Shown: in pieces, positions 1-64,000 of the stretch
Layout: every line of letters starts with the position of its first letter
Position numbering within the stretch: the first letter of the stretch is position 1
From: Aureimonas altamirensis
GTDB lineage: Bacteria > Pseudomonadota > Alphaproteobacteria > Rhizobiales > Rhizobiaceae
Reading direction: 5' to 3'
Assembly: GCF_001463885.1 (NCBI RefSeq)
Contig: NZ_BBWQ01000025.1
Span: forward strand, 1-64,000
DNA: 64,000 bases
Notes under the pieces: generated by a model
Seen by the model: the letters and a program-made list of their open reading frames with translations, nothing else
Told to the model about the DNA's origin: nothing
Database searches by the model: none
Program-made: the position numbers and the translations under genes

Positions 1-1
1 G

Positions 2-175
2 GCGACGGCGGTAGCCAAAGCCACGGCACCCGCCAAGTCCAAGGCCACGGCGGCGGCCAAGCCTGCGGAAGCGGCCAAGCCAGCAGCGGCGGCCAAGCCT
101 GCGGAAGCGGCCAAGCCGGCGCGCAAAAGAACGGCGAAGAAGGCTGCCGCGCCTTCAAGCCGTTCCAAGGCCTGA
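2..175 (+). CDS. C-terminal tail of an Ala/Lys/Pro-rich protein (cut by window edge)
   Basis: An open frame runs in from the left edge and stops at TGA 173-175. The 57 visible residues are almost only Ala, Lys, Pro and some Glu, ending in a basic Arg/Lys/Ser stretch. Such basic, disordered tails occur on histone H1-like proteins, some HU-like proteins and other nucleic-acid-binding proteins. The folded part lies outside the window, so no function can be assigned. The frame is judged real because of the tandem coding repeat inside it and the clean stop before a normal intergenic gap. Confidence 0.6.
   Translation, partial: ATAVAKATAPAKSKATAAAKPAEAAKPAAAAKPAEAAKPARKRTAKKAAAPSSRSKA
50..117 (+). 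repeat. Two 32-nt direct copies, 36-nt period, coding Ala/Lys/Pro repeats
   Basis: The 32 nt at 50-81 recur identically at 86-117. The offset is 36 nt (12 codons), so the reading frame is kept and the peptide block AAAKPAEAAKP appears twice. This is typical slippage-type expansion inside a low-complexity tail. Confidence 0.8.
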
Positions 176-281
176 ACATTTTCTGCTGCGTGAGATTGAA
201 CGGCCATAATTGGGTCCCCATGTGAAAATCGGTAGCAGCATTAGGCGCTTACCGTCTTTCGGCCTTTGATTGGAGCAGCCC

Positions 282-707
282 ATGACGTCACAAGCATTGA
301 TCCGCCCGGCATGGACCCCGGCGACCATCGCACTGATGGTTTTGGGTTTCATCGTCTATTGGCCCCTCGGCCTCGCCGCTCTGGCCTACATCCTCTGGGG
401 TGACAGGCTGGAAGGCTTCCGCAACAACGTGAACCGCTCCACGGACCGCTTCATGGGCAGTTTCCGCCGCTCGGGCGTAAGCCGTCCCTTTACCGAGGGG
501 CGCACCGGCAACGTCGCCTTCGACGACTGGCGTGAAGCCGAGCTTTCGCGCCTCGACCAGGAGCGCCGCAGGCTGGACGACGCCCGCGCCGAGTTCGAGA
601 CCTACGCGCGGGAACTGCGCCGCGCCAAGGACCAGGAAGAGTTCGACCGTTTCATGCGCGACCGTCGCGGAAACGGCCCGACCGGCCCGGTTGTGGACGC
701 GAGCTAA
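282..707 (+). CDS. DUF2852 family small membrane protein
   Basis: A 141-residue protein of a family common in Rhizobiales and of unknown function. Residues about 10-35 form one hydrophobic membrane segment (MVLGFIVYWPLGLAALAYIL). The rest is charged and helical, with a coiled-coil-like Arg/Glu-rich tail (WREAELSRLDQERRRLDDAR), so a membrane-anchored cytoplasmic helix is likely. The ATG at 282 is chosen because GGAG sits about 6 nt upstream; an in-frame TTG at 270 is also open. It is separated by 91 nt from the next gene on the same strand. Confidence 0.8.
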   Translation: MTSQALIRPAWTPATIALMVLGFIVYWPLGLAALAYILWGDRLEGFRNNVNRSTDRFMGSFRRSGVSRPFTEGRTGNVAFDDWREAELSRLDQERRRLDDARAEFETYARELRRAKDQEEFDRFMRDRRGNGPTGPVVDAS

Positions 708-798
708 GGCGAGCGTTCAAACTGTTGCATTACGCATTGGCCGCGGCGACCATCGCCGCGGCCTTGTTTTTGCGATTCGGAGTGGTGTCGACACGACC

Positions 799-1566
799 AT
801 GGGCGTTTTCCTGCCGGCTTTCCTGAAGCGCCGGGCGCGCGAAGCCCCATGGCCGGAGCGGCTGGACCTCGATACGCGCTCGGTACCCCTGTCCTTCCGC
901 GAGCATCCGACCGCCAAGCGGCTCATCATGCGCGTGACGCCGACAGGGGGCGTCGTCGTGACCATGCCAAGGCGCACGGCGCGCCGCACGGTGCTGGAGT
1001 TCGTGGAGCGTCACAAGGGCTGGGCCGCCAGCCGTCTGACCGGGCGCCAGGAAACGATCCGTATCGCCGATGGCGGCACGCTGCCCTTCAAGGGCGGCAA
1101 TCTTCTGCTGGCCCACCGGCCGGACATCCGGGCGACACGGCTGCGCGAAGACGCCGACGGCCATCCGGTTCTGGAGGTCGGCGGCGAGCCGGCTTTCATG
1201 GGCCGGCGCGTACGCGACTTTCTGGCGCGGCAGGCGCGGAACGACCTTCTGGAGGCGGTCACGCGCCACGCGGAGGCGGTCGGCAAGCAACCGCGCGCCA
1301 TCGCCATCAAGGATACGGTCAGCCGATGGGGGTCCTGCACGGCGGATCGGCGGCTATCCTTCTCGTTCCGCATCGTCATGGCGCCGCCGTCCGTACTGGA
1401 TTATCTGGCTGCGCATGAGGTGGCGCACTTCGTGCACATGAACCACAGCGCGGAGTTCTGGGCATTGTGTCGCGCGCTCTGCCCCCACACCGAGGAAAGC
1501 CGCCGCTGGCTGAGGACCGAGGGAACGACCCTGCAGGCCATCGAGTTCATCTCAGCAGAAGGCTGA
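799..1566 (+). CDS. YgjP-like M48-type metallopeptidase (DUF45)
   Basis: A 255-residue protein with the zinc peptidase signature HEVAH at residues 206-210 and a further His at about 216 in the NHS segment, preceded by the family motif SRWGSCT near residues 175-181. This matches the YgjP/DUF45 group of predicted zinc-dependent metalloproteases, whose substrates are not well known. The ATG at 799 is preferred because the family normally starts shortly before the beta-rich N-terminal part; the frame stays open further upstream, but that part overlaps DUF2852 and reads as shadow sequence. No signal peptide is seen, so it is probably cytoplasmic. Confidence 0.85.
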   Translation: MGVFLPAFLKRRAREAPWPERLDLDTRSVPLSFREHPTAKRLIMRVTPTGGVVVTMPRRTARRTVLEFVERHKGWAASRLTGRQETIRIADGGTLPFKGGNLLLAHRPDIRATRLREDADGHPVLEVGGEPAFMGRRVRDFLARQARNDLLEAVTRHAEAVGKQPRAIAIKDTVSRWGSCTADRRLSFSFRIVMAPPSVLDYLAAHEVAHFVHMNHSAEFWALCRALCPHTEESRRWLRTEGTTLQAIEFISAEG

Positions 1567-1683
1567 ACAAGGCGCGGCCCGCGCGCGAAACGGGGTTTAC
1601 CTGCCGCCGTTTCAGCGCGATAAGCGGGTCGCATGCCCATGACGATGGGCTGATCATCATCTGCATGGAAGGACGAAGCGACC

Positions 1684-2358
1684 GTGCGCCATCCGCGCAT
1701 CAAGATCTGTGGCCTCCGGACGCCGGAGGCGGTGGACGCCGTCCTGCGGCATGGCGGGCCGGAGGTCGGCTTCGTCCATTTTCCGAAGAGCCCGCGCCAT
1801 CTTTCGCTGCCCGACATGGCCGCGTTGCGCGCCTATCTGGGCGACAGGGCGGCCGTTACCATCGTGACGGTGGATCCGGATGACGCGCTGCTGGAGGCGA
1901 TCCGGCGGGACATTCGGCCCGATACGATCCAGCTTCACGGGTCCGAGACACCCGAGCGGGTGGCCGAGATCGGCCGGCGCACGGGACTGGCCACCATGAA
2001 GGCGCTGTCGGTTCACGATGCCCATGACATTGCATCGGTTGCGTCCTATCGCGGCATCGCGGACCGCCTGCTGCTGGATGCCAAGGCGCCGAAGGGCGCC
2101 GTATTGCCCGGTGGCAACGGCGTTGCCTTCGACTGGCGGCTGCTCGCCGGCTTGCCTGCGGGTCTCGATTACATGCTCTCCGGCGGCCTGACGCCCGATA
2201 ATGTCGGCGCGGCCCTGCGGCAGGCGGCGCCTCCCGGGCTGGATGTCTCGTCCGGCGTGGAAAGCGCGCCCGGCGTCAAGGATATCCACCTGATCGACCA
2301 ATTTTTCGACGCGGTCCTGGCCGCATCGCAACCCCTTGAAGGAAGGCGAGCGTCATGA
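1684..2358 (+). CDS. trpF: Phosphoribosylanthranilate isomerase
   Basis: Converts N-(5-phosphoribosyl)anthranilate to the carboxyphenylamino-deoxyribulose intermediate in tryptophan synthesis. The 224-residue protein has the usual single TIM-barrel length. The general base Cys lies in KICGLRTPE near the N-terminus, and the general acid is probably the Asp in [18 protein letters not shown] and the glycine-rich SGGLTPDNV are phosphate-loop features. The start is GTG. Its stop overlaps the trpB start (ATGA), which indicates translational coupling in a trpF-trpB-trpA unit, the standard alphaproteobacterial arrangement. Confidence 0.96.
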
Positions 2359-3575
2359 ACGAACAGCTCAAGCGCAACACATTGCGCGGCGGGCCGGATG
2401 CCGAAGGCCTGTTCGGCATCTATGGCGGCCGCTTCGTGGCCGAAACGCTGATGCCGCTGATCCTGGAGCTGCAGCAGGCCTATGACGAGGCGCGCAACGA
2501 CCCGGAATTCCAGGCCGAACTGAAGAACCTGTCCACCCATTATGCCGGGCGCCCGTCGAAGCTCTATTTCGCGGAGGGGCTGACGCGTCATCTGGGTGGC
2601 GCGCGCATCTTCCTGAAGCGCGAAGACCTCAACCATACCGGCAGTCACAAGATCAACAACTGCCTTGGCCAGATCCTTCTGGCCCGACGCATGGGCAAGA
2701 CGCGCATCATCGCCGAAACGGGGGCCGGCCAGCACGGCGTCGCCTCGGCAACGGTTGCGGCGCGCTTCAACCTGCCCTGCGTCGTCTATATGGGCGCGAC
2801 GGACGTTGCCCGGCAGGCGCCGAACGTCTTCCGCATGAAGCTCCTGGGTGCGGAGGTCAAGCCCGTCTCGGCCGGCCACGGCACGCTCAAGGACGCCATG
2901 AACGAGGCGCTGCGCGACTGGGTGACCAATGTGCAGGACACCTACTACCTGATCGGCACCGCGGCCGGCCCGCACCCCTACCCGGAGATGGTGCGCGATT
3001 TCCAGGCCGTGATCGGCCAGGAGGCGCGCGCCCAGATGCTGGAACAGGAAGGCAGGCTGCCCGACGCCATCATCGCGGCGGTGGGCGGCGGCAGCAACGC
3101 CATCGGCCTGTTCCACCCCTTCCTGGACGATCCGGAAGTGGCGATCTATGGCGTCGAAGCCGGCGGGCGCGGCCTGGACGGGCAAGAGCATTGTGCCTCG
3201 ATGACGGCGGGCAGCCCTGGCGTGCTGCACGGCAACCGCACCTACCTGCTGCAGGACGCCGACGGGCAGATCATGGAAGGGCATTCGGTGTCCGCCGGCC
3301 TCGACTATCCCGGCGTCGGGCCCGAGCATTCGTGGCTGAAGGATACGGGCCGGGTTTCCTATGTGCCGATCCTCGACGACGAGGCGCTGGAGGCCTTCCA
3401 GCTTCTGACGCGGGTGGAAGGCATCATTCCGGCGCTGGAATCGGCCCATGCGATCGCACACGCGATGAAGCTGGCGCCTGCCATGGGCGCGGACAAGACG
3501 ATCATCGTCAATCTTTCGGGTCGCGGCGACAAGGATGTCCATACCGTCGGCACGATGCTGGGCGTGGAGCTTTGA
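2355..3575 (+). CDS. trpB: Tryptophan synthase beta chain
   Basis: PLP enzyme that condenses indole and serine to tryptophan, partner of TrpA. At 406 residues it is full length. The PLP lysine is in HTGSHKINN, the phosphate-binding loop is GGGSNAIG, and the conserved GRGDKD lies near the C-terminus. The ATG overlaps the trpF stop by 4 nt. trpA starts 8 nt after the trpB stop, so the two subunits are made from one message. Confidence 0.98.
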
Positions 3576-3583
3576 GGAATCCC

Positions 3584-4417
3584 ATGACGACGCGTATCGA
3601 AGCCCGGTTCCAGAAGCTGCGCGATGAAGGACGCCCCGGCCTGGTCACCTTCATCATGGCGGGCGACCCGGATGGCGACACCACCCTGTCGGTGATGCGA
3701 CGCCTGCCGGAAGCCGGCGCCGACCTGATCGAGCTCGGCATGCCGTTCTCGGACCCGATGGCCGACGGCCCCGCCATCCAGAAGGCGGGCCTGCGCGCGC
3801 TTAAGGGCGGCGAAACCCTGCACCGCACATTGGACACCGTACGCCGTTTCCGCGAAGCCGACGGCGAAACGCCGGTGATCCTGATGGGATATTTCAACCC
3901 GATCTACATCTACGGCGTCGACAGCTTCGTAGCCGATGCGCGCGCCGCAGGCATCGATGGGCTGATCGTCGTGGACCTGCCGCCCGAGATGGACGCCGAA
4001 TTGTGCCTGCCCGCCGTCGAGGCCGGCTTGAACTTCATCCGGCTGGCAACCCCCACGACGGACGAGAAGCGCCTTCCGACCGTGCTGCGCAACACCTCGG
4101 GCTTCGTCTACTACGTATCGATCAACGGCATCACCGGCTCGGCCGCGCCCGATACGGACGCCGTCGCCCGGTCTGTCGCGCGCATCAAGGGGCAGACCGA
4201 TCTTCCCGTGGCCGTCGGTTTCGGCGTGCGCACCGGCGCTCAGGCCGAAGCACTTGGCCGCGTGGCCGATGCCGTGGTGGTGGGCTCGGCCCTCGTGGCC
4301 GCAATCGAGACGGCACAAACAGAGGGCAAGGACCGCGAAGCCGCCGCCGAGGCGGTTCTGGACGTCGTGCGCGACCTGTCCGCCGGCGTCCGGCGGGCCC
4401 GGCTTGCCTTCGCGTGA
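3584..4417 (+). CDS. trpA: Tryptophan synthase alpha chain
   Basis: Cleaves indole-glycerol phosphate to indole, which is channelled to TrpB. The 277-residue protein carries the catalytic Glu in ELGMPFSDP and the Asp in the following PMADGPAIQ segment, plus the glycine-rich phosphate site near GFGVRTGAQ. The ATG at 3584 follows GAGG in the trpB stop region. The open frame extends far upstream into trpB, but that extension is shadow sequence. Confidence 0.97.
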
Positions 4418-4464
4418 AATGACGGCGATATGAAGCGATTGAGATTGAACGAAGGAACCTTCGT

Positions 4465-5358
4465 GTGAACTGGATCACCAATTACGTTCGCCCCAAGCTG
4501 ACCAGCCTGCTCGGCCCGCGCGAGGTGCCCGAGAACCTGTGGATCAAGTGCCCGGAAACCGGCGAAATGGTCTTCCGCAAGGATCTGGAAGCCAACCAGT
4601 GGGTCGTGCCCTCGTCCGGCGTCCACATGAAGATCAGCGCCCGCGAACGGTTGCAGTCCTTTTTCGACAATGCCGCCTTCGAGACGGTCGAGTTGCCGAA
4701 GGTGCCGGTGGACCCTCTGAAGTTCCGCGACTCCAAGCGCTATACCGATCGTCTCAAGGAATACCGGACCAAGACCGGGCTGGAGGACAGCGTCCTCGTA
4801 GCCACCGGCGCCATCGAAAGCCAGCCGATCGTGGCCGCCGTGCAGGATTTCGCCTTCATGGGCGGTTCGCTCGGCATGGCTGCCGGAGAGGCCATCGTGA
4901 CGGCGGCCCAGAAGGCGGTGGAGCTGCACAGGCCGCTGGTGCTGTTTGCCGGCTCCGGCGGCGCGCGCATGCAGGAGGGGATCTTGTCCCTGATGCAGTT
5001 GCCGCGCACCACCGTGGCGGTGGACATGGTCAAGGATGCCGGCCTTCCCTACATCGTCGTCCTGACCAACCCGACCACGGGCGGGGTCACCGCGTCCTAT
5101 GCGATGCTGGGCGACGTGCATATCGCAGAGCCGGGCGCCCTCATCGGCTTTGCCGGCGCCCGCGTGATCGAGCAGACGATCCGCGAAAAGCTGCCGGAAG
5201 GCTTCCAGCGCTCGGAGTATCTCATGGAGCACGGCATGGTCGACATGGTCGTCCATCGTCATGACCTGAAGCCAACGATTGCCCGGCTGCTGAAGATTCT
5301 GATGCATGTGCCCGTGGCGCCGGCGCAAGCCGCCTTGCCCGCGCCGGAAGCTGCCTGA
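4465..5358 (+). CDS. accD: Acetyl-CoA carboxylase carboxyltransferase subunit beta
   Basis: Forms the carboxyltransferase with AccA, moving CO2 from biotin to acetyl-CoA for fatty acid synthesis. The 297-residue protein has the crotonase-like core ([32 protein letters not shown]). The start is GTG at 4465. The N-terminal zinc ribbon known from E. coli AccD is degenerate: the whole protein has only one Cys (KCPETG, residue 29), so it probably binds no zinc there. From memory this is also seen in rhizobial AccD. It lies between trpA and folC, a common order in this group. Confidence 0.96.
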
Positions 5359-5379
5359 ACGCTCTACGAAGTAGCCGAC

Positions 5380-6714
5380 ATGACGGACGATACCCTGGCG
5401 GATGCCGAAATCGCTGCACTGATGCTGCGGCATCCCAAGGGCTTCGACCTGTCGCTCGACCGCATAGCGCGGTTGCTGGAGGCGCTGGGTAACCCGCAGG
5501 ACAAGTTGCCTCCGGTCATTCACGTCGCCGGCACCAACGGCAAGGGCTCCACCATCGCATTCGCCCGCGCCATGCTGGAAGCCGAAGGGCTGGCGGTGCA
5601 TGTCCACACCTCTCCGCACCTCGTCTCCTGGCACGAACGCTACAGGCTGGGCCAACGGGGCGCACCGGGCCGCTTCGTGGACGACGCAACCCTTGCCGAC
5701 GCCATCCACCGCGCCGCCATCGCCAATGACGGTGCCCCGATCACCGTCTTCGAAATATTGACGGCCGTGACCTTCCTGCTCTTTTCGGAGCACCCGGCCG
5801 ACATGGCCTTGGTGGAAGTCGGGCTGGGTGGGCGCTTCGACGCCACCAACGTCATCCGCCAGCCGGCGGCTGCGCTGGTTTCGACCGTTTCCCTCGATCA
5901 TCAATCCTATCTCGGCGACCGCGTGGAGCTGATCGCGGCGGAGAAGGCCGGGATCTTCAAGAAGGGGTCTCCCGCCGTCATCGGCCAGCAGGGCGACGAT
6001 GGCGCTCTGGATACGCTGCGCCAGCGCGCGGCAAGCGTCGGCGCGCCGGCCACCATCTACGGCGAGGATTTCCTGGCCTATGAAGAGCATGGACGGCTGG
6101 TTTTTCAGGATGGCGGCGGGCTCGTGGACCTGCCATTGCCGCGCCTGCCCGGCCGGCACCAGCTTGCCAATGCGGCCCTGGCCATCGCCGGCGTGCGCGC
6201 AGCCGGTGTCGCCGTGTCGGATCGTGCCCTGGAAGCCGGCGTCACCGCTGCCGAATGGCCCGGCCGCCTGCAGCGCATAACCAGTGGACCGCTATTCGAC
6301 ATGGCCGTGCCGGGCAGCGAATTATGGCTGGATGGCGGGCATAATCCGGGTGCCGGAACGGTGGTGGCCGAGGCCATCGCCGAGATGGAGGACAAGAGCC
6401 CGAGGCCGCTGTTCCTGATTGCCGGCATGTTGTCGACAAAGGATCCGGTAGGCTTCTTCGACGCCTTTGCCGGCATGGCGCGCCACGTCTTCACCGTGCC
6501 GCTGCGCACGACCGATGCCGGGCTGTCGCCCGACGAGTTGGCCGACGCCGCCTTCGATGCGGGCCTGGATGCCGAGCCCTGCGACAGCGTCGAGCAGGCC
6601 ATCCGCCTGATCTCCACCGGGTGGACCAGCAGGCCGGCACCGCGGATCGTTGTCTGCGGCTCGCTCTACCTTGCCGGAGAGGTACTCAGGGCAAGCGGTC
6701 TTTCACCGCGCTGA
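5380..6714 (+). CDS. folC: Bifunctional dihydrofolate synthase / folylpolyglutamate synthase
   Basis: Adds glutamate to dihydropteroate and extends folate polyglutamate tails. The 444-residue protein is Mur-ligase-like: the ATP loop is HVAGTNGKGST near residue 50, the central domain has VEVGLGGRFDATN, and LDGGHNPGAG begins the C-terminal Mur-ligase domain. It follows accD closely on the same strand. Its last 12 nt overlap the convergent methyltransferase gene downstream. Confidence 0.95.
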   Translation: MTDDTLADAEIAALMLRHPKGFDLSLDRIARLLEALGNPQDKLPPVIHVAGTNGKGSTIAFARAMLEAEGLAVHVHTSPHLVSWHERYRLGQRGAPGRFVDDATLADAIHRAAIANDGAPITVFEILTAVTFLLFSEHPADMALVEVGLGGRFDATNVIRQPAAALVSTVSLDHQSYLGDRVELIAAEKAGIFKKGSPAVIGQQGDDGALDTLRQRAASVGAPATIYGEDFLAYEEHGRLVFQDGGGLVDLPLPRLPGRHQLANAALAIAGVRAAGVAVSDRALEAGVTAAEWPGRLQRITSGPLFDMAVPGSELWLDGGHNPGAGTVVAEAIAEMEDKSPRPLFLIAGMLSTKDPVGFFDAFAGMARHVFTVPLRTTDAGLSPDELADAAFDAGLDAEPCDSVEQAIRLISTGWTSRPAPRIVVCGSLYLAGEVLRASGLSPR

Positions 6715-7332
6715 ACCGCCCTCCACGGGCGTATAGACCCACACCCGCGCCGGCGGAATGTTCTTCCAGACGATGTCCGACGAGGACACCGTGAAGCGAC
6801 CGGCGATCGGCTCGATGGGAGGCTTCCAGAGATAGGATAGCTGGGTCAGGTTGCCGCCCGGCGCCAGCCGCCGGAAATAGCGCTGCAGCAGCGCCTGCCG
6901 TTCGCTCTGGCGCAGGTTGACGATGGGTATCGCCAGGAGGATCGTAGCAAAGGTTTCGGCACCGCCGTCGCCGAGTGTCTTGTCGAGGTCGAAGCCATCC
7001 CCCTCGATGATATCGATGCGCGGAAAGCGTGTCTTCAGCGCGGTGGCGAACTGGCTGTCATACTCGATGGAAACGATCCGCTCCGGTTCCACGCCGGCGC
7101 GCAGCAGGGCCCGTGTGACTGCGCCGAGCCCAGGCCCGAGTTCGAGGATGCGGCCTTTATTGCCGATTGTGGAACGCGCCACCATCTCGTCGCAATAGGC
7201 CGTCGACGAGGCTGCAACGGCCCCCATCTTCAACGGATGCTTCAGCCATGTTCCGAGGAAGCGGGCCCAATCGCCGCTATCTTGAGCCATCCGCTCGGTG
7301 CCATGGGCCCGGTTGCTGTCGTGTCCGCTCAT
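6703..7332 (-). CDS. PmtA-like phospholipid N-methyltransferase family protein (copy 1)
   Basis: A 209-residue SAM-dependent methyltransferase. The SAM loop is ILELGPGLGAVTRALL, followed by the acidic strand VSIEYDSQF and a C-terminal segment NIPPARVWVYTP. These features match the short Sinorhizobium-type PmtA family, which methylates phosphatidylethanolamine towards phosphatidylcholine, and related KsgA-like enzymes. It has no membrane segment. It overlaps folC tail-to-tail by 12 nt and lies 41 nt downstream of a paralogue on the same strand. An internal ATG 14 codons in (MAQDSG) is an alternative start. Substrate is inferred from family only. Confidence 0.8.
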   Translation of the reverse strand: MSGHDSNRAHGTERMAQDSGDWARFLGTWLKHPLKMGAVAASSTAYCDEMVARSTIGNKGRILELGPGLGAVTRALLRAGVEPERIVSIEYDSQFATALKTRFPRIDIIEGDGFDLDKTLGDGGAETFATILLAIPIVNLRQSERQALLQRYFRRLAPGGNLTQLSYLWKPPIEPIAGRFTVSSSDIVWKNIPPARVWVYTPVEGGSAR

Positions 7333-7373
7333 ACGGCAGGCGACTCCTGTTTAAACTCGGTTTGAACGGCTGT

Positions 7374-8012
7374 TCAGGCCGTGGCCGCAACGCTGGCGGC
7401 ATTTTCGCGGCGATAGACGAAGACGCGGGCCGGCGGCAGGTTTCGCTTCACGAATGCCGCGCATTCGGCCGTGGCAGCGATTCGCGCGGGGCGTACCGGC
7501 GGCACCAGGGCATAGGTGAACTGGATGAACGGGGCGCCGCGCGCCATAAGCGCAAGGTGCCCGCGCAGCGCCTGTTCGCGTTCGTCTTCGGGACGGGCCA
7601 TCAACGGAAGGCTGGATACGATGGCCGCGACGCTGCGCCCCGCCAAAGCGTGCTCCAGCGCAGCCCCCGGCCGGTAGGCGTCGCCCTCCACCACCGTGGC
7701 GGCGCCATGGCGGGCACGCAGGAGCGTGCAGAAATCGCGGGAATATTCCACAAGGACAAGGTTGGCTTCGGGCACGCCGCGCTCCATGAGAGCGCGGGTA
7801 ACGACGCCGGTTCCCGGCCCCAGCTCAAGCACGACCTGCCCGGGCTCCAGCGCGGCGTCCGGCACCGGGCGTGCCATCGCAGCGCATAAAGCGCGCGACG
7901 ACGGAAAGATGGACCCTGTCACCAGCGGCTTGCGGAACCATCCCGCCAGGAATTTTGCCTCGTCGACGCCGCGTCGGCGCACGGAGCGAGAAATCCCTTG
8001 TTTGGATTGCAT
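7374..8012 (-). CDS. PmtA-like phospholipid N-methyltransferase family protein (copy 2)
   Basis: A 212-residue paralogue of the downstream gene. It has the motifs VLELGPGTGVVTRALM and LVEYSRDF, and the C-terminus NLPPARVFVYRR. The N-terminal FLAGWFRKPLVTGSIFPSS strongly resembles rhizobial PmtA as I remember it, so this copy is the better candidate for the phosphatidylethanolamine N-methyltransferase. It lies 115 nt downstream of dnaJ on the same strand and may be read through from dnaJ; no clear terminator separates them. Confidence 0.82.
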   Translation of the reverse strand: MQSKQGISRSVRRRGVDEAKFLAGWFRKPLVTGSIFPSSRALCAAMARPVPDAALEPGQVVLELGPGTGVVTRALMERGVPEANLVLVEYSRDFCTLLRARHGAATVVEGDAYRPGAALEHALAGRSVAAIVSSLPLMARPEDEREQALRGHLALMARGAPFIQFTYALVPPVRPARIAATAECAAFVKRNLPPARVFVYRRENAASVAATA

Positions 8013-8127
8013 CAGTGCTGCTTCCGGCCGTTCCGCCCGGGCGTCCGCCCGGCTTTCTCGTGCGGGAGAGTAGCCATTCGGAACCCTTGCGAAAGTGAAT
8101 TTTTCGCAAGAGCCCCTGATCGGCTGT

Positions 8128-9270
8128 TCAACTGTCGCCGAGGCCGCCGAGGAATTCTTTCATGCGGGAGAAGAAGCCGGTGGACTGTGGGGAATTGTCG
8201 GTGGACGAGATTTCCTGGAACTCCTCCAGCAACTCCCGCTGGCGGCGCGACAGGTTCTGCGGCGTCTCGATCGTCACCTGGATGAAGAGGTCGCCCACCT
8301 GGGTGGATCGAAGAACGGGCATGCCTTTGCCCCGCACGCGGAACTGCGTGCCGGCCTGCGTGCCCTCCGGCACCTTGACGCGGTTGTTGCTGCCGTCGAG
8401 CGTCGTTACCTCGAAGGCGCCGCCAAGCGCCGCCGACACCATGGAAATGGGGACCTTGCAGTAGAGGTCCGCGCCGTCGCGCTGGAAGATCTCGTGGCTG
8501 CGCACCGAAAGGAAGATGTACAGGTCGCCGGACGGACCGCCGCGCAGGCCGGCCTCGCCCTCGCCCGCCAGGCGGATGCGGGTACCATCCTCGATTCCGG
8601 CCGGAATGTTGACCGACAGGTTGCGCTCTTCCGGGAGGCGGCCGGCGCCGCCGCATTTGGTGCACGGATCGCTGATGATCTGCCCGTTGCCATGGCATGT
8701 GGGGCAGGTGCGCTCGACCGAGAAGAAGCCTTGCGAAGCACGGATCCGTCCCGCACCGCCGCAGGTCGGGCAGGTGCGCGGGGAGGTTCCGGGCTTGGCG
8801 CCGGTGCCGGTGCACACATCGCACTGGATCGTGGTGGGCACGCGGATTTCGGCCGTCTTGCCGGCAAAGGCTTCTTCCAGCGAAATTTCCATGTTGTAGC
8901 GCAGGTCCGAGCCGCGCTCGCGCCCGGTGTTGTTGCTACGCCCGCGCCGCTGGCCGTGCATCTGCCCGAAGATATCGTCGAAGATGTCGGCCATGGACGA
9001 CGAGAAATCGGAGCGGAAGCCACCGCCGGCGCCGCCACCGTTCTGGAAGGCGGAATGGCCGAAGCGATCGTAGGCCGCGCGCTTCTGCGGATCCTTCAGG
9101 ACCTCGTAGGCCTCGCCGATTTCCTTGAACTTCTTTTCCGCTGTCGTATCGCCCGGATTCTTGTCCGGGTGATACTGCATGGCGAGCTTGCGAAATGCCG
9201 ACTTGAGAACCTTCTCGTCGCATGTCCTCTCGACACCGAGCATTTCGTAGTAATCGACCTTTACGGACAC
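8128..9270 (-). CDS. dnaJ: Chaperone DnaJ (Hsp40)
   Basis: Co-chaperone that delivers unfolded proteins to DnaK and stimulates its ATPase. The 380-residue protein has a J domain with HPD at residues 34-36, a Gly/Phe/Ser-rich linker, a zinc region with four CxxCxGxG-type repeats ([32 protein letters not shown]) and the C-terminal substrate-binding domains. It lies downstream of dnaK on the same strand across a 186-nt gap that contains a strong hairpin terminator, so it is probably expressed partly by read-through or from its own promoter. Confidence 0.98.
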
Positions 9271-9405
9271 TTGAGCACCAACCCACGATTTTAAGTTGTC
9301 GAAACAGGACGAAAGCCGCTTGACCGGCCTTGCCTTGATTTAAGCATTGGCGGCGCAGCTTGCTACAGGCGCGGTGCAGCCAATCGGCAACTTCGTTCAA
9401 GAAAA

Positions 9406-9431
9406 GGGCCCCGGTCTTGCGACCGGGGCCC
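9406..9431 (-). terminator. Rho-independent-type terminator downstream of dnaK
   Basis: A perfect 11-bp inverted repeat (GGGCCCCGGTC, loop TTGC, GACCGGGGCCC) lies 26 nt past the dnaK stop. Read on the minus strand it is followed by TTTTCTT. It sits between dnaK and dnaJ and would lower dnaJ transcript levels relative to dnaK. Confidence 0.85.
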
Positions 9432-9456
9432 CGATTTCAGCCTCTGCGAAGCCCGC

Positions 9457-11385
9457 TCAGGCGGACTTCTTGCGATCGTCGTCCTTGACCTCTTCGAAGT
9501 CCGCGTCGACCACGTCGTCGCGGCTTTCGGAAGAGCCGGCCGGCCCTTCTTCACCGCCGGCGGCGGCCTCCGCCTGGGACGCCTCGTACATGGCCTGGCC
9601 CAGCTTCATCGAGACTTCGGCGAGACGCTCGCTCTTGGTCTTGATGGCTTCGGCGTCGGCTTCGTCCTTCTCGAGTTCGGCCTTCAGATCCGCGATCGCG
9701 TCCTCGATGGACTTGCGATCGTCGGCACCGACCTTGTCGCCGTAATCCTTCAGCGACTTCTCTGCCGAATGGACGAGGCTCTCGCCCTGGTTGCGGGCTT
9801 CCACGCCAGCGCGACGCTTCTTGTCGACCTCGGCGTTGGCCTCGGCATCCTTGACCATCTTCTCGATATCGGCATCGGACAGGCCACCGGAAGCCTGGAT
9901 CGTGATCCGCTGCTCCTTGTTGGTGCCCTTGTCCTTGGCCGACACGTTGACGATGCCGTTGGCGTCGATATCGAAGGTCACTTCGATCTGCGGCACGCCA
10001 CGCGGTGCGGGCGGGATACCCTCGAGGTTGAAGCGGCCGAGCATCTTGTTGTCGGCAGCCATTTCGCGCTCGCCCTGGAAGACCTGGATCGTCACGGCGT
10101 TCTGGCTGTCCTCGGCCGTCGAAAAGACCTGGCTCTTCTTGGTCGGGATCGTGGTGTTGCGGTCGATCAGGCGGGTGAACACGCCACCCAGCGTCTCGAT
10201 GCCCAGCGACAGCGGCGTCACGTCGAGCAGCAGCACGTCCTTGACGTCACCCTGCAGCACGCCGGCCTGGATGGCGGCGCCCATGGCCACGACCTCATCC
10301 GGGTTGACGCCCTTGTGCGGCTCCTTGCCGAAGAAGTTCTTCACGACTTCCTGGATCTTCGGCATACGCGTCATGCCACCCACCAGGACCACTTCGTCGA
10401 TGTCGGCAGCCGTCAGGCCGGCATCCTTGAGCGCCGACTTGCAGGGGTCCACCGTGCGCTGCACAAGATCCTCAACGAGGTTTTCGAACTTGGAGCGCGT
10501 CAGCTTGAGCGTCAGGTGCTTGGGGCCGGAGGCGTCGGCGGTGATGAAGGGCAGGTTGATTTCGGTCTGGGCCGCCGAAGACAACTCGATCTTGGCCTTC
10601 TCCGCAGCTTCCTTGAGGCGCTGCAGGGCAAGCTTGTCGTTCTTCAGGTCGATGCCCTGATCCTTCTTGAACTCGGTCGCCAGATAGTCGACGAGGCGAA
10701 GGTCAAAATCCTCACCGCCCAGGAAGGTATCGCCGTTGGTGGACTTCACTTCGAAGACACCATCGCCGATCTCGAGGATGGACACGTCGAACGTGCCGCC
10801 GCCCAGATCGTAGACCGCGATCGTCTTGCCGTCGTTCTTTTCGAGGCCGTAGGCCAGCGCGGCCGCCGTCGGCTCGTTGATGATGCGCAGGACATCCAGC
10901 CCGGCGATCCTGCCGGCATCCTTGGTGGCCTGGCGCTGGGCGTCGTTGAAGTAGGCCGGCACGGTGATGACCGCCTTCTCGACCTTCTCGCCCAGATACG
11001 CCTCGGCCGTTTCCTTCATTTTCTGAAGGATCATGGCCGATACCTGCGACGGGGAGTATTTCTGGCCGAGCGCCTCGACCCACGCATCGCCATTGTCCGA
11101 CCGTACGATCTTGTACGGAACGAGGTCCCTGTCCTTCTGCGTCAACGGATCGTCGTAGGTACGGCCGATCAGGCGCTTGATGGCGAAGAGCGTATTTTCC
11201 GGGTTGGTAACGGCCTGCCGCTTGGCGGGCTGGCCGACCAGCCGCTCATTGTCGTCGAGAAAGGCCACGATGGATGGCGTCGTGCGCGCACCTTCGGCGT
11301 TCTCGATGACTTTCGCGTTCTTGCCGTCCATGACGGCAACGCAGGAATTGGTGGTGCCGAGATCGATGCCGATCACCTTGGCCAT
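9457..11385 (-). CDS. dnaK: Chaperone DnaK (Hsp70)
   Basis: ATP-dependent cytoplasmic chaperone. At 642 residues it is full length, with the N-terminal nucleotide-binding signature [25 protein letters not shown]-type second signature ([14 protein letters not shown]), the third signature [14 protein letters not shown], the [11 protein letters not shown] linker and a C-terminal EEVKDD tail. The start follows a GAAGGAGAC ribosome site. A sigma-32-like promoter candidate lies about 125 nt upstream, and the gene ends in a hairpin terminator before dnaJ. Confidence 0.99.
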
Positions 11386-11511
11386 GGGTGTCTCCTTCTT
11401 GAGCGAACCGCCCGGACCCTCGTTGAGGCATTCCGCGCGGCGGTTCCTGGTGAGTTATCCATACGAGTGCCGCGCGCCCGGTCCGCAAGCGGAGGTCGCG
11501 TTGGCTGACGG

Positions 11512-11542
11512 CTATATATGAACGTGCCTTTGCGGGCGCAAG
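11512..11542 (-). promoter_or_regulatory. Candidate sigma-32 (RpoH) heat-shock promoter of dnaK
   Basis: On the minus strand CTTG (11542-11539) is followed after 18 nt by CATATATAG (11520-11512). This resembles the alphaproteobacterial RpoH pattern CTTG-N17/18-CYTATnT. It would start transcription near 11505, giving a leader of about 120 nt before dnaK. Read by eye; no start site is known. Confidence 0.45.
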
Positions 11543-11575
11543 GCGCTGGATCACATCCTGTTTACCCGTCGGCAA

Positions 11576-14035
11576 TCAGCCGCCGAACAGGCCCCGGAAT
11601 AGCGACCGGTCGGAAGCGCGGCCTCCTTGCGCGGGGCCCTCCAGCACGGCATCCGGAGGAAGCTGATCCTGCCGGACGACACGGGCCGGTCCTTCCAGGA
11701 CATCGCCGGACCCTTCCCCGTAAACCGCCGGCGGCCCGCCATACTGCCCGTCGCCATACGGATCCTGCTGCTGCGGCATGGGCGCACCGGGCGGCGGCGC
11801 AACCGAGGCCGCGGACCCTGGCGCCGGCTGCTCATAGCCGCCTTGCGCCTGCAACTCGGCCTGCGACGGCGGCTGGTTCGGCATCATGTTGCCGTACTGG
11901 TCGAGAAGGTTTCCGTATTCGTCGACATAGGTGGCGCGCGGCGCTTCGCCGCCGCCCTGGACCGGCTGCCCGCCCTGTACGGGCAGGCCGCCCGCGCCGG
12001 GCTGATTCGCGGCCATCGGCACATCGCCATGTTGGCCGCCGATCACGTAGTTGCCCGGAAGGGGCGTCGGGGGCAGCCCTTCATGGGCAACCTTCATGTA
12101 GGCTTTCCAGGCATCCGCCGGCAGCGAGCCGCCCGTTACCTTGCGCATCGGCTTGCCGTTGTCGTTGCCGAGCCAGACGCCGGTGGTGAGGTTGGCGGTG
12201 TAGCCGATGAACCAGGCATCCTTGAAGTCCTGCGTCGTGCCCGACTTGCCGGCCACCTGCCAGCCGTCCAGCGCGGCGCGCCGCCCCGTACCGGACGTCA
12301 CCACCCCGGTCAGCATCGCGTTCATCATGCCCGCGATATCGGAGGTGACGATGACCGGCGGAACCTCGGACGGGCGCTCGTACAGCACCTCTCCGTCCAC
12401 CGTGGTCACGCGGTTCACCAGATGCGGCGTGGCGCGATAGCCGCCATTGGCGAAGGGGGCGAAGGCGCCCGTCAGCTCCAGCAGCGACACCTCGGCCGTG
12501 CCGAGCGCAATGGACGCGTTCTCGGCCATGGGCGAGGTGATGCCCATGGAAGTGGCCGTCTCGATGACCGTCTTGGGGCCGAGCTCCGCCGTCAGCGCCG
12601 CCGCCGTCGTGTTGAGGGAGTGGGCGACGGCCTGCGCCATCGTCACGGGCCCGCGAAACTTGTTGTCGTAATTGGATGGCGACCAGTTGCCGATATGGAC
12701 CGGCTGGTCGATCATCATGCTTTCGGGGCGCCAGCCGAATTCCAGGGCCGTCTCGTAGACGAAAGGCTTGAACGCGGAGCCGGGCTGGCGGCGCGCGTCG
12801 ACGGCGCGGTTGAACTGGCTTTCGGCATAGTCGCGCCCGCCGACGATGGCGCGGATGGCCCCGGTGCCGTCGATGGACACGAGTGCCCCTTGCGTGACGT
12901 TCTGGGTGGCGGTGTCCACCGTGTGCCGGATGGCCTCCTCGGCGGCTTTCTCGAGCGTCAGGTCGATCGTCGTCTCGACGATGACGTCATCCTTGATCTC
13001 TTCGCCGACGAGACCCTTGATGTCCCGCATCACCATGTCGGCGGCGTAATGCTCGGCCCCCGTCCAGAAGCTCTTGGGCTTGGTCGGCTCCTCGGACAGC
13101 GCGGCCTTGTACTCGTCCTCCGAGATGTAGCCGGCGTCCAGCATGGCGCTCAGCACCACGTCGGCGCGCGCCTTGGCAGCCTCGGGGTTGCGCACCGGAT
13201 TCAACGTCGAGGGTGCCTTGAGCAGGCCGGCCAGCATAGCGGACTCGCTGAGGGTCAGGTCGCCGGCATTCTTGTCGAAATAGCGGCGCGCCGCCGCCTG
13301 CGCGCCCGTTGCGCCCGAGCCGAAGAACACCCGGTTCAGGTACATTTCGAGGATCTGGTCCTTGGAGAAGCGCTGTTCCAGCCATAGCGCCAGGATCGCC
13401 TCCTGCACCTTGCGGCGCAGGGTCTGCTCGGGCGTCAGGAAGACGTTCTTGGCAAGCTGCTGCGTCAGGGTCGAGCCGCCCTGCACGGTGCCGCCGGCCG
13501 TGAAGTTGGTGACGGCGGCGCGCACGATACCCACCGGGTCAACACCGAGATGCGAATAGAACCGCCTGTCCTCGATGGCCATCACGGCCTTCGGCAGATA
13601 CGGGCTCATCTGGTCCAGTGCCAGCGCCTCGCCCCCCGTAACGCCGCGATTGGCCAGAAGATCTCCCGATACGGACACGATCCGCACATTGGGCGGACGG
13701 TCCGGAACCACCCAGGCTTCCTGCGGCAGCGTCATGGCGAAGTAGCCGACCACGCCTGCCGCGGCGATCATGCCCCAGAAGCCCAGCATGAAGACGAGGT
13801 TGGCAAGGCGCGCCAGAGGCGAACGTCTGCGACGCGTCTTGCGGCCGTTGCCGCCGCCTCCGCCGCCGCCACGCGCGGGCTTGCGGGGGGCCTTGCGCTC
13901 GGAGCGATCCTTGCGCGTTGCTCCGGGCTGGACGGCACGGTCGTCCGCCGAGACGCGGAAGCCGTCGCTGCCGCGCTTCTCCCGGGAATCCCCGAAAGTC
14001 GGCTCGATCCGTGGCTCCTTTCGTCCCAGACCCAT
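11576..14035 (-). CDS. Class A penicillin-binding protein (PBP1A family)
   Basis: Bifunctional peptidoglycan glycosyltransferase and transpeptidase. The 819-residue protein starts with a basic, Gly-rich cytoplasmic tail, then one membrane anchor near residues 78-103. The GT51 domain follows with EDRRFYSHLGVD, GGSTLTQQLAKN and a YLNRVFFG segment. The transpeptidase motifs are SAFK (active-site Ser and Lys), SLN and KSGTT. The C-terminal roughly 120 residues are Pro/Gln/Gly-rich and disordered. It lies upstream of dnaK on the same strand, 190 nt away, and is divergent from a TctC-like gene. Confidence 0.95.
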   Translation of the reverse strand: MGLGRKEPRIEPTFGDSREKRGSDGFRVSADDRAVQPGATRKDRSERKAPRKPARGGGGGGGNGRKTRRRRSPLARLANLVFMLGFWGMIAAAGVVGYFAMTLPQEAWVVPDRPPNVRIVSVSGDLLANRGVTGGEALALDQMSPYLPKAVMAIEDRRFYSHLGVDPVGIVRAAVTNFTAGGTVQGGSTLTQQLAKNVFLTPEQTLRRKVQEAILALWLEQRFSKDQILEMYLNRVFFGSGATGAQAAARRYFDKNAGDLTLSESAMLAGLLKAPSTLNPVRNPEAAKARADVVLSAMLDAGYISEDEYKAALSEEPTKPKSFWTGAEHYAADMVMRDIKGLVGEEIKDDVIVETTIDLTLEKAAEEAIRHTVDTATQNVTQGALVSIDGTGAIRAIVGGRDYAESQFNRAVDARRQPGSAFKPFVYETALEFGWRPESMMIDQPVHIGNWSPSNYDNKFRGPVTMAQAVAHSLNTTAAALTAELGPKTVIETATSMGITSPMAENASIALGTAEVSLLELTGAFAPFANGGYRATPHLVNRVTTVDGEVLYERPSEVPPVIVTSDIAGMMNAMLTGVVTSGTGRRAALDGWQVAGKSGTTQDFKDAWFIGYTANLTTGVWLGNDNGKPMRKVTGGSLPADAWKAYMKVAHEGLPPTPLPGNYVIGGQHGDVPMAANQPGAGGLPVQGGQPVQGGGEAPRATYVDEYGNLLDQYGNMMPNQPPSQAELQAQGGYEQPAPGSAASVAPPPGAPMPQQQDPYGDGQYGGPPAVYGEGSGDVLEGPARVVRQDQLPPDAVLEGPAQGGRASDRSLFRGLFGG

Positions 14036-14213
14036 CGACTACCCCTTAGACACGATTGAAAACTGGTTGCGCCGGCACCCGCGCAGCCTTCGCGTTGCAG
14101 CGTAAATATGGCGGTTTAACGGGTCGTTATCGAATGATCGGGCCCGCTGTTGCCGCCGGGCCACGCATGACGCACAATCAAAAGTTCAGTGAAGTGTTTG
14201 AGGAGGAGCATTG

Positions 14214-15197
14214 GTGCTTATCAAATCCATTACCCGTCACGCCGTCGCCCTGATGGCGCTGGTTGCCGCCGGCGCGGCCCCGGCGGCTGCGCAAACGGAC
14301 TTTCCGACGCAGCCGGTGACGATGGTCGTTCCCTTTGCGGCCGGTGGCTCGACGGACCTCGTCGCCCGTATCGTCGCACAGCGCATGAGCCAGGAGCTCG
14401 GCCAGCAGGTGCTGGTGGACAATCGCGGCGGCGCGGGCGGAATGCTGGGTGCGACGGCTGTCGCCCAGGCGCAGCCCGACGGCTATACGATCCTGATGGG
14501 AACCATTGCGACGCACGCGCTCAGCGCCTCGCTCTACGCCAACCCGCCCTTCGATCCGGTCGCGGATTTCGCGCCAGTGGCATGGCTGGTGACGGTGCCG
14601 AACGTCCTGACGGTCAACCCGCAGTTTCCCGCGCAGAACGTCGAGGAGTTGATTGCGCTTCTGAAGGAAAAGCCGGGCGAGTACGCCTACGCCTCGTCGG
14701 GCAACGGCACGCCGCTGCACCTGTCGGGCGAGCTGTTCAAATCGATGGCGGGCGTCGACATCATCCACGTGCCCTATCAGGGATCCGGCCCGGCGCTGGT
14801 GGACGTGATCGGCGGCGCGGTGCCGATCTCCTTCGACAATCTGCCCTCCTCGACGGAGCCGATCCGCTCGGGCCAGCTTCGTGCGCTGGCGGTCACCACC
14901 AAGGAACGCGCGCCGAACTTCCCGGATATTCCGACGATGGAAGAGGCCGGCGTTCCCGGCTACGAAACCAATAGCTGGAACGCCCTCTTCGCACCGGCCG
15001 GCACACCGCCCGAGGCGATTGCCCGGCTGAACGAGGCTGCCAACAAGGCCATCCAGGACCCGGAGGTGCAGAAGCGCCTTGCCGAGGTGGGTGCGCAGAT
15101 CGTCGGCTCTACGCCCGAGGAACTCGGCGAACACGTAAAGACCGAAGTCGAACGCTGGAGGCCCGTCGTCGAGGCCTCGGGCGCGCGCATCGAGTAA
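14214..15197 (+). CDS. Tripartite tricarboxylate transporter (Bug/TctC) periplasmic binding protein, orphan
   Basis: A 327-residue periplasmic solute receptor with a Sec signal peptide ending in APAAAQ. Family motifs include FPTQPVTMVVPFAAGGSTD near the mature start, the DNRGGAGG loop and the GNGTPLHLSGELF region. Members bind carboxylates or other small acids. GTG 14214 is preferred because AGGAGG ends 7 nt upstream; a TTG one codon earlier is also open. No TctA or TctB membrane gene is nearby, so it either serves a transporter elsewhere or acts as a sensor, as proposed for many Bug proteins. Confidence 0.9.
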   Translation: MLIKSITRHAVALMALVAAGAAPAAAQTDFPTQPVTMVVPFAAGGSTDLVARIVAQRMSQELGQQVLVDNRGGAGGMLGATAVAQAQPDGYTILMGTIATHALSASLYANPPFDPVADFAPVAWLVTVPNVLTVNPQFPAQNVEELIALLKEKPGEYAYASSGNGTPLHLSGELFKSMAGVDIIHVPYQGSGPALVDVIGGAVPISFDNLPSSTEPIRSGQLRALAVTTKERAPNFPDIPTMEEAGVPGYETNSWNALFAPAGTPPEAIARLNEAANKAIQDPEVQKRLAEVGAQIVGSTPEELGEHVKTEVERWRPVVEASGARIE

Positions 15198-15262
15198 AGC
15201 GGCACATCGCCGTGCGGACGGGCGCCCCGGCGCCCGTCCGGTCGACAAACAGGAAGCACGTC

Positions 15263-15550
15263 ATGGCAATATCCTCCACGGGCCGCATCGAGACCGCCAG
15301 CGCCAGCCGCTATCTGCAGCAGCTCTGCAAGCACTGGGCGCACAAGTTCGACGTCACCTTCGACGAAAGCCAGGGGACGGTTCCCTTCCCCAACGGCGCG
15401 GTCGCCCGGCTTTCGGCCGACCCCGAAGGCCTGACGATCGCCATCGACGCCCCCGATCCGGAGGCGCTGGAGCGTATGAAGACGGTCGTCGTTGAGCATC
15501 TCGACCGCTTCGCATTTCGGGAAGCGCCCCTGGGGGCAAACTGGAATTGA
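15263..15550 (+). CDS. DUF2218 family protein
   Basis: A 95-residue cytoplasmic protein. The pattern of an N-terminal helix with RYLQQLCKHWAHKF, then an acidic strand region and the C-terminal HLDRFAFRE segment matches DUF2218. These small proteins are often found near iron or metal uptake genes, but no biochemical role is established. The ATG at 15263 gives the family's usual length. It starts 66 nt after the TctC-like gene; a long GC-rich hairpin without a U-tract (15215-15240) lies between them. Confidence 0.8.
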   Translation: MAISSTGRIETASASRYLQQLCKHWAHKFDVTFDESQGTVPFPNGAVARLSADPEGLTIAIDAPDPEALERMKTVVVEHLDRFAFREAPLGANWN

Positions 15551-15641
15551 GCCGTGCGCCCTTTACTGGCGCATGGCCCGGACCATTTCGACAATCGTGG
15601 CTTGAAGGGGCCTTGGGGCCGCAACAGAGGGCAGGCTGGAC

Positions 15642-16238
15642 ATGACGATACCGACCGATCGTGAAGACATTTCCCGCACCGTGGAGTCCCGGTTCCGCAC
15701 CGAGCTGCACGACCATTGGAAGGCCTACGCCTTCCAGGGCGTTCTCCTGCTGGTGGTCGGCTTCCTGGCGCTGATGGCGCCGCTGGCGGCCACCCTGGCT
15801 TCGACCCTGTTCTTCGGATGGCTGCTCATCATCGGCGGGATCATCGGCATCGTGGCCGCCTTCCAGGCGCGCCGGCACTCCGGTTTCTGGTCCAGCCTCG
15901 CGCTCGCAGTTCTGGTAACGATCCTCGGCGCCGTGATCGTCTACGATCCCTTCGCCGGCGCGGTCACGCTGACCTGGATGCTGGCCACCTATTTCGTCCT
16001 TTCGGCGTTTCTGGAGTTCGCACTCGCCAAAGCGGTCCGCTCGGGCAGCCGCGGCGGCTGGTGGGCGCTGGTGCTGACCGGCATTCTCAATCTCGTGCTG
16101 GCCGCCCTTCTGGTGCTCGGCCTTCCGGGCACCGCTGTCTGGGCAGTCGGCGTCTATCTCGGCATATCCTTCATCTTCTCGGGCGTCGGCCTTCTCTTCG
16201 CGGCCCTTGATGCGCGGCGCGGCGCACCGGCCGCCTGA
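15642..16238 (+). CDS. HdeD/DUF308 family membrane protein
   Basis: A 198-residue protein with six hydrophobic segments in three pairs (for example GVLLLVVGFLALMAPLAA and LFFGWLLIIGGIIGIVAAF), the pattern of the HdeD/DUF308 family. E. coli HdeD contributes to acid resistance at high cell density; the role of the alphaproteobacterial members is unknown. The start ATG follows AGGCTGG-type weak ribosome-site sequence. The gene ends 9 nt before the stop of a convergent SDR gene, with no terminator visible in the gap. Confidence 0.85.
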   Translation: MTIPTDREDISRTVESRFRTELHDHWKAYAFQGVLLLVVGFLALMAPLAATLASTLFFGWLLIIGGIIGIVAAFQARRHSGFWSSLALAVLVTILGAVIVYDPFAGAVTLTWMLATYFVLSAFLEFALAKAVRSGSRGGWWALVLTGILNLVLAALLVLGLPGTAVWAVGVYLGISFIFSGVGLLFAALDARRGAPAA

Positions 16239-16247
16239 CACCCGGGC

Positions 16248-17006
16248 TCAGACGTGCTGGCCGCCATTGATGTGGATTTCCGCGCCGTTGACATAGGACG
16301 ACTGGCCGGAACACAGGAAGTAGATGATGTCGGCTACTTCGGCGGTCTTGCCGAGGCGGCGAAGAGGGATCGTCTCCACGATCTTCTCGGTGCCCGGCGA
16401 CAGGATCGCGGTGTCGATCTCGCCGGGCGCGATGGCGTTGACGCGGATGCCGGCAGGGCCGAAGTCGGCGGCCATCTCGCGCGTCAGCGATGCCAGCGCC
16501 GCCTTGGACGTCGCATAGGCCGTCCCGGCAAAGGGATGGACGCGGCTGCCGACGATGGAGGTGACGTTGACCACCGACCCGCCGGCGGCATGCAGCTCGG
16601 CGTAGAGCCCGCGCGCCAGCATGATCGGCGCAAAGAAATTGACCTGGAAGACGTCGCGCCAGACATGCATCGGCGTCTTGATGGAATCCATCCGCTCGCC
16701 GCCCTTCGTCTTGGGCGAGATCGCGGCATTGTTGACGAGCGCCTGCAGCCGCCCGCCATTGGCCTCCAGCCTGCGCCGGATTTCGGAGATCGCATAGCCG
16801 ACATCCTCCTGGTCGGACAGGTCGACCCGGATATGGTCCTCCGGCCCGGCGGGCCACGGACAATCACTGGAGAAATCCTGCCGCGAGCAGGTGATGACAC
16901 GCCACCCCTCCCGCGAGAAGCGCTTGACGGTCGCGTGGCCAATGCCGCGCGACGCGCCGGTCAACACCAGCGCCGGGCGGGTATCCTTGATCTCGCTGTC
17001 CGTCAT
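16248..17006 (-). CDS. Short-chain dehydrogenase/reductase (SDR)
   Basis: A 252-residue classical SDR with the NAD(P) loop TGASRGIG near residue 17, NNAAIS, and the catalytic YxxxK in AYATSKAAL, followed by NAIAPGEIDT. An Arg rather than Asp follows the second strand (VITCSRQDF), which suggests NADP preference, but this is inference. Substrate cannot be read from sequence. The ATG at 17006 is the family-typical start; a longer frame upstream overlaps the divergent gene and is shadow. Confidence 0.9.
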   Translation of the reverse strand: MTDSEIKDTRPALVLTGASRGIGHATVKRFSREGWRVITCSRQDFSSDCPWPAGPEDHIRVDLSDQEDVGYAISEIRRRLEANGGRLQALVNNAAISPKTKGGERMDSIKTPMHVWRDVFQVNFFAPIMLARGLYAELHAAGGSVVNVTSIVGSRVHPFAGTAYATSKAALASLTREMAADFGPAGIRVNAIAPGEIDTAILSPGTEKIVETIPLRRLGKTAEVADIIYFLCSGQSSYVNGAEIHINGGQHV

Positions 17007-17131
17007 GCTCGGTCCCCGCAGGCTTCTATCCAGGAGTGCTTTAGATGGTGCGGCGCATCGTGAAAAGCCATTGGATCGCCATTGTCTTTGACGCCGATGC
17101 ATGAAAAGCCCATCTCTGTCCGGATAAGCCG

Positions 17132-18337
17132 ATGACCCGTCGAAAGCCCGCCATGTCGTTCCGCCGTGCTGCCCTTGCCGCTTTTCTGACTTTTGCGATG
17201 GCCGCGCCCGCCGCCGCCCTGCCCGACCTGAAGGATTGGCCGGCCATCGCCACGGCGGCGCAGGGTGGCACGGTACGCCTCGGCGTTGCCGGCGGCAGCG
17301 CAGGGCAGCAACGGTTTCTGGACTGGGCCGGCGGCGAACTCGAGCGGCTTTACGACATCCGTCTGGAGATCGTGGATTTTCCCTCGCAGCAAACGCTGCT
17401 CGAAGCGCTCGGAGCCGGGGAAGAATCCCGCATCGACATGGCCGCGCTCGGCTCACGCGCGGTGGCAGAGGGCCGGCGCACGGACCTTTTGCCCGAGCGC
17501 TATGCCTACCGGTTGCCGAACTGGCATTTCGTCGACAGGGCAGGCACCCCTTCGGTCATCTTCGCGGCGGGGCTGCCCACGCATTACAGCGCCGTACCCT
17601 GGGGCAAGCGCAGCGTAACGCTTTACGGCAACGGCGCGGCAACGGCATCGCGACCCGATTCGCCTGCCGCCCTCCTTACCTATGCCCGGGCAAATCCAGG
17701 CCGGTTTGCCTTTCCCGATCCGGCAACGGCCGCCGGGTCGGCTTTTCTGGAAGAGGTTCTGCGCAACCTGGCGGAAGACCCGTCCGTGCTGGATCGGCCG
17801 ATTGCCGGTGCCGACGCCGAAGCAACCGCCGCGCCCTTCTTTGCGTGGTTGGACGACATACGCCCGCTTCTCTGGCAGGAGGGGCGAAGCTTCCCGCGTT
17901 CGGAAGCCGAGGCCCGTGACCTTCTGGCCCGTGGAGAGGTCGACATGATTGCCGATTTCAATCCGATGGCCGGCGCTGCCGGGCGGGCCGGCGATGACTG
18001 GCCGGAGGGCGTGGAAGGGTTCGGCTTCGCCAACGGTGCCGTGACCGATACCCATTTCCTGGCCGTGGCCCCACAGGCGACCGCGCCGGAGGCCGCACTC
18101 GTGACCGCGGATTTCATGCTGTCTCCGGCCGCGCAGATCCGCAAGGCCGATCCGGCGATGTGGGGCGATGTCACGATCCTCGATCCAGCCCGACTGCCGC
18201 AGCAGGAAGCGCAGGATTTGCGCGCGCTGATGCGCGCGGGCCTGCCGCGCACTTCGGGCGTGTCGATCCCCCGGCCGCACTATAGCTGGATGGACTGGCT
18301 GGGCCAGCGCGTCCCGGAGCGTCTGGCGGCTCAATGA
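17132..18337 (+). CDS. YnjB-like ABC transporter periplasmic binding protein, orphan
   Basis: A 401-residue exported protein with a signal peptide (AALAAFLTFAMAAPAAALP). The mature part resembles the YnjB (COG4134) group of solute-binding proteins: an LPNWHFVD segment, YARANPGRFAFPDPATA, a Trp-rich LLWQEGRSFP, and a HFLAVAP to AQIRKADPAMWGD ending. Ligands of this group are not known. No YnjC/YnjD-like permease or ATPase lies nearby. Its stop overlaps the hrpB start (ATGA), an unusual coupling of a transport receptor to a helicase. ATG 17153 is an alternative start. Confidence 0.82.
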   Translation: MTRRKPAMSFRRAALAAFLTFAMAAPAAALPDLKDWPAIATAAQGGTVRLGVAGGSAGQQRFLDWAGGELERLYDIRLEIVDFPSQQTLLEALGAGEESRIDMAALGSRAVAEGRRTDLLPERYAYRLPNWHFVDRAGTPSVIFAAGLPTHYSAVPWGKRSVTLYGNGAATASRPDSPAALLTYARANPGRFAFPDPATAAGSAFLEEVLRNLAEDPSVLDRPIAGADAEATAAPFFAWLDDIRPLLWQEGRSFPRSEAEARDLLARGEVDMIADFNPMAGAAGRAGDDWPEGVEGFGFANGAVTDTHFLAVAPQATAPEAALVTADFMLSPAAQIRKADPAMWGDVTILDPARLPQQEAQDLRALMRAGLPRTSGVSIPRPHYSWMDWLGQRVPERLAAQ

Positions 18338-20787
18338 CCGTGCCGGAAACGCTGCCCGTAGAGGCGGTTCTTGCGGATGTCGGGGCGGCGTTGCGCACGG
18401 CTCGGCGCGCGGTGCTGGTGGCCCCTCCGGGCGCCGGCAAGACGACCATGGTGCCACTGCACCTGATCCGGCAGCCGGATTTTTCGGGACGCATCATCCT
18501 TATTCAGCCGCGCCGGATCGCCGCGCGGGCCGCGGCAACGCGCATGGCCTCGCTTCTGGGCGAGACGGTTGGCAAGACCGTCGGCTGGCGGATGCGGCTG
18601 GATACGCGGGTCTCGGCCGCAACCCGCATCGAGGTGGTGACGGAGGGCGTCTTCACGCGGCTGATCCTGGCCGATCCGGAACTGACCGGCATTTCTGCCG
18701 TCCTGTTCGACGAATTCCACGAGCGTTCCCTGGATGCCGATTTCGGGCTTGCGCTTGCGCTCGACGTTCAGGCCGCCCTGCGGGAAGACCTTGCGATCCT
18801 CGTCATGTCTGCGACGCTGGATGGCGCGCGCGTCGCCGCGCTGCTGGGCGATGCCCCTGTCATCGAAACCGCCGGCCGCAGTTTCCCCGTAGAGATCCAG
18901 AACCGCGACAGAAGCGGCATGGAGCGTATCGAGGACGCCGTCGCCAACGCCGTGCAGCAGACGCTGCGCGATATGCCGGGCAGCATCCTTGCCTTCCTGC
19001 CGGGACAACGCGAAATCGAGCGGGTGCGCGAGCGGCTGGAAGGGCGCGTTCCGCCGGATGTAACTCTTGCGCCGCTGTACGGCGCGCTGGAGACGTCCGA
19101 TCAGGATTTGGCGATCCGCCCGGCGCCGGCCGGCCGCCGCAAGGTGGTGCTGGCCACGTCGATCGCCGAAACCTCGATCACCATCGACGGTGTCACCGTA
19201 GTTATCGACAGCGGACTTGCGCGACGGCCCGTGTTCGAGCCGGCCAGTGGCCTGTCGCGCCTGGAGACCGTGGCCGTTTCACGCGCCGGCGCAACGCAAC
19301 GGGCCGGCCGCGCCGGGCGTACGGGGCCGGGTACGGCCATCCGCCTCTGGCGCGCGGAACAGACGAACGCGCTGCCGGCTTTCGATCCGCCGGAAATCCT
19401 GTCGACGGATCTGTCCGGCCTGCTGCTCGACTGCGCGGCCTTTGGCGTCGGCGACCCTGCCGAACTGCGATTTCTGGATGCGCCGCCGAAACCGGCCCTT
19501 GCCGAAGCCCGCGTCCTGCTGGGCGAGCTCGGCGCTCTCGATGCCGATGGCCGGCTGACGGAGATCGGACGCGAGTTGAGGCAGGTGGGCCTGCCGCCCC
19601 GCCTCGGAACGATGGTGGTCCGCGCCAGGGCGGGCCAACCGCGCCGCATGGCGGCGGAACTGGCCGTTCTTCTGACCGAGCGCGGCCTTGGCGGCAACGA
19701 CCCCGATCTGGCAGAGCGGCACCGACGCTGGCGCACCGACCGATCGCCCCGGGGCAACGCGGCGCGCGGCCTTGCCGAGCGTCTCGTGCAACAGGCAAGT
19801 GCTGCCGGCGACATCGAGGATGCCGATGCCGGGCGCCTGCTGTCCGTCGCCTATCCGGACCGCGTCGCGGTGGCACGGGGCACGTATGGCCAATTCCTGC
19901 TGGCCAGCGGACGCGGCGGGCAGGTCGATGCCGCATCCTCGCTGGCCGCATCGGCCGGGCTGGTGGTGGCCGAGTTGCAGGGACAGGCACGGGCGGGGCG
20001 CATCACCTCGGCTATCGGTCTCGACCGACGGCAGCTTGCGGCGCTGGCCGAGGAGCGCGCGGTCGACGAGGATGTCGTCCTTTTCGATGCCGCATCCGGT
20101 GCGGTCCGGGCGCGCCGGGTACGCCGGATCGGCCGGGCGGTGCTGTCGGAATCTCCCCTGCCCGACCCGCCTGCCGAGCTTGTCCAATCGGCGCTGGCGG
20201 ACGCGATCCGCCAGGAAGGCACGCGCCTCTTGCCGATGGACCGGGATGGCGAGCGGCTGTTGGAGCGCCTGCGCTTTCTGCACGCCTCGCTGGGGGATCC
20301 GTGGCCGGATCTGTCCGAGGCGGCACTTTTGGAGCGCCTGGACGAATGGGTCCTGGCCTTCCACCCCGATGCGCGCCGCTTGTCGGACCTGCGGCCGGAC
20401 CGGCTGCGGCAGGGGCTTCTTTCGCTTCTGCCGGGCCCGCTGGCCCGCCAGGTCGACACCCTTGCGCCATCGCATTACGAGGCGCCCACCGGATCGCGCC
20501 TGCCATTGCGCTACGATCCGGAGCAGGTCGTTCTGGCAGTGCGCGTCCAGGAATTGTTCGGGATGACGCGGCACCCCGCCATAGCCGCGGACCGGGTGCC
20601 GCTGACGCTTGAACTTTTGTCGCCGGCCCATCGCCCCATCCAGATCACGCAGGACCTGCCCGGCTTCTGGGCGGGCTCCTGGCGCGACGTCCGCGCCGAC
20701 CTGCGCGGGCGCTATCCCAAGCATGTCTGGCCCGAAGATCCGGCCCTCGCGCCACCCACGGCGCGGGCAAAGCCGCGCGGCAAATAG
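18334..20787 (+). CDS. hrpB: ATP-dependent helicase HrpB
   Basis: An 817-residue DExH-box helicase. Walker A is APPGAGKTT near residue 33, the DExH box is DEFHERS, motif III is SATLDG, and motif VI is QRAGRAGRTGPG. HA2-like and HrpB C-terminal domains follow. The cellular role of HrpB is poorly defined; it is a predicted RNA helicase. The ATG overlaps the stop of the YnjB-like gene by 4 nt, so translation of the two is coupled. Confidence 0.95.
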   Translation: MTVPETLPVEAVLADVGAALRTARRAVLVAPPGAGKTTMVPLHLIRQPDFSGRIILIQPRRIAARAAATRMASLLGETVGKTVGWRMRLDTRVSAATRIEVVTEGVFTRLILADPELTGISAVLFDEFHERSLDADFGLALALDVQAALREDLAILVMSATLDGARVAALLGDAPVIETAGRSFPVEIQNRDRSGMERIEDAVANAVQQTLRDMPGSILAFLPGQREIERVRERLEGRVPPDVTLAPLYGALETSDQDLAIRPAPAGRRKVVLATSIAETSITIDGVTVVIDSGLARRPVFEPASGLSRLETVAVSRAGATQRAGRAGRTGPGTAIRLWRAEQTNALPAFDPPEILSTDLSGLLLDCAAFGVGDPAELRFLDAPPKPALAEARVLLGELGALDADGRLTEIGRELRQVGLPPRLGTMVVRARAGQPRRMAAELAVLLTERGLGGNDPDLAERHRRWRTDRSPRGNAARGLAERLVQQASAAGDIEDADAGRLLSVAYPDRVAVARGTYGQFLLASGRGGQVDAASSLAASAGLVVAELQGQARAGRITSAIGLDRRQLAALAEERAVDEDVVLFDAASGAVRARRVRRIGRAVLSESPLPDPPAELVQSALADAIRQEGTRLLPMDRDGERLLERLRFLHASLGDPWPDLSEAALLERLDEWVLAFHPDARRLSDLRPDRLRQGLLSLLPGPLARQVDTLAPSHYEAPTGSRLPLRYDPEQVVLAVRVQELFGMTRHPAIAADRVPLTLELLSPAHRPIQITQDLPGFWAGSWRDVRADLRGRYPKHVWPEDPALAPPTARAKPRGK

Positions 20788-20874
20788 GACGATTCCACTC
20801 GGATTATCCAAGCACGCAACCTCCGCGTGTGGTTTCACGTTGTGAAACCGTGCCTTACGCGTGGGAGATTCCGT

Positions 20875-21450
20875 ATGAATGTGGAGACGCCAGCCAGGGA
20901 TATGCGTGGCCCCCTCGCCACGTCCGGCGAGCGCAGAATCCTGGTGGTCGACGAAGACCACGGTTTTGCCGCCCGCCTGTCGCGGGGGCTTGAGCAGCGG
21001 GGCTATACCCCGGTTCTGGTTGCGAGCTTTTCCGAGGCGCAGAAGGAGATTTCGTCGGCCTCCCCGGCGATGGCGGTGATCGATCTTCGGCTTTCCGGCG
21101 GCAATGGACTGGATCTCGTGGAAGATCTGCACCGCCGCCGCAAGGACAGCGCGATCGTTGTCCTGACGGCCTATGGCAACATCGCGACGGCCGTCGCCGC
21201 CGTGAAGCTGGGCGCCATCGACTATCTATGCAAGCCGTCCAGCACGGATGAGGTCATCTCCGCCCTCACCCAGCGCGACGACAAGCGGCCGACCCCGCCC
21301 GACAACCCCATGTCGGCAGACCGTGTGCGGTGGGAGCATATCCAGCGCGTCTTCGAGCTTTACGGACACAACGTTTCCGAAACCGCGCGGCGCCTGTCCA
21401 TGCATCGCCGCACCCTGCAGCGTATCCTGGCGAAAAACGCGCCGCGCTGA
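20875..21450 (+). CDS. ActR/RegA-type redox response regulator
   Basis: A 191-residue two-component regulator. The receiver domain has the acidic pocket VVDED (residues 24-28), the phosphoacceptor Asp70 in VIDLRL, Thr98 and Lys120. After a Pro-rich linker comes a Fis-type helix-turn-helix (SETARRLSMHRRTLQRIL). This is the layout of RegA/ActR/PrrA, which control redox-dependent genes for carbon and nitrogen metabolism and respiration. The ATG at 20875 is used because GGGAG precedes it. The partner kinase RegB/ActS is not next to it. Confidence 0.93.
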   Translation: MNVETPARDMRGPLATSGERRILVVDEDHGFAARLSRGLEQRGYTPVLVASFSEAQKEISSASPAMAVIDLRLSGGNGLDLVEDLHRRRKDSAIVVLTAYGNIATAVAAVKLGAIDYLCKPSSTDEVISALTQRDDKRPTPPDNPMSADRVRWEHIQRVFELYGHNVSETARRLSMHRRTLQRILAKNAPR

Positions 21451-21457
21451 GCTGTCG

Positions 21458-21964
21458 TCACTCCACCAGATCGTCGCGAGAGCCCGTCATATAAGGGTTT
21501 GCTGCCCATTCCGCCTGTAGCAGCCGGTTTGCCGCCAGCGTTGCGAACCGCAGCGTCAGGGCCTTGCGTGTTGCGGGCGGCATGCGATGCAGCGGCGCAT
21601 CCCGAAGGATCTCGGCGCCGTACCCATCCGACAGGATCAGCCCGCAATCCTGCGGGAAGATGTCCAGTGGGACGTCGGGGTGCGTCGCAAAGAACAACTG
21701 GTCGCAATGCAGCCGGTAGTCCGGCCATTTGCGATCCACCCGGAAATCGGCGATCGACGTCTTGATCTCGACAATCGAGACTTCGCCTTTCGCCGACAGG
21801 CAGACAAGATCGGCACGCCGGCCCGAAGACAAGGGCATCTCGGGCAGAACGGACAGGGCCTGCGCCATCATCAGGCGCTGGACACCGCGCCGCACCAGCA
21901 TGGCGCGATCGGATTGCCGCCCGTCGAGCAGCGGCTGATAGGGGACGGAAGAGACTATGGGCAT
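21458..21964 (-). CDS. mmcB: MmcB family putative DNA repair endonuclease
   Basis: A 168-residue protein with a PD-(D/E)xK nuclease-like core: the Asp in RRADLVCLS and the IVEIKTS motif that carries the Glu-x-Lys. This matches MmcB, an alphaproteobacterial repair nuclease family associated with mitomycin C resistance in Caulobacter. It converges on the ActR/RegA gene with only 7 nt between stops. ATG 21964 gives MPIVSSVPYQPLL; another ATG 12 codons upstream is possible but lies in less conserved-looking sequence. Confidence 0.82.
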   Translation of the reverse strand: MPIVSSVPYQPLLDGRQSDRAMLVRRGVQRLMMAQALSVLPEMPLSSGRRADLVCLSAKGEVSIVEIKTSIADFRVDRKWPDYRLHCDQLFFATHPDVPLDIFPQDCGLILSDGYGAEILRDAPLHRMPPATRKALTLRFATLAANRLLQAEWAANPYMTGSRDDLVE

Positions 21965-22137
21965 GCGGATACGGCTCCGGCAACGCGGCTGTGCCCGCAT
22001 CGCAACAAACGTTTGTTAACCATCATGCGTTAGGCTCGTGCCAATTGCCAGTCGGGTAACGAGGGCATATCGGTGGTGACAGCCAGCCGGTGTCGTACAG
22101 CTTTACCCGGCACGGCCTGCCTCGACCGGACGTTTCG

Positions 22138-22911
22138 ATGACAACCCATTCTACCCTATCCGTTCTCGCCGCTGCCGCCCTGGCGCTCGGCCTTGCCGGT
22201 TGCACCACCTCCGGTGATCGCGCGGCGATCAACGGCGATTCGCCGGTCGCGACGGCCTATGCGTCCACGGAAAGCACCATCCTCGATGGCGGCCCCCTGG
22301 GCCCGGTCGACCCGCTGGCCTATGCTGCTGCGCAGGATGGCGGTTTCAACCTGCCGGCGATACCGGTCGAGAAGATCGATCCGCGCTTCCTGCGCCAGCG
22401 CGTCGTTTACGATGGCATGGGCTTTGCGCCGGGCACCGTCGTTGTCGATACGGGCGATCATTTCCTCTACGTCATCGAGTCGCGTGGCACGGCCATGCGC
22501 TACGGCATCGGCATCGGCAAGGCCGGCTTCTCCTGGTCTGGCGAGGCCTATGCCCGCGACAAGCAGCATTGGCCGAAGTGGTTCCCGCCCAAGGAAATGA
22601 TCGAGCGCAGGCCTGAGCTTGCGCCCTACGGCAACGAAGTCGGCATGAATCCCGGCCTGCAGAACCCGCTTGGCGCCCGGGCCGTCTATCTGTGGCAGGG
22701 CAACAAGGACACGCTGTACCGCCTGCACGGCACGCCGGAATGGTGGTCGATCGGCAAGTCCGTTTCGTCTGGCTGCATCCGTCTCATCAACCAGGATGCC
22801 ATCGATCTCTACGAGCGGGTCCCGCTGCAGGCGCGTGTCATCGTGCTGATGCCGGGCGAGACCTTGGCACAGAAGCGGATTGCCGAAAACCGGAAGGCCC
22901 AGGCAAGCTGA
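22138..22911 (+). CDS. L,D-transpeptidase lipoprotein (ErfK/YbiS/YkuD family)
   Basis: A 257-residue exported lipoprotein with lipobox LAGC at residues 19-22. The YkuD catalytic motif is HGTPEWWSIG followed by SSGCIRL, with His and the nucleophile Cys present. It would cross-link peptidoglycan (3-3 bonds) or attach proteins to it, and is anchored in the outer membrane or inner membrane by its lipid. It stands alone, followed at once by a strong terminator. ATG 22138 fits the lipoprotein signal. Confidence 0.92.
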   Translation: MTTHSTLSVLAAAALALGLAGCTTSGDRAAINGDSPVATAYASTESTILDGGPLGPVDPLAYAAAQDGGFNLPAIPVEKIDPRFLRQRVVYDGMGFAPGTVVVDTGDHFLYVIESRGTAMRYGIGIGKAGFSWSGEAYARDKQHWPKWFPPKEMIERRPELAPYGNEVGMNPGLQNPLGARAVYLWQGNKDTLYRLHGTPEWWSIGKSVSSGCIRLINQDAIDLYERVPLQARVIVLMPGETLAQKRIAENRKAQAS

Positions 22912-22949
22912 TCGTGCAAGATTGAAGTTTCAAGGCGGGGGACCGCCAT

Positions 22950-22987
22950 GGCCGGGTGCTTCGGGGGAGGCGCCCGGCCTTTTTTTT
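22950..22987 (+). terminator. Rho-independent terminator after the L,D-transpeptidase gene
   Basis: A 10-bp stem GGCCGGGTGC / GCGCCCGGCC (one G-U pair) with a 10-nt loop is followed by eight T residues on the plus strand. It lies 38 nt after the stop. Confidence 0.92.
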
Positions 22988-23000
22988 GCAGTGCCGACCG

Positions 23001-23405
23001 TTAAGGAGCGAATGGGTCGTATGTCCCGAAGTTCCAGAGATGGCCCTCGAAATCCCGGCAGGAGAACTCCCGGCTTCCGTAGGGCTGGTCGTGCAGCGGA
23101 ATGATGATCTCGGCGCCGGAAGCGGTCACACGTTCGAACAAGGCGTCGGCATCCTTGACGACGATGTAGGCGCTCTGCGTGACGCCGCCGGCTTCATCCG
23201 GCGTGATCTGCGTTTCGCCGAAGGGGTCGTCACGCACGGCCCCAAGCATGACCATGCCGCCGCCAAGGGTCAGCTCCGCATGGGCGATGAGGCCGTCATC
23301 GTCTTCCATCACCATTTCGACGTTGAAGCCGACGACGGCGGACAGCCAGTCGATGGCGGCCTGCGCATCCCGGTAGCGCAATGTCGGAATGATGGTGGAA
23401 ACCAT
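23001..23405 (-). CDS. VOC superfamily (glyoxalase/PhnB-like) protein
   Basis: A 134-residue protein with two beta-alpha-beta-beta-beta repeats: N-terminal TLRYRDAQAAIDWL and C-terminal FSCRDFEGHLWNFGTYDPF. This is the vicinal oxygen chelate fold of the PhnB/EhpR-like type. Metal ligands are not obvious, so it could be a binding protein rather than an enzyme. It is a single gene on the minus strand, 80 nt downstream of malate synthase. Confidence 0.85.
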   Translation of the reverse strand: MVSTIIPTLRYRDAQAAIDWLSAVVGFNVEMVMEDDDGLIAHAELTLGGGMVMLGAVRDDPFGETQITPDEAGGVTQSAYIVVKDADALFERVTASGAEIIIPLHDQPYGSREFSCRDFEGHLWNFGTYDPFAP

Positions 23406-23485
23406 GCCGCGAACCCCTCCCGCGTTGCTTGCAAGCGGGAGGGTAGTCTGTTTTTCGCCCCGATTGAACAGGGCTTGCCCGGCGC

Positions 23486-25660
23486 TTATGCCCGTGCGGC
23501 CGCCTTCTTTTCCAGGCGGCGACGGTGCAGGACAGGCTCGGTGTAGCCATTGGGCTGTTCACGCCCCTTCAGGACCAGGTCCAGAGCGGCCTGGAAGGCA
23601 ATGGACCCCGCATAGTCGGGCGCCATCGGCTCGTAGGTCGCGTCGGAGGCGTTCTGTCCGTCGACGACGCGCGCCATGCGCTCCATCGTCTCCACCACCT
23701 GGTCGCGCGTCACCACGCCATGGTGCAGCCAGTTGGCGATGTGCTGCGAGGAGATGCGGCAGGTGGCACGGTCTTCCATGAGGCCGACATCGTTGATATC
23801 GGGCACCTTGGAGCAGCCGACGCCGGAATTGATCCAGCGCACGACGTAGCCGAGGATGCCTTGCGCATTGTTATCGAGTTCGGCCTGGATGTCTTCCGGG
23901 GTCCAGTTCGGGCGCACGGCAACCGGGATGGTCAGGATATCCTCGAGGCTGGTGCGGCTCTTGCCTTCCAGCTCGGCCTGGCGCTCGGCCACGTCCACCG
24001 TGTGGTAATGCGTGGCATGCAAGGTCGCAGCCGTGGGCGACGGTACCCAGGCCGTATTGGCACCGGCCTTCGGATGACCGATCTTCTGCTCCAGCATGGC
24101 CGCCATCAGGTCGGGCATGGCCCACATGCCCTTGCCGATCTGCGCATGGCCCTTGAGCCCGCAGGCAAGGCCGGTATCGACGTTGCGGTCCTCATAGGCC
24201 TTGATCCACGTGGACGCCTTCATGTCGCCCTTGCGGATCATCGGGCCAAGCTCCATCGAGGAGTGCATCTCGTCGCCGGTCCGATCGAGGAAGCCCGTAT
24301 TGATGAAGACGACGCGCTTGCGTGCTGCCCGGATGGCTTCCTTGAGGTTCACCGTGGTGCGGCGCTCCTCGTCCATGATGCCCATCTTCAGCGTATTGGG
24401 CGCAAGGCCGAGAATGGTTTCGACCCGGGTGAAGATCTCGTCGGCGAAGGCGACCTCGTCCGGACCGTGCATCTTGGGCTTGACGATATAGACGGAGCCG
24501 GCGCGCGAATTGCGGTCGCCGCCCTGCTTCTTCAGGTCGTGCATCGCGATCAGCCCGGTGAAGAGCCCGTCCAGCATGCCTTCCGGCGCTTCCGATCCGT
24601 CGGCCAGAAGGACGGCAGGATTGGTCATCAGGTGGCCGACATTGCGCACCAGCATCAGCGAGCGTCCGGGCAGCACAAGCGTGCCGCCGTCGGGTGCGGT
24701 GTATTCGCGGTCCGGGTTGAGGCGGCGCGTGACGCTTTTGCCGCTCTTCTCGAACGTGTCGGACAAGTCGCCCTTCATCAGGCCGAGCCAGTTGCGATAG
24801 ACGACCACCTTGTCGGCCGCATCGACGGCGGCGACGGAGTCTTCGCAATCCTGGATCGTGGTCACGGCGCTTTCCAGAACAACGTCGGAAATGCCGGCCG
24901 GATCGGACCGACCGATCTGCGACGTGCGGTCGATCACGACGTCGCTGTGCAAGCCATGGGTGACGAAGAGAAGGTTGGTGGGCTGGCTCGCCGGGCCGCG
25001 ATAGCCGGCCAGTTGGCCGGGGCTCTTCAGCCCGGTCGTGCCGGACTCCAGCCTGACCGTCAGCGCGCCGTCATCGATGGAGAAGCCACGCGCATCGGTC
25101 CACGACGCATCGGCAAGCGGCACCGACCCATCCAGGAAGGCGCGCGCCCAGGCGATCACCTTTTCGCCGCGGACGGGATTGTAGCCCGAACCTCTTTCCG
25201 CGCCGCCCTCTTCGGCGATCGCATCGGTGCCGTAGAGCGCGTCGTAGAGCGAGCCCCAGCGGGCGTTCGCCGCGTTCAGCGCATATCGCGCGTTCATCAC
25301 CGGAACCACGAGCTGCGGACCGGCCACCGAGGCGATCTCCGGATCGACATTGGCGGTCTCGACGGAAAAGGCTTCCCCCTCGGGGACGATGTAGCCGATC
25401 TCGCGCAGGAAGGCCTCGTAAGCTGCACCGTCCACGGCGCCGCCCTTGTGGGATGCGCACCACTCGTCGACGCGCGCCTGCATGTCGTCGCGGATCGCCA
25501 ACAGCTCGCGGTTGCGCGGAGCGAGATCGCCGAGAAGCCCGGCAAGGCCCTGCCAAAGCCGGTCGGCATCGACGCCCGTACCGGGGAGAGCTTCCTTCTC
25601 TATGAAATCCTTCAGCTCGGAATCGACCTGCAATCCGGCGACCGTGACGTAACTCGACAT
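23486..25660 (-). CDS. glcB: Malate synthase G
   Basis: Condenses glyoxylate and acetyl-CoA to malate. The 724-residue protein has the G-isoform length. Signature segments are [32 protein letters not shown], the [12 protein letters not shown] stretch and [21 protein letters not shown] 25660 (MSSYVTV) fits the family; the frame is open six codons further. Isocitrate lyase is not in the window, which fits a role in glyoxylate/glycolate use. The regulator downstream in coordinate (ROK gene) is upstream on this strand but belongs to the sugar locus. Confidence 0.97.
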
Positions 25661-25735
25661 GAATGCTCCCTTCCGCAAGCTCCTCTGCCGACGCCATCGG
25701 CCATCGGAGCCGCAAAGTCAAATGCCGGAAGGGTG

Positions 25736-26989
25736 TCAGGTCCGTTCGGAATAGAGAACCCGGCGGTCGGTCAGGTAGCGGGCAAAGAAGGGAAGGCTGG
25801 CCGACCCGATCTCGCGCGCGTCGCGGCCGATCGTCCCGGCGCGAACCGCCACCGGCACGAGGCCGCGCATGTCCATTTTCGCCAGCACCTCGGCGACGCG
25901 CGCCACCAGCCGCTCGCGGACGAAGGGCGGGAAGCTGCCTTCGATGACGGCCGCCTCGAAATCGTAGATCGCCGAAGCGGAAACGACCGCATGGGCAATG
26001 CCGGCGGCCGCCTCCGACAGCCAGCGATCCAGAAGGCCTTCCAGACCGTCCCAGCGGCAGTCCTTACGCCACAGCTCTATGCCGTCGCCTCCGGATTGTT
26101 CGATCATGCGTTCGAGAAGATGGATCGATGCCGCCTCGATCAATTGCCGGCTTCCGCCGCCGGGCGCCGGCACCGGCATCGACCCCAGTGCCCCGGCATT
26201 GCCGACGCGCCCTTCCACCAGTTGCCCGTCCATCACGACGCCGCCGCCGATGAAGGCGCCGACGAAGAAATAGACGAAATCGGCCCCTGCCCCGCGGCCG
26301 AAGGCGTGCTCGGCGCCGCAGGCGGCCGTCACGTCATTGGCCATGGTGACGGGCTGTCCCGTGCGCCGGGCCAGCTCCGCGACGATATCGGCCTCGCGCC
26401 AGATGGCCAGCTCTTCCGAGGGTGCACCGTTGGTGGCGCCCCATGACCAGATCTCGAAGGGCAGGCCGACACCGAGCCCGGCCACCCGGGCCCGTTCATC
26501 CGGCCCGAGCGTCGACACCAGGGCCTCGGCCGCATCCTGCGCGAACTCCATCACCTGCCCATGCACGGGGCGACGGTAGAAGATGGCGCGGCTGTCGAGG
26601 ACCGTTCCGACGAAATCCATCAGAACCATCTCGCTGGTTCGCCGGCCGATCTTCAGGCCCAACGAAAACGCGCCGCGCGGGTTGAGGCGCATGGGCACCG
26701 ATGGCTGCCCCACCTTGCCGCGCCTCGGCGTGCCGGCCAGCACCAGGCCGTCCGCCTCCAGCACGCGCATGATGACGGAGGCCGTCTGCGGGGACAGGCC
26801 GGAATGGCGCGCGATCTCGGCCTTCGCCAGTTCACCGCCGGCCCGGATAAGGGACAGGACCAACCGTTCGTTGTGGGCGCGCAGGCCTGCCTGGCTCGAC
26901 GCGCGAAAGCCGTCGCGCAGGGCCACATCGCCCGTCGCGGACAGCGTCGCCGTGTCCGGCACGGTGGGTTTTCCGCCTGCCATGTCCAT
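25736..26989 (-). CDS. ROK family transcriptional regulator of the adjacent sugar importer
   Basis: A 417-residue ROK protein. The N-terminal winged helix-turn-helix lies near residues 35-95 (AEIARHSGLSPQTASVIM), followed by a sugar-kinase-like domain with GVGLPFEIW and the ROK segment FFVGAFIGGGVVMDG. The usual zinc-site cysteine pattern (CxCGxxGC) is missing, so it may bind sugar without metal. It is transcribed divergently from frcBCA. A 39-bp palindrome lies between them, 41 nt from its start codon, with a GGGAGG ribosome site in between. Likely a sugar-responsive repressor. Confidence 0.9.
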   Translation of the reverse strand: MDMAGGKPTVPDTATLSATGDVALRDGFRASSQAGLRAHNERLVLSLIRAGGELAKAEIARHSGLSPQTASVIMRVLEADGLVLAGTPRRGKVGQPSVPMRLNPRGAFSLGLKIGRRTSEMVLMDFVGTVLDSRAIFYRRPVHGQVMEFAQDAAEALVSTLGPDERARVAGLGVGLPFEIWSWGATNGAPSEELAIWREADIVAELARRTGQPVTMANDVTAACGAEHAFGRGAGADFVYFFVGAFIGGGVVMDGQLVEGRVGNAGALGSMPVPAPGGGSRQLIEAASIHLLERMIEQSGGDGIELWRKDCRWDGLEGLLDRWLSEAAAGIAHAVVSASAIYDFEAAVIEGSFPPFVRERLVARVAEVLAKMDMRGLVPVAVRAGTIGRDAREIGSASLPFFARYLTDRRVLYSERT

Positions 26990-27029
26990 CGATGTCCTCC
27001 CGCCCGAACGATGATCCCGCGCTCTCTCG

Positions 27030-27068
27030 CTGTCAATAAATAAATCATCGTGATTTATCGATTGACAG
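27030..27068. promoter_or_regulatory. Large palindromic operator overlapping divergent -35 boxes
   Basis: Two arms surround a 3-nt centre (TCG, 27048-27050). The left arm is CTGTCAAT-AA-ATAAATCA and the right arm is TGATTTAT-CG-ATTGACAG, which are complementary at 16 of 18 positions. The outer parts contain TTGACA on each strand, pointing outwards: plus 27062-27067 and minus 27036-27031. On the plus strand a TCCAAT follows after 17 nt. A repressor bound here would cover both -35 boxes. The natural candidate is the adjacent ROK protein. Confidence 0.8.
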
Positions 27069-27159
27069 CGACCGCTCTTTGCCGTCCAATCCCTGCGAGC
27101 CGGACGGGGAGGTCCGGGACGGACGCTTCGATGCGGCCGCCTTATCGGGAGGAAATTCG

Positions 27160-28188
27160 ATGATTCTCAAGTATCTTGGCCATGCGGCCGCGCTCGGCGT
27201 CGCCACCCTGGTACTGCCTGGCGTATCCATGGCACAGGACCAGGTTACCGCCTGCCTTATCACCAAGACGGACACCAACCCGTTCTTCGTGAAGATGAAG
27301 GAAGGCGCAACGGCCAAGGCCCAGGAGCTCGGCATCAACCTGCAGACCTATGCCGGCCGGATCGACGGCGATTCCGAGTCGCAGGTCGCGGCCATCGAAA
27401 GCTGCATCGCGGCAGGGGCCAAGGGCATCCTCATCGCCGCGTCCGACACCAAGGGCATCGTACCCTCGGTCAAGCAGGCGCGGGATGCGGGTCTGATCGT
27501 GATCGCGCTGGATACGCCGCTGGAGCCGGTGGATTCGGCGGACGCCACCTTTGCCACCAACAATTACGAAGCCGGTGTGCTCATCGGCGAATGGGCCAAG
27601 GGCAAGATGGGCGCCGAGGCGGAGAACGCCAAGATCGCCTTCCTCGACCTGACGGCGCAGCAGCCCTCCGTGGCCGTCCTGCGCGACCAAGGCTTTATGG
27701 AAGGCTTCGGCATCGACAACAAGGACAAGGCCATCGTCGGCGACGAGGACGACGCCCGGATCGTCGGCCATGACATCACTAACGGCAACGAAGAGGGCGG
27801 CCGTCAGGCCATGGAAAACCTTCTCCAGAAGGACCCCTCCATCAACCTCGTCTACACGATCAACGAGCCGGCGGCTGCCGGAGCCTACGAGGCGCTCAAG
27901 TCGGTCGGGCTTGAAGGCAGCGTGACGATCGTCTCGGTCGATGGCGGCTGCCCGGGCATCGCCAACGTCAAGGATGGGGTCATCGGCGCAACGTCGATGC
28001 AGTATCCGCTGAAGATGGCGTCCATGGGCATCGAAGCCATCAAGGCCTTCGCCGATTCCGGCGAAAAGCCCCAGGCCAGCGAGGGTCTGCAGATCACCGC
28101 CACGGGCGTCGATCTGGTAACCGACGAGCCCGTCGATGGCGTCACGTCCATGACGTCCGAGGATGCCGCCAAGCTTTGCTGGGGCTGA
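27160..28188 (+). CDS. frcB: Sugar ABC transporter substrate-binding protein (fructose/ribose type)
   Basis: A 342-residue periplasmic binding protein with a signal peptide ending MAQDQ. The family-1 type fold is shown by [18 protein letters not shown], the ligand loop [11 protein letters not shown] and VSVDGGCPG. The sequence resembles FrcB of the fructose/mannose/ribose importer of Sinorhizobium. GGGAGGAA precedes ATG 27160; the upstream in-frame extension crosses the promoter and is not used. First gene of frcB-frcC-frcA, transcribed away from the ROK regulator. Exact sugar is inferred. Confidence 0.9.
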
Positions 28189-28259
28189 TCCGCGCATGAC
28201 GACCGGCCGTCGCCCGCAAGGCGGCGGCCGGACACGGATTCGGACAGGGAGGCAGGACG

Positions 28260-29348
28260 ATGACGGAAACGACAGGCAGCAAGACCGAGGCCGCAGGCAG
28301 CTTCGAAAAAGGCCTCGCCGGAAGCGGCGGACAGGTCGCCGACTTCTCGCATGGGGTGCATCGCGGACCGATGGACAGGCTGCAGCATTTCCTGCATGCC
28401 TACCCCACCATGGTGCCGGTTTTCGTGTTGATGGTGGGCGTCGGAACGTTCGGGGCCATCATCGGCGACCGCTTCTTCAATGCCTTCACCCTGACGCTCA
28501 TCATGCAGCAGGTGGCCATCGTCGGCATCGTCGGCATCGCGCAGACGCTGGTGATCCTGACCGCCGGCATCGACCTGTCCGTCGGCGCGATCATGGTGTT
28601 GTCGTCCGTCGTGATGGGCAATCTTGCCGTGACACACGGCATGCCCGCCCCATTGGCGTTGTTCTGCGGCCTGCTCACCGGCACGATCTGCGGGGTGGTC
28701 AACGGCTTCCTGGTAGCGCTGGTACGCCTGCCACCCTTTATCGTGACGCTCGGAACCTGGTTCATCTTCGAGGCGGCGAATTTCATCTATTCGCAAAACG
28801 CCACCATACGCGCGCAGGACGTGGAAGCCTCCGCGCCGCTTCTGCAATTCCTTGGCAACACCTTCCGCATCGGCGGCGCGGTGTTCACCTATGCGGTCGT
28901 GGCCGTCGTGCTTCTCGTCGCGCTGTTCTATTACATACTCAACCACACGGCCTGGGGGCGGCATGTCTATGCCCTCGGCGACGATCCCGACGCGGCGCGC
29001 CTGTCGGGCATCAGTACGCGGCGCGTGCTGATTTCGGTCTATGCCGTCGCCGGCCTCATCTGCGGCTTTGCCGGTTGGGCGCTCATCGGCCGTCTCGGCT
29101 CGGTCTCGCCGACATCCGGCTACGAGGCCAACATCCAGTCCATCACCGCCGTGGTGATCGGCGGAACGTCCCTCTTCGGTGGGCGCGGCTCGGTCATCGG
29201 CACGCTTATCGGAGCGCTGATCGTCGGTGTCTTCGCCATGGGCCTGCGGATCTGGGGCACCGACCCGCAATGGACGCGTCTGACCGTCGGTGGCCTCATC
29301 ATCCTTGCCGTCGCAGCCGATCAGTGGATCAGGAAGGTGTCCGCATGA
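28260..29348 (+). CDS. frcC: Sugar ABC transporter permease (FrcC type)
   Basis: A 362-residue inner-membrane protein of the RbsC/FrcC family with about eight to ten hydrophobic helices. The cytoplasmic N-terminus is about 45 residues and polar. The coupling region is around ALGDDPDAARLSGIS and the membrane part includes TAGIDLSVGAIMVLSS. The start follows GGGAGGCAGGACG. Its stop overlaps the ATPase start (ATGA), showing coupled translation. Confidence 0.93.
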   Translation: MTETTGSKTEAAGSFEKGLAGSGGQVADFSHGVHRGPMDRLQHFLHAYPTMVPVFVLMVGVGTFGAIIGDRFFNAFTLTLIMQQVAIVGIVGIAQTLVILTAGIDLSVGAIMVLSSVVMGNLAVTHGMPAPLALFCGLLTGTICGVVNGFLVALVRLPPFIVTLGTWFIFEAANFIYSQNATIRAQDVEASAPLLQFLGNTFRIGGAVFTYAVVAVVLLVALFYYILNHTAWGRHVYALGDDPDAARLSGISTRRVLISVYAVAGLICGFAGWALIGRLGSVSPTSGYEANIQSITAVVIGGTSLFGGRGSVIGTLIGALIVGVFAMGLRIWGTDPQWTRLTVGGLIILAVAADQWIRKVSA

Positions 29349-30127
29349 GCCAGCAAGAACCCATCCTCTCGGCCCGCAACCTCACCAAGCGCTACGGGCG
29401 CGTCGTGGCCATCGACAATGCCGATTTCGACCTGATGCCCGGCGAGATCCTCGCCGTCATCGGCGACAACGGCGCCGGCAAGAGCACGATGATCAAGGCT
29501 CTGACGGGCGCGATCCAGCCGGATTCCGGAGAGCTCCGGCTCGACGGCAAGCCGATGACGCTGTCCAATCCGCAGGCGGCACGCGATTCCGGCATCGAGA
29601 CCGTGTACCAGCAATTGGCGCTGTCGCCGGCGCTATCGATTGCCGACAACATGTTCCTGGGCCGCGAGATCCGTCGTGGCGGCCCGCTGGGATCGATCTT
29701 CCGGATGCTCGACAAGGGCACGATGCGCCGCATCGCCCGCGAGAAGCTGTCGGAACTCGGTCTCATGACCATCCAGAATATCGACCAGGCGGTGGAAACG
29801 CTGTCCGGTGGCCAGCGACAGGGCGTTGCGGTTGCGCGCGCCGCGGCCTTCGGAACGCGCGTGCTGCTGCTCGACGAGCCGACGGCCGCCCTGGGCGTCA
29901 AGGAATCGCGCAAGGTGCTGGACCTCATCCTGACAGTGCGCGAACGCGGCATCCCGATCGTGCTGATTTCGCACAACATGCCGCATGTCTTTGAGATCGC
30001 CGATCGGATCCACATCCACCGCCTTGGCAAACGCCTGTGCGTCGTGAACCCGAAGGCGATCACCATGTCGGACGCCGTCGCCCTGATGACGGGAGCCAAG
30101 GCACCCGAGCCGGCCATGGCCGCGTAG
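29345..30127 (+). CDS. frcA: Sugar ABC transporter ATP-binding protein (FrcA type, single-domain)
   Basis: A 260-residue ATPase with Walker A GDNGAGKST, Q-loop YQQLAL, signature LSGGQ and Walker B VLLLDEPTAAL. Unlike RbsA it has one nucleotide-binding domain, as in FrcA, and would act as a homodimer. The ATG overlaps the frcC stop. No kinase gene (frcK) follows; the next gene is a small unknown on the other strand. A long upstream open frame over frcC is shadow. Confidence 0.93.
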   Translation: MSQQEPILSARNLTKRYGRVVAIDNADFDLMPGEILAVIGDNGAGKSTMIKALTGAIQPDSGELRLDGKPMTLSNPQAARDSGIETVYQQLALSPALSIADNMFLGREIRRGGPLGSIFRMLDKGTMRRIAREKLSELGLMTIQNIDQAVETLSGGQRQGVAVARAAAFGTRVLLLDEPTAALGVKESRKVLDLILTVRERGIPIVLISHNMPHVFEIADRIHIHRLGKRLCVVNPKAITMSDAVALMTGAKAPEPAMAA

Positions 30128-30136
30128 CATCAGGTT

Positions 30137-30397
30137 TCAGGATGCGTCCGGCTCGGAGCTGTCGCTGTGGACCAGCGACAGCGCGGAGCGCGGGGTGGGC
30201 ACCGCGTCGAACTCGATACCCAGTTGCCGGCATGCCTGCTCGATGTCACGCAGGATGATGTCCGCGGCCTCCAACACCATGCGCTCGGCTTCGGGGTGAC
30301 GCTCGCGCAGGCGTTCGGCCAGGACGCCGAGCTTATCGACAACCTCCATGTCGCCCTTGAAGGCAGGCGTGGGGGGAATGCGAATGAAAGAACCCAT
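30137..30397 (-). CDS. Hypothetical protein, 86 residues
   Basis: I do not recognise this protein. It is mainly helical and charged (KLGVLAERLRERHPEAERM), followed by a Pro-containing segment and an acidic Ser-rich end; there is no signal peptide or membrane segment. Third positions are GC-rich like the neighbours. It converges on frcA with a 9-nt gap. It could be a small cytoplasmic regulator, but this is only a guess. A second frame of similar length exists on the same strand; this one is preferred because it looks less Ser/Arg-rich. Confidence 0.55.
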   Translation of the reverse strand: MGSFIRIPPTPAFKGDMEVVDKLGVLAERLRERHPEAERMVLEAADIILRDIEQACRQLGIEFDAVPTPRSALSLVHSDSSEPDAS

Positions 30398-30499
30398 CTT
30401 CGCTACCCAGCAATGTCATCGAACAAACGACCGTATCGATGATAGGAGCACTCGAAAGGCTCCACCCCATCAAACATTTATTCTTAACATGACTTTGTG

Positions 30500-31327
30500 T
30501 CAGTTTGCCAGACGCGAGGCGAACAGGGCCAGAGCCTGCTGGTACACGCCTGCCCTGTTCCAGTCGCGCAGCCGCGCGAAGTTCGGCTCGCCCGGCATGT
30601 AGCCGGCGCCCGGCTGCCAGCCATGCTGGCGCAGGAAATTGGCGGTCGAGGCCAGGACATCCGGGCGCGAGCGGATCAGGTCGCGGCGTCCGTCACCGTC
30701 GAAATCCACTGCATAGCGCAGGTAATTCGACGCCAGGAACTGCGTCTGGCCGATTTCGCCAGCCCACGCGCCCTTCATGTCTTCCGGCCGCTTGTCGCCG
30801 CGCTCGACGATCATCAGCGCGGCGTTCAGCTCGTTGGTGAAGAATTCCGAGCGCCGGCAATCATAGGCCAGCGTCGCCAGCGAGCGGAAGATGTTCATGT
30901 TTCCGGAATTGGAACCGAAGCCGGTTTCCATGCCCCAGATGGCGACCAGGATTTCCTTCGGAACGCCGTACTGCTTTTCGATGGCATTCAGCAGCCGTGC
31001 ATTGTCACGGATGATGCCCTGGCCGCGCTTGACGAAGGAAGCCGGCGCGCGGCGCTGCATGAACTCGTCCAGCGACAATTTGAAGGAGCGCTGGTTCCGG
31101 TCGAGCCGGATGACCTCGCTATTGTAGGACACGTTGCCGAGCGCGGTTTGCAGCGTTCGGCTGGAGATGCCCTGCTGGCTCATCGACTGCTTGTAGGAGG
31201 CCAGCCAGCGGTCGAAGCCGGCGCCGTCATTGCCGCAGCTTTGGGCCAGCGCCGGTGTCGCCGAAACGGCCAGGACCATGCCGGCGGCCAGGACCGCCTT
31301 GCGAATAAACGAGCGACATGCCGCCAT
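30500..31327 (-). CDS. Lytic murein transglycosylase (MltB/SLT_2 family)
   Basis: A 275-residue exported protein with a signal peptide (AVLAAGMVLAVSATPALAQS). The catalytic Glu is in IWGMETGFGSNSG, followed by family segments IGQTQFLASNYLRYAVDFDGDG and the C-terminal ANFLRQHGWQPG. It cleaves peptidoglycan glycan strands with anhydro-MurNAc formation. There is no lipobox, so it is probably soluble in the periplasm. ATG 31327 (MAACRSF) is preferred; an ATG five codons earlier is open. It stands alone between the sugar and heme loci. Confidence 0.92.
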   Translation of the reverse strand: MAACRSFIRKAVLAAGMVLAVSATPALAQSCGNDGAGFDRWLASYKQSMSQQGISSRTLQTALGNVSYNSEVIRLDRNQRSFKLSLDEFMQRRAPASFVKRGQGIIRDNARLLNAIEKQYGVPKEILVAIWGMETGFGSNSGNMNIFRSLATLAYDCRRSEFFTNELNAALMIVERGDKRPEDMKGAWAGEIGQTQFLASNYLRYAVDFDGDGRRDLIRSRPDVLASTANFLRQHGWQPGAGYMPGEPNFARLRDWNRAGVYQQALALFASRLAN

Positions 31328-31450
31328 TTCAGCCTCCTGCATCGGGTGCGTACCCCATTGTGAAGGCAGTAATAGCAATCGACAGTTTAACGTAGTGCGA
31401 ATGCACCACAATCGGCGGTCGATCGCACCCGTGGCGTCACTCTTTCGCGA

Positions 31451-32230
31451 TCAGCCCGCCGCCTGCGGCAGCACGAAGGGCAGGTGCGAGGGTGCATGAC
31501 CGACGGCAAGCTGCACCGCGTAGACGCGCTCGATCAACGCGTCGTCGACGATTTCGCGGGGGCTGCCATCCGCCACGACACGGCCATCGGCCAACGCCAC
31601 AAGCCGCGTGGCGGCAAGGCAGGCCAGGTTGATGTCGTGCAGTATGGCCAGCACGCCGACGCCTTCCTCCGCCATGCGACGCGCCAGCCGTACAACCAGA
31701 AGCTGATGGCAAAGATCGAGGCTCGCCGTCGGCTCGTCCAGCAGCAGGAAGCGGGTCGGCCCCGGCATGGCGCGCACCTGCGCGATGGCCCGCGCAAGAT
31801 GGACGCGCTGGGCCTCGCCCCCGGAAAGGCTGGAAACCTTCCGGTCGCCGTATCCCGCCAGCCCGACATCGGACAGCGCGGCGTCGCATAGCCTGTCGGC
31901 CGCCCGGCCGCCGGCGCCGCCCGATTCGGCGCCGAGGCGCACGATCTCGAATGCGGTGAACGGGAAGGCAAGCTCCACCGATTGCGGAACCACGGCCCGC
32001 ACCCGCGCCATGGCCGCGGCGTTCCGCGCTTCGGCGACCGGACCGCCGACATGGCCGCCGTCCGGGGCGCTTTCGCCGGAAATGATCTTCAAAAGCGTGG
32101 ATTTTCCAGCGCCGTTCGCGCCGATCAGCACGACGACCTCGCCCGTCTCGACCGACAGGTCGACCCCTTCGAGAACGGCCCGTCCGCCGATGATGCGGCG
32201 CACGCCGCATGCCCTGATCGCGGCCGCCAT
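31451..32230 (-). CDS. hmuV: Heme ABC transporter ATP-binding protein
   Basis: A 259-residue ATPase of the HmuV/FecE type. Walker A is GANGAGKST, signature LSGGEAQR, Walker B LLLDEPTASLD. It powers heme passage through HmuU. ATG 32230 overlaps the hmuU stop by one nt (TGATG). It is the last gene of hemP-hmuT-hmuU-hmuV. The much longer open frame upstream covers hmuU in another phase and is shadow. Confidence 0.94.
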   Translation of the reverse strand: MAAAIRACGVRRIIGGRAVLEGVDLSVETGEVVVLIGANGAGKSTLLKIISGESAPDGGHVGGPVAEARNAAAMARVRAVVPQSVELAFPFTAFEIVRLGAESGGAGGRAADRLCDAALSDVGLAGYGDRKVSSLSGGEAQRVHLARAIAQVRAMPGPTRFLLLDEPTASLDLCHQLLVVRLARRMAEEGVGVLAILHDINLACLAATRLVALADGRVVADGSPREIVDDALIERVYAVQLAVGHAPSHLPFVLPQAAG

Positions 32231-33312
32231 CACAGGACGCCGGCCCGGCTGCGCTGCAAAAGCAGGTAGAGAAAGAACGGAGCGCCGATGAGCGCCGTGA
32301 CGATGCCCAGCGGCAGCTCGGCCGGGGCGACGATGGTCCGCGCCGCCAGATCGGCGAATGCCAGAAGGCCCGCGCCCAGCAGCGCGGCGGCCGGCAGCAG
32401 CGTCCGATGCCCCGGTCCGACCGCCAGCCGCACCAGATGCGGCGCGACAAGCCCGACGAAACCGACGATGCCGGATACCGAGACGGCGGCGCCGACACCG
32501 GCGGCGATGACCAGAATGGCGACGCGCTTGACGGTCTGGACCCGGACGCCGAGATGGAATGCCTCCGACTCGCCGAGCGCCAACCGGTCCAGGGCGCTGG
32601 CCAAAAACGGCGCCGCGCAGAAGGCCGGCGCCATGAACGGCAGCGCGACACGGACCTTGTCCCAGGTTGCGCCGGAAAGACCGCCCATCGACCAGAATGT
32701 CAGTTCCCGCAACTGCTGGTCGGTCGACAGATAGGTCAGGATGCCGGTCATTGCGCCTGTCAGCGCCGCCAGTGCGATGCCTGTCAGCAGCATCGTCGCC
32801 ATGGAGGTGCGGCCGGCCACGGTGGACAGGCGATAGACGAGGAAGGTGGATATCGCACCGCCCACGAAGGCGGCAATGGGCAGGAAGTGACGCATGAGCG
32901 CCTCGGGCAGGATCGGGGCGGCATGGACCCCCAGCACGATGACGGAAATCGCCCCGAGTGCCGCGCCGGACGAGACGCCGACAAGGCCGGGATCGGCAAG
33001 CGGGTTGCGGAACAGGCCCTGCAGAATAGCGCCCGATACGGCGAGGCAGGCTCCGACCATGAGCGCCAGCAGCACGCGCGGCAGGCGGATATCCAGAAGA
33101 ATGGCGGCGGCTCCCGCATCGACCGTATCCCGGGTACCCGACATGCCGGCTGAAAGCGTTTTGAGCACGGTGCCGAGGGAAAGGTTTGCCGCGCCGGCCG
33201 ACAGGGCGGTCAGCCCCGCTGCCAGGGCGATGGCGCCGCAGGCCGCGATGGCAAGGGCGCCGCGCCCAAGGCGCGGCAGGCGTCGGGCGCCGTCCCCTGC
33301 CACCGCCGTCAT
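32230..33312 (-). CDS. hmuU: Heme ABC transporter permease
   Basis: A 360-residue FecCD/BtuC-type inner-membrane permease with about ten hydrophobic helices. Family features are GLFRNPLADPGLVGVSSGAA near residue 100 and GFVGLVAPHLVRL near residue 275, then a GHR segment. ATG 33312 is chosen because it overlaps the hmuT stop (ATGA), the pattern of this operon; an ATG seven codons upstream is possible. Confidence 0.94.
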   Translation of the reverse strand: MTAVAGDGARRLPRLGRGALAIAACGAIALAAGLTALSAGAANLSLGTVLKTLSAGMSGTRDTVDAGAAAILLDIRLPRVLLALMVGACLAVSGAILQGLFRNPLADPGLVGVSSGAALGAISVIVLGVHAAPILPEALMRHFLPIAAFVGGAISTFLVYRLSTVAGRTSMATMLLTGIALAALTGAMTGILTYLSTDQQLRELTFWSMGGLSGATWDKVRVALPFMAPAFCAAPFLASALDRLALGESEAFHLGVRVQTVKRVAILVIAAGVGAAVSVSGIVGFVGLVAPHLVRLAVGPGHRTLLPAAALLGAGLLAFADLAARTIVAPAELPLGIVTALIGAPFFLYLLLQRSRAGVL

Positions 33313-34205
33313 GGCCCGCCCGCTCCGACCCATGGACGCGCCGGCAATTGCGGAATGTCCGCCTGCGGATGCAGGGCTGCCGCCAGATCGCGCATGGCAT
33401 GGGCCGCGCGCGGCCCGAAGCCCAGAAGGTATGTGCCGTCCATTGCTACGATATTGGCGTTGCGGCCGGCCGGCGTCGACGCGAAGATCGGGCTCTGCGC
33501 AATGGTTTCGGGCCTGTGCGCCGGGCTTTGCATCGTCACGATGACCTCCGGCGCCGCCGCAAGGACGCTCTCCGGCGTCGCGGGCTTGAAGCCGCTCAGT
33601 CCGGCAAAGACATTGTCCGCATGCGCCAGGGCAAGCGCGCCGTCTGCCGATGTGCCCGCCCCGCCCACCAGCGGCGCACCGCCGCTCATGGTCAGCACGA
33701 AGGCCGCCCTGGGGCGTCCCTGGACCCCGGCCAGGCTTGCCTCCAGTGCCGCGAAATCCGCCTCTACGGCAGCGGCAAGATCTTCGCCGCGCTGCGGCTC
33801 GCCGATCGCTTCCGCCACCGCGCGAATCTTTGCCGCGACTCCCTTCGGATCGGGCGCATCCGGAATGGTCACGAAATCGACGCGCGCGCCATCGAGCAGA
33901 TGGATGACGTCCGGAGGGCCGGAGCCCTCTACCGCCAGGATGAGCGTCGGAGACAGGGACAGGACACCTTCGGCCGACAAGGCGCGCATGTAGCCGACGT
34001 CCGGCAGGGCTTCGGCCTGCGGCGGGTAGGTCGATGTGGAATCGCGCCCCACGATGCGGTCCTGTGCCCCAAGGGCGTAGAGGATCTCGGTGACGGGACC
34101 GCCGATGGAGACGATCCGGGACGAATCATGAACCGTCGCCTCCTCGGCCGTGGCCGGAGCCGCGACGAAGACGAGTGCGGCCAGAATGAGCGGACGGAGG
34201 TTCAT
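33309..34205 (-). CDS. hmuT: Periplasmic heme-binding protein
   Basis: A 298-residue exported binding protein with a short signal peptide (LILAALVFVAAPATAEE). It has the class III binding-protein layout: RIVSIGGPVTEILYALGAQDRIVG at the start and IVAMDGTYLLGFGPRAAHAM at the end, both typical of HmuT/ShuT. The conserved ligand Tyr of this family may be that in DSTSTYPPQ. The ATG overlaps the hemP stop, and the stop overlaps hmuU. Confidence 0.93.
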   Translation of the reverse strand: MNLRPLILAALVFVAAPATAEEATVHDSSRIVSIGGPVTEILYALGAQDRIVGRDSTSTYPPQAEALPDVGYMRALSAEGVLSLSPTLILAVEGSGPPDVIHLLDGARVDFVTIPDAPDPKGVAAKIRAVAEAIGEPQRGEDLAAAVEADFAALEASLAGVQGRPRAAFVLTMSGGAPLVGGAGTSADGALALAHADNVFAGLSGFKPATPESVLAAAPEVIVTMQSPAHRPETIAQSPIFASTPAGRNANIVAMDGTYLLGFGPRAAHAMRDLAAALHPQADIPQLPARPWVGAGGP

Positions 34206-34384
34206 TTGGTGAGGATCAGCTTGTTGTTCGACGTCAGTCGCAGGCGATAACGCTCGTCTTCGTGCTGGATGATGATTTCGCGCGTGTCGGTGAACAGCGT
34301 CCGGCTATCCAGCTCCCGCGGCGTGTTCGCCAGCCGCCGTTGCGCTGTCTGCCTCATGTCCTGTGCCGTTGGGTCCCCACCCAT
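34202..34384 (-). CDS. hemP: HemP/HmuP hemin uptake regulator
   Basis: A 60-residue protein of the HemP family: RELDSRTLF followed by the conserved IIIQHEDERYRLRLTSNNKLILTK end, here quoted in pieces because it is the family hallmark (IIIQHEDERYRL, then RLTSNNKLILTK). In Bradyrhizobium HmuP is needed for activation of the heme receptor gene. It is the first gene of the hmu operon and is divergent from the receptor. ATG 34357 (MRQTAQ) is an alternative start. Confidence 0.9.
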   Translation of the reverse strand: MGGDPTAQDMRQTAQRRLANTPRELDSRTLFTDTREIIIQHEDERYRLRLTSNNKLILTK

Positions 34385-34463
34385 TTCAAGCGTCTCCTGA
34401 TGGGTCCTGTTGCGCCGATACCGCAGTGTGGCTTCGCAGCGACCGATATCCCCGGAATAAAGT

Positions 34464-34478
34464 TGACTGGCTATATCA
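34464..34478. promoter_or_regulatory. Candidate RirA/iron-responsive operator (TGA-N9-TCA)
   Basis: In the 207-nt region between hemP and the heme receptor gene, TGA (34464-34466) and TCA (34476-34478) are separated by exactly nine bases in an AT-rich patch. TGA-N9-TCA is the iron-responsive operator used by RirA in rhizobia. TTGACT, a -35-like element, overlaps its left half on the plus strand. The motif is short, so chance occurrence is possible, but its place at a heme locus is apt. Confidence 0.45.
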
Positions 34479-34591
34479 TATTAAATAGCGGTCGCAAGGC
34501 AAGGCCGTCCTGCGGCCCTGACCTCCAGCCAGCCAGCGCGCCGCGTGCGCAGCCAGCCAGCCCTTCCCACTCCAGTGACGAAGTTCTTGCC

Positions 34592-36697
34592 ATGCTGCGC
34601 CCCTATCGCTTCATCTTCCTCCGTGCCGCGCTTCTGTCGGGCACGGCCCTCATTTCCACCGCGCCGATGGCGCAGGAGGCCGCCCGGCCCGCCACGGCCG
34701 ACGTGATCGAGCTGGATCAGGTCACGGTCCTGTCCGACCGTCGCTTGCAACGCCCGATCGAGACGCTCGGGGGCGTATCCGTCGTCTCCCGCTCGGAGAT
34801 CGACCGCTTCGACCCGTCGCTGATCGACAGCGTTCTGGACACGATCCCGGGTGTCGCCACCGCCCCGCGCGACGACGATCCGGCAACGACCGTCAACATT
34901 CGCGGCCTGCAGGATTCGGGCCGGGTCAACGTGCTGATCGACGGTGCGCGCCAGAACTTCCAGGTCACCGGCCATAATGCCGGCAGCGCCTTCTACGTCG
35001 AGCCCTCGCTGCTGGCCGGCGTGGACGTAATCCGCGGCCCGATCGCCAATGCCTACGGTTCGGGTGCCATCGGCGGCGTCGTCTCGATGCGCACGCTCGG
35101 GATCGACGATCTGGTCGACGCGGACGAGCGCTCGGCCGCGCGCATGGGCATCAACCTCGGCTCCAATGGCCCGTCGGGCCTCCTCAACCTCGAGGCCGGC
35201 AGCTACCTGACCGACCAGTGGGACGCATACGGAGCCTTCGCGCTACGCCGCAATGCCGACTATTACGACGGCGGGGGCGACCAGGTGGACCGCACCGGCT
35301 TCGACGTGCAGAGCGGCATCTTCAAGACGCGGGTCCGCCCGGCCGAAGGCCATCAACTCGAGCTGGCGGGCATCCTCTACGATACGAGCTTCGAATCGGC
35401 GACCGGCGACGGCGACCCGCGCGATACGGACGTGACCACCAGCACCTATCGTCTCGGATATCGGTTCGATCCTGCCGATTCGCAGCTGATTGACATGACG
35501 TTGAACATCTACCGCACCGACACCGATTACCGGCAGCGCCTTCAGGACGGTTCCGGCGATCGCCGCAAAGTGGACGTCGCCACCACGGGTATCGACCTCT
35601 ACAACACCTCGATCGTCGAGTTCAGCCCAAGCCTGTCCACCACCATGACCTACGGCGTGGACGGCTTCCGCGACGAGGTGGACGCATCGAGCGACTACGA
35701 CACCACGGAGCTGTTCAACCCCAATGGCGAGCGTACCGTCTATGGCGGCTTCGCGCAGGCCCTGTTCGAGTACGAAGACCTGATCGACTTCACCGTCGGC
35801 GGCCGCTTCGACCGTTACGACCTGTCGAGCGCGGCATCGCCCGACAACAAGGGCGATCGCTTCTCCCCCAAGGTCAGCCTCGGCATCACGCCCATCACCG
35901 GTTTCCAGCTTTATGGCCTGTACGCCGAGGGTCTGCGCGCGCCAACGCTGCAGGAGGCGCTCGTCTCGGGCTTCCACCCGGCCCCGGCGGCATTCGAGTT
36001 CATCCCCAATCCGGCCTTGTCGCCCGAAGTCGGGCACACGATGGAAGCGGGCGTCAACCTGGCCTACAACGACATCATCACCGCGGGAGACGCATTCCGG
36101 GCCAAGCTGTCGGTCTACCAGAACGATGTCGACGACTACATCGACATGGACTCGATCGACCGGCCAGGTGTCCCCAACCCCTGCGTCGCATCGGCCCCAG
36201 GTGGCCGCTGCTTCGCGCGGCTACCCTTCGATGCCGTCACCTACGTGAACATCAACGAGGCCCGCATCCGTGGCGTGGAACTGGAAGGCGCCTACGATTG
36301 GGGCTGGGGCTTTGCCGGAATTGCCGGAAGCTATACCGAAGGCAAGAACCGCGAGACGAACGCGCCGCTGGACTCGATCTTCCCTGCCAGGGTCACGACC
36401 ACCGTGGGCTTCCGCGCCATGGAAAACCGCCTGAGCTACGGTGCGCGCTGGCATTGGGTGGACGCCAAGGGCGCCGACGACGTCAGCAGCCCGGAACTTG
36501 CCACCTCGGCCTATAATCTGGTCGACCTGTTCCTCGCCTACGAGCCGAACGACGATACGCGCTTCGACGTTTCGTTGAAGAACGTCTTCGACCACAAATA
36601 TGTCGCCTACACGGGCGGGCCCAACATCGACTCCTTTTCCGCGCCGGGATTCGAGGCCATGGTGGGCATGACATTCAAGCTCGGCGTTCCACGCTGA
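34592..36697 (+). CDS. hmuR: TonB-dependent heme receptor
   Basis: A 701-residue outer-membrane receptor with a signal peptide (ALLSGTALISTAPMAQE). The plug domain has NIRGLQDSGRVNVLIDGARQ and VIRGPIANAYGSGAIGG. In the barrel, EGLRAPTLQEAL and, after a His in SGFHP, IPNPALSPE correspond to the FRAP and NPNL motifs flanking the heme-ligand His of HmuR/ShmR-type receptors; here the second reads NPAL. The C-terminus is KLGVPR. It imports heme across the outer membrane using TonB energy and feeds HmuT. The start was set at the signal peptide Met. Confidence 0.93.
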   Translation: MLRPYRFIFLRAALLSGTALISTAPMAQEAARPATADVIELDQVTVLSDRRLQRPIETLGGVSVVSRSEIDRFDPSLIDSVLDTIPGVATAPRDDDPATTVNIRGLQDSGRVNVLIDGARQNFQVTGHNAGSAFYVEPSLLAGVDVIRGPIANAYGSGAIGGVVSMRTLGIDDLVDADERSAARMGINLGSNGPSGLLNLEAGSYLTDQWDAYGAFALRRNADYYDGGGDQVDRTGFDVQSGIFKTRVRPAEGHQLELAGILYDTSFESATGDGDPRDTDVTTSTYRLGYRFDPADSQLIDMTLNIYRTDTDYRQRLQDGSGDRRKVDVATTGIDLYNTSIVEFSPSLSTTMTYGVDGFRDEVDASSDYDTTELFNPNGERTVYGGFAQALFEYEDLIDFTVGGRFDRYDLSSAASPDNKGDRFSPKVSLGITPITGFQLYGLYAEGLRAPTLQEALVSGFHPAPAAFEFIPNPALSPEVGHTMEAGVNLAYNDIITAGDAFRAKLSVYQNDVDDYIDMDSIDRPGVPNPCVASAPGGRCFARLPFDAVTYVNINEARIRGVELEGAYDWGWGFAGIAGSYTEGKNRETNAPLDSIFPARVTTTVGFRAMENRLSYGARWHWVDAKGADDVSSPELATSAYNLVDLFLAYEPNDDTRFDVSLKNVFDHKYVAYTGGPNIDSFSAPGFEAMVGMTFKLGVPR

Positions 36698-36725
36698 ACC
36701 GGAATAGCAAAAGGATACATCGCTT

Positions 36726-37055
36726 ATGTTCATCGCCATGAACCGCTTCAAGGTCGTCAAAGGGTCGGAGCCGGATTTCGAATCCGTCTGGCTGAACCGC
36801 GAATCGCACCTGCAGGACCTGCCGGGCTTCGTCGAGTTCCATATGCTGAAGGGGCCGGACCGCGACGACCATACGCTCTATTCGTCGCATACGGTCTGGG
36901 CCAGCCGCGCCGATTTCGAGAACTGGACCAGGTCGGAGGCGTTCCGCGCCGCCCATCGCGGCGCGCCGACGTCCAAGCCGTTGTATCTCGGCCATCCGGA
37001 GTTCGAAGGTTTCGAGGTGATCCAGACCGTCAGCCGCGCCGACAAGGCCGCCTGA
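36726..37055 (+). CDS. IsdG/HmuQ-like heme-degrading monooxygenase (ABM domain)
   Basis: A 109-residue ferredoxin-like antibiotic-biosynthesis-monooxygenase domain. The N-terminal AMNRFKVVKGSEPDFE and the WLNRESHLQDLPGF segment, with a His downstream (YSSHTVW), match the IsdG/HmuQ/HmuD type that opens the heme ring to release iron. It starts 28 nt after the receptor gene, so it is probably cotranscribed with it. It may stand in for hmuS, which is absent from this operon. A bidirectional terminator follows. Confidence 0.85.
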   Translation: MFIAMNRFKVVKGSEPDFESVWLNRESHLQDLPGFVEFHMLKGPDRDDHTLYSSHTVWASRADFENWTRSEAFRAAHRGAPTSKPLYLGHPEFEGFEVIQTVSRADKAA

Positions 37056-37075
37056 CACCTGTCGAGACTAAAGAT

Positions 37076-37112
37076 AAAAGGCCCGCGCCGGACATGCCGG
37101 CGCGGGCCTTTT
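37076..37112. terminator. Bidirectional terminator between the heme and sqdB genes
   Basis: A perfect 11-bp GC stem (GCCCGCGCCGG / CCGGCGCGGGC, loop ACATG) is flanked by AAAAG on the left and CTTTTT on the right, so it extends to 16 bp and offers a U-tract in both directions. It serves the convergent genes ending at 37055 and 37115. Confidence 0.93.
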
Positions 37113-37114
37113 TG

Positions 37115-38293
37115 CTATTCGGCCGCCTGCGGACGCACCCAGAGGCTGGAGCATACGATGCGGCTGTCGTCGCAACGGTCGCGGTGCCGGGCCGCGATAT
37201 CCACCACTTCGGACATCAGCCCCTCCGACAGGCGCGTCGGCTCCAGCCCGAGCTTGATGAGCGTGTCGTTGGCGACGACGAGGTCGTTCTCCGGCATTTC
37301 CTTGCGCGGGTTGTCGCGCAGCTCCACCGGAACGCCCGTCATGCCGGAGATCATCTCCGCAAGATCGCGCACCCGATGCGTTTCCGTCATCTGGTTCATG
37401 ATGCGCACCCGCTCGCCCCTCTCCGGCGGCGAGCTTGCCGCCAGCGCGATGCAGCGTACCGTATCGCGGATATGGATGAAGGCGCGCGTCTGGCCGCCCG
37501 ACCCGTGGACCGTCAGCGGATGGCCGATGGCCGCCTGCATCAGGAAGCGGTTCAGCACGGTTCCGTAGTCGCCATCATAGTCGAAGCGGTTGACCAGCCT
37601 GTCGTCGAGCAGCGTTTCCGGCGTCGTGGTGCCCCAGACGATTCCCTGGTGCAGGTCGGTGATGCGCAGCCCGTCATTCTTGGCGTAGTAGAAGAACAGG
37701 AGCTGATCGAGCGTCTTGGTCATGTGGTAGATCGAGCCGGGATCCACCGGATACAGGATCTCGACATCGGCGGATGCACCGGCCGAGTGCAGCGTCGCCT
37801 CGATATAGCCTTCGGGGATCATCATGCCCCGCGTCTTGCCGTAGCCATAGACCCCCATCGTACCCAGATGGATCAGGTGCGCATCGGGGGCGGCCTCCAC
37901 CATGGCGCACAGGACGCTGTTGGTGGCGTTGACGTTGTTGTCGACGGTGTAACGCTTGTGACGCGGCGACTTCATGGAATATGGCGCGGCACGCTGCTCG
38001 GCGAAATGCACGATCGCATCCGGCTTGACGGCGTGGAACAGCGCTTCCAGGCGCTCGTAATCCTCGGCGACATCCAGCTCCACGAAATCGATCGGCGTGT
38101 TGCGCGTCTCGCGCCAGGCGGCCAGCCGCTCCTCCATCGAGCGGATCGGCGTCAGGCTCTGCACCCCGAGTTCCTCGTCGGTGCGGCGTCTGGCAAAATT
38201 GTCGACGATGGTCACATCATGACCTTCCGCCGACAAATGCAGGCTGGTTGCCCAGCCGCAGAAGCCGTCGCCTCCGAGTACGATGATTTTCAT
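37115..38293 (-). CDS. sqdB: UDP-sulfoquinovose synthase (SqdB)
   Basis: Makes UDP-sulfoquinovose from UDP-glucose and sulfite for the sulfolipid SQDG. The 392-residue extended SDR has the NAD loop GGDGFCGWATSLHL at the very N-terminus, characteristic of SQD1/SqdB, LGTMGVYGYGK with the active-site Thr, and YxxxK in IYHMTKTLDQ. It is divergent from a GT4 glycosyltransferase gene, with 95 nt between starts. Other sqd genes (sqdA, sqdC, sqdD) are not in the window. Confidence 0.92.
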   Translation of the reverse strand: MKIIVLGGDGFCGWATSLHLSAEGHDVTIVDNFARRRTDEELGVQSLTPIRSMEERLAAWRETRNTPIDFVELDVAEDYERLEALFHAVKPDAIVHFAEQRAAPYSMKSPRHKRYTVDNNVNATNSVLCAMVEAAPDAHLIHLGTMGVYGYGKTRGMMIPEGYIEATLHSAGASADVEILYPVDPGSIYHMTKTLDQLLFFYYAKNDGLRITDLHQGIVWGTTTPETLLDDRLVNRFDYDGDYGTVLNRFLMQAAIGHPLTVHGSGGQTRAFIHIRDTVRCIALAASSPPERGERVRIMNQMTETHRVRDLAEMISGMTGVPVELRDNPRKEMPENDLVVANDTLIKLGLEPTRLSEGLMSEVVDIAARHRDRCDDSRIVCSSLWVRPQAAE

Positions 38294-38388
38294 TGCTTCA
38301 CGGCTCCGTCACGCTTTCAATACGGAAGTGTGATTTAGCATTCTTGTCTGTCGCGACAAACGTGTTGCGCGCGCGGGGGTTAAATTAG

Positions 38389-39432
38389 ATGCGAATTCTA
38401 ATCATCACAGATGCATGGCACCCACAGATCAACGGTGTGGTCCGCGTCCTGGACAAGACGGCGGAGATGCTCCGGCAAGGCGGCGATGAGGTGATGGTCA
38501 TCGAGCCGTCGATGTTTCCGACGCTTCCGGCGCCCGGCTACCCCGAGGTGCGGCTGGCCCTGATGCCGGGGCGCAAGCTGGGCAGGATGATCGAGGATTT
38601 CGCCCCCGACGCCATCCACATTCCGGTCGAGGGCCCGCTTGGCCTTGCGGCCTGGCGCTACTGCCGCAAGCGCGGCATACCGTTCACCACCTCGTTCCAC
38701 ACCCGGTTCGGCGACTATATCGAAAAGCGGATCGGGCACGGTGTCGATTTCGCCTATGCGCTGCAGCGCCGGTTTCACAATGGCGGCGCGCGCATGATGG
38801 TTCAGACGGCCACGCTGGAACGCCAGCTCGGCGAGCGCGGTTTCAGCAACATGGCGCATTGGGGCCGGGCCGTCGACCTTGAGGCGTTCCACCCGTGCCG
38901 CAACGATCCCTCCTTCGACAAGGACTTCCTGGGCCTGCCGCGCCCGATCTTCCTGTATCTCGGACGCGTCTCGGCTGAAAAGAACATCGAGGCCTTCCTC
39001 GATCTAGACCTGCCGGGCTCGAAACTCGTCGTCGGCGACGGCCCCCAGCTATCCAGCCTGAAGGCCCGCTATCGCGACGTGCATTTTACCGGATATCGAA
39101 CGGGCGAAGATCTTGCGCGCCATTTCTCGGCGGCGGACGCCTTCGTCTTTCCGTCAAGATTCGAAACCTTCGGCCTCGTCGTCCTGGAATCGCTTGCCTG
39201 CGGCACGCCGGTCGCCGCCCTGCCCGTGCCCGGCCCGGCCGATATCGTCGGGGGCACGCCCCATGCGATCCTGTCGGAAGATCTGCGCTCGGCCGCGCTG
39301 GCCGCGCTCGATATCGACAGGGCAGGCTGCCGCGCCTTTGCGGAAACCTTCTCCTGGGCCGAATGCACCGCCGATTTCCGCTCCAATCTGGTGACGGTGC
39401 CCGACCATCTGAGGGCCCTCAAGGCGGCGTGA
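38389..39432 (+). CDS. GT4 family glycosyltransferase, candidate glycolipid (SqdX-like) synthase
   Basis: A 347-residue GT-B enzyme. The N-terminal domain starts MRILIITDAWHPQINGVVRV with a TSFHTRF segment, and the C-terminal domain has the E-x7-E motif in RFETFGLVVLES, typical of retaining GT4 transferases. Similar proteins include SqdX-type sulfoquinovosyltransferases and mannosyl- or glucosyl-diacylglycerol synthases. Its position divergent from sqdB makes sulfolipid or glycolipid synthesis the best guess; donor specificity cannot be read. Confidence 0.82.
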   Translation: MRILIITDAWHPQINGVVRVLDKTAEMLRQGGDEVMVIEPSMFPTLPAPGYPEVRLALMPGRKLGRMIEDFAPDAIHIPVEGPLGLAAWRYCRKRGIPFTTSFHTRFGDYIEKRIGHGVDFAYALQRRFHNGGARMMVQTATLERQLGERGFSNMAHWGRAVDLEAFHPCRNDPSFDKDFLGLPRPIFLYLGRVSAEKNIEAFLDLDLPGSKLVVGDGPQLSSLKARYRDVHFTGYRTGEDLARHFSAADAFVFPSRFETFGLVVLESLACGTPVAALPVPGPADIVGGTPHAILSEDLRSAALAALDIDRAGCRAFAETFSWAECTADFRSNLVTVPDHLRALKAA

Positions 39433-39515
39433 CTCTCTTGTAATGATTCCGGACTGGCCAACTGCCCAAACAGAGGGCATGATCCAAATATCGGCGGCTT
39501 TGACGGAAGACGGCA

Positions 39516-40562
39516 ATGGCCTCGCAGGTGACGGCCCATACGAGACGGTTTGCCGAGCGGCCGGCGCTGCGCGTCGGCTTTCTGCCGGCCAACAACTTCA
39601 CCCTCTCGGCCCTGTCCCTGTTCATCGACGTCCTTCGGCTGGCCGGCGACGAGGGCGACCGGTCGCGGCAGGTCCGCTGTAGCTGGTCGGTCATGTCGGC
39701 GCGGCCGGAGCCGATCCGCTCGAGCTGCGGCGTCACGATCCAGCGTAACGCACCGCTGAGCGACCCGGCACTTTTCGACTATATCGTCGTCGTCGGCGGG
39801 CTGCTGCATGCCGGCGACCAGCTCGACGATGCCTCGATCCGCTATCTGCGTGCGGCAGCCGATGCCCGCGTTACGCTTGTGGGCGTGTGCACGGGATCGT
39901 TCATCCTGTCGCGCGCGGGCCTGATGAAGGGTCGCCGCACCTGCGTGTCGTGGTATCATTTCGCCGATTTCGAATCCGAGTTCCCCGACCAGACGCCGGA
40001 TGCGGACCGCCTCTTCATCGAGGATGGAGATCGCATCACCTGCGCGGGCGGAAGCGGCGTCGCCGACCTTGCCGCCTTTTTGATCGAGCGGCATATCGGG
40101 CCGCAGGCGGCACAGAAGGGGCTGCATGTCCTGCAACTGCAGAATGCCCGCTCGGGCAGCGACGCTCAGCCCCATTCCGGGGCCACCAGCATCGGCGACG
40201 ACAGGGTGCGCCGCGCCATCCTGCTGATGGACCAGCATGTCGCACAACCCCTCTCCGTTGAGGCCATCGCCGGCCGGCTGCAATTGTCCACGCGACAACT
40301 GGAACGTCTGTTTCATGAGACGCTGACCATGAGCCCGGCGCTCGCCTACCGCCAGCTTCGACTGCGCTATGCGCGTCGACTTCTGGAAACGACAAAGAAG
40401 AGCGTAACTGAAATCGCAGTCGAAGCAGGATTTTGCGATGGCGCACATTTTGCGCGACAGTTCAGACAGTTCTTCGGCACTGCACCAAGAGATATACGCG
40501 CTGCAGAAAGAGGCAGTCTGCACAGCGATGCGGCGGTTGACTATCCGGTTCTTGTGCAGTAG
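39516..40562 (+). CDS. GlxA/AraC-type transcriptional regulator
   Basis: A 348-residue regulator. The N-terminal half (about 20-200) is a DJ-1/PfpI-like amidotransferase-fold sensor domain; VCTGSFILSRAGLM holds the nucleophile-elbow Cys equivalent. The C-terminal AraC domain has two helix-turn-helix units (IAGRLQLSTRQLERLF and VTEIAVEAGFCDGAHFARQF). Relatives such as GbdR and CdhR control betaine and carnitine catabolism. It lies 175 nt upstream of a betaine-type importer on the same strand, so it probably regulates that operon. Confidence 0.92.
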   Translation: MASQVTAHTRRFAERPALRVGFLPANNFTLSALSLFIDVLRLAGDEGDRSRQVRCSWSVMSARPEPIRSSCGVTIQRNAPLSDPALFDYIVVVGGLLHAGDQLDDASIRYLRAAADARVTLVGVCTGSFILSRAGLMKGRRTCVSWYHFADFESEFPDQTPDADRLFIEDGDRITCAGGSGVADLAAFLIERHIGPQAAQKGLHVLQLQNARSGSDAQPHSGATSIGDDRVRRAILLMDQHVAQPLSVEAIAGRLQLSTRQLERLFHETLTMSPALAYRQLRLRYARRLLETTKKSVTEIAVEAGFCDGAHFARQFRQFFGTAPRDIRAAERGSLHSDAAVDYPVLVQ

Positions 40563-40737
40563 CGAAGGGCACACCCTCCCTAGCGCCTTCTGATGAGGCG
40601 CTGATCTATCCTCTGTCGGGTTTATACCTGTCCGTGTCCGTTCTGGCATCGTCAGCGGACAGGCTTCCCGTCACGATCCCTTTGCAACCGGCGGTTTGGC
40701 AGCCTTTGGCTCAGCCTCCGGCAACGACGGAGCATCG

Positions 40738-42042
40738 ATGACGAAAGAACGCATCCGCGTGGACAATGTCGTCAAGCTGTTCGGCGACAGCGCGCAAGCC
40801 GGCCTCGAGCTGCTTCGAGCCGGCAAGGGCAAGGACGCCATTCACGACGAAACCGGCGCCGTCCTCGGCCTCCATGATGTCTCCTTCTCAGTCAATGAAG
40901 GCGAGATTCTGGTGGTCATGGGACTTTCCGGGTCCGGCAAATCCACCATGCTTCGGTGCATCAACCGCCTGATAGAGCCCACGAGCGGCTCCATCCGCGT
41001 CGACGGCACCGAAGTCACCACGCTCAACCACAAGCAATTGCTGGAATTTCGCCGGGCCAAATTCGGCATGGTGTTCCAGCACTTCGCGCTGTTTCCCAAC
41101 CGGACCATCGCCGAGAACGTCGAATACGGGCTCGAAATCCAGGGCATCGACCGCAAGACGCGGCGCGACAAGGCGCTGGCGGCCATCGAGCTGGTCGGCC
41201 TGAAGGGCTGGGACAGCCGTTACCCGAGCCAGCTTTCCGGCGGCATGCAGCAACGCGCTGGCCTTGCCCGCGCTTTGGCGGTGGATGCCGACATCCTGTT
41301 GATGGACGAGGCCTTCTCCGCGCTGGACCCTCTGATCCGCCGCGACATGCAGGACGAGCTGCGCACCTTGCAGCGGACCCTGAAGAAGACGGTGGTCTTC
41401 GTCAGCCACGATCTGGACGAGGCCATCCACCTTGGCGGGCGCATCGTGCTGATGAAGGACGGCGCCATCGTGCAGAGCGGCTATCCGGAAGAGATCCTTC
41501 TCAAGCCGCAGGGCGAGTATGTCCGCCGCTTCGTCGAACATATCGACGTTTCCTCGGTCATCACGGCCGGCCGCCTGGCCAGCAGCGAGACGCCGTCGGT
41601 TCCGTGCAAGGCCAGCGCCGACAAGGCGTTCGCCATGGTCGACGGGCGGCGCGGCGACGGTTTCATCGTCACCTGCGATCGCAACACGCCGATCGGCAGG
41701 ATCTCGCGCGACCAGCTCAGGGGCGCGCGGGGCGGCGACCGCCCGGTCGAGGCCCTGATGCAGGGGGGTGTCGCCACCGTCGGCGCATCGCAAGTGCTGA
41801 AATCCATACTTCCGCGCCTTGCTCAAGAGCCGCATGGCCTCGCGGTCGTGGCCGAGGACGGCACCTATCTCGGGCAGATCACGCAGGCGATGGCGCTCAA
41901 GGCGCTGTCCGGAGCGTCCGATGCCATTGAATCCACCGAAGAAATCGGAGACGCGTCTTGGACTGGTCAGTTCCCAAATTCCCACTGGACCGATACAGCG
42001 ACAACGCCCTCTCCTGGCTCACAGCCCACTTTTCGGATGTGA
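40738..42042 (+). CDS. proV: Glycine betaine/proline ABC transporter ATP-binding protein (ProV type)
   Basis: A 434-residue ATPase. It has the ProV N-terminal extension (residues 1-45), Walker A GLSGSGKST, signature LSGGMQQR, Walker B ILLMDEAFSALDP, and a C-terminal CBS-like region (about 295-400). The last roughly 28 residues are read out of phase with the N-terminus of ProW: the two genes overlap by 85 nt if ProW starts at TTG 41958. The C-terminal tail is low-complexity, as expected for such an overlap. The start ATG at 40738 follows CGGAGCATCG. Confidence 0.93.
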   Translation: MTKERIRVDNVVKLFGDSAQAGLELLRAGKGKDAIHDETGAVLGLHDVSFSVNEGEILVVMGLSGSGKSTMLRCINRLIEPTSGSIRVDGTEVTTLNHKQLLEFRRAKFGMVFQHFALFPNRTIAENVEYGLEIQGIDRKTRRDKALAAIELVGLKGWDSRYPSQLSGGMQQRAGLARALAVDADILLMDEAFSALDPLIRRDMQDELRTLQRTLKKTVVFVSHDLDEAIHLGGRIVLMKDGAIVQSGYPEEILLKPQGEYVRRFVEHIDVSSVITAGRLASSETPSVPCKASADKAFAMVDGRRGDGFIVTCDRNTPIGRISRDQLRGARGGDRPVEALMQGGVATVGASQVLKSILPRLAQEPHGLAVVAEDGTYLGQITQAMALKALSGASDAIESTEEIGDASWTGQFPNSHWTDTATTPSPGSQPTFRM

Positions 42043-42800
42043 CACGCAGCACCAGCCGCATCGTGCGCGGCTGGATCGAGACGGCGACGGAGCTTCTGAC
42101 CGCGCTGCCGCCACCCGTGGTGATCGTAGCCATCGTGCTGCTCGCCTGGTGGCTGGCCGGACGCCGCGTCGCCATACTGGCGGGCGTCGGCTTCCTGTTC
42201 CTGTGGAACCTGCGTCTATGGGGCCCCACCATGGAGACGCTGGTGCTGGTGATCCTTGCCACGCTTGCGGCATTGGCGATCGGCATTCCCCTCGGAATTC
42301 TCTGCGCGCTATCGAAGCGGGCCTGGAAGACCGTCGGTCCCGTGCTCGACATGATGCAGACGATGCCCAGCTTCGTCTATCTGATCCCGGCCATCCCCTT
42401 CTTCGGCCTCGGCTCGGTTTCGGCCGTCTTCGCCACCATCGTCTTTTCGATGCCGCCGGTGATCCGGTTGACCGCCCTCGGCATCCTTTCGGTGCCGAAG
42501 GAGCTGGTGGAGGCATCCGACGCCTTCGGCACGACGACGACGCAGAAGCTGTTCAAGGTGCAACTGCCGCTTGCTTTGCCGACCATCATGGCCGGCATCA
42601 ACCAGACAATCATGCTGTCGCTATCCATGGTGGTGATCGCTTCCATGATCGGCGCCGGCGGCCTCGGCCGCGAAGTCTGGCGCTCTATCCAGCGTCTGGA
42701 CGCCGGATCGGGCTTCCAGGCCGGCGTTGCCATCGTGATCGTGGCCGTGGTGCTGGACCGCATCACCCAGGCCATGGCGCAGCGCGCGCGCCCCAGTTGA
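41958..42800 (+). CDS. proW: Glycine betaine/proline ABC transporter permease (ProW type)
   Basis: A 280-residue inner-membrane permease with about six helices and the coupling motif around DAFGTTTTQKLFKVQLPLALPTIMAG (EAA-like loop). TTG 41958 is used because the resulting MDWSVPKFPLDRY start resembles the conserved ProW N-terminus and GGAG lies 8 nt upstream. GTG 42039 is an alternative that would overlap the proV stop by only 4 nt (GTGA). Confidence 0.92.
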   Translation: MDWSVPKFPLDRYSDNALSWLTAHFSDVTRSTSRIVRGWIETATELLTALPPPVVIVAIVLLAWWLAGRRVAILAGVGFLFLWNLRLWGPTMETLVLVILATLAALAIGIPLGILCALSKRAWKTVGPVLDMMQTMPSFVYLIPAIPFFGLGSVSAVFATIVFSMPPVIRLTALGILSVPKELVEASDAFGTTTTQKLFKVQLPLALPTIMAGINQTIMLSLSMVVIASMIGAGGLGREVWRSIQRLDAGSGFQAGVAIVIVAVVLDRITQAMAQRARPS

Positions 42801-42843
42801 GGGCGCCGCACCCATCCGTTTCATAACCCAGGAAGGAAACAAC

Positions 42844-43692
42844 ATGATTCGCGTATTGACCGCAGCACTCCTTGCCACGGCCGCCTACGCGGGGCCGGCC
42901 AGCGCCCAGTCGGGCGGCACGGTCGACCTTGCCTATGTCGAATGGTCCGACGCCGTGGTGGCGACGAATATCCTGAAGGCCGTGCTGGAACAGGAAGGCT
43001 ACACGGTCAACCTGACGCCGCTGCCGGCCGCCGCCATGTGGCAGGCCGTCGCCACCGGCGAGGCCGATGCCATGGTGGCCGCGTGGCTTCCGGTGACGCA
43101 TGCCGCCTATTACGAGGAGTTGAAGGACCAGGTCGAACTGATCGGTCCGAACGTCGAAGGCGCCAAGATCGGCTGGGCCGTGCCGGCCTACACGGACATC
43201 GCCTCGGTGGCGGACCTCAAGGAAAAGGGCGGCCTCGTCGATAACCAGGTCATCGGCATCGACCCCGGCGCCGGCCTGATGCAGGCATCCGAGAAGGCGA
43301 TCGAGGAATACGACCTTTCGTCGATCAAGCTGGTGGAAGGCTCCGACGCCACGATGACCGCGGCGCTGAAGGATGCCATCGACCGCAAGGAAGACATCGT
43401 CGTCACCACGTGGACGCCGCACTGGATGTTCGGTCGCTGGGACCTGAAGTATCTGGAAGACCCGATGGGCGCCTTCGGCGGCGAAGAGACGGTCAACACC
43501 GTGGCGCGCCTGGACCTTGCCGAGGACATGCCGGAAGTTCACGCCATCCTGAAGAACTTCAAGCTGAGCCTCGAAGAAGAGCAGAAGGTGATGCTGGAGA
43601 ACGAGGAGGGCGCGGACCCTGCCACCACCGCCAAGGCCTGGGTCGAGGCGAATGCCGACACCGTCAGCCAGTGGACGGCTGCCAGCCAGTAA
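42844..43692 (+). CDS. proX: Glycine betaine-binding periplasmic protein (OpuAC/ProX type)
   Basis: A 282-residue exported protein with a signal peptide (AALLATAAYAGPASAQS). It is an OpuAC-domain binding protein with Trp/Tyr residues for cation-pi binding of a quaternary amine (YVEWSDAVVA, AWLPVTHAAYY, WTPHWMFGRW). It starts 43 nt after proW with AGGAAGG upstream of its ATG. Glycine betaine or a related osmolyte is the likely substrate. A hairpin terminator follows. Confidence 0.93.
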   Translation: MIRVLTAALLATAAYAGPASAQSGGTVDLAYVEWSDAVVATNILKAVLEQEGYTVNLTPLPAAAMWQAVATGEADAMVAAWLPVTHAAYYEELKDQVELIGPNVEGAKIGWAVPAYTDIASVADLKEKGGLVDNQVIGIDPGAGLMQASEKAIEEYDLSSIKLVEGSDATMTAALKDAIDRKEDIVVTTWTPHWMFGRWDLKYLEDPMGAFGGEETVNTVARLDLAEDMPEVHAILKNFKLSLEEEQKVMLENEEGADPATTAKAWVEANADTVSQWTAASQ

Positions 43693-43717
43693 GGCAGCAC
43701 AACTTTAAATCATATGG

Positions 43718-43747
43718 CCGGCATCCTCTGGGTGCCGGTTATTTTTT
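43718..43747 (+). terminator. Terminator after proX
   Basis: A 6-bp stem CCGGCA / TGCCGG with a 9-nt loop is followed by TTATTTTTT on the plus strand, 25 nt past the proX stop. The short stem is weaker than other terminators in the window, but the U-tract is good. Confidence 0.75.
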
Positions 43748-43903
43748 GTGCAGATTTTTCGGTCACGACCTGCGTTCGTGGCACGGATATGACAATGCCA
43801 TGCGCGGAACGCACAACTGATGTGCAGCAATTGCTCTCCTATTGGGCAGGCAGTCGAATTATATGACTGTCAACAGATTTGATAGCCCGTAGGTGGAACC
43901 AAA

Positions 43904-44053
43904 ATGATCTCTCAGCTCGCTTCCCGCATCCGCAGTTTCCGCAACCGTCAGCGCGTCATCAACGAGCTGGCCTCGCTGGACGACCGCCAGCTCGCCGACA
44001 TCGGCGTATCGCGCGGCGACATCAAGCGCGCCGTCACGTTCGGCCGTTTCTAA
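43904..44053 (+). CDS. DUF1127 microprotein
   Basis: A 49-residue basic protein. The second half, LDDRQLADIGVSRGDIKRAV, is the DUF1127 signature, common in small alphaproteobacterial proteins. Some DUF1127 members bind RNA and influence RNA turnover and stress or phosphate responses. Start ATG follows AGGTGG. It has its own terminator and lies in an otherwise AT-richer gap, so it is probably an independent, well-expressed unit. Confidence 0.9.
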   Translation: MISQLASRIRSFRNRQRVINELASLDDRQLADIGVSRGDIKRAVTFGRF

Positions 44054-44081
44054 GCTTTATCGCCGCAAGGCGAGACGATCG

Positions 44082-44113
44082 AAAGGGCGGTTGCCTCCGG
44101 CACCGCCCTTTTT
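44082..44113 (+). terminator. Terminator after the DUF1127 gene
   Basis: A 10-bp stem AAAGGGCGGT / ACCGCCCTTT with a structured 10-nt loop is followed by TT on the plus strand (five T in total at the stem end). It is 29 nt past the stop. Confidence 0.85.
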
Positions 44114-44185
44114 GCTGTGCGCTTGCTGGCCGCGCCCCATACGATGGGTTACACAAGCGGACCATCCTGACTGGAAGACCGCTTC

Positions 44186-44812
44186 ATGCCCATCCGCGTA
44201 CACAAGGGCGACCTGCCCGACCTTGCCCGCTATACCGGCTCCGTCGCCATCGATACCGAGACGCTTGGCCTCGACACGCGCCGCGACAGGCTGTGCGTGG
44301 TGCAGCTTTCGCCCGGCGACGGATCGGCCGATGTCGTGCAGATCGCGAAGGGGCAGACCGACGCCCCCAATCTCAAGGCGCTCCTGGCCGACGACAGCAA
44401 GGTCAAGATCTTCCACTATGCGCGGTTCGACATGGCGGCCCTGTATCATGCCTTCGGCGTGATGCCCGGACCGGTCTTCTGCACCAAGATCGCCTCGCGC
44501 CTGACGCGCACCTACACGGACCGCCACGGCCTGAAGGACCTTACCAAGGAACTGATCGGCGTCGATCTTTCAAAGCAGCAGCAATCTTCGGACTGGGCCG
44601 CTGAGACGCTGTCGCAGGCGCAGATAGATTATGCCGCGTCAGACGTCCTGTACCTGCACGACCTGATGGGCGTACTGCTGCAGCGCCTCGAGCGGGAAGG
44701 CAGGCTCGACATCGCACGCGAATCCTTCCGCTATCTGCCGACCCGCGCGCGCCTGGACCTTTTGGGATGGGGAGAGGAAGACATCTTCTCCCACTCCGTC
44801 ACGCGGGCCTGA
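44186..44812 (+). CDS. rnd: Ribonuclease D-like 3'-5' exonuclease
   Basis: A 208-residue DEDDy exonuclease. The DxE motif is AIDTET (Asp23, Glu25), the second Asp is in YARFDMAAL, and YAASDVLYL carries the final Tyr and Asp. It consists of the catalytic domain only and lacks the HRDC domains of E. coli RNase D, as is common in rhizobia. It is expected to trim tRNA and other RNA 3' ends. It converges with a GNAT gene 6 nt away. Confidence 0.9.
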   Translation: MPIRVHKGDLPDLARYTGSVAIDTETLGLDTRRDRLCVVQLSPGDGSADVVQIAKGQTDAPNLKALLADDSKVKIFHYARFDMAALYHAFGVMPGPVFCTKIASRLTRTYTDRHGLKDLTKELIGVDLSKQQQSSDWAAETLSQAQIDYAASDVLYLHDLMGVLLQRLEREGRLDIARESFRYLPTRARLDLLGWGEEDIFSHSVTRA

Positions 44813-44818
44813 CAGACT

Positions 44819-45433
44819 TCAGGCTTCCGGATCCACCGGGAAGATCGGCACATGGGGCGCGGCGCTCATCGGCAGCACGCCGCGCAACCTCGGATCGTCC
44901 GCAACCTCGATCTGCTGCGACACCGCTTCGAAGCCGGTGCGCCGGTAGAAGGCCATCGCATTGGGATGGTCCAGCGTGTTGGTATGCAGCCAGACGCGGC
45001 TGACCGGGCGCGCGAAGGCCGTTTCGATCGCATGGTTCATCAAACGGCGCGCCGCGCCGACGCCCTGCAGCGGAACGGTGACGCCGAAATACTTGATCTC
45101 GCAGGTATCGTCTTCCGAGAAGTCGAGTTCCAGGAGGCCCTCGTCCTGACCGTCGATCGTCAGTGCCGCCACGTAGGTGGCCGCATCCGACAGGACGGCG
45201 GCGAGCGTCTCGCGCTCCATGAACAGCCGCGAAAACCACAGATGGTCCGCACCGACACGCCGGTAGACTTCCAGATACCAATCGACATCGGGACGCTCAA
45301 CCGGACGGATGACGCCCGGCGCACCGGGCCGCTCGGGCCGTAGCTCCGGTTTCCGGGCCAGCTCCATCGAGGTGGCGATCGCGGCGATCTTGCCGCGCGG
45401 AAGCGTCTCGAACCGTTCTTCCCAATTTCTCAT
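44819..45433 (-). CDS. GNAT family N-acetyltransferase
   Basis: A 204-residue acetyltransferase. The acetyl-CoA loop is VPLQGVGAARRLMNHAIE and the C-terminal motif is LDHPNAMAFYRRTGF. The acceptor is unknown. The first 50 residues are a non-GNAT helical extension. ATG 45433 (MRNWEE) is chosen; the frame is open 13 codons further. It stands alone on the minus strand, 152 nt downstream of rpsA, which has its own terminator. Confidence 0.88.
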   Translation of the reverse strand: MRNWEERFETLPRGKIAAIATSMELARKPELRPERPGAPGVIRPVERPDVDWYLEVYRRVGADHLWFSRLFMERETLAAVLSDAATYVAALTIDGQDEGLLELDFSEDDTCEIKYFGVTVPLQGVGAARRLMNHAIETAFARPVSRVWLHTNTLDHPNAMAFYRRTGFEAVSQQIEVADDPRLRGVLPMSAAPHVPIFPVDPEA

Positions 45434-45511
45434 CGCGCCGTCCTCATGCCCTGCGGTCTGCAATCCAACCAATCGGGGTTAGGCCTTCGCTTGGCAAGCG
45501 CCTGCCCCCAC

Positions 45512-45546
45512 AAAAAAGCCCGCGGCGCCGATGAAGCGCCGCGGGC
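45512..45546 (-). terminator. Rho-independent terminator of rpsA
   Basis: An 11-bp stem (GCCCGCGGCGC / GCGCCGCGGGC, 7-nt loop) is followed on the minus strand by six T. It lies 40 nt past the rpsA stop. Confidence 0.93.
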
Positions 45547-45585
45547 CGGTTCTGACGATGTCGCAAGGTGCGATATCGTAAAGGC

Positions 45586-47289
45586 TTATTCGTCGTCGGT
45601 GCGGTTCTTCAGGGCCGCGCCGAGGATGTCGCCCAGCGAGGCGCCCGAGTCGGACGAACCGTACTGGGCAACGGCTTCCTTCTCTTCCGCGATCTGCATC
45701 GCCTTGATCGACACGCCGACGCGATGCGCCTTCTTGTCGAACTGGGTGACGCGGGCATCGACCTTCTGGCCGACCGAGAAACGCTCAGGGCGCTGCTCTT
45801 CGCGGTCGCGGCCGAGATCGGCCCGACGGATGAAGGAGGTGAGGTCCGTATCGACGATCTTGACCTCGATGCCACCCTCGTTGACCGAGGTGACCTCGCA
45901 GGTGACGACCGCACCGCGACGGATGTCGCCGGCTTCGGCAGCGTTGACGAACGGATCGCCACCGACCTGCTTCATGCCGAGGGAGATGCGCTCCTTGTCG
46001 ACGTCGACGTCGAGAACCTGCGCCTTCACAAGGTCGCCCTTGTTGAACTCCTCGATGACCTGCTCGCCAGGACGGTTCCAGTCGAGATCCGACAGGTGCA
46101 CCATGCCGTCGACGTCGCCGTCCAGGCCGATGAACAGGCCGAACTCGGTCTTGTTCTTGACCTCGCCCTCGACGATCGAGCCGACGGGGAACTGGTCGCG
46201 GAACGCTTCCCAGGGGTTCTGCAGGGTCTGCTTGAGGCCCAGCGAGATGCGGCGCTTGACCGGATCGACCTCGAGCACGACAACCTCGACCTCCTGGGAG
46301 GTGGAGAGGATCTTGCCCGGATGGACGTTCTTCTTGGTCCAGCTCATCTCCGAAACGTGGATCAGGCCTTCGATGCCCGGCTCCAGCTCGACGAACGCGC
46401 CGTAGTCGGTGATGTTCGTGACGCGGCCGGTGACCTTCACGCCCATCGGATACTTGACGCCGATGCCTTCCCAGGGATCCGCCTCGAGCTGCTTCATGCC
46501 CAGCGAGATGCGGTGCGTGTCCTGGTTGATGCGGATGATCTGCACCTTGACCGACTGGCCGATCTGCAGGATCTCGCTCGGATGGTTCACGCGGCGCCAC
46601 GCCATGTCGGTGACATGCAGCAGGCCGTCGATACCGCCGAGGTCGACGAACGCACCGTAATCGGTGATGTTCTTGACGATACCGTCGACGACCTGACCCT
46701 CTTCGAGGTTCTGGACGATCTCGGAACGCTGCTCGGCGCGGCTCTCTTCAAGCACGGTGCGGCGCGAGACGACGATATTGCCGCGGCGCTTGTCCATCTT
46801 GAGGATCTGGAACGGCTGCGGGGTGTTCATCAGCGGGCCGACGTCGCGGATCGGACGGATATCGACCTGCGAGCGCGGCAGGAAGGCCACGGCGCCATCC
46901 AGGTCGACGGTGAAGCCGCCCTTGACCTGGTTGAAGATCTGGCCTTCGACCTTTTCGCCGGCGTTGAAGCGGGCTTCGAGCTTGACCCAGCTCTCTTCGC
47001 GGCGGGCCTTGTCGCGCGACAGGACGGCCTCGCCGAGGGCGTTTTCGATGCGCTCGACATAAACTTCGACGGTGTCGCCGACGTTCAGCTCGCCATCCTT
47101 GCCCTTGGAACCGAATTCCTTCAGGGCGACGCGGCCTTCGACCTTCAGACCGGCGTCGATGACGGCCATGTCCTTTTCGATGGCGACGACCGTTCCCTTG
47201 ACCACGGTGCCTTCGGCAACGTCGTGATCGTGGAAGGACGCTTCGAGCAATGCGGCGAAATCATCGCGCGCGGTTTGTGTGTTGGACAT
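45586..47289 (-). CDS. rpsA: 30S ribosomal protein S1
   Basis: A 567-residue protein made of six S1 RNA-binding repeats; typical pieces are VKNITDYGAFVDLGGIDGLLH and VTNITDYGAFVELEPGIEGLIH, each with the S1 beta-barrel pattern. It binds mRNA leaders during initiation. ATG 47289 follows AAGGAGAACGA. The order aroA-cmk-rpsA is the widespread proteobacterial arrangement. The 263-nt gap to cmk holds no evident gene. Confidence 0.98.
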   Translation of the reverse strand: MSNTQTARDDFAALLEASFHDHDVAEGTVVKGTVVAIEKDMAVIDAGLKVEGRVALKEFGSKGKDGELNVGDTVEVYVERIENALGEAVLSRDKARREESWVKLEARFNAGEKVEGQIFNQVKGGFTVDLDGAVAFLPRSQVDIRPIRDVGPLMNTPQPFQILKMDKRRGNIVVSRRTVLEESRAEQRSEIVQNLEEGQVVDGIVKNITDYGAFVDLGGIDGLLHVTDMAWRRVNHPSEILQIGQSVKVQIIRINQDTHRISLGMKQLEADPWEGIGVKYPMGVKVTGRVTNITDYGAFVELEPGIEGLIHVSEMSWTKKNVHPGKILSTSQEVEVVVLEVDPVKRRISLGLKQTLQNPWEAFRDQFPVGSIVEGEVKNKTEFGLFIGLDGDVDGMVHLSDLDWNRPGEQVIEEFNKGDLVKAQVLDVDVDKERISLGMKQVGGDPFVNAAEAGDIRRGAVVTCEVTSVNEGGIEVKIVDTDLTSFIRRADLGRDREEQRPERFSVGQKVDARVTQFDKKAHRVGVSIKAMQIAEEKEAVAQYGSSDSGASLGDILGAALKNRTDDE

Positions 47290-47552
47290 TCGTTCTCCTT
47301 GGATGCCCGCTTGCGGAAGCGGACGCGCGCCATGGTTGGTGTTGCGTCGAACCCCTGTCCAATCCGGCTTCCCCGGTAGAGAACCCGGGAAGCGAAACCG
47401 GCGACGCCATCAAAGACGCGGCAGGCTGAAAGTCGGCGCGGTGGACCGGCCAGGAGCAGTTCTTCATTATCGTGATCGGCGGTCACTGCCTTCACAGGGA
47501 CCCGTTCCGGCCGTGCCGGTGTGGCATCGGGCATGGAACCCGAGCCATCCGC

Positions 47553-48202
47553 TCAAGATGTGGCGCGATCGATCAAACCGCAAGCCGCACGGAACGCGCT
47601 TTCTATATCCATTTCACTCGTATCCAGCAAGTGCGCGTCGGCAGCCGGTTTCAACGGTGCGGCGACGCGTCCCGCATCGCGGGTATCGCGCTCGCGCACC
47701 TCGGCCAGGATCGTCTCGTAGGACACGTCGCGCCCTTTGGCCGACAGCTCGTCCGTCCGCCGCCGCGCCCGCACCTCCGGCGACGCCGTCACGAAGATCT
47801 TCACGCGCGCGTCGGGGCAGATCACCGTGCCGATGTCGCGGCCATCCAGCACGGCGCCCTCCGGCGCCGAGGCAAAGCGCCGCTGCACATCGATCAGCGC
47901 GGCACGGACCTGCGGATGGACGGCAACGCGCGAGGCGCGCTCACCAGCCTCGCGGCCGCGCAGCGACCCATCGTCGAGCTGGTCGGTGTCCAGCGTCAGC
48001 GCGATGCGGCCCACGGCATCCGCGTCGTCGAGGTCGATGCCGCTGTCGGCCGCCAACCGTCCGACTGCGCGGTACAAGAGCCCCGTGTCCAAGTAGGGCA
48101 GGCCGTAATGCGCCGATATGCGCTTGGCCAGCGTGCCCTTGCCGGCCGCCGCCGGGCCGTCGATGGCGATGGTCAGCGGCTTTCGGGCTGCGTCGCCCGC
48201 CA

Positions 48203-48203
<1 letters not shown>
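47553..48203 (-). CDS. cmk: Cytidylate kinase
   Basis: Phosphorylates CMP and dCMP with ATP. The 216-residue protein has the P-loop IDGPAAAGKGTLAKRI at the N-terminus, followed by the PYLDTGLLYRAVG and LDGRDIGTVICPDA segments and RTDEL in the lid region. ATG 48203 overlaps the aroA stop by one nt (TGATG); a GTG one codon upstream is in frame. Translationally coupled to aroA. Confidence 0.96.
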
Positions 48204-49618
<1,415 letters not shown>

Positions 49619-49818
49619 TTATCATGCAACCCTGCGTCCCGTCACGTGGTTTGGTTCCTTTTGGCTGCGTTGGAACATGCTTTGACAAGGGCAAGGCAAG
49701 GCCGTAAGGGACCAACGATTTTTCCGGTGGGCGGCGCGCATGTGTCGGCCTTCGTCCGGGCCAGCAATCGGCCGGAACGCTCCGGCTTTCTTCCCTTCAG
49801 GATGGCAACGAGGTCAAG

Positions 49819-50247
49819 ATGGCGAAACCAGAACTCGGCACCAAACGGGTCGATCCCGAGACGGGCCGCAAATTCTACGATCTGAACAAGGATCCCATCG
49901 TCTCGCCCTTCACGGGCAAGGAATATCCCCTCTCCTTCTTCGAGGCCATCAAGGCCGCACCGTCGCGCAGCCGCGCTGCCGCTGCCCCGCGCGCGGAAGA
50001 CGAGACCGAGAACGAGAATACGGAGGTGGCCGACACCGACGAGGAGACCGTCTCGATCAACGACATCGACGAGGACGATGACAGCGGCAAGGACGATCTG
50101 CCCGACGTCGACGGCGACGATGACGACGGCATCGTGGTCGATGACGATGGCGATGACGATTCGACCTTCCTCGAGGAGGACGAGGACGAAGACGACGACA
50201 TGACCGACATCATCGGCGGCGGTCGCGACGACGAAGACGACGTCTGA
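49819..50247 (+). CDS. TIGR02300 family acidic protein
   Basis: A 142-residue protein of the alphaproteobacterial TIGR02300 family, function unknown. The conserved N-terminus MAKPELGTKRVDPETGRKFY is followed by DLNKDPIVSPFTG. The last 80 residues are extremely Asp/Glu-rich and disordered. The protein has no Cys; other members have a zinc-ribbon-like Cys pattern here, so any metal site is lost. It is divergent from aroA and lies just before tRNA-Ala. Confidence 0.9.
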   Translation: MAKPELGTKRVDPETGRKFYDLNKDPIVSPFTGKEYPLSFFEAIKAAPSRSRAAAAPRAEDETENENTEVADTDEETVSINDIDEDDDSGKDDLPDVDGDDDDGIVVDDDGDDDSTFLEEDEDEDDDMTDIIGGGRDDEDDV

Positions 50248-50377
50248 CCGGTAAAACCGGGGCGGCTGTGGAGGCCGGTGGAGAAAAAGCGACAAATAGC
50301 GCTTGATCTTCAACCGGCATTCCAATACGAAGCCGCCACACAGCGCGATGCCGGGCGGAAATCCCGGTGCTTCGCCT

Positions 50378-50453
<76 letters not shown>

Positions 50454-50460
50454 GTTTGAT

Positions 50461-50497
50461 AAAGGGCTGATCTCCAAAACAGAGATCGGCCCTTTTC
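50461..50497. terminator. Bidirectional terminator between tRNA-Ala and hslV
   Basis: A 14-bp stem AAAGGGCTGATCTC / GAGATCGGCCCTTT (one G-T pair) with loop CAAAACA is followed by TCTTTT on the plus strand; A-rich sequence on the left gives a U-tract in the other direction. It lies 8 nt after the tRNA and abuts the hslV stop. Confidence 0.92.
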
Positions 50498-50499
50498 TT

Positions 50500-51063
50500 T
50501 TACGCCTCGTCGAGGCTCTCCAGCACGACATTGTCATTGGTGTAGATGCAGATTTCGGCCGCGATGCGCATGGCGCGCCGGGCGATCTCCTCTGCCGACA
50601 GGTCCGTTTCGGCCAGCGCCCGGGCTGCGGCCAGCGCATAATTGCCGCCCGAGCCGATGGCGATGACGCCGCCTTCCGGCTCCAGCACGTCGCCATTGCC
50701 CGTCAGCGTCAGGGTGACGCTCTTGTCGGCCACGATCATCATGGCCTCCAGGCGCCGCAGATAGCGGTCGGTGCGCCAGTCCTTCGCCAGTTCCACGCAG
50801 GCGCGCATGAGCTGGTCCGGATACTGCTCCAGCTTGCCTTCCAGGCGCTCCAGCAGCGTGAAGGCGTCCGCGGTGGCGCCGGCGAAGCCGGCGATCACCT
50901 GGCCGCCCTTGCCGATGCGCCGCACCTTGCGCGCATTGCCCTTCATGACCGTATTGCCGAGCGATACCTGCCCGTCGCCCGCCACGACCACCTTGCCGCC
51001 CTTGCGCACCGTCACGATCGTCGTGCCGTACATCTTGGCCGGATCGTGCTGTTCCATACTCAT
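50500..51063 (-). CDS. hslV: ATP-dependent protease subunit HslV (ClpQ)
   Basis: The peptidase ring of the HslVU protease. In the 187-residue sequence the nucleophile Thr is Thr14 in YGTTIVTVR, exposed after removal of the propeptide. [21 protein letters not shown]-like ([10 protein letters not shown]) and [16 protein letters not shown] are conserved. It is divergent from hisB, while its partner hslU lies 6.2 kb away at 57278, so the two subunits are not in one operon here. Confidence 0.97.
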
Positions 51064-51225
51064 TGTCGCCGATTCCTTGTGTCATGCGCCGCCTGGGCGG
51101 CTCTTTGCCCGCTCATATGGGTGGCAGCGGCGGCGCGCGCAAACCGGCGCGTACGGCCGGGGTTTCCTCGCAGCCCGGTTTGGCCTACAGGATCGCCCAT
51201 CGACAGCGTTAAGGGACAGGCGGTC

Positions 51226-51834
51226 ATGGGCGACACGGCCGGGCGGCGCGATGCAGCGATCGAGCGCACCACGAAGGAAACTGCCATCCGCGTTCGGGTG
51301 GAGATCGATGGACAGGGGCGCGCCGACGTCGCCACCGGCGTCGGCTTCTTCGACCATATGCTCGATCATCTCGCCCGCCATTCGCTGATGAACCTGACCG
51401 TGGCCGCCGAGGGCGACCTGCATGTCGACGATCATCACACGGTCGAGGATGTCGGCATCGCGCTGGGTCAGGCCCTTCGCAAGGCCATGGGAGAGCGACG
51501 GGGCATCCGGCGCTACGCCTCGCTGGACCTGGCCATGGACGAATGCCTCACGCGGGCTGCCGTCGATGTGTCCGGCCGGCCCTTCCTGGTGTTCCGCACC
51601 CGGTTCACCGCCGAAAAGATCGGCACCTTCGACACGCAGCTCGTCCGCGAGTTCTTCCAGGCGCTGGCGCAGAACGCCGGGCTGACGCTGCATATCGAGA
51701 CGCTGTACGGCGACAATGCCCATCACATAGCCGAAACCTGCTTCAAGGCGGTTGCCCGCGTGCTGGGCGATGCGCTGGCCATCGATCCGCGACAGGCCGA
51801 CCTGATCCCTTCTACCAAAGGGGTTCTGGCCTGA
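51226..51834 (+). CDS. hisB: Imidazoleglycerol-phosphate dehydratase
   Basis: Seventh step of histidine synthesis. The 202-residue monofunctional enzyme has the manganese-binding histidine motifs [13 protein letters not shown] and [14 protein letters not shown], and [18 protein letters not shown] 51226 is chosen; a much longer open frame upstream crosses hslV and the tRNA region and is shadow. It begins the hisB-DUF2628-hisH-hisA-hisF-hisE-coaA run. Confidence 0.96.
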
Positions 51835-51835
51835 G

Positions 51836-52285
51836 ATGACGCGCTTCGTTGTCATGGACCCGCCGTCGCGCCGACCCGCGGCCGAAACCGTCTTCGTGCG
51901 CGACCGGTTCTCCTGGCTGGCCCTGCTGTTTCCATTCGTCTGGCTGTTGTGGAACCGCCTCTGGCTGGCGACCATCGGCTTCGTCGCGGCATCGGCTGCG
52001 GTGGCGTTCGCCTTTCGCGCCTTAGGCTCCGGCTATACGCAATTCGCCATCCTGGCGCTCTGCGCCCTCGTCGCCCTCGAAGGGCCGGCATGGCGCCTGG
52101 CGAAGCTCAGACGCCTCGGCTACAGGGAAGCCGCGATCCTGAATGCCGACAGCCTCGACGATGCCGAGCGCATCTACGCGGAAGGCGCCGCAAAGGACGC
52201 GCCGGCCCGGCCAATGGCGCTGACGCCGGCCGGCCGGCAGGCCGCGCGGGCGGTGCGCACGCTGCTCGACCCCATCGGAGGCTGA
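51836..52285 (+). CDS. DUF2628 small membrane protein in the his operon
   Basis: A 149-residue protein with two or three hydrophobic segments ([15 protein letters not shown] and [19 protein letters not shown]). The start PFVRDRFSW-like ([15 protein letters not shown]) segment is typical of DUF2628. The C-terminal half is cytoplasmic and Ala/Arg-rich. It starts one nt after the hisB stop. Function is unknown; this place between hisB and hisH is common in rhizobia. Confidence 0.85.
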
Positions 52286-52292
52286 ACCAGCC

Positions 52293-52946
52293 ATGCAAAC
52301 CGTCGCCATCATCGACTACGGGTCGGGAAACCTCCGATCGGCGGTTAAGGCTTTCGAGCGGGCCGCATCCGATAACGGTATCGATGCCCGGATATCCCTG
52401 ACGAACGAACCCGAGCATGTGCGGTCTGCCGACCGCATCGTGCTGCCGGGCGTCGGAGCCTATGCCGACTGCCGGTCCGGGCTCGATTCGGTGCCCGGCA
52501 TGGTCGAGGCCCTGCGCGACGCGGTCGAGCGCCGCGAAACGCCGTTCCTGGGCATCTGCGTCGGCATGCAGCTTATGTCGGAACGCGGCCTGGAGAAAAC
52601 CATCACGACGGGCCTTGGTTGGATCGCCGGCGATGTGGAGCCCATCGTTCCGGCCGATCCGACGCTGAAGATCCCGCAGATCGGCTGGAACACGATAGAC
52701 GCCTCGTCCGACCACGCCCTCCTGGCCGGCATTCCCACCGGGCCCGAAGGGCTCCACGCCTATTTCGTGCATTCCTATCATCTTGTTTCGGCCCGGCCGG
52801 CGCAGGTGATTGCCACGGCCGACTACGGCGGCCCCGTCACCGCCATGGTGGCCGAGGGCAACAAGGCGGGCGTGCAGTTTCACCCTGAAAAGAGCCAGGC
52901 ACTCGGCCTGGCGCTCATCGCCAACTTCCTGGCCTGGAGGCCCTGA
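52293..52946 (+). CDS. hisH: Imidazole glycerol phosphate synthase, glutamine amidotransferase subunit
   Basis: Supplies ammonia to HisF. The 217-residue class I amidotransferase has [10 protein letters not shown] at the start, the nucleophile Cys in [11 protein letters not shown], and the His-Glu pair in QFHPEKSQ. It begins 7 nt after DUF2628 and its stop abuts the hisA start. Confidence 0.97.
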
Positions 52947-53678
52947 ATGCCTCATCTCTTTCCGGCAATCGACCTGAAGGACGGCCAGTGCGTGCGGCTG
53001 AAGCTCGGCCACATGGACCAGGCCACCGTCTATAACGACGATCCTGCCGCCCAGGCGCGCGCCTTCCGCGACCAGGGCTTCGCCCATCTCCATGTCGTGG
53101 ACCTGAATGGCGCCTTCGAGGGACGCTCGGTCAACGGTTCGGCGGTGGACGCCATTTTGGCGGCGGTGGGCGGCGATGTCCGTGTGCAGCTCGGCGGCGG
53201 TATCCGCAGCATCGACGCCGTGGAAAGCTGGCTTGCGCGCGGCCTGTCCCGCGTCATCCTGGGCACCGTTGCGGTACGCCGGCCCGATCTGGTGCGCGAG
53301 GCCGCACGGCTGTTTCCCGGCCGTGTCGCCGTCGGCATCGATGCGCGCGGCGGCAAGGTGGCAGTGGAAGGCTGGGCCGAAGCATCCGAACTGGACGTGA
53401 CCACATTGGCGCGCGCCTTCGAGGATGCCGGCGTGTCGGCCATCATCTACACCGATATCGACCGGGACGGCATCCTGGCCGGCATCAACTGGCCGGCCAC
53501 GATCGATCTTGCCAATACGGTGCGCATTCCGGTCATCGCCTCCGGGGGCCTCGCCTCGATGGCCGATATCGAGCGCCTTGCCGCGCCGGACGCCGCCGTT
53601 CTGGAGGGGGCCATCTCCGGCAGGGCGCTGTATGACGGGCGTATCGACGTTGCCGAGGCCCTGCGCATCTTGCGGTAA
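52947..53678 (+). CDS. hisA: ProFAR isomerase (HisA)
   Basis: Isomerises ProFAR to PRFAR. The 243-residue (beta-alpha)8 barrel has the catalytic Asp in [26 protein letters not shown] and the second Asp in [13 protein letters not shown] directly follows the hisH stop. Confidence 0.97.
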
Positions 53679-53735
53679 ACCGTCCGGAAGGCGCATAAGC
53701 GGCTGACGGAGATCAGAAAGCGGAACCCACGTCAC

Positions 53736-54518
53736 GTGAGCCTGAAAAGCCGGATCATCCCCTGCCTCGACGTCAAGGACGGCCGTGTCGTGAAGGGGGT
53801 CAACTTCGTCGACCTCATCGATGCGGGCGACCCGGTCGAGGCGGCGCGCGCCTATGACGCCGCCGGAGCGGACGAGCTCTGCTTCCTCGACATCACCGCC
53901 TCGTCGGATGGACGCGACACGCTGTACGACGTCGTGGCGCGCACCGCAGAGGCCTGCTTCATGCCGGTGACGGTGGGTGGAGGCGTACGCGAGGTGGCCG
54001 ATATCCGGCGTCTGCTGCTGGCCGGCGCCGACAAGGTGTCCATCAATACCGCAGCCGTGAAGCGACCTGAATTCGTAGCCGAGGCGGCCGACAAGTTCGG
54101 CAATCAGTGCATCGTCGTCGCCATCGACGCCAAGCGCGTCTCCACCGGCGACGAGGCCCCGCGCTGGGAAATCTTCACGCATGGCGGGCGCGAGCGCACC
54201 GGCATCGACGCGGTGGATTTCGCGCGGCGCGTCACCGCTCTCGGGGCGGGAGAGCTGCTGCTGACATCGATGGACAGGGACGGCACCAAGGCCGGGTTCG
54301 ACATCGCACTCACCCGGGCCGTGGCCGACGCCGTGAGCGTGCCGGTGATCGCTTCCGGTGGCGTCGGCACGCTGGACCATCTGGTGGACGGCATCCGCGA
54401 GGGGCATGCGACGGCAGTGCTTGCGGCGTCGATCTTCCACTTCGGCACCTATTCGATCGGCGAGGCCAAGCACCATATGGCTGCGGCCGGCCTGTCGATG
54501 CGCCTGGACGGACATTGA
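53736..54518 (+). CDS. hisF: Imidazole glycerol phosphate synthase, cyclase subunit
   Basis: Closes the imidazole ring and releases AICAR, in complex with HisH. The 260-residue barrel has the catalytic Asp in [16 protein letters not shown] and the second in VVAIDAKRV, with the GGGVRE phosphate loop. The start is GTG. It is 57 nt downstream of hisA, the largest gap in the his run, with no terminator seen. Confidence 0.97.
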
Positions 54519-54522
54519 AACG

Positions 54523-54852
54523 ATGACGACGGAATTCACGCTGCGCGACCTCGAGGCGCGCGTCCGCGAGCGGGCGTCGAGCGACGACCCATCCTCCTAT
54601 ACCGCAAAGCTTGCGGCGCGCGGCATGCCGAAGGTGGCGCAGAAGCTCGGTGAAGAGGCAGTCGAGACGGTCATCGCGGCGCTGCAGGAAAGCGACGCGG
54701 CGTTGACGGGCGAGGCCGCCGACCTGCTCTACCATCTCATGGTGCTGCTGCACCTGCGCGGTATCCCGCTGGCGGCCGTGGAGGCCGAGCTGGCCCGCCG
54801 CACGGCGCAGACAGGCCTGGAAGAAAAGGCCGCGCGCGGGGCGCAGACCTGA
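54523..54852 (+). CDS. hisE: Phosphoribosyl-ATP pyrophosphohydrolase
   Basis: Second step of histidine synthesis. The 109-residue all-alpha protein is of the MazG-like type, with [18 protein letters not shown] and [13 protein letters not shown] holding the metal-binding Glu and Asp residues. It is monofunctional; hisI is not in the window. It begins 4 nt after hisF and ends 2 nt before coaA. Confidence 0.95.
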
Positions 54853-54854
54853 CC

Positions 54855-55811
54855 ATGGACCAGATGTCGCCCTCGGGCCTGTCGCCCTATCGCTTCTATT
54901 CGGCCCAGGAATGGGGTGGTTTCCGCGCCGACGAGCGGCTGACGCTGACCGCCGAGGAAGTGAACCGGCTGCGCTCGATGGGCGACGCGATCGACCTCGA
55001 CGAGGTGGCGCGCATCTACCTCCCGATCTCGCGGCTCTTGTCGTCGCATGTCGAGTCGATGCAGCTGCTGTTCCGGGAACGGCAGCGCTTCCTGCGCCGT
55101 CCGGAACTGCGCAAGACCCCGTTCATCATCGGCATCGCGGGGTCGGTCTCGGTCGGCAAATCGACCACGGCGCGTATCCTGAAGGAATTGCTGGCCCGCT
55201 GGCCGAGTTCGCCGAAGGTGGACCTGATAACCACCGACGGTTTCCTCTACCCGAATGCGGTGCTGGAAGCCGAGGGCCTGATGCAGCGCAAGGGCTTTCC
55301 GGAAAGCTACGATGTCGGCGCCATCCTGCGCTTTCTGTCGGACATCAAGGCCGGTGCACCGGAGGTGCGGGCGCCCGTCTATTCGCATTTCCACTACGAT
55401 GTGATGCGGGGCGAGACGATCACGGTCGACCGGCCGGACATTCTGATCTTCGAGGGGCTGAACGTCCTGCAGGTGCGCGAGATGCCGAAGGACGGAAAGG
55501 CGGTGCCTTTCGTCTCCGACTTCTTCGATCATTCCATCTATATCGACGCCGACGAGGCCGACCTGCGCCGCTGGTACGTCTCGCGCTTCATGAAGCTGCG
55601 CGAGACCGCATTCCGGCAGGAAGGCTCGTTCTTCCATCGCTATTCGAAGGTTTCGCATGACGAGGCGCTGGTGATCGCCGAAGGTCTGTGGAGCAACATC
55701 AACGCACGCAACCTCTATGAAAATATCCTGCCGACACGCCCCCGCGCCGACCTGATCCTGCGCAAGGGCGGGCTGCACCGCGTCGAGCAGGTCGCCTTGC
55801 GGAAGATCTGA
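54855..55811 (+). CDS. coaA: Type I pantothenate kinase
   Basis: First step of coenzyme A synthesis. The 318-residue kinase has Walker [15 protein letters not shown] near residue 95, TTDGFLYPN, and FEGLNVLQ typical of CoaA. The start follows hisE at once, so it is cotranscribed with the his genes, a frequent rhizobial order. Confidence 0.96.
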
Positions 55812-55814
55812 TTC

Positions 55815-56300
55815 ATGAAACGTCCGTCCGTCCTGTTCGTCTGCCTTGGCAATATCTGCCGCTCGCCGCTGGCCGAGTTCGCCTTTCGCGCGGCGGCGGA
55901 GCGCGCCGGGCTGGACGCCGACATCGAATCCGCCGGCACCGGCACCTACCATCTCGGCTACGCACCCGACCCGCGTGCCCAGGCCGTGGCGCGCAAGGCG
56001 GGGCTGGACATGGCGGCCAAGCGTGCGCGCCGCGTGACGCCGGACGACTTCAGGCGTTTCACCCATATCGTGGCGATGGACACCGAAAACTTCTCCGACC
56101 TTGAGGCCATGCGGCCCAAAAGCGCGACAGCCGAATTGTCGATGCTGCTCGACCATGTTCCCGGCCGCAAGGGCGAGCCCATCGCAGACCCGTATTATGG
56201 CGATGCCGGCGGCTTCGACACCACCTGGAACGACGTCACAGCCGGCGCAGAGGCGCTCGTTGCGCATTTGCAGAGAGATCAAGGCGCGCAGAGCCGGTAG
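55815..56300 (+). CDS. Low-molecular-weight protein-tyrosine phosphatase
   Basis: A 161-residue cysteine phosphatase. The P-loop CLGNICRSP supplies Cys10 and Arg16, and the general acid Asp is in the IADPYYGD segment. Substrates are not predictable; in bacteria such enzymes often act on exopolysaccharide kinases or arsenate. It follows coaA by 3 nt and ends 15 nt before the convergent luxR-type gene. Confidence 0.93.
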   Translation: MKRPSVLFVCLGNICRSPLAEFAFRAAAERAGLDADIESAGTGTYHLGYAPDPRAQAVARKAGLDMAAKRARRVTPDDFRRFTHIVAMDTENFSDLEAMRPKSATAELSMLLDHVPGRKGEPIADPYYGDAGGFDTTWNDVTAGAEALVAHLQRDQGAQSR

Positions 56301-56315
56301 GGCCTGGGCGTCAGC

Positions 56316-57068
56316 CTAGCTGAGATAGCCGAGCTGCGCGGCCATCGCCACCGCATGGGTGCGGTTGGCGGCGTTCATCTTGCGGGTCGCCGATGCCAGA
56401 TGCTGCGATACCGTATGCTCCGAGACGCCGAGGCTCTGTCCGATCTCGGACGAAGTCTTTCCCAGCATGGCCAGCCGCAGGCAATCCATCTCGCGGTGCG
56501 ACAAGGGGTTGTTGGAGCGGTTCTCCTCCAGCCGGCAAGCCGACAGGATTCCGAACAGAGTGAACGTCAGGCAGTGCAGTTCGGTGCGCGCTGCGATGTC
56601 CGATGCCGGCTGCGTGCCGCCGAAGACGCCGGCACCCTGCAGCCCGCCGGGGCCATGGACAGGCAGGAACAGGCCATGCACATGCCCGCACGACAACAGG
56701 AAGCTGACCGTTTCGTCGGCGGGCTCGCCGCCGCCCGGCGTGTAGCCGAAGAGACTTTCGATATCCCAGACGAAGGGCGATGGATCGGCCTTCAGCGCAC
56801 GCATGACCGGAGAATAGCGCCCGAGGCCGAGCCGTTCGAAGCCATCGCGGAACGGATCGCTCCAGTTGCTGGCGACCGCACGCAACTCGCCCTGCCCTGT
56901 TTCGGTGCCCTGGAAGACGGACAGGGCGCCATGCGTGAAACCGTAGGCATGGCAGAGGCGGCCCAGCACGCGCGATACGTCCGACGCGGCCCACGGCCAC
57001 GGCATGTCCAGCATGTCGCTCAGTGCCTGGCTTGCTGCGGCTGACGCCCTGCCTTCGTCGAACGGCAT
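56316..57068 (-). CDS. Solo LuxR-family transcriptional regulator
   Basis: A 250-residue protein with an autoinducer-binding-like N-terminal domain and a C-terminal LuxR helix-turn-helix (LSHREMDCLRLAMLGKTSSE, then GVSEHTVSQHLASATRKM). In the ligand domain NWSDPFRDGF and YSPVMRAL replace parts of the usual Trp/Tyr/Asp set, while PFVWD keeps a Trp. No luxI synthase is nearby. ATG 57068 (MPFDEG) is preferred; a frame extends 61 codons upstream. It is divergent from hslU. Confidence 0.86.
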   Translation of the reverse strand: MPFDEGRASAAASQALSDMLDMPWPWAASDVSRVLGRLCHAYGFTHGALSVFQGTETGQGELRAVASNWSDPFRDGFERLGLGRYSPVMRALKADPSPFVWDIESLFGYTPGGGEPADETVSFLLSCGHVHGLFLPVHGPGGLQGAGVFGGTQPASDIAARTELHCLTFTLFGILSACRLEENRSNNPLSHREMDCLRLAMLGKTSSEIGQSLGVSEHTVSQHLASATRKMNAANRTHAVAMAAQLGYLS

Positions 57069-57277
57069 GCCGGTTCCTTCGTTGCCCCAGAATCTGACCT
57101 TAAGCGCGATCGGGTGCCGAATGAATCGGCATCGCACCATCCGTCCGCTCATACCCAGCTTTTTGAGGCCATTTTGGGTGGGCGCGGCCCTGCCATTGGT
57201 AAAATTCGGTTCGTGTCCCCATCTGTCGTCCGACAGGCCCGGCCGGGCCATCTCAATTTCCGGACAAGCGAAAGATC

Positions 57278-58585
57278 ATGACCGACTTTTCACCCCGCGA
57301 GATCGTCTCCGAACTCGACCGCCACATCATCGGCCAGAACGATGCCAAGCGCGCCGTCGCCGTCGCCTTGCGCAATCGCTGGCGCAGGCAGCAGCTCGAA
57401 GGCTCGCTTCGTGAAGAGGTGATGCCGAAGAACATTCTGATGATCGGACCCACCGGCGTCGGCAAGACGGAGATTTCGCGGCGCCTGGCCCGTCTGGCCG
57501 GCGCGCCGTTCATCAAGGTGGAAGCGACCAAGTTTACCGAAGTCGGCTATGTGGGCCGCGATGTCGAGCAGATCGTCCGGGACCTTGTCGAGATCGGCAT
57601 CGTGCTGGTGCGCGACAAGAAGCGCGAAGAGGTGCGCGCCAAGGCCCATCGCGGTGCCGAGGAGCGTGTGCTCGACGCGCTGGTCGGCAAGACGGCCTCG
57701 CCGGCCACGCGTGACAGCTTCCGCAAGCGGTTGCGCGCCGGAGAGCTCGACGACAAGGAGATCGACGTCGAGGTTGCCGATACGTCCAACCCGATGGGCG
57801 GCATGGACATTCCGGGCATGCCGGGCGCCAATATCGGCGTTCTGAACCTGTCCGAGATGTTCGGCAAGGCGATGGGCAACCGCACGAAGCAGATGCATAC
57901 CACGGTGCGCCAGAGCTACGAGCTTCTGATCAACGAGGAATCCGACAAGTTGCTCGACAACGAGGCGCTGGTGGCCGACGCCATCGCGGCGGTCGAAAAC
58001 AACGGCATCGTCTTCCTGGACGAGATCGACAAGGTAGCCAACCGGCAGGACGGCATGGGCGGCGGTGTCAGCCGCGAAGGCGTGCAGCGCGACCTGCTGC
58101 CACTGGTGGAGGGCACGACCGTCGCCACCAAGCATGGGCCGGTGAAGACGGACCATATCCTGTTCATCGCCTCGGGCGCGTTCCACGTGGCCAAGCCGTC
58201 GGACCTGTTGCCCGAGCTGCAGGGCCGGCTTCCGATCCGCGTTGAGTTGCAGGCGCTTACCAAGGACGATTTCCGTCGCATCCTGACAGAGACCGAGGCT
58301 TCGCTGATCAAGCAGTATGTGGCCTTGCTGAAGACCGAGAATGTCGACTTGGAGATCACCGCCGATGCGATCGACGCCCTGGCCGATATCGCCGTGAGCC
58401 TGAATGCGAGCGTCGAAAACATCGGTGCCCGGCGCCTGCAGACGGTGATGGAGCGCGTGCTGGACGAAATCTCGTTCGATGCGCCCGACCGGGGCGGCGA
58501 GCGGCACCTGGTGGATGCCGCCTATGTCCACAAGGCGCTCGACGGCATCGCCGGCAACACCGACCTGTCGCGCTTCATCCTCTAA
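57278..58585 (+). CDS. hslU: ATPase subunit HslU (ClpY) of the HslVU protease
   Basis: Unfoldase that feeds HslV. The 435-residue AAA+ protein has Walker [16 protein letters not shown] near residue 55, Walker B FLDEIDKV, the pore motif GYVGRDVE, and the C-terminal end DLSRFIL needed to activate HslV. It is separated from hslV by the his block. A terminator follows 60 nt downstream. Confidence 0.97.
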
Positions 58586-58645
58586 CCCCCTGATTGGTAA
58601 CGCATACCATTCACGAATGAGTGTTGAAATCGTGTAGGCGATAAG

Positions 58646-58678
58646 GGCGGTGCTTCGGAAACGGAGTGCCGCCTTTTT
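58646..58678 (+). terminator. Terminator after hslU
   Basis: An 11-bp stem (GGCGGTGCTTC / GGAGTGCCGCC, three G-T pairs, 6-nt loop) is followed by TTTTT. It lies 60 nt past the hslU stop. Confidence 0.85.
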
Positions 58679-58722
58679 CATTAGGTCCTTCGAGCACCAC
58701 CACTCTCGAAAACGGGACCCAT

Positions 58723-60003
58723 ATGACGCGATTCACGACACTTCTGGCTTCGACCGCGCTTCTGACCGGAGCGGCCTTTGCCCAGACGGACAATTCCGGC
58801 CTCGGGCATGTCGAAGGGCAGGCCCCCGCAACGGGCGAAACCGCGGCAACGCCCGGCGCGCCGGTCGAGACGAACCCGTCTAACGCCCCGGACCAGCAAC
58901 CCGCCAGCGCCGACCAGACACGCGCGCCCCAGCCCGGCGCGATGCCCGAGATCGTCACCGAAGTCGTCGCCGAGGGCCTTCCGCATCTCTGGGCGATGGA
59001 GTTTCTGCCGGATGGCCGCATGCTCGTCTCCGCCAAGGAAGGCGAGATGATGATCGTGACCGCCGAGGGCGAGGCCGGGGAACCGATCGCCGGCGTGCCC
59101 GAAGTGGCTTCCGAAGGACAGGGCGGCCTTCTCGACATTGCGCTGAGCCCCGACTTCGCGAGCGACCAGACGATCTACTTCTCCTTCTCGGAACCGCGCG
59201 ATGGCGGTAACGGAACGAGCGTCGCCAAGGCGCGGCTTGTCGAGGATGGCGGTTCGGCCAGCCTTGAGGATGTCGAGGTCATCTTCCAGCAGATGCCCAC
59301 CTATGATGGCGACAAGCATTTCGGCTCGCGCCTCGTCTTCGCGCCGGACGGCAATCTGTTCGTCACCGTCGGCGAGCGGTCGGACCCGGAACCCCGCGTC
59401 CAGTCGCAGGATCTGTCCAGCGGCCTCGGCAAGGTGTTCCGCATCACCCCCGACGGTGAGGCGGCGGAAGGCAACCCCTTCGCCGGCCAGGCCGATGCGC
59501 TGCCGGAGATCTGGTCCTACGGCCATCGCAACCTGCAATCCGCCGCGCTGGATGCGGAGGGCAACCTCTGGACCGTCGAGCATGGCCCGAAGGGCGGCGA
59601 CGAGTTGAACATGCCCGAGGCCGGGCTCAACTACGGATGGCCGGTCATCACCTATGGCGTGGAGTATTCCGGCGCGGAAGTGGGCGACGGACAGACCGCC
59701 GCCGACGGCCTGGAGCAGCCGGTCTATTACTGGGACCCCGTCATCGGCCCGTCCGGCATGGCGCTGTACGATGGCGACGCCATTCCCGAATGGGAGGGCG
59801 CCATGCTGATCGGCGGCCTCGTCTCGCAGGGCGTCGTCGTGGTGCATCTGGAGAATGGCCGGGTGGCGTCCGAAGAGCGCGTGCCGCTGGATGCGCGCAT
59901 CCGCGACGTGCGCGTCGGACCCGACGGCGCAGTCTATGCCGTGACGGAAGTGCGCGGCGGCGGCGACAGCAGCATCATCCGCCTCAGCAAGGCGGCCGAT
60001 TAA
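58723..60003 (+). CDS. PQQ-dependent aldose sugar dehydrogenase-like protein (Asd/YliI type)
   Basis: A 426-residue exported protein with a signal peptide (LLASTALLTGAAFAQ). After a Pro/Ala/Thr-rich linker (about 20-70) comes a six-blade beta-propeller: GLPHLWAMEFLPDGRMLVS, GGLLDIALSPDF, SYGHRNLQSAALD, GGDELN and INYGWPV-like (LNYGWPVITYGVEYS). This is the soluble GdhB/YliI family that oxidises aldoses in the periplasm with PQQ and calcium. The start follows a GGGACC region; the family-typical HGPKGG with His and Arg is present. Confidence 0.9.
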   Translation: MTRFTTLLASTALLTGAAFAQTDNSGLGHVEGQAPATGETAATPGAPVETNPSNAPDQQPASADQTRAPQPGAMPEIVTEVVAEGLPHLWAMEFLPDGRMLVSAKEGEMMIVTAEGEAGEPIAGVPEVASEGQGGLLDIALSPDFASDQTIYFSFSEPRDGGNGTSVAKARLVEDGGSASLEDVEVIFQQMPTYDGDKHFGSRLVFAPDGNLFVTVGERSDPEPRVQSQDLSSGLGKVFRITPDGEAAEGNPFAGQADALPEIWSYGHRNLQSAALDAEGNLWTVEHGPKGGDELNMPEAGLNYGWPVITYGVEYSGAEVGDGQTAADGLEQPVYYWDPVIGPSGMALYDGDAIPEWEGAMLIGGLVSQGVVVVHLENGRVASEERVPLDARIRDVRVGPDGAVYAVTEVRGGGDSSIIRLSKAAD

Positions 60004-60024
60004 CCTTCCGATTGTACCGGCTGG

Positions 60025-60056
60025 GGGTGCGTGCTATTCAGCGCGCACCCTTTTTT
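60025..60056 (+). terminator. Terminator after the PQQ sugar dehydrogenase gene
   Basis: A 10-bp stem GGGTGCGTGC / GCGCGCACCC (one T-G pair) is followed by TTTTTT. It lies 21 nt past the stop. Confidence 0.92.
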
Positions 60057-60099
60057 GTGTTGTGCGCCGGGTGTCGGCGCGCCTGCGATCTTCCGGATA

Positions 60100-61092
60100 A
60101 TGTCAGCGATGGTTCGGTTCACGCGTCGGCTTCCCGGCATGCTTTCCCTGTGCCTCGCCGTTCTGGTGGGCCTGTCCCCGGTTGCGGCGAAGGCGCAGGA
60201 TCTGGTGCCGCCCGGCAACCGCAACGCCAGCCAGCCGGCCGTGCCCGGCGGCTCCCACAGCCGAACGCGGCAGTTGCGCACGACCTTCGACACCAAGTAC
60301 CAGCGCATCTACGACTTGCTCAAGCGCGACAAGGATCTGCGCACGAAGATCGTCGCCGTATCGCGGCGCTACTCCATCGACCCGGTCCATATCGCCGGTG
60401 CGCTGGTGGGCGAACACACCTACAATGTCGACGCGCTGGATCGGCTGCAGACCTACTACGTCAAGGCGACATCCTACCTGCAGTCGGGGCTGACCTTCGC
60501 CTACAAGGGCGAGTCGCTGACCGACTTCCTGTCGCGTGAGCAGTTCCGCGCCTGCGATGCCTCGCGCAGTGACGAAGCCTTGTGGAATTGCCGGGAAACG
60601 GTCTTCGAAGCCAATTTCCGGGGCCGCACCGTGGACGGGCGCAGCTACCCGAACCAGCGCTTCGGCGCCACCTTCTTCCAGCCCTATTACGCCGGGCAGA
60701 CCTTCGGCCTCGGCCAGCTCAACCCGCTGACGGCACTGTCGGTTTCGGATGTCGTGCATCGGGTATCCGGCTATCCGGAACTGAACCCGGCCGATGCGGC
60801 GGGCGTCTACGCCGCCATCATGGATCCGGACAAGACGCTGGCCTACATGGCGGCTGTCATCCGATCGTCCATCACGGCCTATCGCAACATCGCCGGCTTC
60901 GACATCTCGAAGAATCCGGGCATTGTCGCGACGCTCTACAACCTTGGAAATCCGGCGGCGCGGGCATCGACACTGGCGCGCGACAACCGGCAGAGGGCGG
61001 CGGCGCGGCAGCCCAAGCGGCTGCCGCAGGAGAATTATTACGGCTGGCTCGTCAACGACAAGGAAGACGAGCTGCGCGCCCTGTTCCGCTAA
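60100..61092 (+). CDS. DUF1402 exported protein, possible diverged lytic transglycosylase
   Basis: A 330-residue protein with a signal peptide (MLSLCLAVLVGLSPVAAKAQ) of the rhizobial DUF1402 family, function unknown. RYSIDPVHIAGALVGEHTYN (residues 91-109) places Glu105 after a helix as in lysozyme-like enzymes. FGLGQLNPLTA (202-212) resembles the GLMQLMPxTA motif of lytic transglycosylases. It may act on peptidoglycan; this is inference from motif placement. ATG 60109 is an alternative start. It converges on transaldolase with a 6-nt gap. Confidence 0.85.
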   Translation: MSAMVRFTRRLPGMLSLCLAVLVGLSPVAAKAQDLVPPGNRNASQPAVPGGSHSRTRQLRTTFDTKYQRIYDLLKRDKDLRTKIVAVSRRYSIDPVHIAGALVGEHTYNVDALDRLQTYYVKATSYLQSGLTFAYKGESLTDFLSREQFRACDASRSDEALWNCRETVFEANFRGRTVDGRSYPNQRFGATFFQPYYAGQTFGLGQLNPLTALSVSDVVHRVSGYPELNPADAAGVYAAIMDPDKTLAYMAAVIRSSITAYRNIAGFDISKNPGIVATLYNLGNPAARASTLARDNRQRAAARQPKRLPQENYYGWLVNDKEDELRALFR

Positions 61093-61098
61093 AAGCGG

Positions 61099-62055
61099 TC
61101 AGGCGAGGCGCTCGGCCACGAGCCGGCGCAGACTGGCAAGGTCGGCCGCGAAGGAGCGGATGCCCTCCGACAGCTTTTCAGTTGCCATCGCATCTTCGTT
61201 CATCGCCCAGCGGAACGCCTTCTCGTCGTAGGAGCGGCGCTCGGGAGCCTCCCCGCCCGCATCCGGCGACAGCTTGCGCTCCAGCGTGCCCTCGTCCTTG
61301 TCCAGCTCGTCCAGCAGGGCCGGCGAAATGGTCAGGCGGTCGCAGCCTGCCAGCGCCTCGACCTCGCCGGCGGACCGGAACGAAGCGCCCATCACCACCG
61401 TCTTCACGCCATGCGCCTTGAAATAGCGGTAGATGCTGCGCACCGACAGCACGCCCGGGTCTTCTTCCGGGGTGAAGGTCTTGCCGCTCTGCTTGACGTG
61501 CCAATCCAGGATGCGGCCGACGAAGGGCGAAATCAGGAAGACGCCCGCATCGGCACATGCGATGGCCTGCGCCTCGTTGAAGATGAGCGTCAGGTTGCAG
61601 TCGATGCCTTCGCGCTGCAGGATTTCCGCTGCGCGGATACCTTCCCACGTCGCTGCCAGCTTGATCAGGATGCGCTCACGGCCGACGCCGCGCTGCTCGT
61701 AGGCATCGATGATCTGCCGCGCCTTGGCCACCGAGGCCTCGGTATCGAAGGACAGGTCCGCATCCACCTCGGTGGATACCCGCCCCGGCACCAGCTCGGA
61801 CAGCGCCGCACCGACCGAGACGGCCAGCCTGTCGGCCACGGCGGCGACGCGCTCGTCTGCGCCGAACGATTGCTGGCGGCCCCAGGCCACCGCCTCGTCG
61901 AGCTTTTCGGCGAACAGCGGCAGCGCCACGGCCTTGAGCACGAGGGTCGGGTTTGTGGTGCAGTCCACGGGCTTGAGGCGGCGGACGGCTTCGATGTCGC
62001 CCGTATCGGCCACGACTACCGTCATGTCCCGCAATTGTTGCAGCTTGCTCGTCAT
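61099..62055 (-). CDS. tal: Transaldolase (TalB type)
   Basis: Moves a dihydroxyacetone unit in the non-oxidative pentose phosphate pathway. The 318-residue enzyme has the Schiff-base Lys in [29 protein letters not shown] near the N-terminus with the catalytic Asp and Thr, and [12 protein letters not shown]. It has the E. coli TalB length. ATG 62055 is chosen; a 62-codon upstream extension lies in the promoter region. Confidence 0.96.
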
Positions 62056-62413
62056 TGCCTTTCGAACCTCGTCTCTTGCGATTCGATGGGGGCGCCATAC
62101 GGGCCCCGGATCATCGGATATCTGCCGTACTACATAATCATCGCGGCGCTTGGAAACACCGATTGGACGCAAGAGAAGTCTTAAGGCGTAAAATTTGTAC
62201 GTGGCTGGGCGGACACAACCACTGGTATTTTTCCTGTGCACAATCCCGGCAACTGGACGTCAGGTCTGCGAAACGGAATAAATACTCTTGTTCGCATCCG
62301 GCCTACCGCCTTTTCCGTATACTCGAAAGGGGTAGCGGCGGCAGGTTGCGATACGCCGGAAGCCGTCTCCCATGGTCCGGCACTATCGACAGGAGTGTTT
62401 CAGCCTCGTGCCC
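62056..62413. other. 358-nt intergenic region between divergent tal and bcsN
   Basis: No gene or RNA is recognised. It is more AT-rich than the surroundings, especially around 62140-62340, and must contain the promoters of tal (minus) and bcsN (plus). TATACT at 62319-62324 is a -10-like element for bcsN, but no well-spaced -35 box is seen. AGGAG at 62391-62395 is the likely bcsN ribosome site. Confidence 0.6.
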
Positions 62414-63391
62414 ATGCCGCGCTCAACGAGTTTCTTCCTGCGTTTATCATGCGTGGCATTTGCGGGCATGCTGCTTGCGGGGTGCATGACGGGTCAGCCC
62501 GACCTGTCCTCCAGCTACCGTTACGTGCCGCCGGAGGGCGCGTTCGTGATGCCGCCGGCGGGCGGGCCACAGGTGGTCAGCGTCATCGAGCGGCGCTACA
62601 CGGACGCCACCGAGCAGCGCATCGTGCTTGGGACGCAGGGCGGCCAGAGCGGCGAGAACTACATCCTCGTGCAGTTCTTCGGCCCGGTCGGCAATTCCGG
62701 CCCCGGCATCGGCGACAGTCCGCTCAACGACCGGCCGTTGCGTGCGTCTGAAGTCGCAAAGGAGATCGCCGCCGCGATGCCCGGCGTGCCCATGCGCCAG
62801 TCGCCCACCTACGTCCAGAACCGCTTTGGCACATTTTCCTACGCGATCGGGCGCGCCGGCAGCGGCGACATATGCCTGTACGCCTGGCAGCGCATCGTCG
62901 GCATCGACAATGCGACGCTGATCCTGCGTGCGCGCGGCACGATCCAGCTACGCATGCGGCTCTGTGCACCGAACCAGAGCGAAGAGCAGCTCCTGCTGAC
63001 GATGTACGGCTTCTCCATCAACGCCTTCTTCGACAACTACCAGTGGAACCCTTACGGCGAGCCCGCTGGCCCATCCGAAACGCTCGGCCGCCCGGGCGAT
63101 CCGATCTACCCGGTTGCGGCCGGCGGTTTCGAGTCGGTGCTAGCCGATCCCGAACCCGAGCCTGCGCCGGTCGTACGGCGCGCCGCGCCGGCCCGCAGGG
63201 CCGTGCAGCAACAGCCCGCGCCCGTGTCGTCGGCACCGCTGCCGGCGCCTGTCGGCACGCCCGTTCCGCCGCCTCCGCCGGCTGCGCAGACCCCGTCGGT
63301 GCCGATGGCCCCGCCGCCGCCCTCCAGTGACAGGCCGTCCACGCCGCTCTGCATGCCGCATGAGAGCGGGGAGGGCGTCGTATGCCGATAG
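62414..63391 (+). CDS. bcsN: Cellulose biosynthesis protein BcsN (lipoprotein)
   Basis: A 325-residue lipoprotein with lipobox LAGC near residue 22 after a hydrophobic leader (RLSCVAFAGMLLAGC). The central domain (FGPVGNSGPGIGDSPLNDRP, FGTFSYAIGRAGSGDICLYA) matches BcsN, a protein found with rhizobial cellulose synthase genes. The last 90 residues are Pro/Ala-rich and disordered. Two starts are close: ATG 62414 and in-frame GTG 62408, the latter better spaced from AGGAG. It precedes bcsA by 34 nt. Confidence 0.85.
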   Translation: MPRSTSFFLRLSCVAFAGMLLAGCMTGQPDLSSSYRYVPPEGAFVMPPAGGPQVVSVIERRYTDATEQRIVLGTQGGQSGENYILVQFFGPVGNSGPGIGDSPLNDRPLRASEVAKEIAAAMPGVPMRQSPTYVQNRFGTFSYAIGRAGSGDICLYAWQRIVGIDNATLILRARGTIQLRMRLCAPNQSEEQLLLTMYGFSINAFFDNYQWNPYGEPAGPSETLGRPGDPIYPVAAGGFESVLADPEPEPAPVVRRAAPARRAVQQQPAPVSSAPLPAPVGTPVPPPPPAAQTPSVPMAPPPPSSDRPSTPLCMPHESGEGVVCR

Positions 63392-63425
63392 AGCACCCGC
63401 GCAAGGGCTCCACGGGAGGTGACGA

Positions 63426-64000
63426 ATGACCGCCGGCACCTTCCTGCTCTGGGCACTCACCGCCGCGCTGTCGATTTCGCTGATCACGCTTCCGGTCAGC
63501 GTCGAGACGCAGCTTATCTCGGTTGCGCTGATCCTTGTGGCGATGGCCGTCATCAAGGGGCTCAAGCTTTCGGGCAACTGGCGTCTGGTGGCGCTGGCGC
63601 TCGGTACCGCCGTCGTGTTGCGATACGTCTATTGGCGGACGACGAGCACGCTGCCACCCATCAACCAGCCCGAGAACTTCGTGCCGGGACTGCTGGTCTA
63701 TCTGGCCGAGATGTACAGCGTGTTCATGCTGTTCCTCAGCCTGTTCGTGGTGGCCTCGCCCATACCGCCGCGGCCGCCGCGCCCGGCCGAGAAGCCCGAG
63801 GACCTGCCCTTCGTCGACGTCTTCGTACCGACGTACAACGAGGATGCCGGGCTTCTGGCCAATACGCTGGCCGCGTGCCTTGCGATCGACTATCCGGCCG
63901 ACAAGCTCAAGGTCTGGCTGCTGGATGACGGCGGCACGGTGCAGAAGCGCAATGCGGACGACCCGGAATCGGCCCAGGGCGCCGAGCGCCGATACAAGGA
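63426..64000 (+). CDS. bcsA: Cellulose synthase catalytic subunit BcsA, N-terminal part (cut by window edge)
   Basis: The frame is open to the right edge; 191 complete codons are seen. Residues 1-120 contain about four hydrophobic helices (WALTAALSISLITLPV, LYLAEMYSVFMLFLSLFVV-like stretches). The GT2 domain begins with DVFVPTYNEDAGLLANTL and LKVWLLDDGGT, with the first Asp residues of the UDP-glucose site. GGGAGGTGACGA precedes the ATG. It polymerises beta-1,4-glucan from UDP-glucose; the D,D,D and QxxRW motifs and the PilZ domain would lie beyond the window. Confidence 0.95.
   Translation, partial: MTAGTFLLWALTAALSISLITLPVSVETQLISVALILVAMAVIKGLKLSGNWRLVALALGTAVVLRYVYWRTTSTLPPINQPENFVPGLLVYLAEMYSVFMLFLSLFVVASPIPPRPPRPAEKPEDLPFVDVFVPTYNEDAGLLANTLAACLAIDYPADKLKVWLLDDGGTVQKRNADDPESAQGAERRYK

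Follow-up and report, generated by a model that had tools for sequence, protein, structure and literature searches.

The DUF1402 protein encoded in the window, as we call the whole 64,000-nucleotide stretch of Aureimonas altamirensis DNA analysed here, is probably a periplasmic enzyme that has the lysozyme fold and cleaves peptidoglycan glycan strands; it is predicted to work in the manner of a family-1 (SLT-type, GH23-like) lytic transglycosylase (LT). An earlier note on this DNA had read the family as a diverged LT; the predicted fold, Glu105, the register of the motifs and a large insertion speak for that reading, whereas the E-S motif and a score reaching the Pfam SLT cut-off were not found. 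DUF1402 is not filed here as a family-1 LT, because three tests, of motif I, of the spacing and of the score against the Pfam cut-off, all came out against membership of that class.

Results

The DUF1402 gene and its product

The product of the open reading frame (Table 1) matched Pfam PF07182 (DUF1402) over residues 28–329 with 462 bits (E 9.4e-139), past the curated cut-off of 27 bits. Its closest named relative is an Aureimonas altamirensis protein, 97% identical over the full length. A second Pfam match, EarA, fell under its cut-off, and an NCBIfam transcriptional regulator scored 16.7 bits against a cut-off of 500; both assignments were rejected. Searching PDB sequences with the window protein gave 0 matches, and searching them with the DUF1402 family profile gave no relative, just two chance-level matches to coiled or designed proteins. 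The N-terminus has a basic start, a hydrophobic core and the sequence AKA-QD, and reads as a Sec/SPase I-like signal. A simple hydropathy scan found a signal-like hydrophobic segment in 74 of 75 DUF1402 relatives and a lipobox-like string in 4 of the same 75, the window protein not being one of the four.

Table 1. Features of the DUF1402 locus, in positions of the window
Feature	Position	Strand	Basis
hslU, commonly found upstream of DUF1402 genes	57278..58585	+	AAA_2 match
Glucose/sorbosone dehydrogenase (GSDH)-type gene, between hslU and DUF1402	58720..60003	+	Pfam GSDH, E 6.5e-130
DUF1402 open reading frame, 330 aa, predicted secreted lysozyme-fold enzyme	60100..61092	+	open frame; Pfam PF07182 match
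Putative signal peptide, residues 1–32, cleavage proposed after AKA	60100..60195	+	sequence, hydropathy scan
Motif I helix, residues 95–108, with Glu105 as proposed catalytic acid/base	60382..60423	+	DSSP, model helix 67–80
Putative insertion between motifs I and II, residues 115–193 as excised, helical	60442..60678	+	hhalign score gain on excision
Motif II, FGLGQLNPLTA, residues 202–212, beta-hairpin-like, with Gln206	60703..60735	+	DSSP bridges, model residues 174 and 179; hhalign
Motif III, IMDPDKTLAYMAA, residues 240–252	60817..60855	+	aligned with DPxxNxxxGxxYL of SLT-type domains
Motif IV, TLYNLG, residues 278–283	60931..60948	+	aligned with AAYNAG
C-terminal ENYYGWLVN, residues 311–319	61030..61056	+	candidate counterpart of MltE active-site Tyr192

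Conserved residues and motifs

Conservation was followed in a first alignment of 75 DUF1402 members, with identities down to 38–40%, and in a wider set, which had 138 distinct sequences after removal of the window itself (rows L001 and L181), a mislabelled duplicate (L074) and a broken copy (L130). Glu105 (codon 60412–60414; E77 in mature numbering) lies in VGEHTYN near the C-terminal end of the predicted helix 95–108, in agreement with the earlier note, which had described a signal peptide followed by a helix ending in this residue. In the 75-member alignment, Glu105, His106, Asn109, the GQ.FGLGQ block, Pro209 and TLYN.G were among the columns without variation. The wider set gave the same picture: Glu105, His106 and Asn109, then Gly199, Gln200, Gly203, Gly205 and Pro209, and finally Thr278, Tyr280, Asn281 and Gly283 were identical in 138/138 members, and Gln206 in 137, the remaining one being an unreadable X. 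Of the residues whose invariance the earlier note had proposed to check, Glu105 and, within GLGQLNP, Gly203, Gly205 and Pro209 thus did not vary, and because of this identity across 138 members (137 for Gln206) the pattern of Glu105 plus GLGQ is, as judged from the alignments, not chance. Motif II takes the form G-L/I/F-G-Q in the family. The motifs that follow Glu105, namely FGLGQLNPLTA, DPD.SL.Y.AA, TLYN.G and ENYYGW, stand in the order in which they occur in LTs, and the AYN-G motif of LTs is found in DUF1402 as LYNxG. In the last motif, Tyr313 and Tyr314 are Y in 134 of the 138 members, F in 3 and a gap in 1; the proposed correspondence of this YY to Tyr192 of MltE rests on end-of-alignment registers with MltE.

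The insertion between Glu105 and the hairpin motif

FGLGQLNPLTA, which the earlier note had placed about 100 residues after Glu105 and likened to the GLMQLMPxTA motif of SLT-type enzymes, starts 97 residues past Glu105. In LTs, GLMQ follows the catalytic Glu by about 15–18 residues, a spacing absent from DUF1402, in which 101 residues separate Glu105 from Gln206. Our LT reference set consisted of 22 SLT domains, slightly extended, and E. coli MltC, MltE, Slt, MltF and MltD, 27 domains in all; the same Glu-to-Gln distance was 18 in 26 of them and 17 in one, with row L142 read by eye. DUF1402 therefore has about 83 extra residues.

We compared the family with these domains by hhalign. Against the 22 SLT domains, the family profile placed FGLGQLNPLTA on GLMQxMPxTA and TLYN.G on AAYNAG, with a low probability of 4.8; against the 27 LT domains, the unexcised profile scored 22.7 (Prob 4.3), and one column shuffle in 300 did as well. 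When 79 columns after Glu105 were removed, the score against the 27 domains rose to 30.7 (nominal E 0.00026, Prob 42), with 106 columns aligned, Glu105 on the catalytic Glu and all motifs in SLT register. Column shuffles of the excised profile (n = 300) had a mean of 13.1 and a maximum of 21.9, the reversed profile scored 11.3, and 12 real families from DUF1402 loci, used as decoys in 263 comparisons with and without excision, reached at most 18.4. The excision point had first been picked with the motifs in view, and sliding the cut served as the control for that choice: over 112 positions of the 79-column cut, the top scores, up to 32.4, came from starts 84–98, right after the Glu motif, and starts 60–80 gave 22.2–22.7. 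Because excision puts the motifs and Glu105 in SLT register, the comparison supports an insertion of about 83 residues in an SLT-like domain, which the earlier note had seen to be needed.

Two cysteines lie inside the insertion, Cys152 in 138/138 members and Cys164 in 137 (one X). They are the sole cysteines in 69 of 75 members, a few members having an additional one or a pair, a pattern that fits a periplasmic disulfide. A search for bridging families with profile A3 in 289 genomes of the class returned the window itself and one chance-level match (E 0.047, 59 positions).

Predicted fold

In the lysozyme superfamily, as a section of PMC2976769 describes it, the catalytic Glu sits on a central helix, and a beta-hairpin carries a Gln that faces the cleft; for GH23, a mean distance of 3.4 Å between this Glu and the Gln is given there. 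AlphaFold2 model 1 (window protein, residues 29–330) had a mean pLDDT of 90.1 and a pTM of 0.88, with low-confidence loops after Glu105 and before GLGQ (block means 56–58 and 70–73). Model 2, of a member 38% identical, had a pLDDT of 87.2, a pTM of 0.86 and the same helix order. In both predicted models DSSP bridges flank GLGQ.

Foldseek candidates from the PDB were aligned with VIA-align 2: for model 1, 1000 chains were compared, 90 had Z ≥ 2 and the best 50 entries were listed; for model 2, 130 chains were compared, 41 had Z ≥ 2 and 34 entries were listed. The top ranks held Tse3, MltE, MltC, Slt, MltF, MltD, g-type lysozymes and the Phi6 lysin. For model 1 the top match was Tse3 (Z 10.1, 181–186 residues, rmsd 4.3–4.5), and MltE had Z 9.3 (rmsd 3.2–3.6) and MltC and Slt Z 9.2 (rmsd 3.1 and 2.8); model 2 gave Tse3 11.8, MltE 10.5, Slt 9.5 and MltF 9.4, and all these values lie in a range, near 10, that can be common for helical models. 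No unrelated fold was seen among the 50 matches listed for model 1, three of which have inexplicit titles (9xps, a phiKZ neck; 3w6e, a chitinase; 8urn, an EtgA fusion); chain S of 9xps, from the phage neck assembly, covers roughly those residues that the phiKZ lytic transglycosylase 3bkh also covers. The 34 entries for model 2 contained one cellulase (2xqo), the rest being lytic transglycosylases, lysins, endolysins and g-type lysozymes. Plain Foldseek returned nothing at E ≤ 0.001 for either model: the lowest E values were 0.18 and 0.26, and helical proteins of unrelated fold appeared further down. Against viral models, too, no match passed E ≤ 0.001, the best being a tail fibre at 0.061, and some phage lytic transglycosylases, with probability up to 0.95, stood among mixed rows.

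The weak plain Foldseek scores, the unexcised profile score and the middling Z values are what one would expect if DUF1402 were a helical protein unrelated to lysozymes whose motifs match by chance. In view of homogeneous structure lists for two independent models, of motifs that keep their order and of the results with shuffles, the sliding cut and decoys, we regard this as highly improbable. The lysozyme-fold reading is accepted because the VIA-align lists are homogeneous and the motifs agree with them: the predicted structures resemble a lysozyme-like fold, and, if one goes by the profile alignment and by how known enzymes superpose on the models, Glu105 and GLGQ would cluster in one cleft. 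Neither of the two results that the earlier note had named as counting against its proposal, an unrelated fold or variation of Glu105, was found.

Departures from the lytic transglycosylase active site

The curated cut-off of Pfam SLT (PF01464), 21.3 bits, was reached by 0 of 75 DUF1402 members; at E ≤ 1, two of the 75 gave a match, the better with 12.6 bits. Among ten divergent members, L112 and L113 had weak Pfam SLT matches (E 0.10 and 0.15) through the same motifs. Motif I of LTs, E-S or E-T, was absent: the residue after the Glu was Ser in 26 and Thr in one of the 27 LT domains, and His in 138/138 DUF1402 sequences. At the ninth residue after the Glu (Glu+9), 24 of the 27 LT domains have Ser, two rows having been read by eye, and DUF1402 has Asp114 in 132 of the 138 members, Asn in 5 and Gly in 1. 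The corresponding serine of MltE is Ser73, a position that was checked.

Asp114 had appeared as an invariant second catalytic acid in the first alignment (D in 75/75), an idea dropped because six members of the wider set have N or G. It is a reason to consider a lysozyme-type hydrolase (muramidase), an enzyme of the same fold in which Glu105 would act together with an attacking water and Asp114 would be the second acid or hold the water. In T4 lysozyme, according to a passage of PMC2976769, the general acid is Glu11 and the general base Asp20, a spacing of nine, which Glu105 and Asp114 reproduce; with the T4 base nine residues behind its acid, a hydrolytic mechanism using Asp114 is therefore a live rival, and g-type lysozymes also occur among the fold matches (Z 7.6–7.8). 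We nevertheless consider it unlikely. All six members that lack Asp114 are plasmid-borne paralogues, of which there are seven in total, and yet these six (five Asn, one Gly) keep Glu105, GLGQ and YN-G; a second acid is therefore not needed family-wide. Moreover, the Thr found at a further position in T4 is not seen, a Tyr being there instead, and the region around Asp114 is of low model confidence.

The replacement of the LT serines at Glu+1 and, for the most part, at Glu+9 could also reflect a pseudo-enzyme, a lysozyme-fold protein that only binds, either to peptidoglycan or to a partner, and does not cut, and the insertion could cover its cleft. Loss of activity usually frees a catalytic Glu to vary, but Glu105 is identical in 138/138 members and the other active-site motifs are all kept, which makes a pseudo-enzyme very unlikely. 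On the motifs and models taken together, DUF1402 most likely cuts peptidoglycan strands.

Distribution and gene neighbourhood

DUF1402 occurs chiefly in rhizobia and bacteria related to them. Of 297 Rhizobiaceae genomes sampled, 255 have it (95 of 109 genera); for the order the count was 85 of 397 sampled genomes, and for the class 1 of 385, which is the window itself. For the phylum it was 16 of 398, and the matches listed there fall in the same order; 14 control genomes had none. The DUF1402-free family genomes listed include several of 1.1–1.5 Mb and some of normal size, among them two of the window's genus. The window's own genome has one DUF1402 and six SLT matches. Broken copies were seen in G516 (L130), where the DUF1402 match is split, and in G747:C5, which has a stop codon, and the 1.5 Mb genome G1206 has a weak remnant (E 1.5e-12). 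Locus L074 (JAHREI010000001.1), from a record named Bacillus subtilis SK6B4, has the gene order hisB-hslV-hslU-DUF1402 and shares its match statistics with Pseudochrobactrum asaccharolyticum (L073); it is probably a mislabelled or contaminated assembly.

By tblastn, hslU lay near and upstream of DUF1402 in 90 of 140 loci, a set that includes one mislabelled duplicate and one broken copy, and the gap between matches was mostly 110–300 bases. A gene of the GSDH type, which intervenes in the window, was found in 3 of 100 DUF1402 loci. In seven Bartonella loci (L066, L070, L076, L077, L079, L080 and L081; Pfam-checked on one, L066) the gene immediately upstream of DUF1402 is not hslU but one for a class A penicillin-binding protein (PBP); UppP lies downstream of plasmid-borne paralogues in two loci, and DedA beside such a paralogue in one. 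These wall-related neighbours are hints only, because they are few and each comes from one lineage; most neighbours (hslVU, his genes) are non-wall genes. Inferring a wall function from the hslVU association was rejected, since the conserved his-hslVU order is mostly linkage and says little. A Pfam scan of ten divergent neighbours and of ten more gave no single functional theme.

Other neighbours recur or stand out. A transglutaminase-like cysteine peptidase lies near plasmid-borne paralogues L168, L170, L176, L177 and L178, most of which have Asn at 114, and these peptidases are 38–51% identical to the one at L168, taken as reference. A metallo-beta-lactamase-fold protein lies beside DUF1402 in 12 loci (L099, L102–L105, L107–L111, L123 and L126), and an alpha/beta-hydrolase gene adjoins it in divergent loci L115, L116 and L125. 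The window itself also encodes a BcsN-like cellulose biosynthesis protein at 62372–63391 (+; Pfam PF17038, E 5.6e-62).

Discussion

For MltE, a section of a QM/MM study (PMC5841429) places Ser73, Glu64, Ser75 and Tyr192 in the quantum layer and has Glu64 act first as acid and then as base, the MurNAc 6-OH closing the 1,6-anhydro ring. By analogy with Glu64, Glu105 of DUF1402 would donate a proton to the MurNAc-GlcNAc bond and would then serve as base while the MurNAc 6-OH closes a 1,6-anhydro ring. The insertion, held by a putative Cys152–Cys164 disulfide, may form a lid or an extra wall of the cleft and in this way set which strands get cut. In Rhizobiaceae the enzyme might take part in remodelling the cell wall, possibly in concert with hslVU, the stress protease genes downstream of which it is often encoded. 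A broader proposal, which we put forward tentatively and hold to be doubtful, is that DUF1402 is a separate branch of glycan-strand cutters in Rhizobiaceae and near relatives, with its own set of Glu105-His106 and mostly Asp114, a lid of some 80 residues, held by the disulfide, that would have to open for catalysis, and a tie to the wall remodelling of polar-growing bacteria, a branch missed in published LT lists.

Literature searches for DUF1402, PF07182, IPR009842 and pfam07182, with most subscription journals outside their scope, found no paper, and a search by locus tag for the genes of the S. meliloti hslU region found no more than a passing mention. For Agrobacterium tumefaciens, the portion of a reverse-genetic study in PMC9238390 counts eight putative lytic transglycosylases in three families (mltA, mltB1-3 and slt1-4). 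A further LT-like family hidden at the sequence level would bear on arguments from redundancy in bacteria of this kind. DUF1402, annotated as of unknown function, now has a predicted enzyme function that can be tested, its proposed catalytic residue being named, and it offers a concrete, predicted case of a lysozyme fold in which a large insertion separates the catalytic Glu from the hairpin.

Several known enzymes share the predicted fold. Tse3, a type VI muramidase effector of Pseudomonas aeruginosa that acts on bacteria, ranked first in the fold comparison with model 1 (Z 10.1) and with model 2 (Z 11.8), over 176–186 residues; its scores are tied with or close to those of MltE, but its rmsd is larger (3.9–4.6), and DUF1402, mostly single-copy and widespread in a family, is unlike an effector. 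The g-type lysozymes (GH23) score below the lytic transglycosylases and have their secondary acids elsewhere than at Glu+9. The Phi6 lysin P5, a phage enzyme without the insertion, was the top plain Foldseek match of both models (VIA-align Z 7.9 and 9.4), at 13–18% identity to DUF1402 in structural alignments. E. coli MltE, MltC and Slt, which are family-1, GH23-type enzymes, resemble DUF1402 in predicted fold at Z of about 9–10. They differ from it in lacking the roughly 83 extra residues between Glu and GLGQ with their two conserved cysteines, in having Ser at two positions, Glu+1, where DUF1402 has His, and Glu+9, where it mostly has Asp, and in that DUF1402 scores below the Pfam SLT cut-off. 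They have in common with it the helix ending in Glu, the GLxQ hairpin, the DP and YN-G motifs and, as a candidate match, the C-terminal Tyr, and in MltC the helix of the catalytic Glu is preceded by a stretch similar to VSRRYSIDPVHIAGALVGEHTYNVDA of DUF1402.
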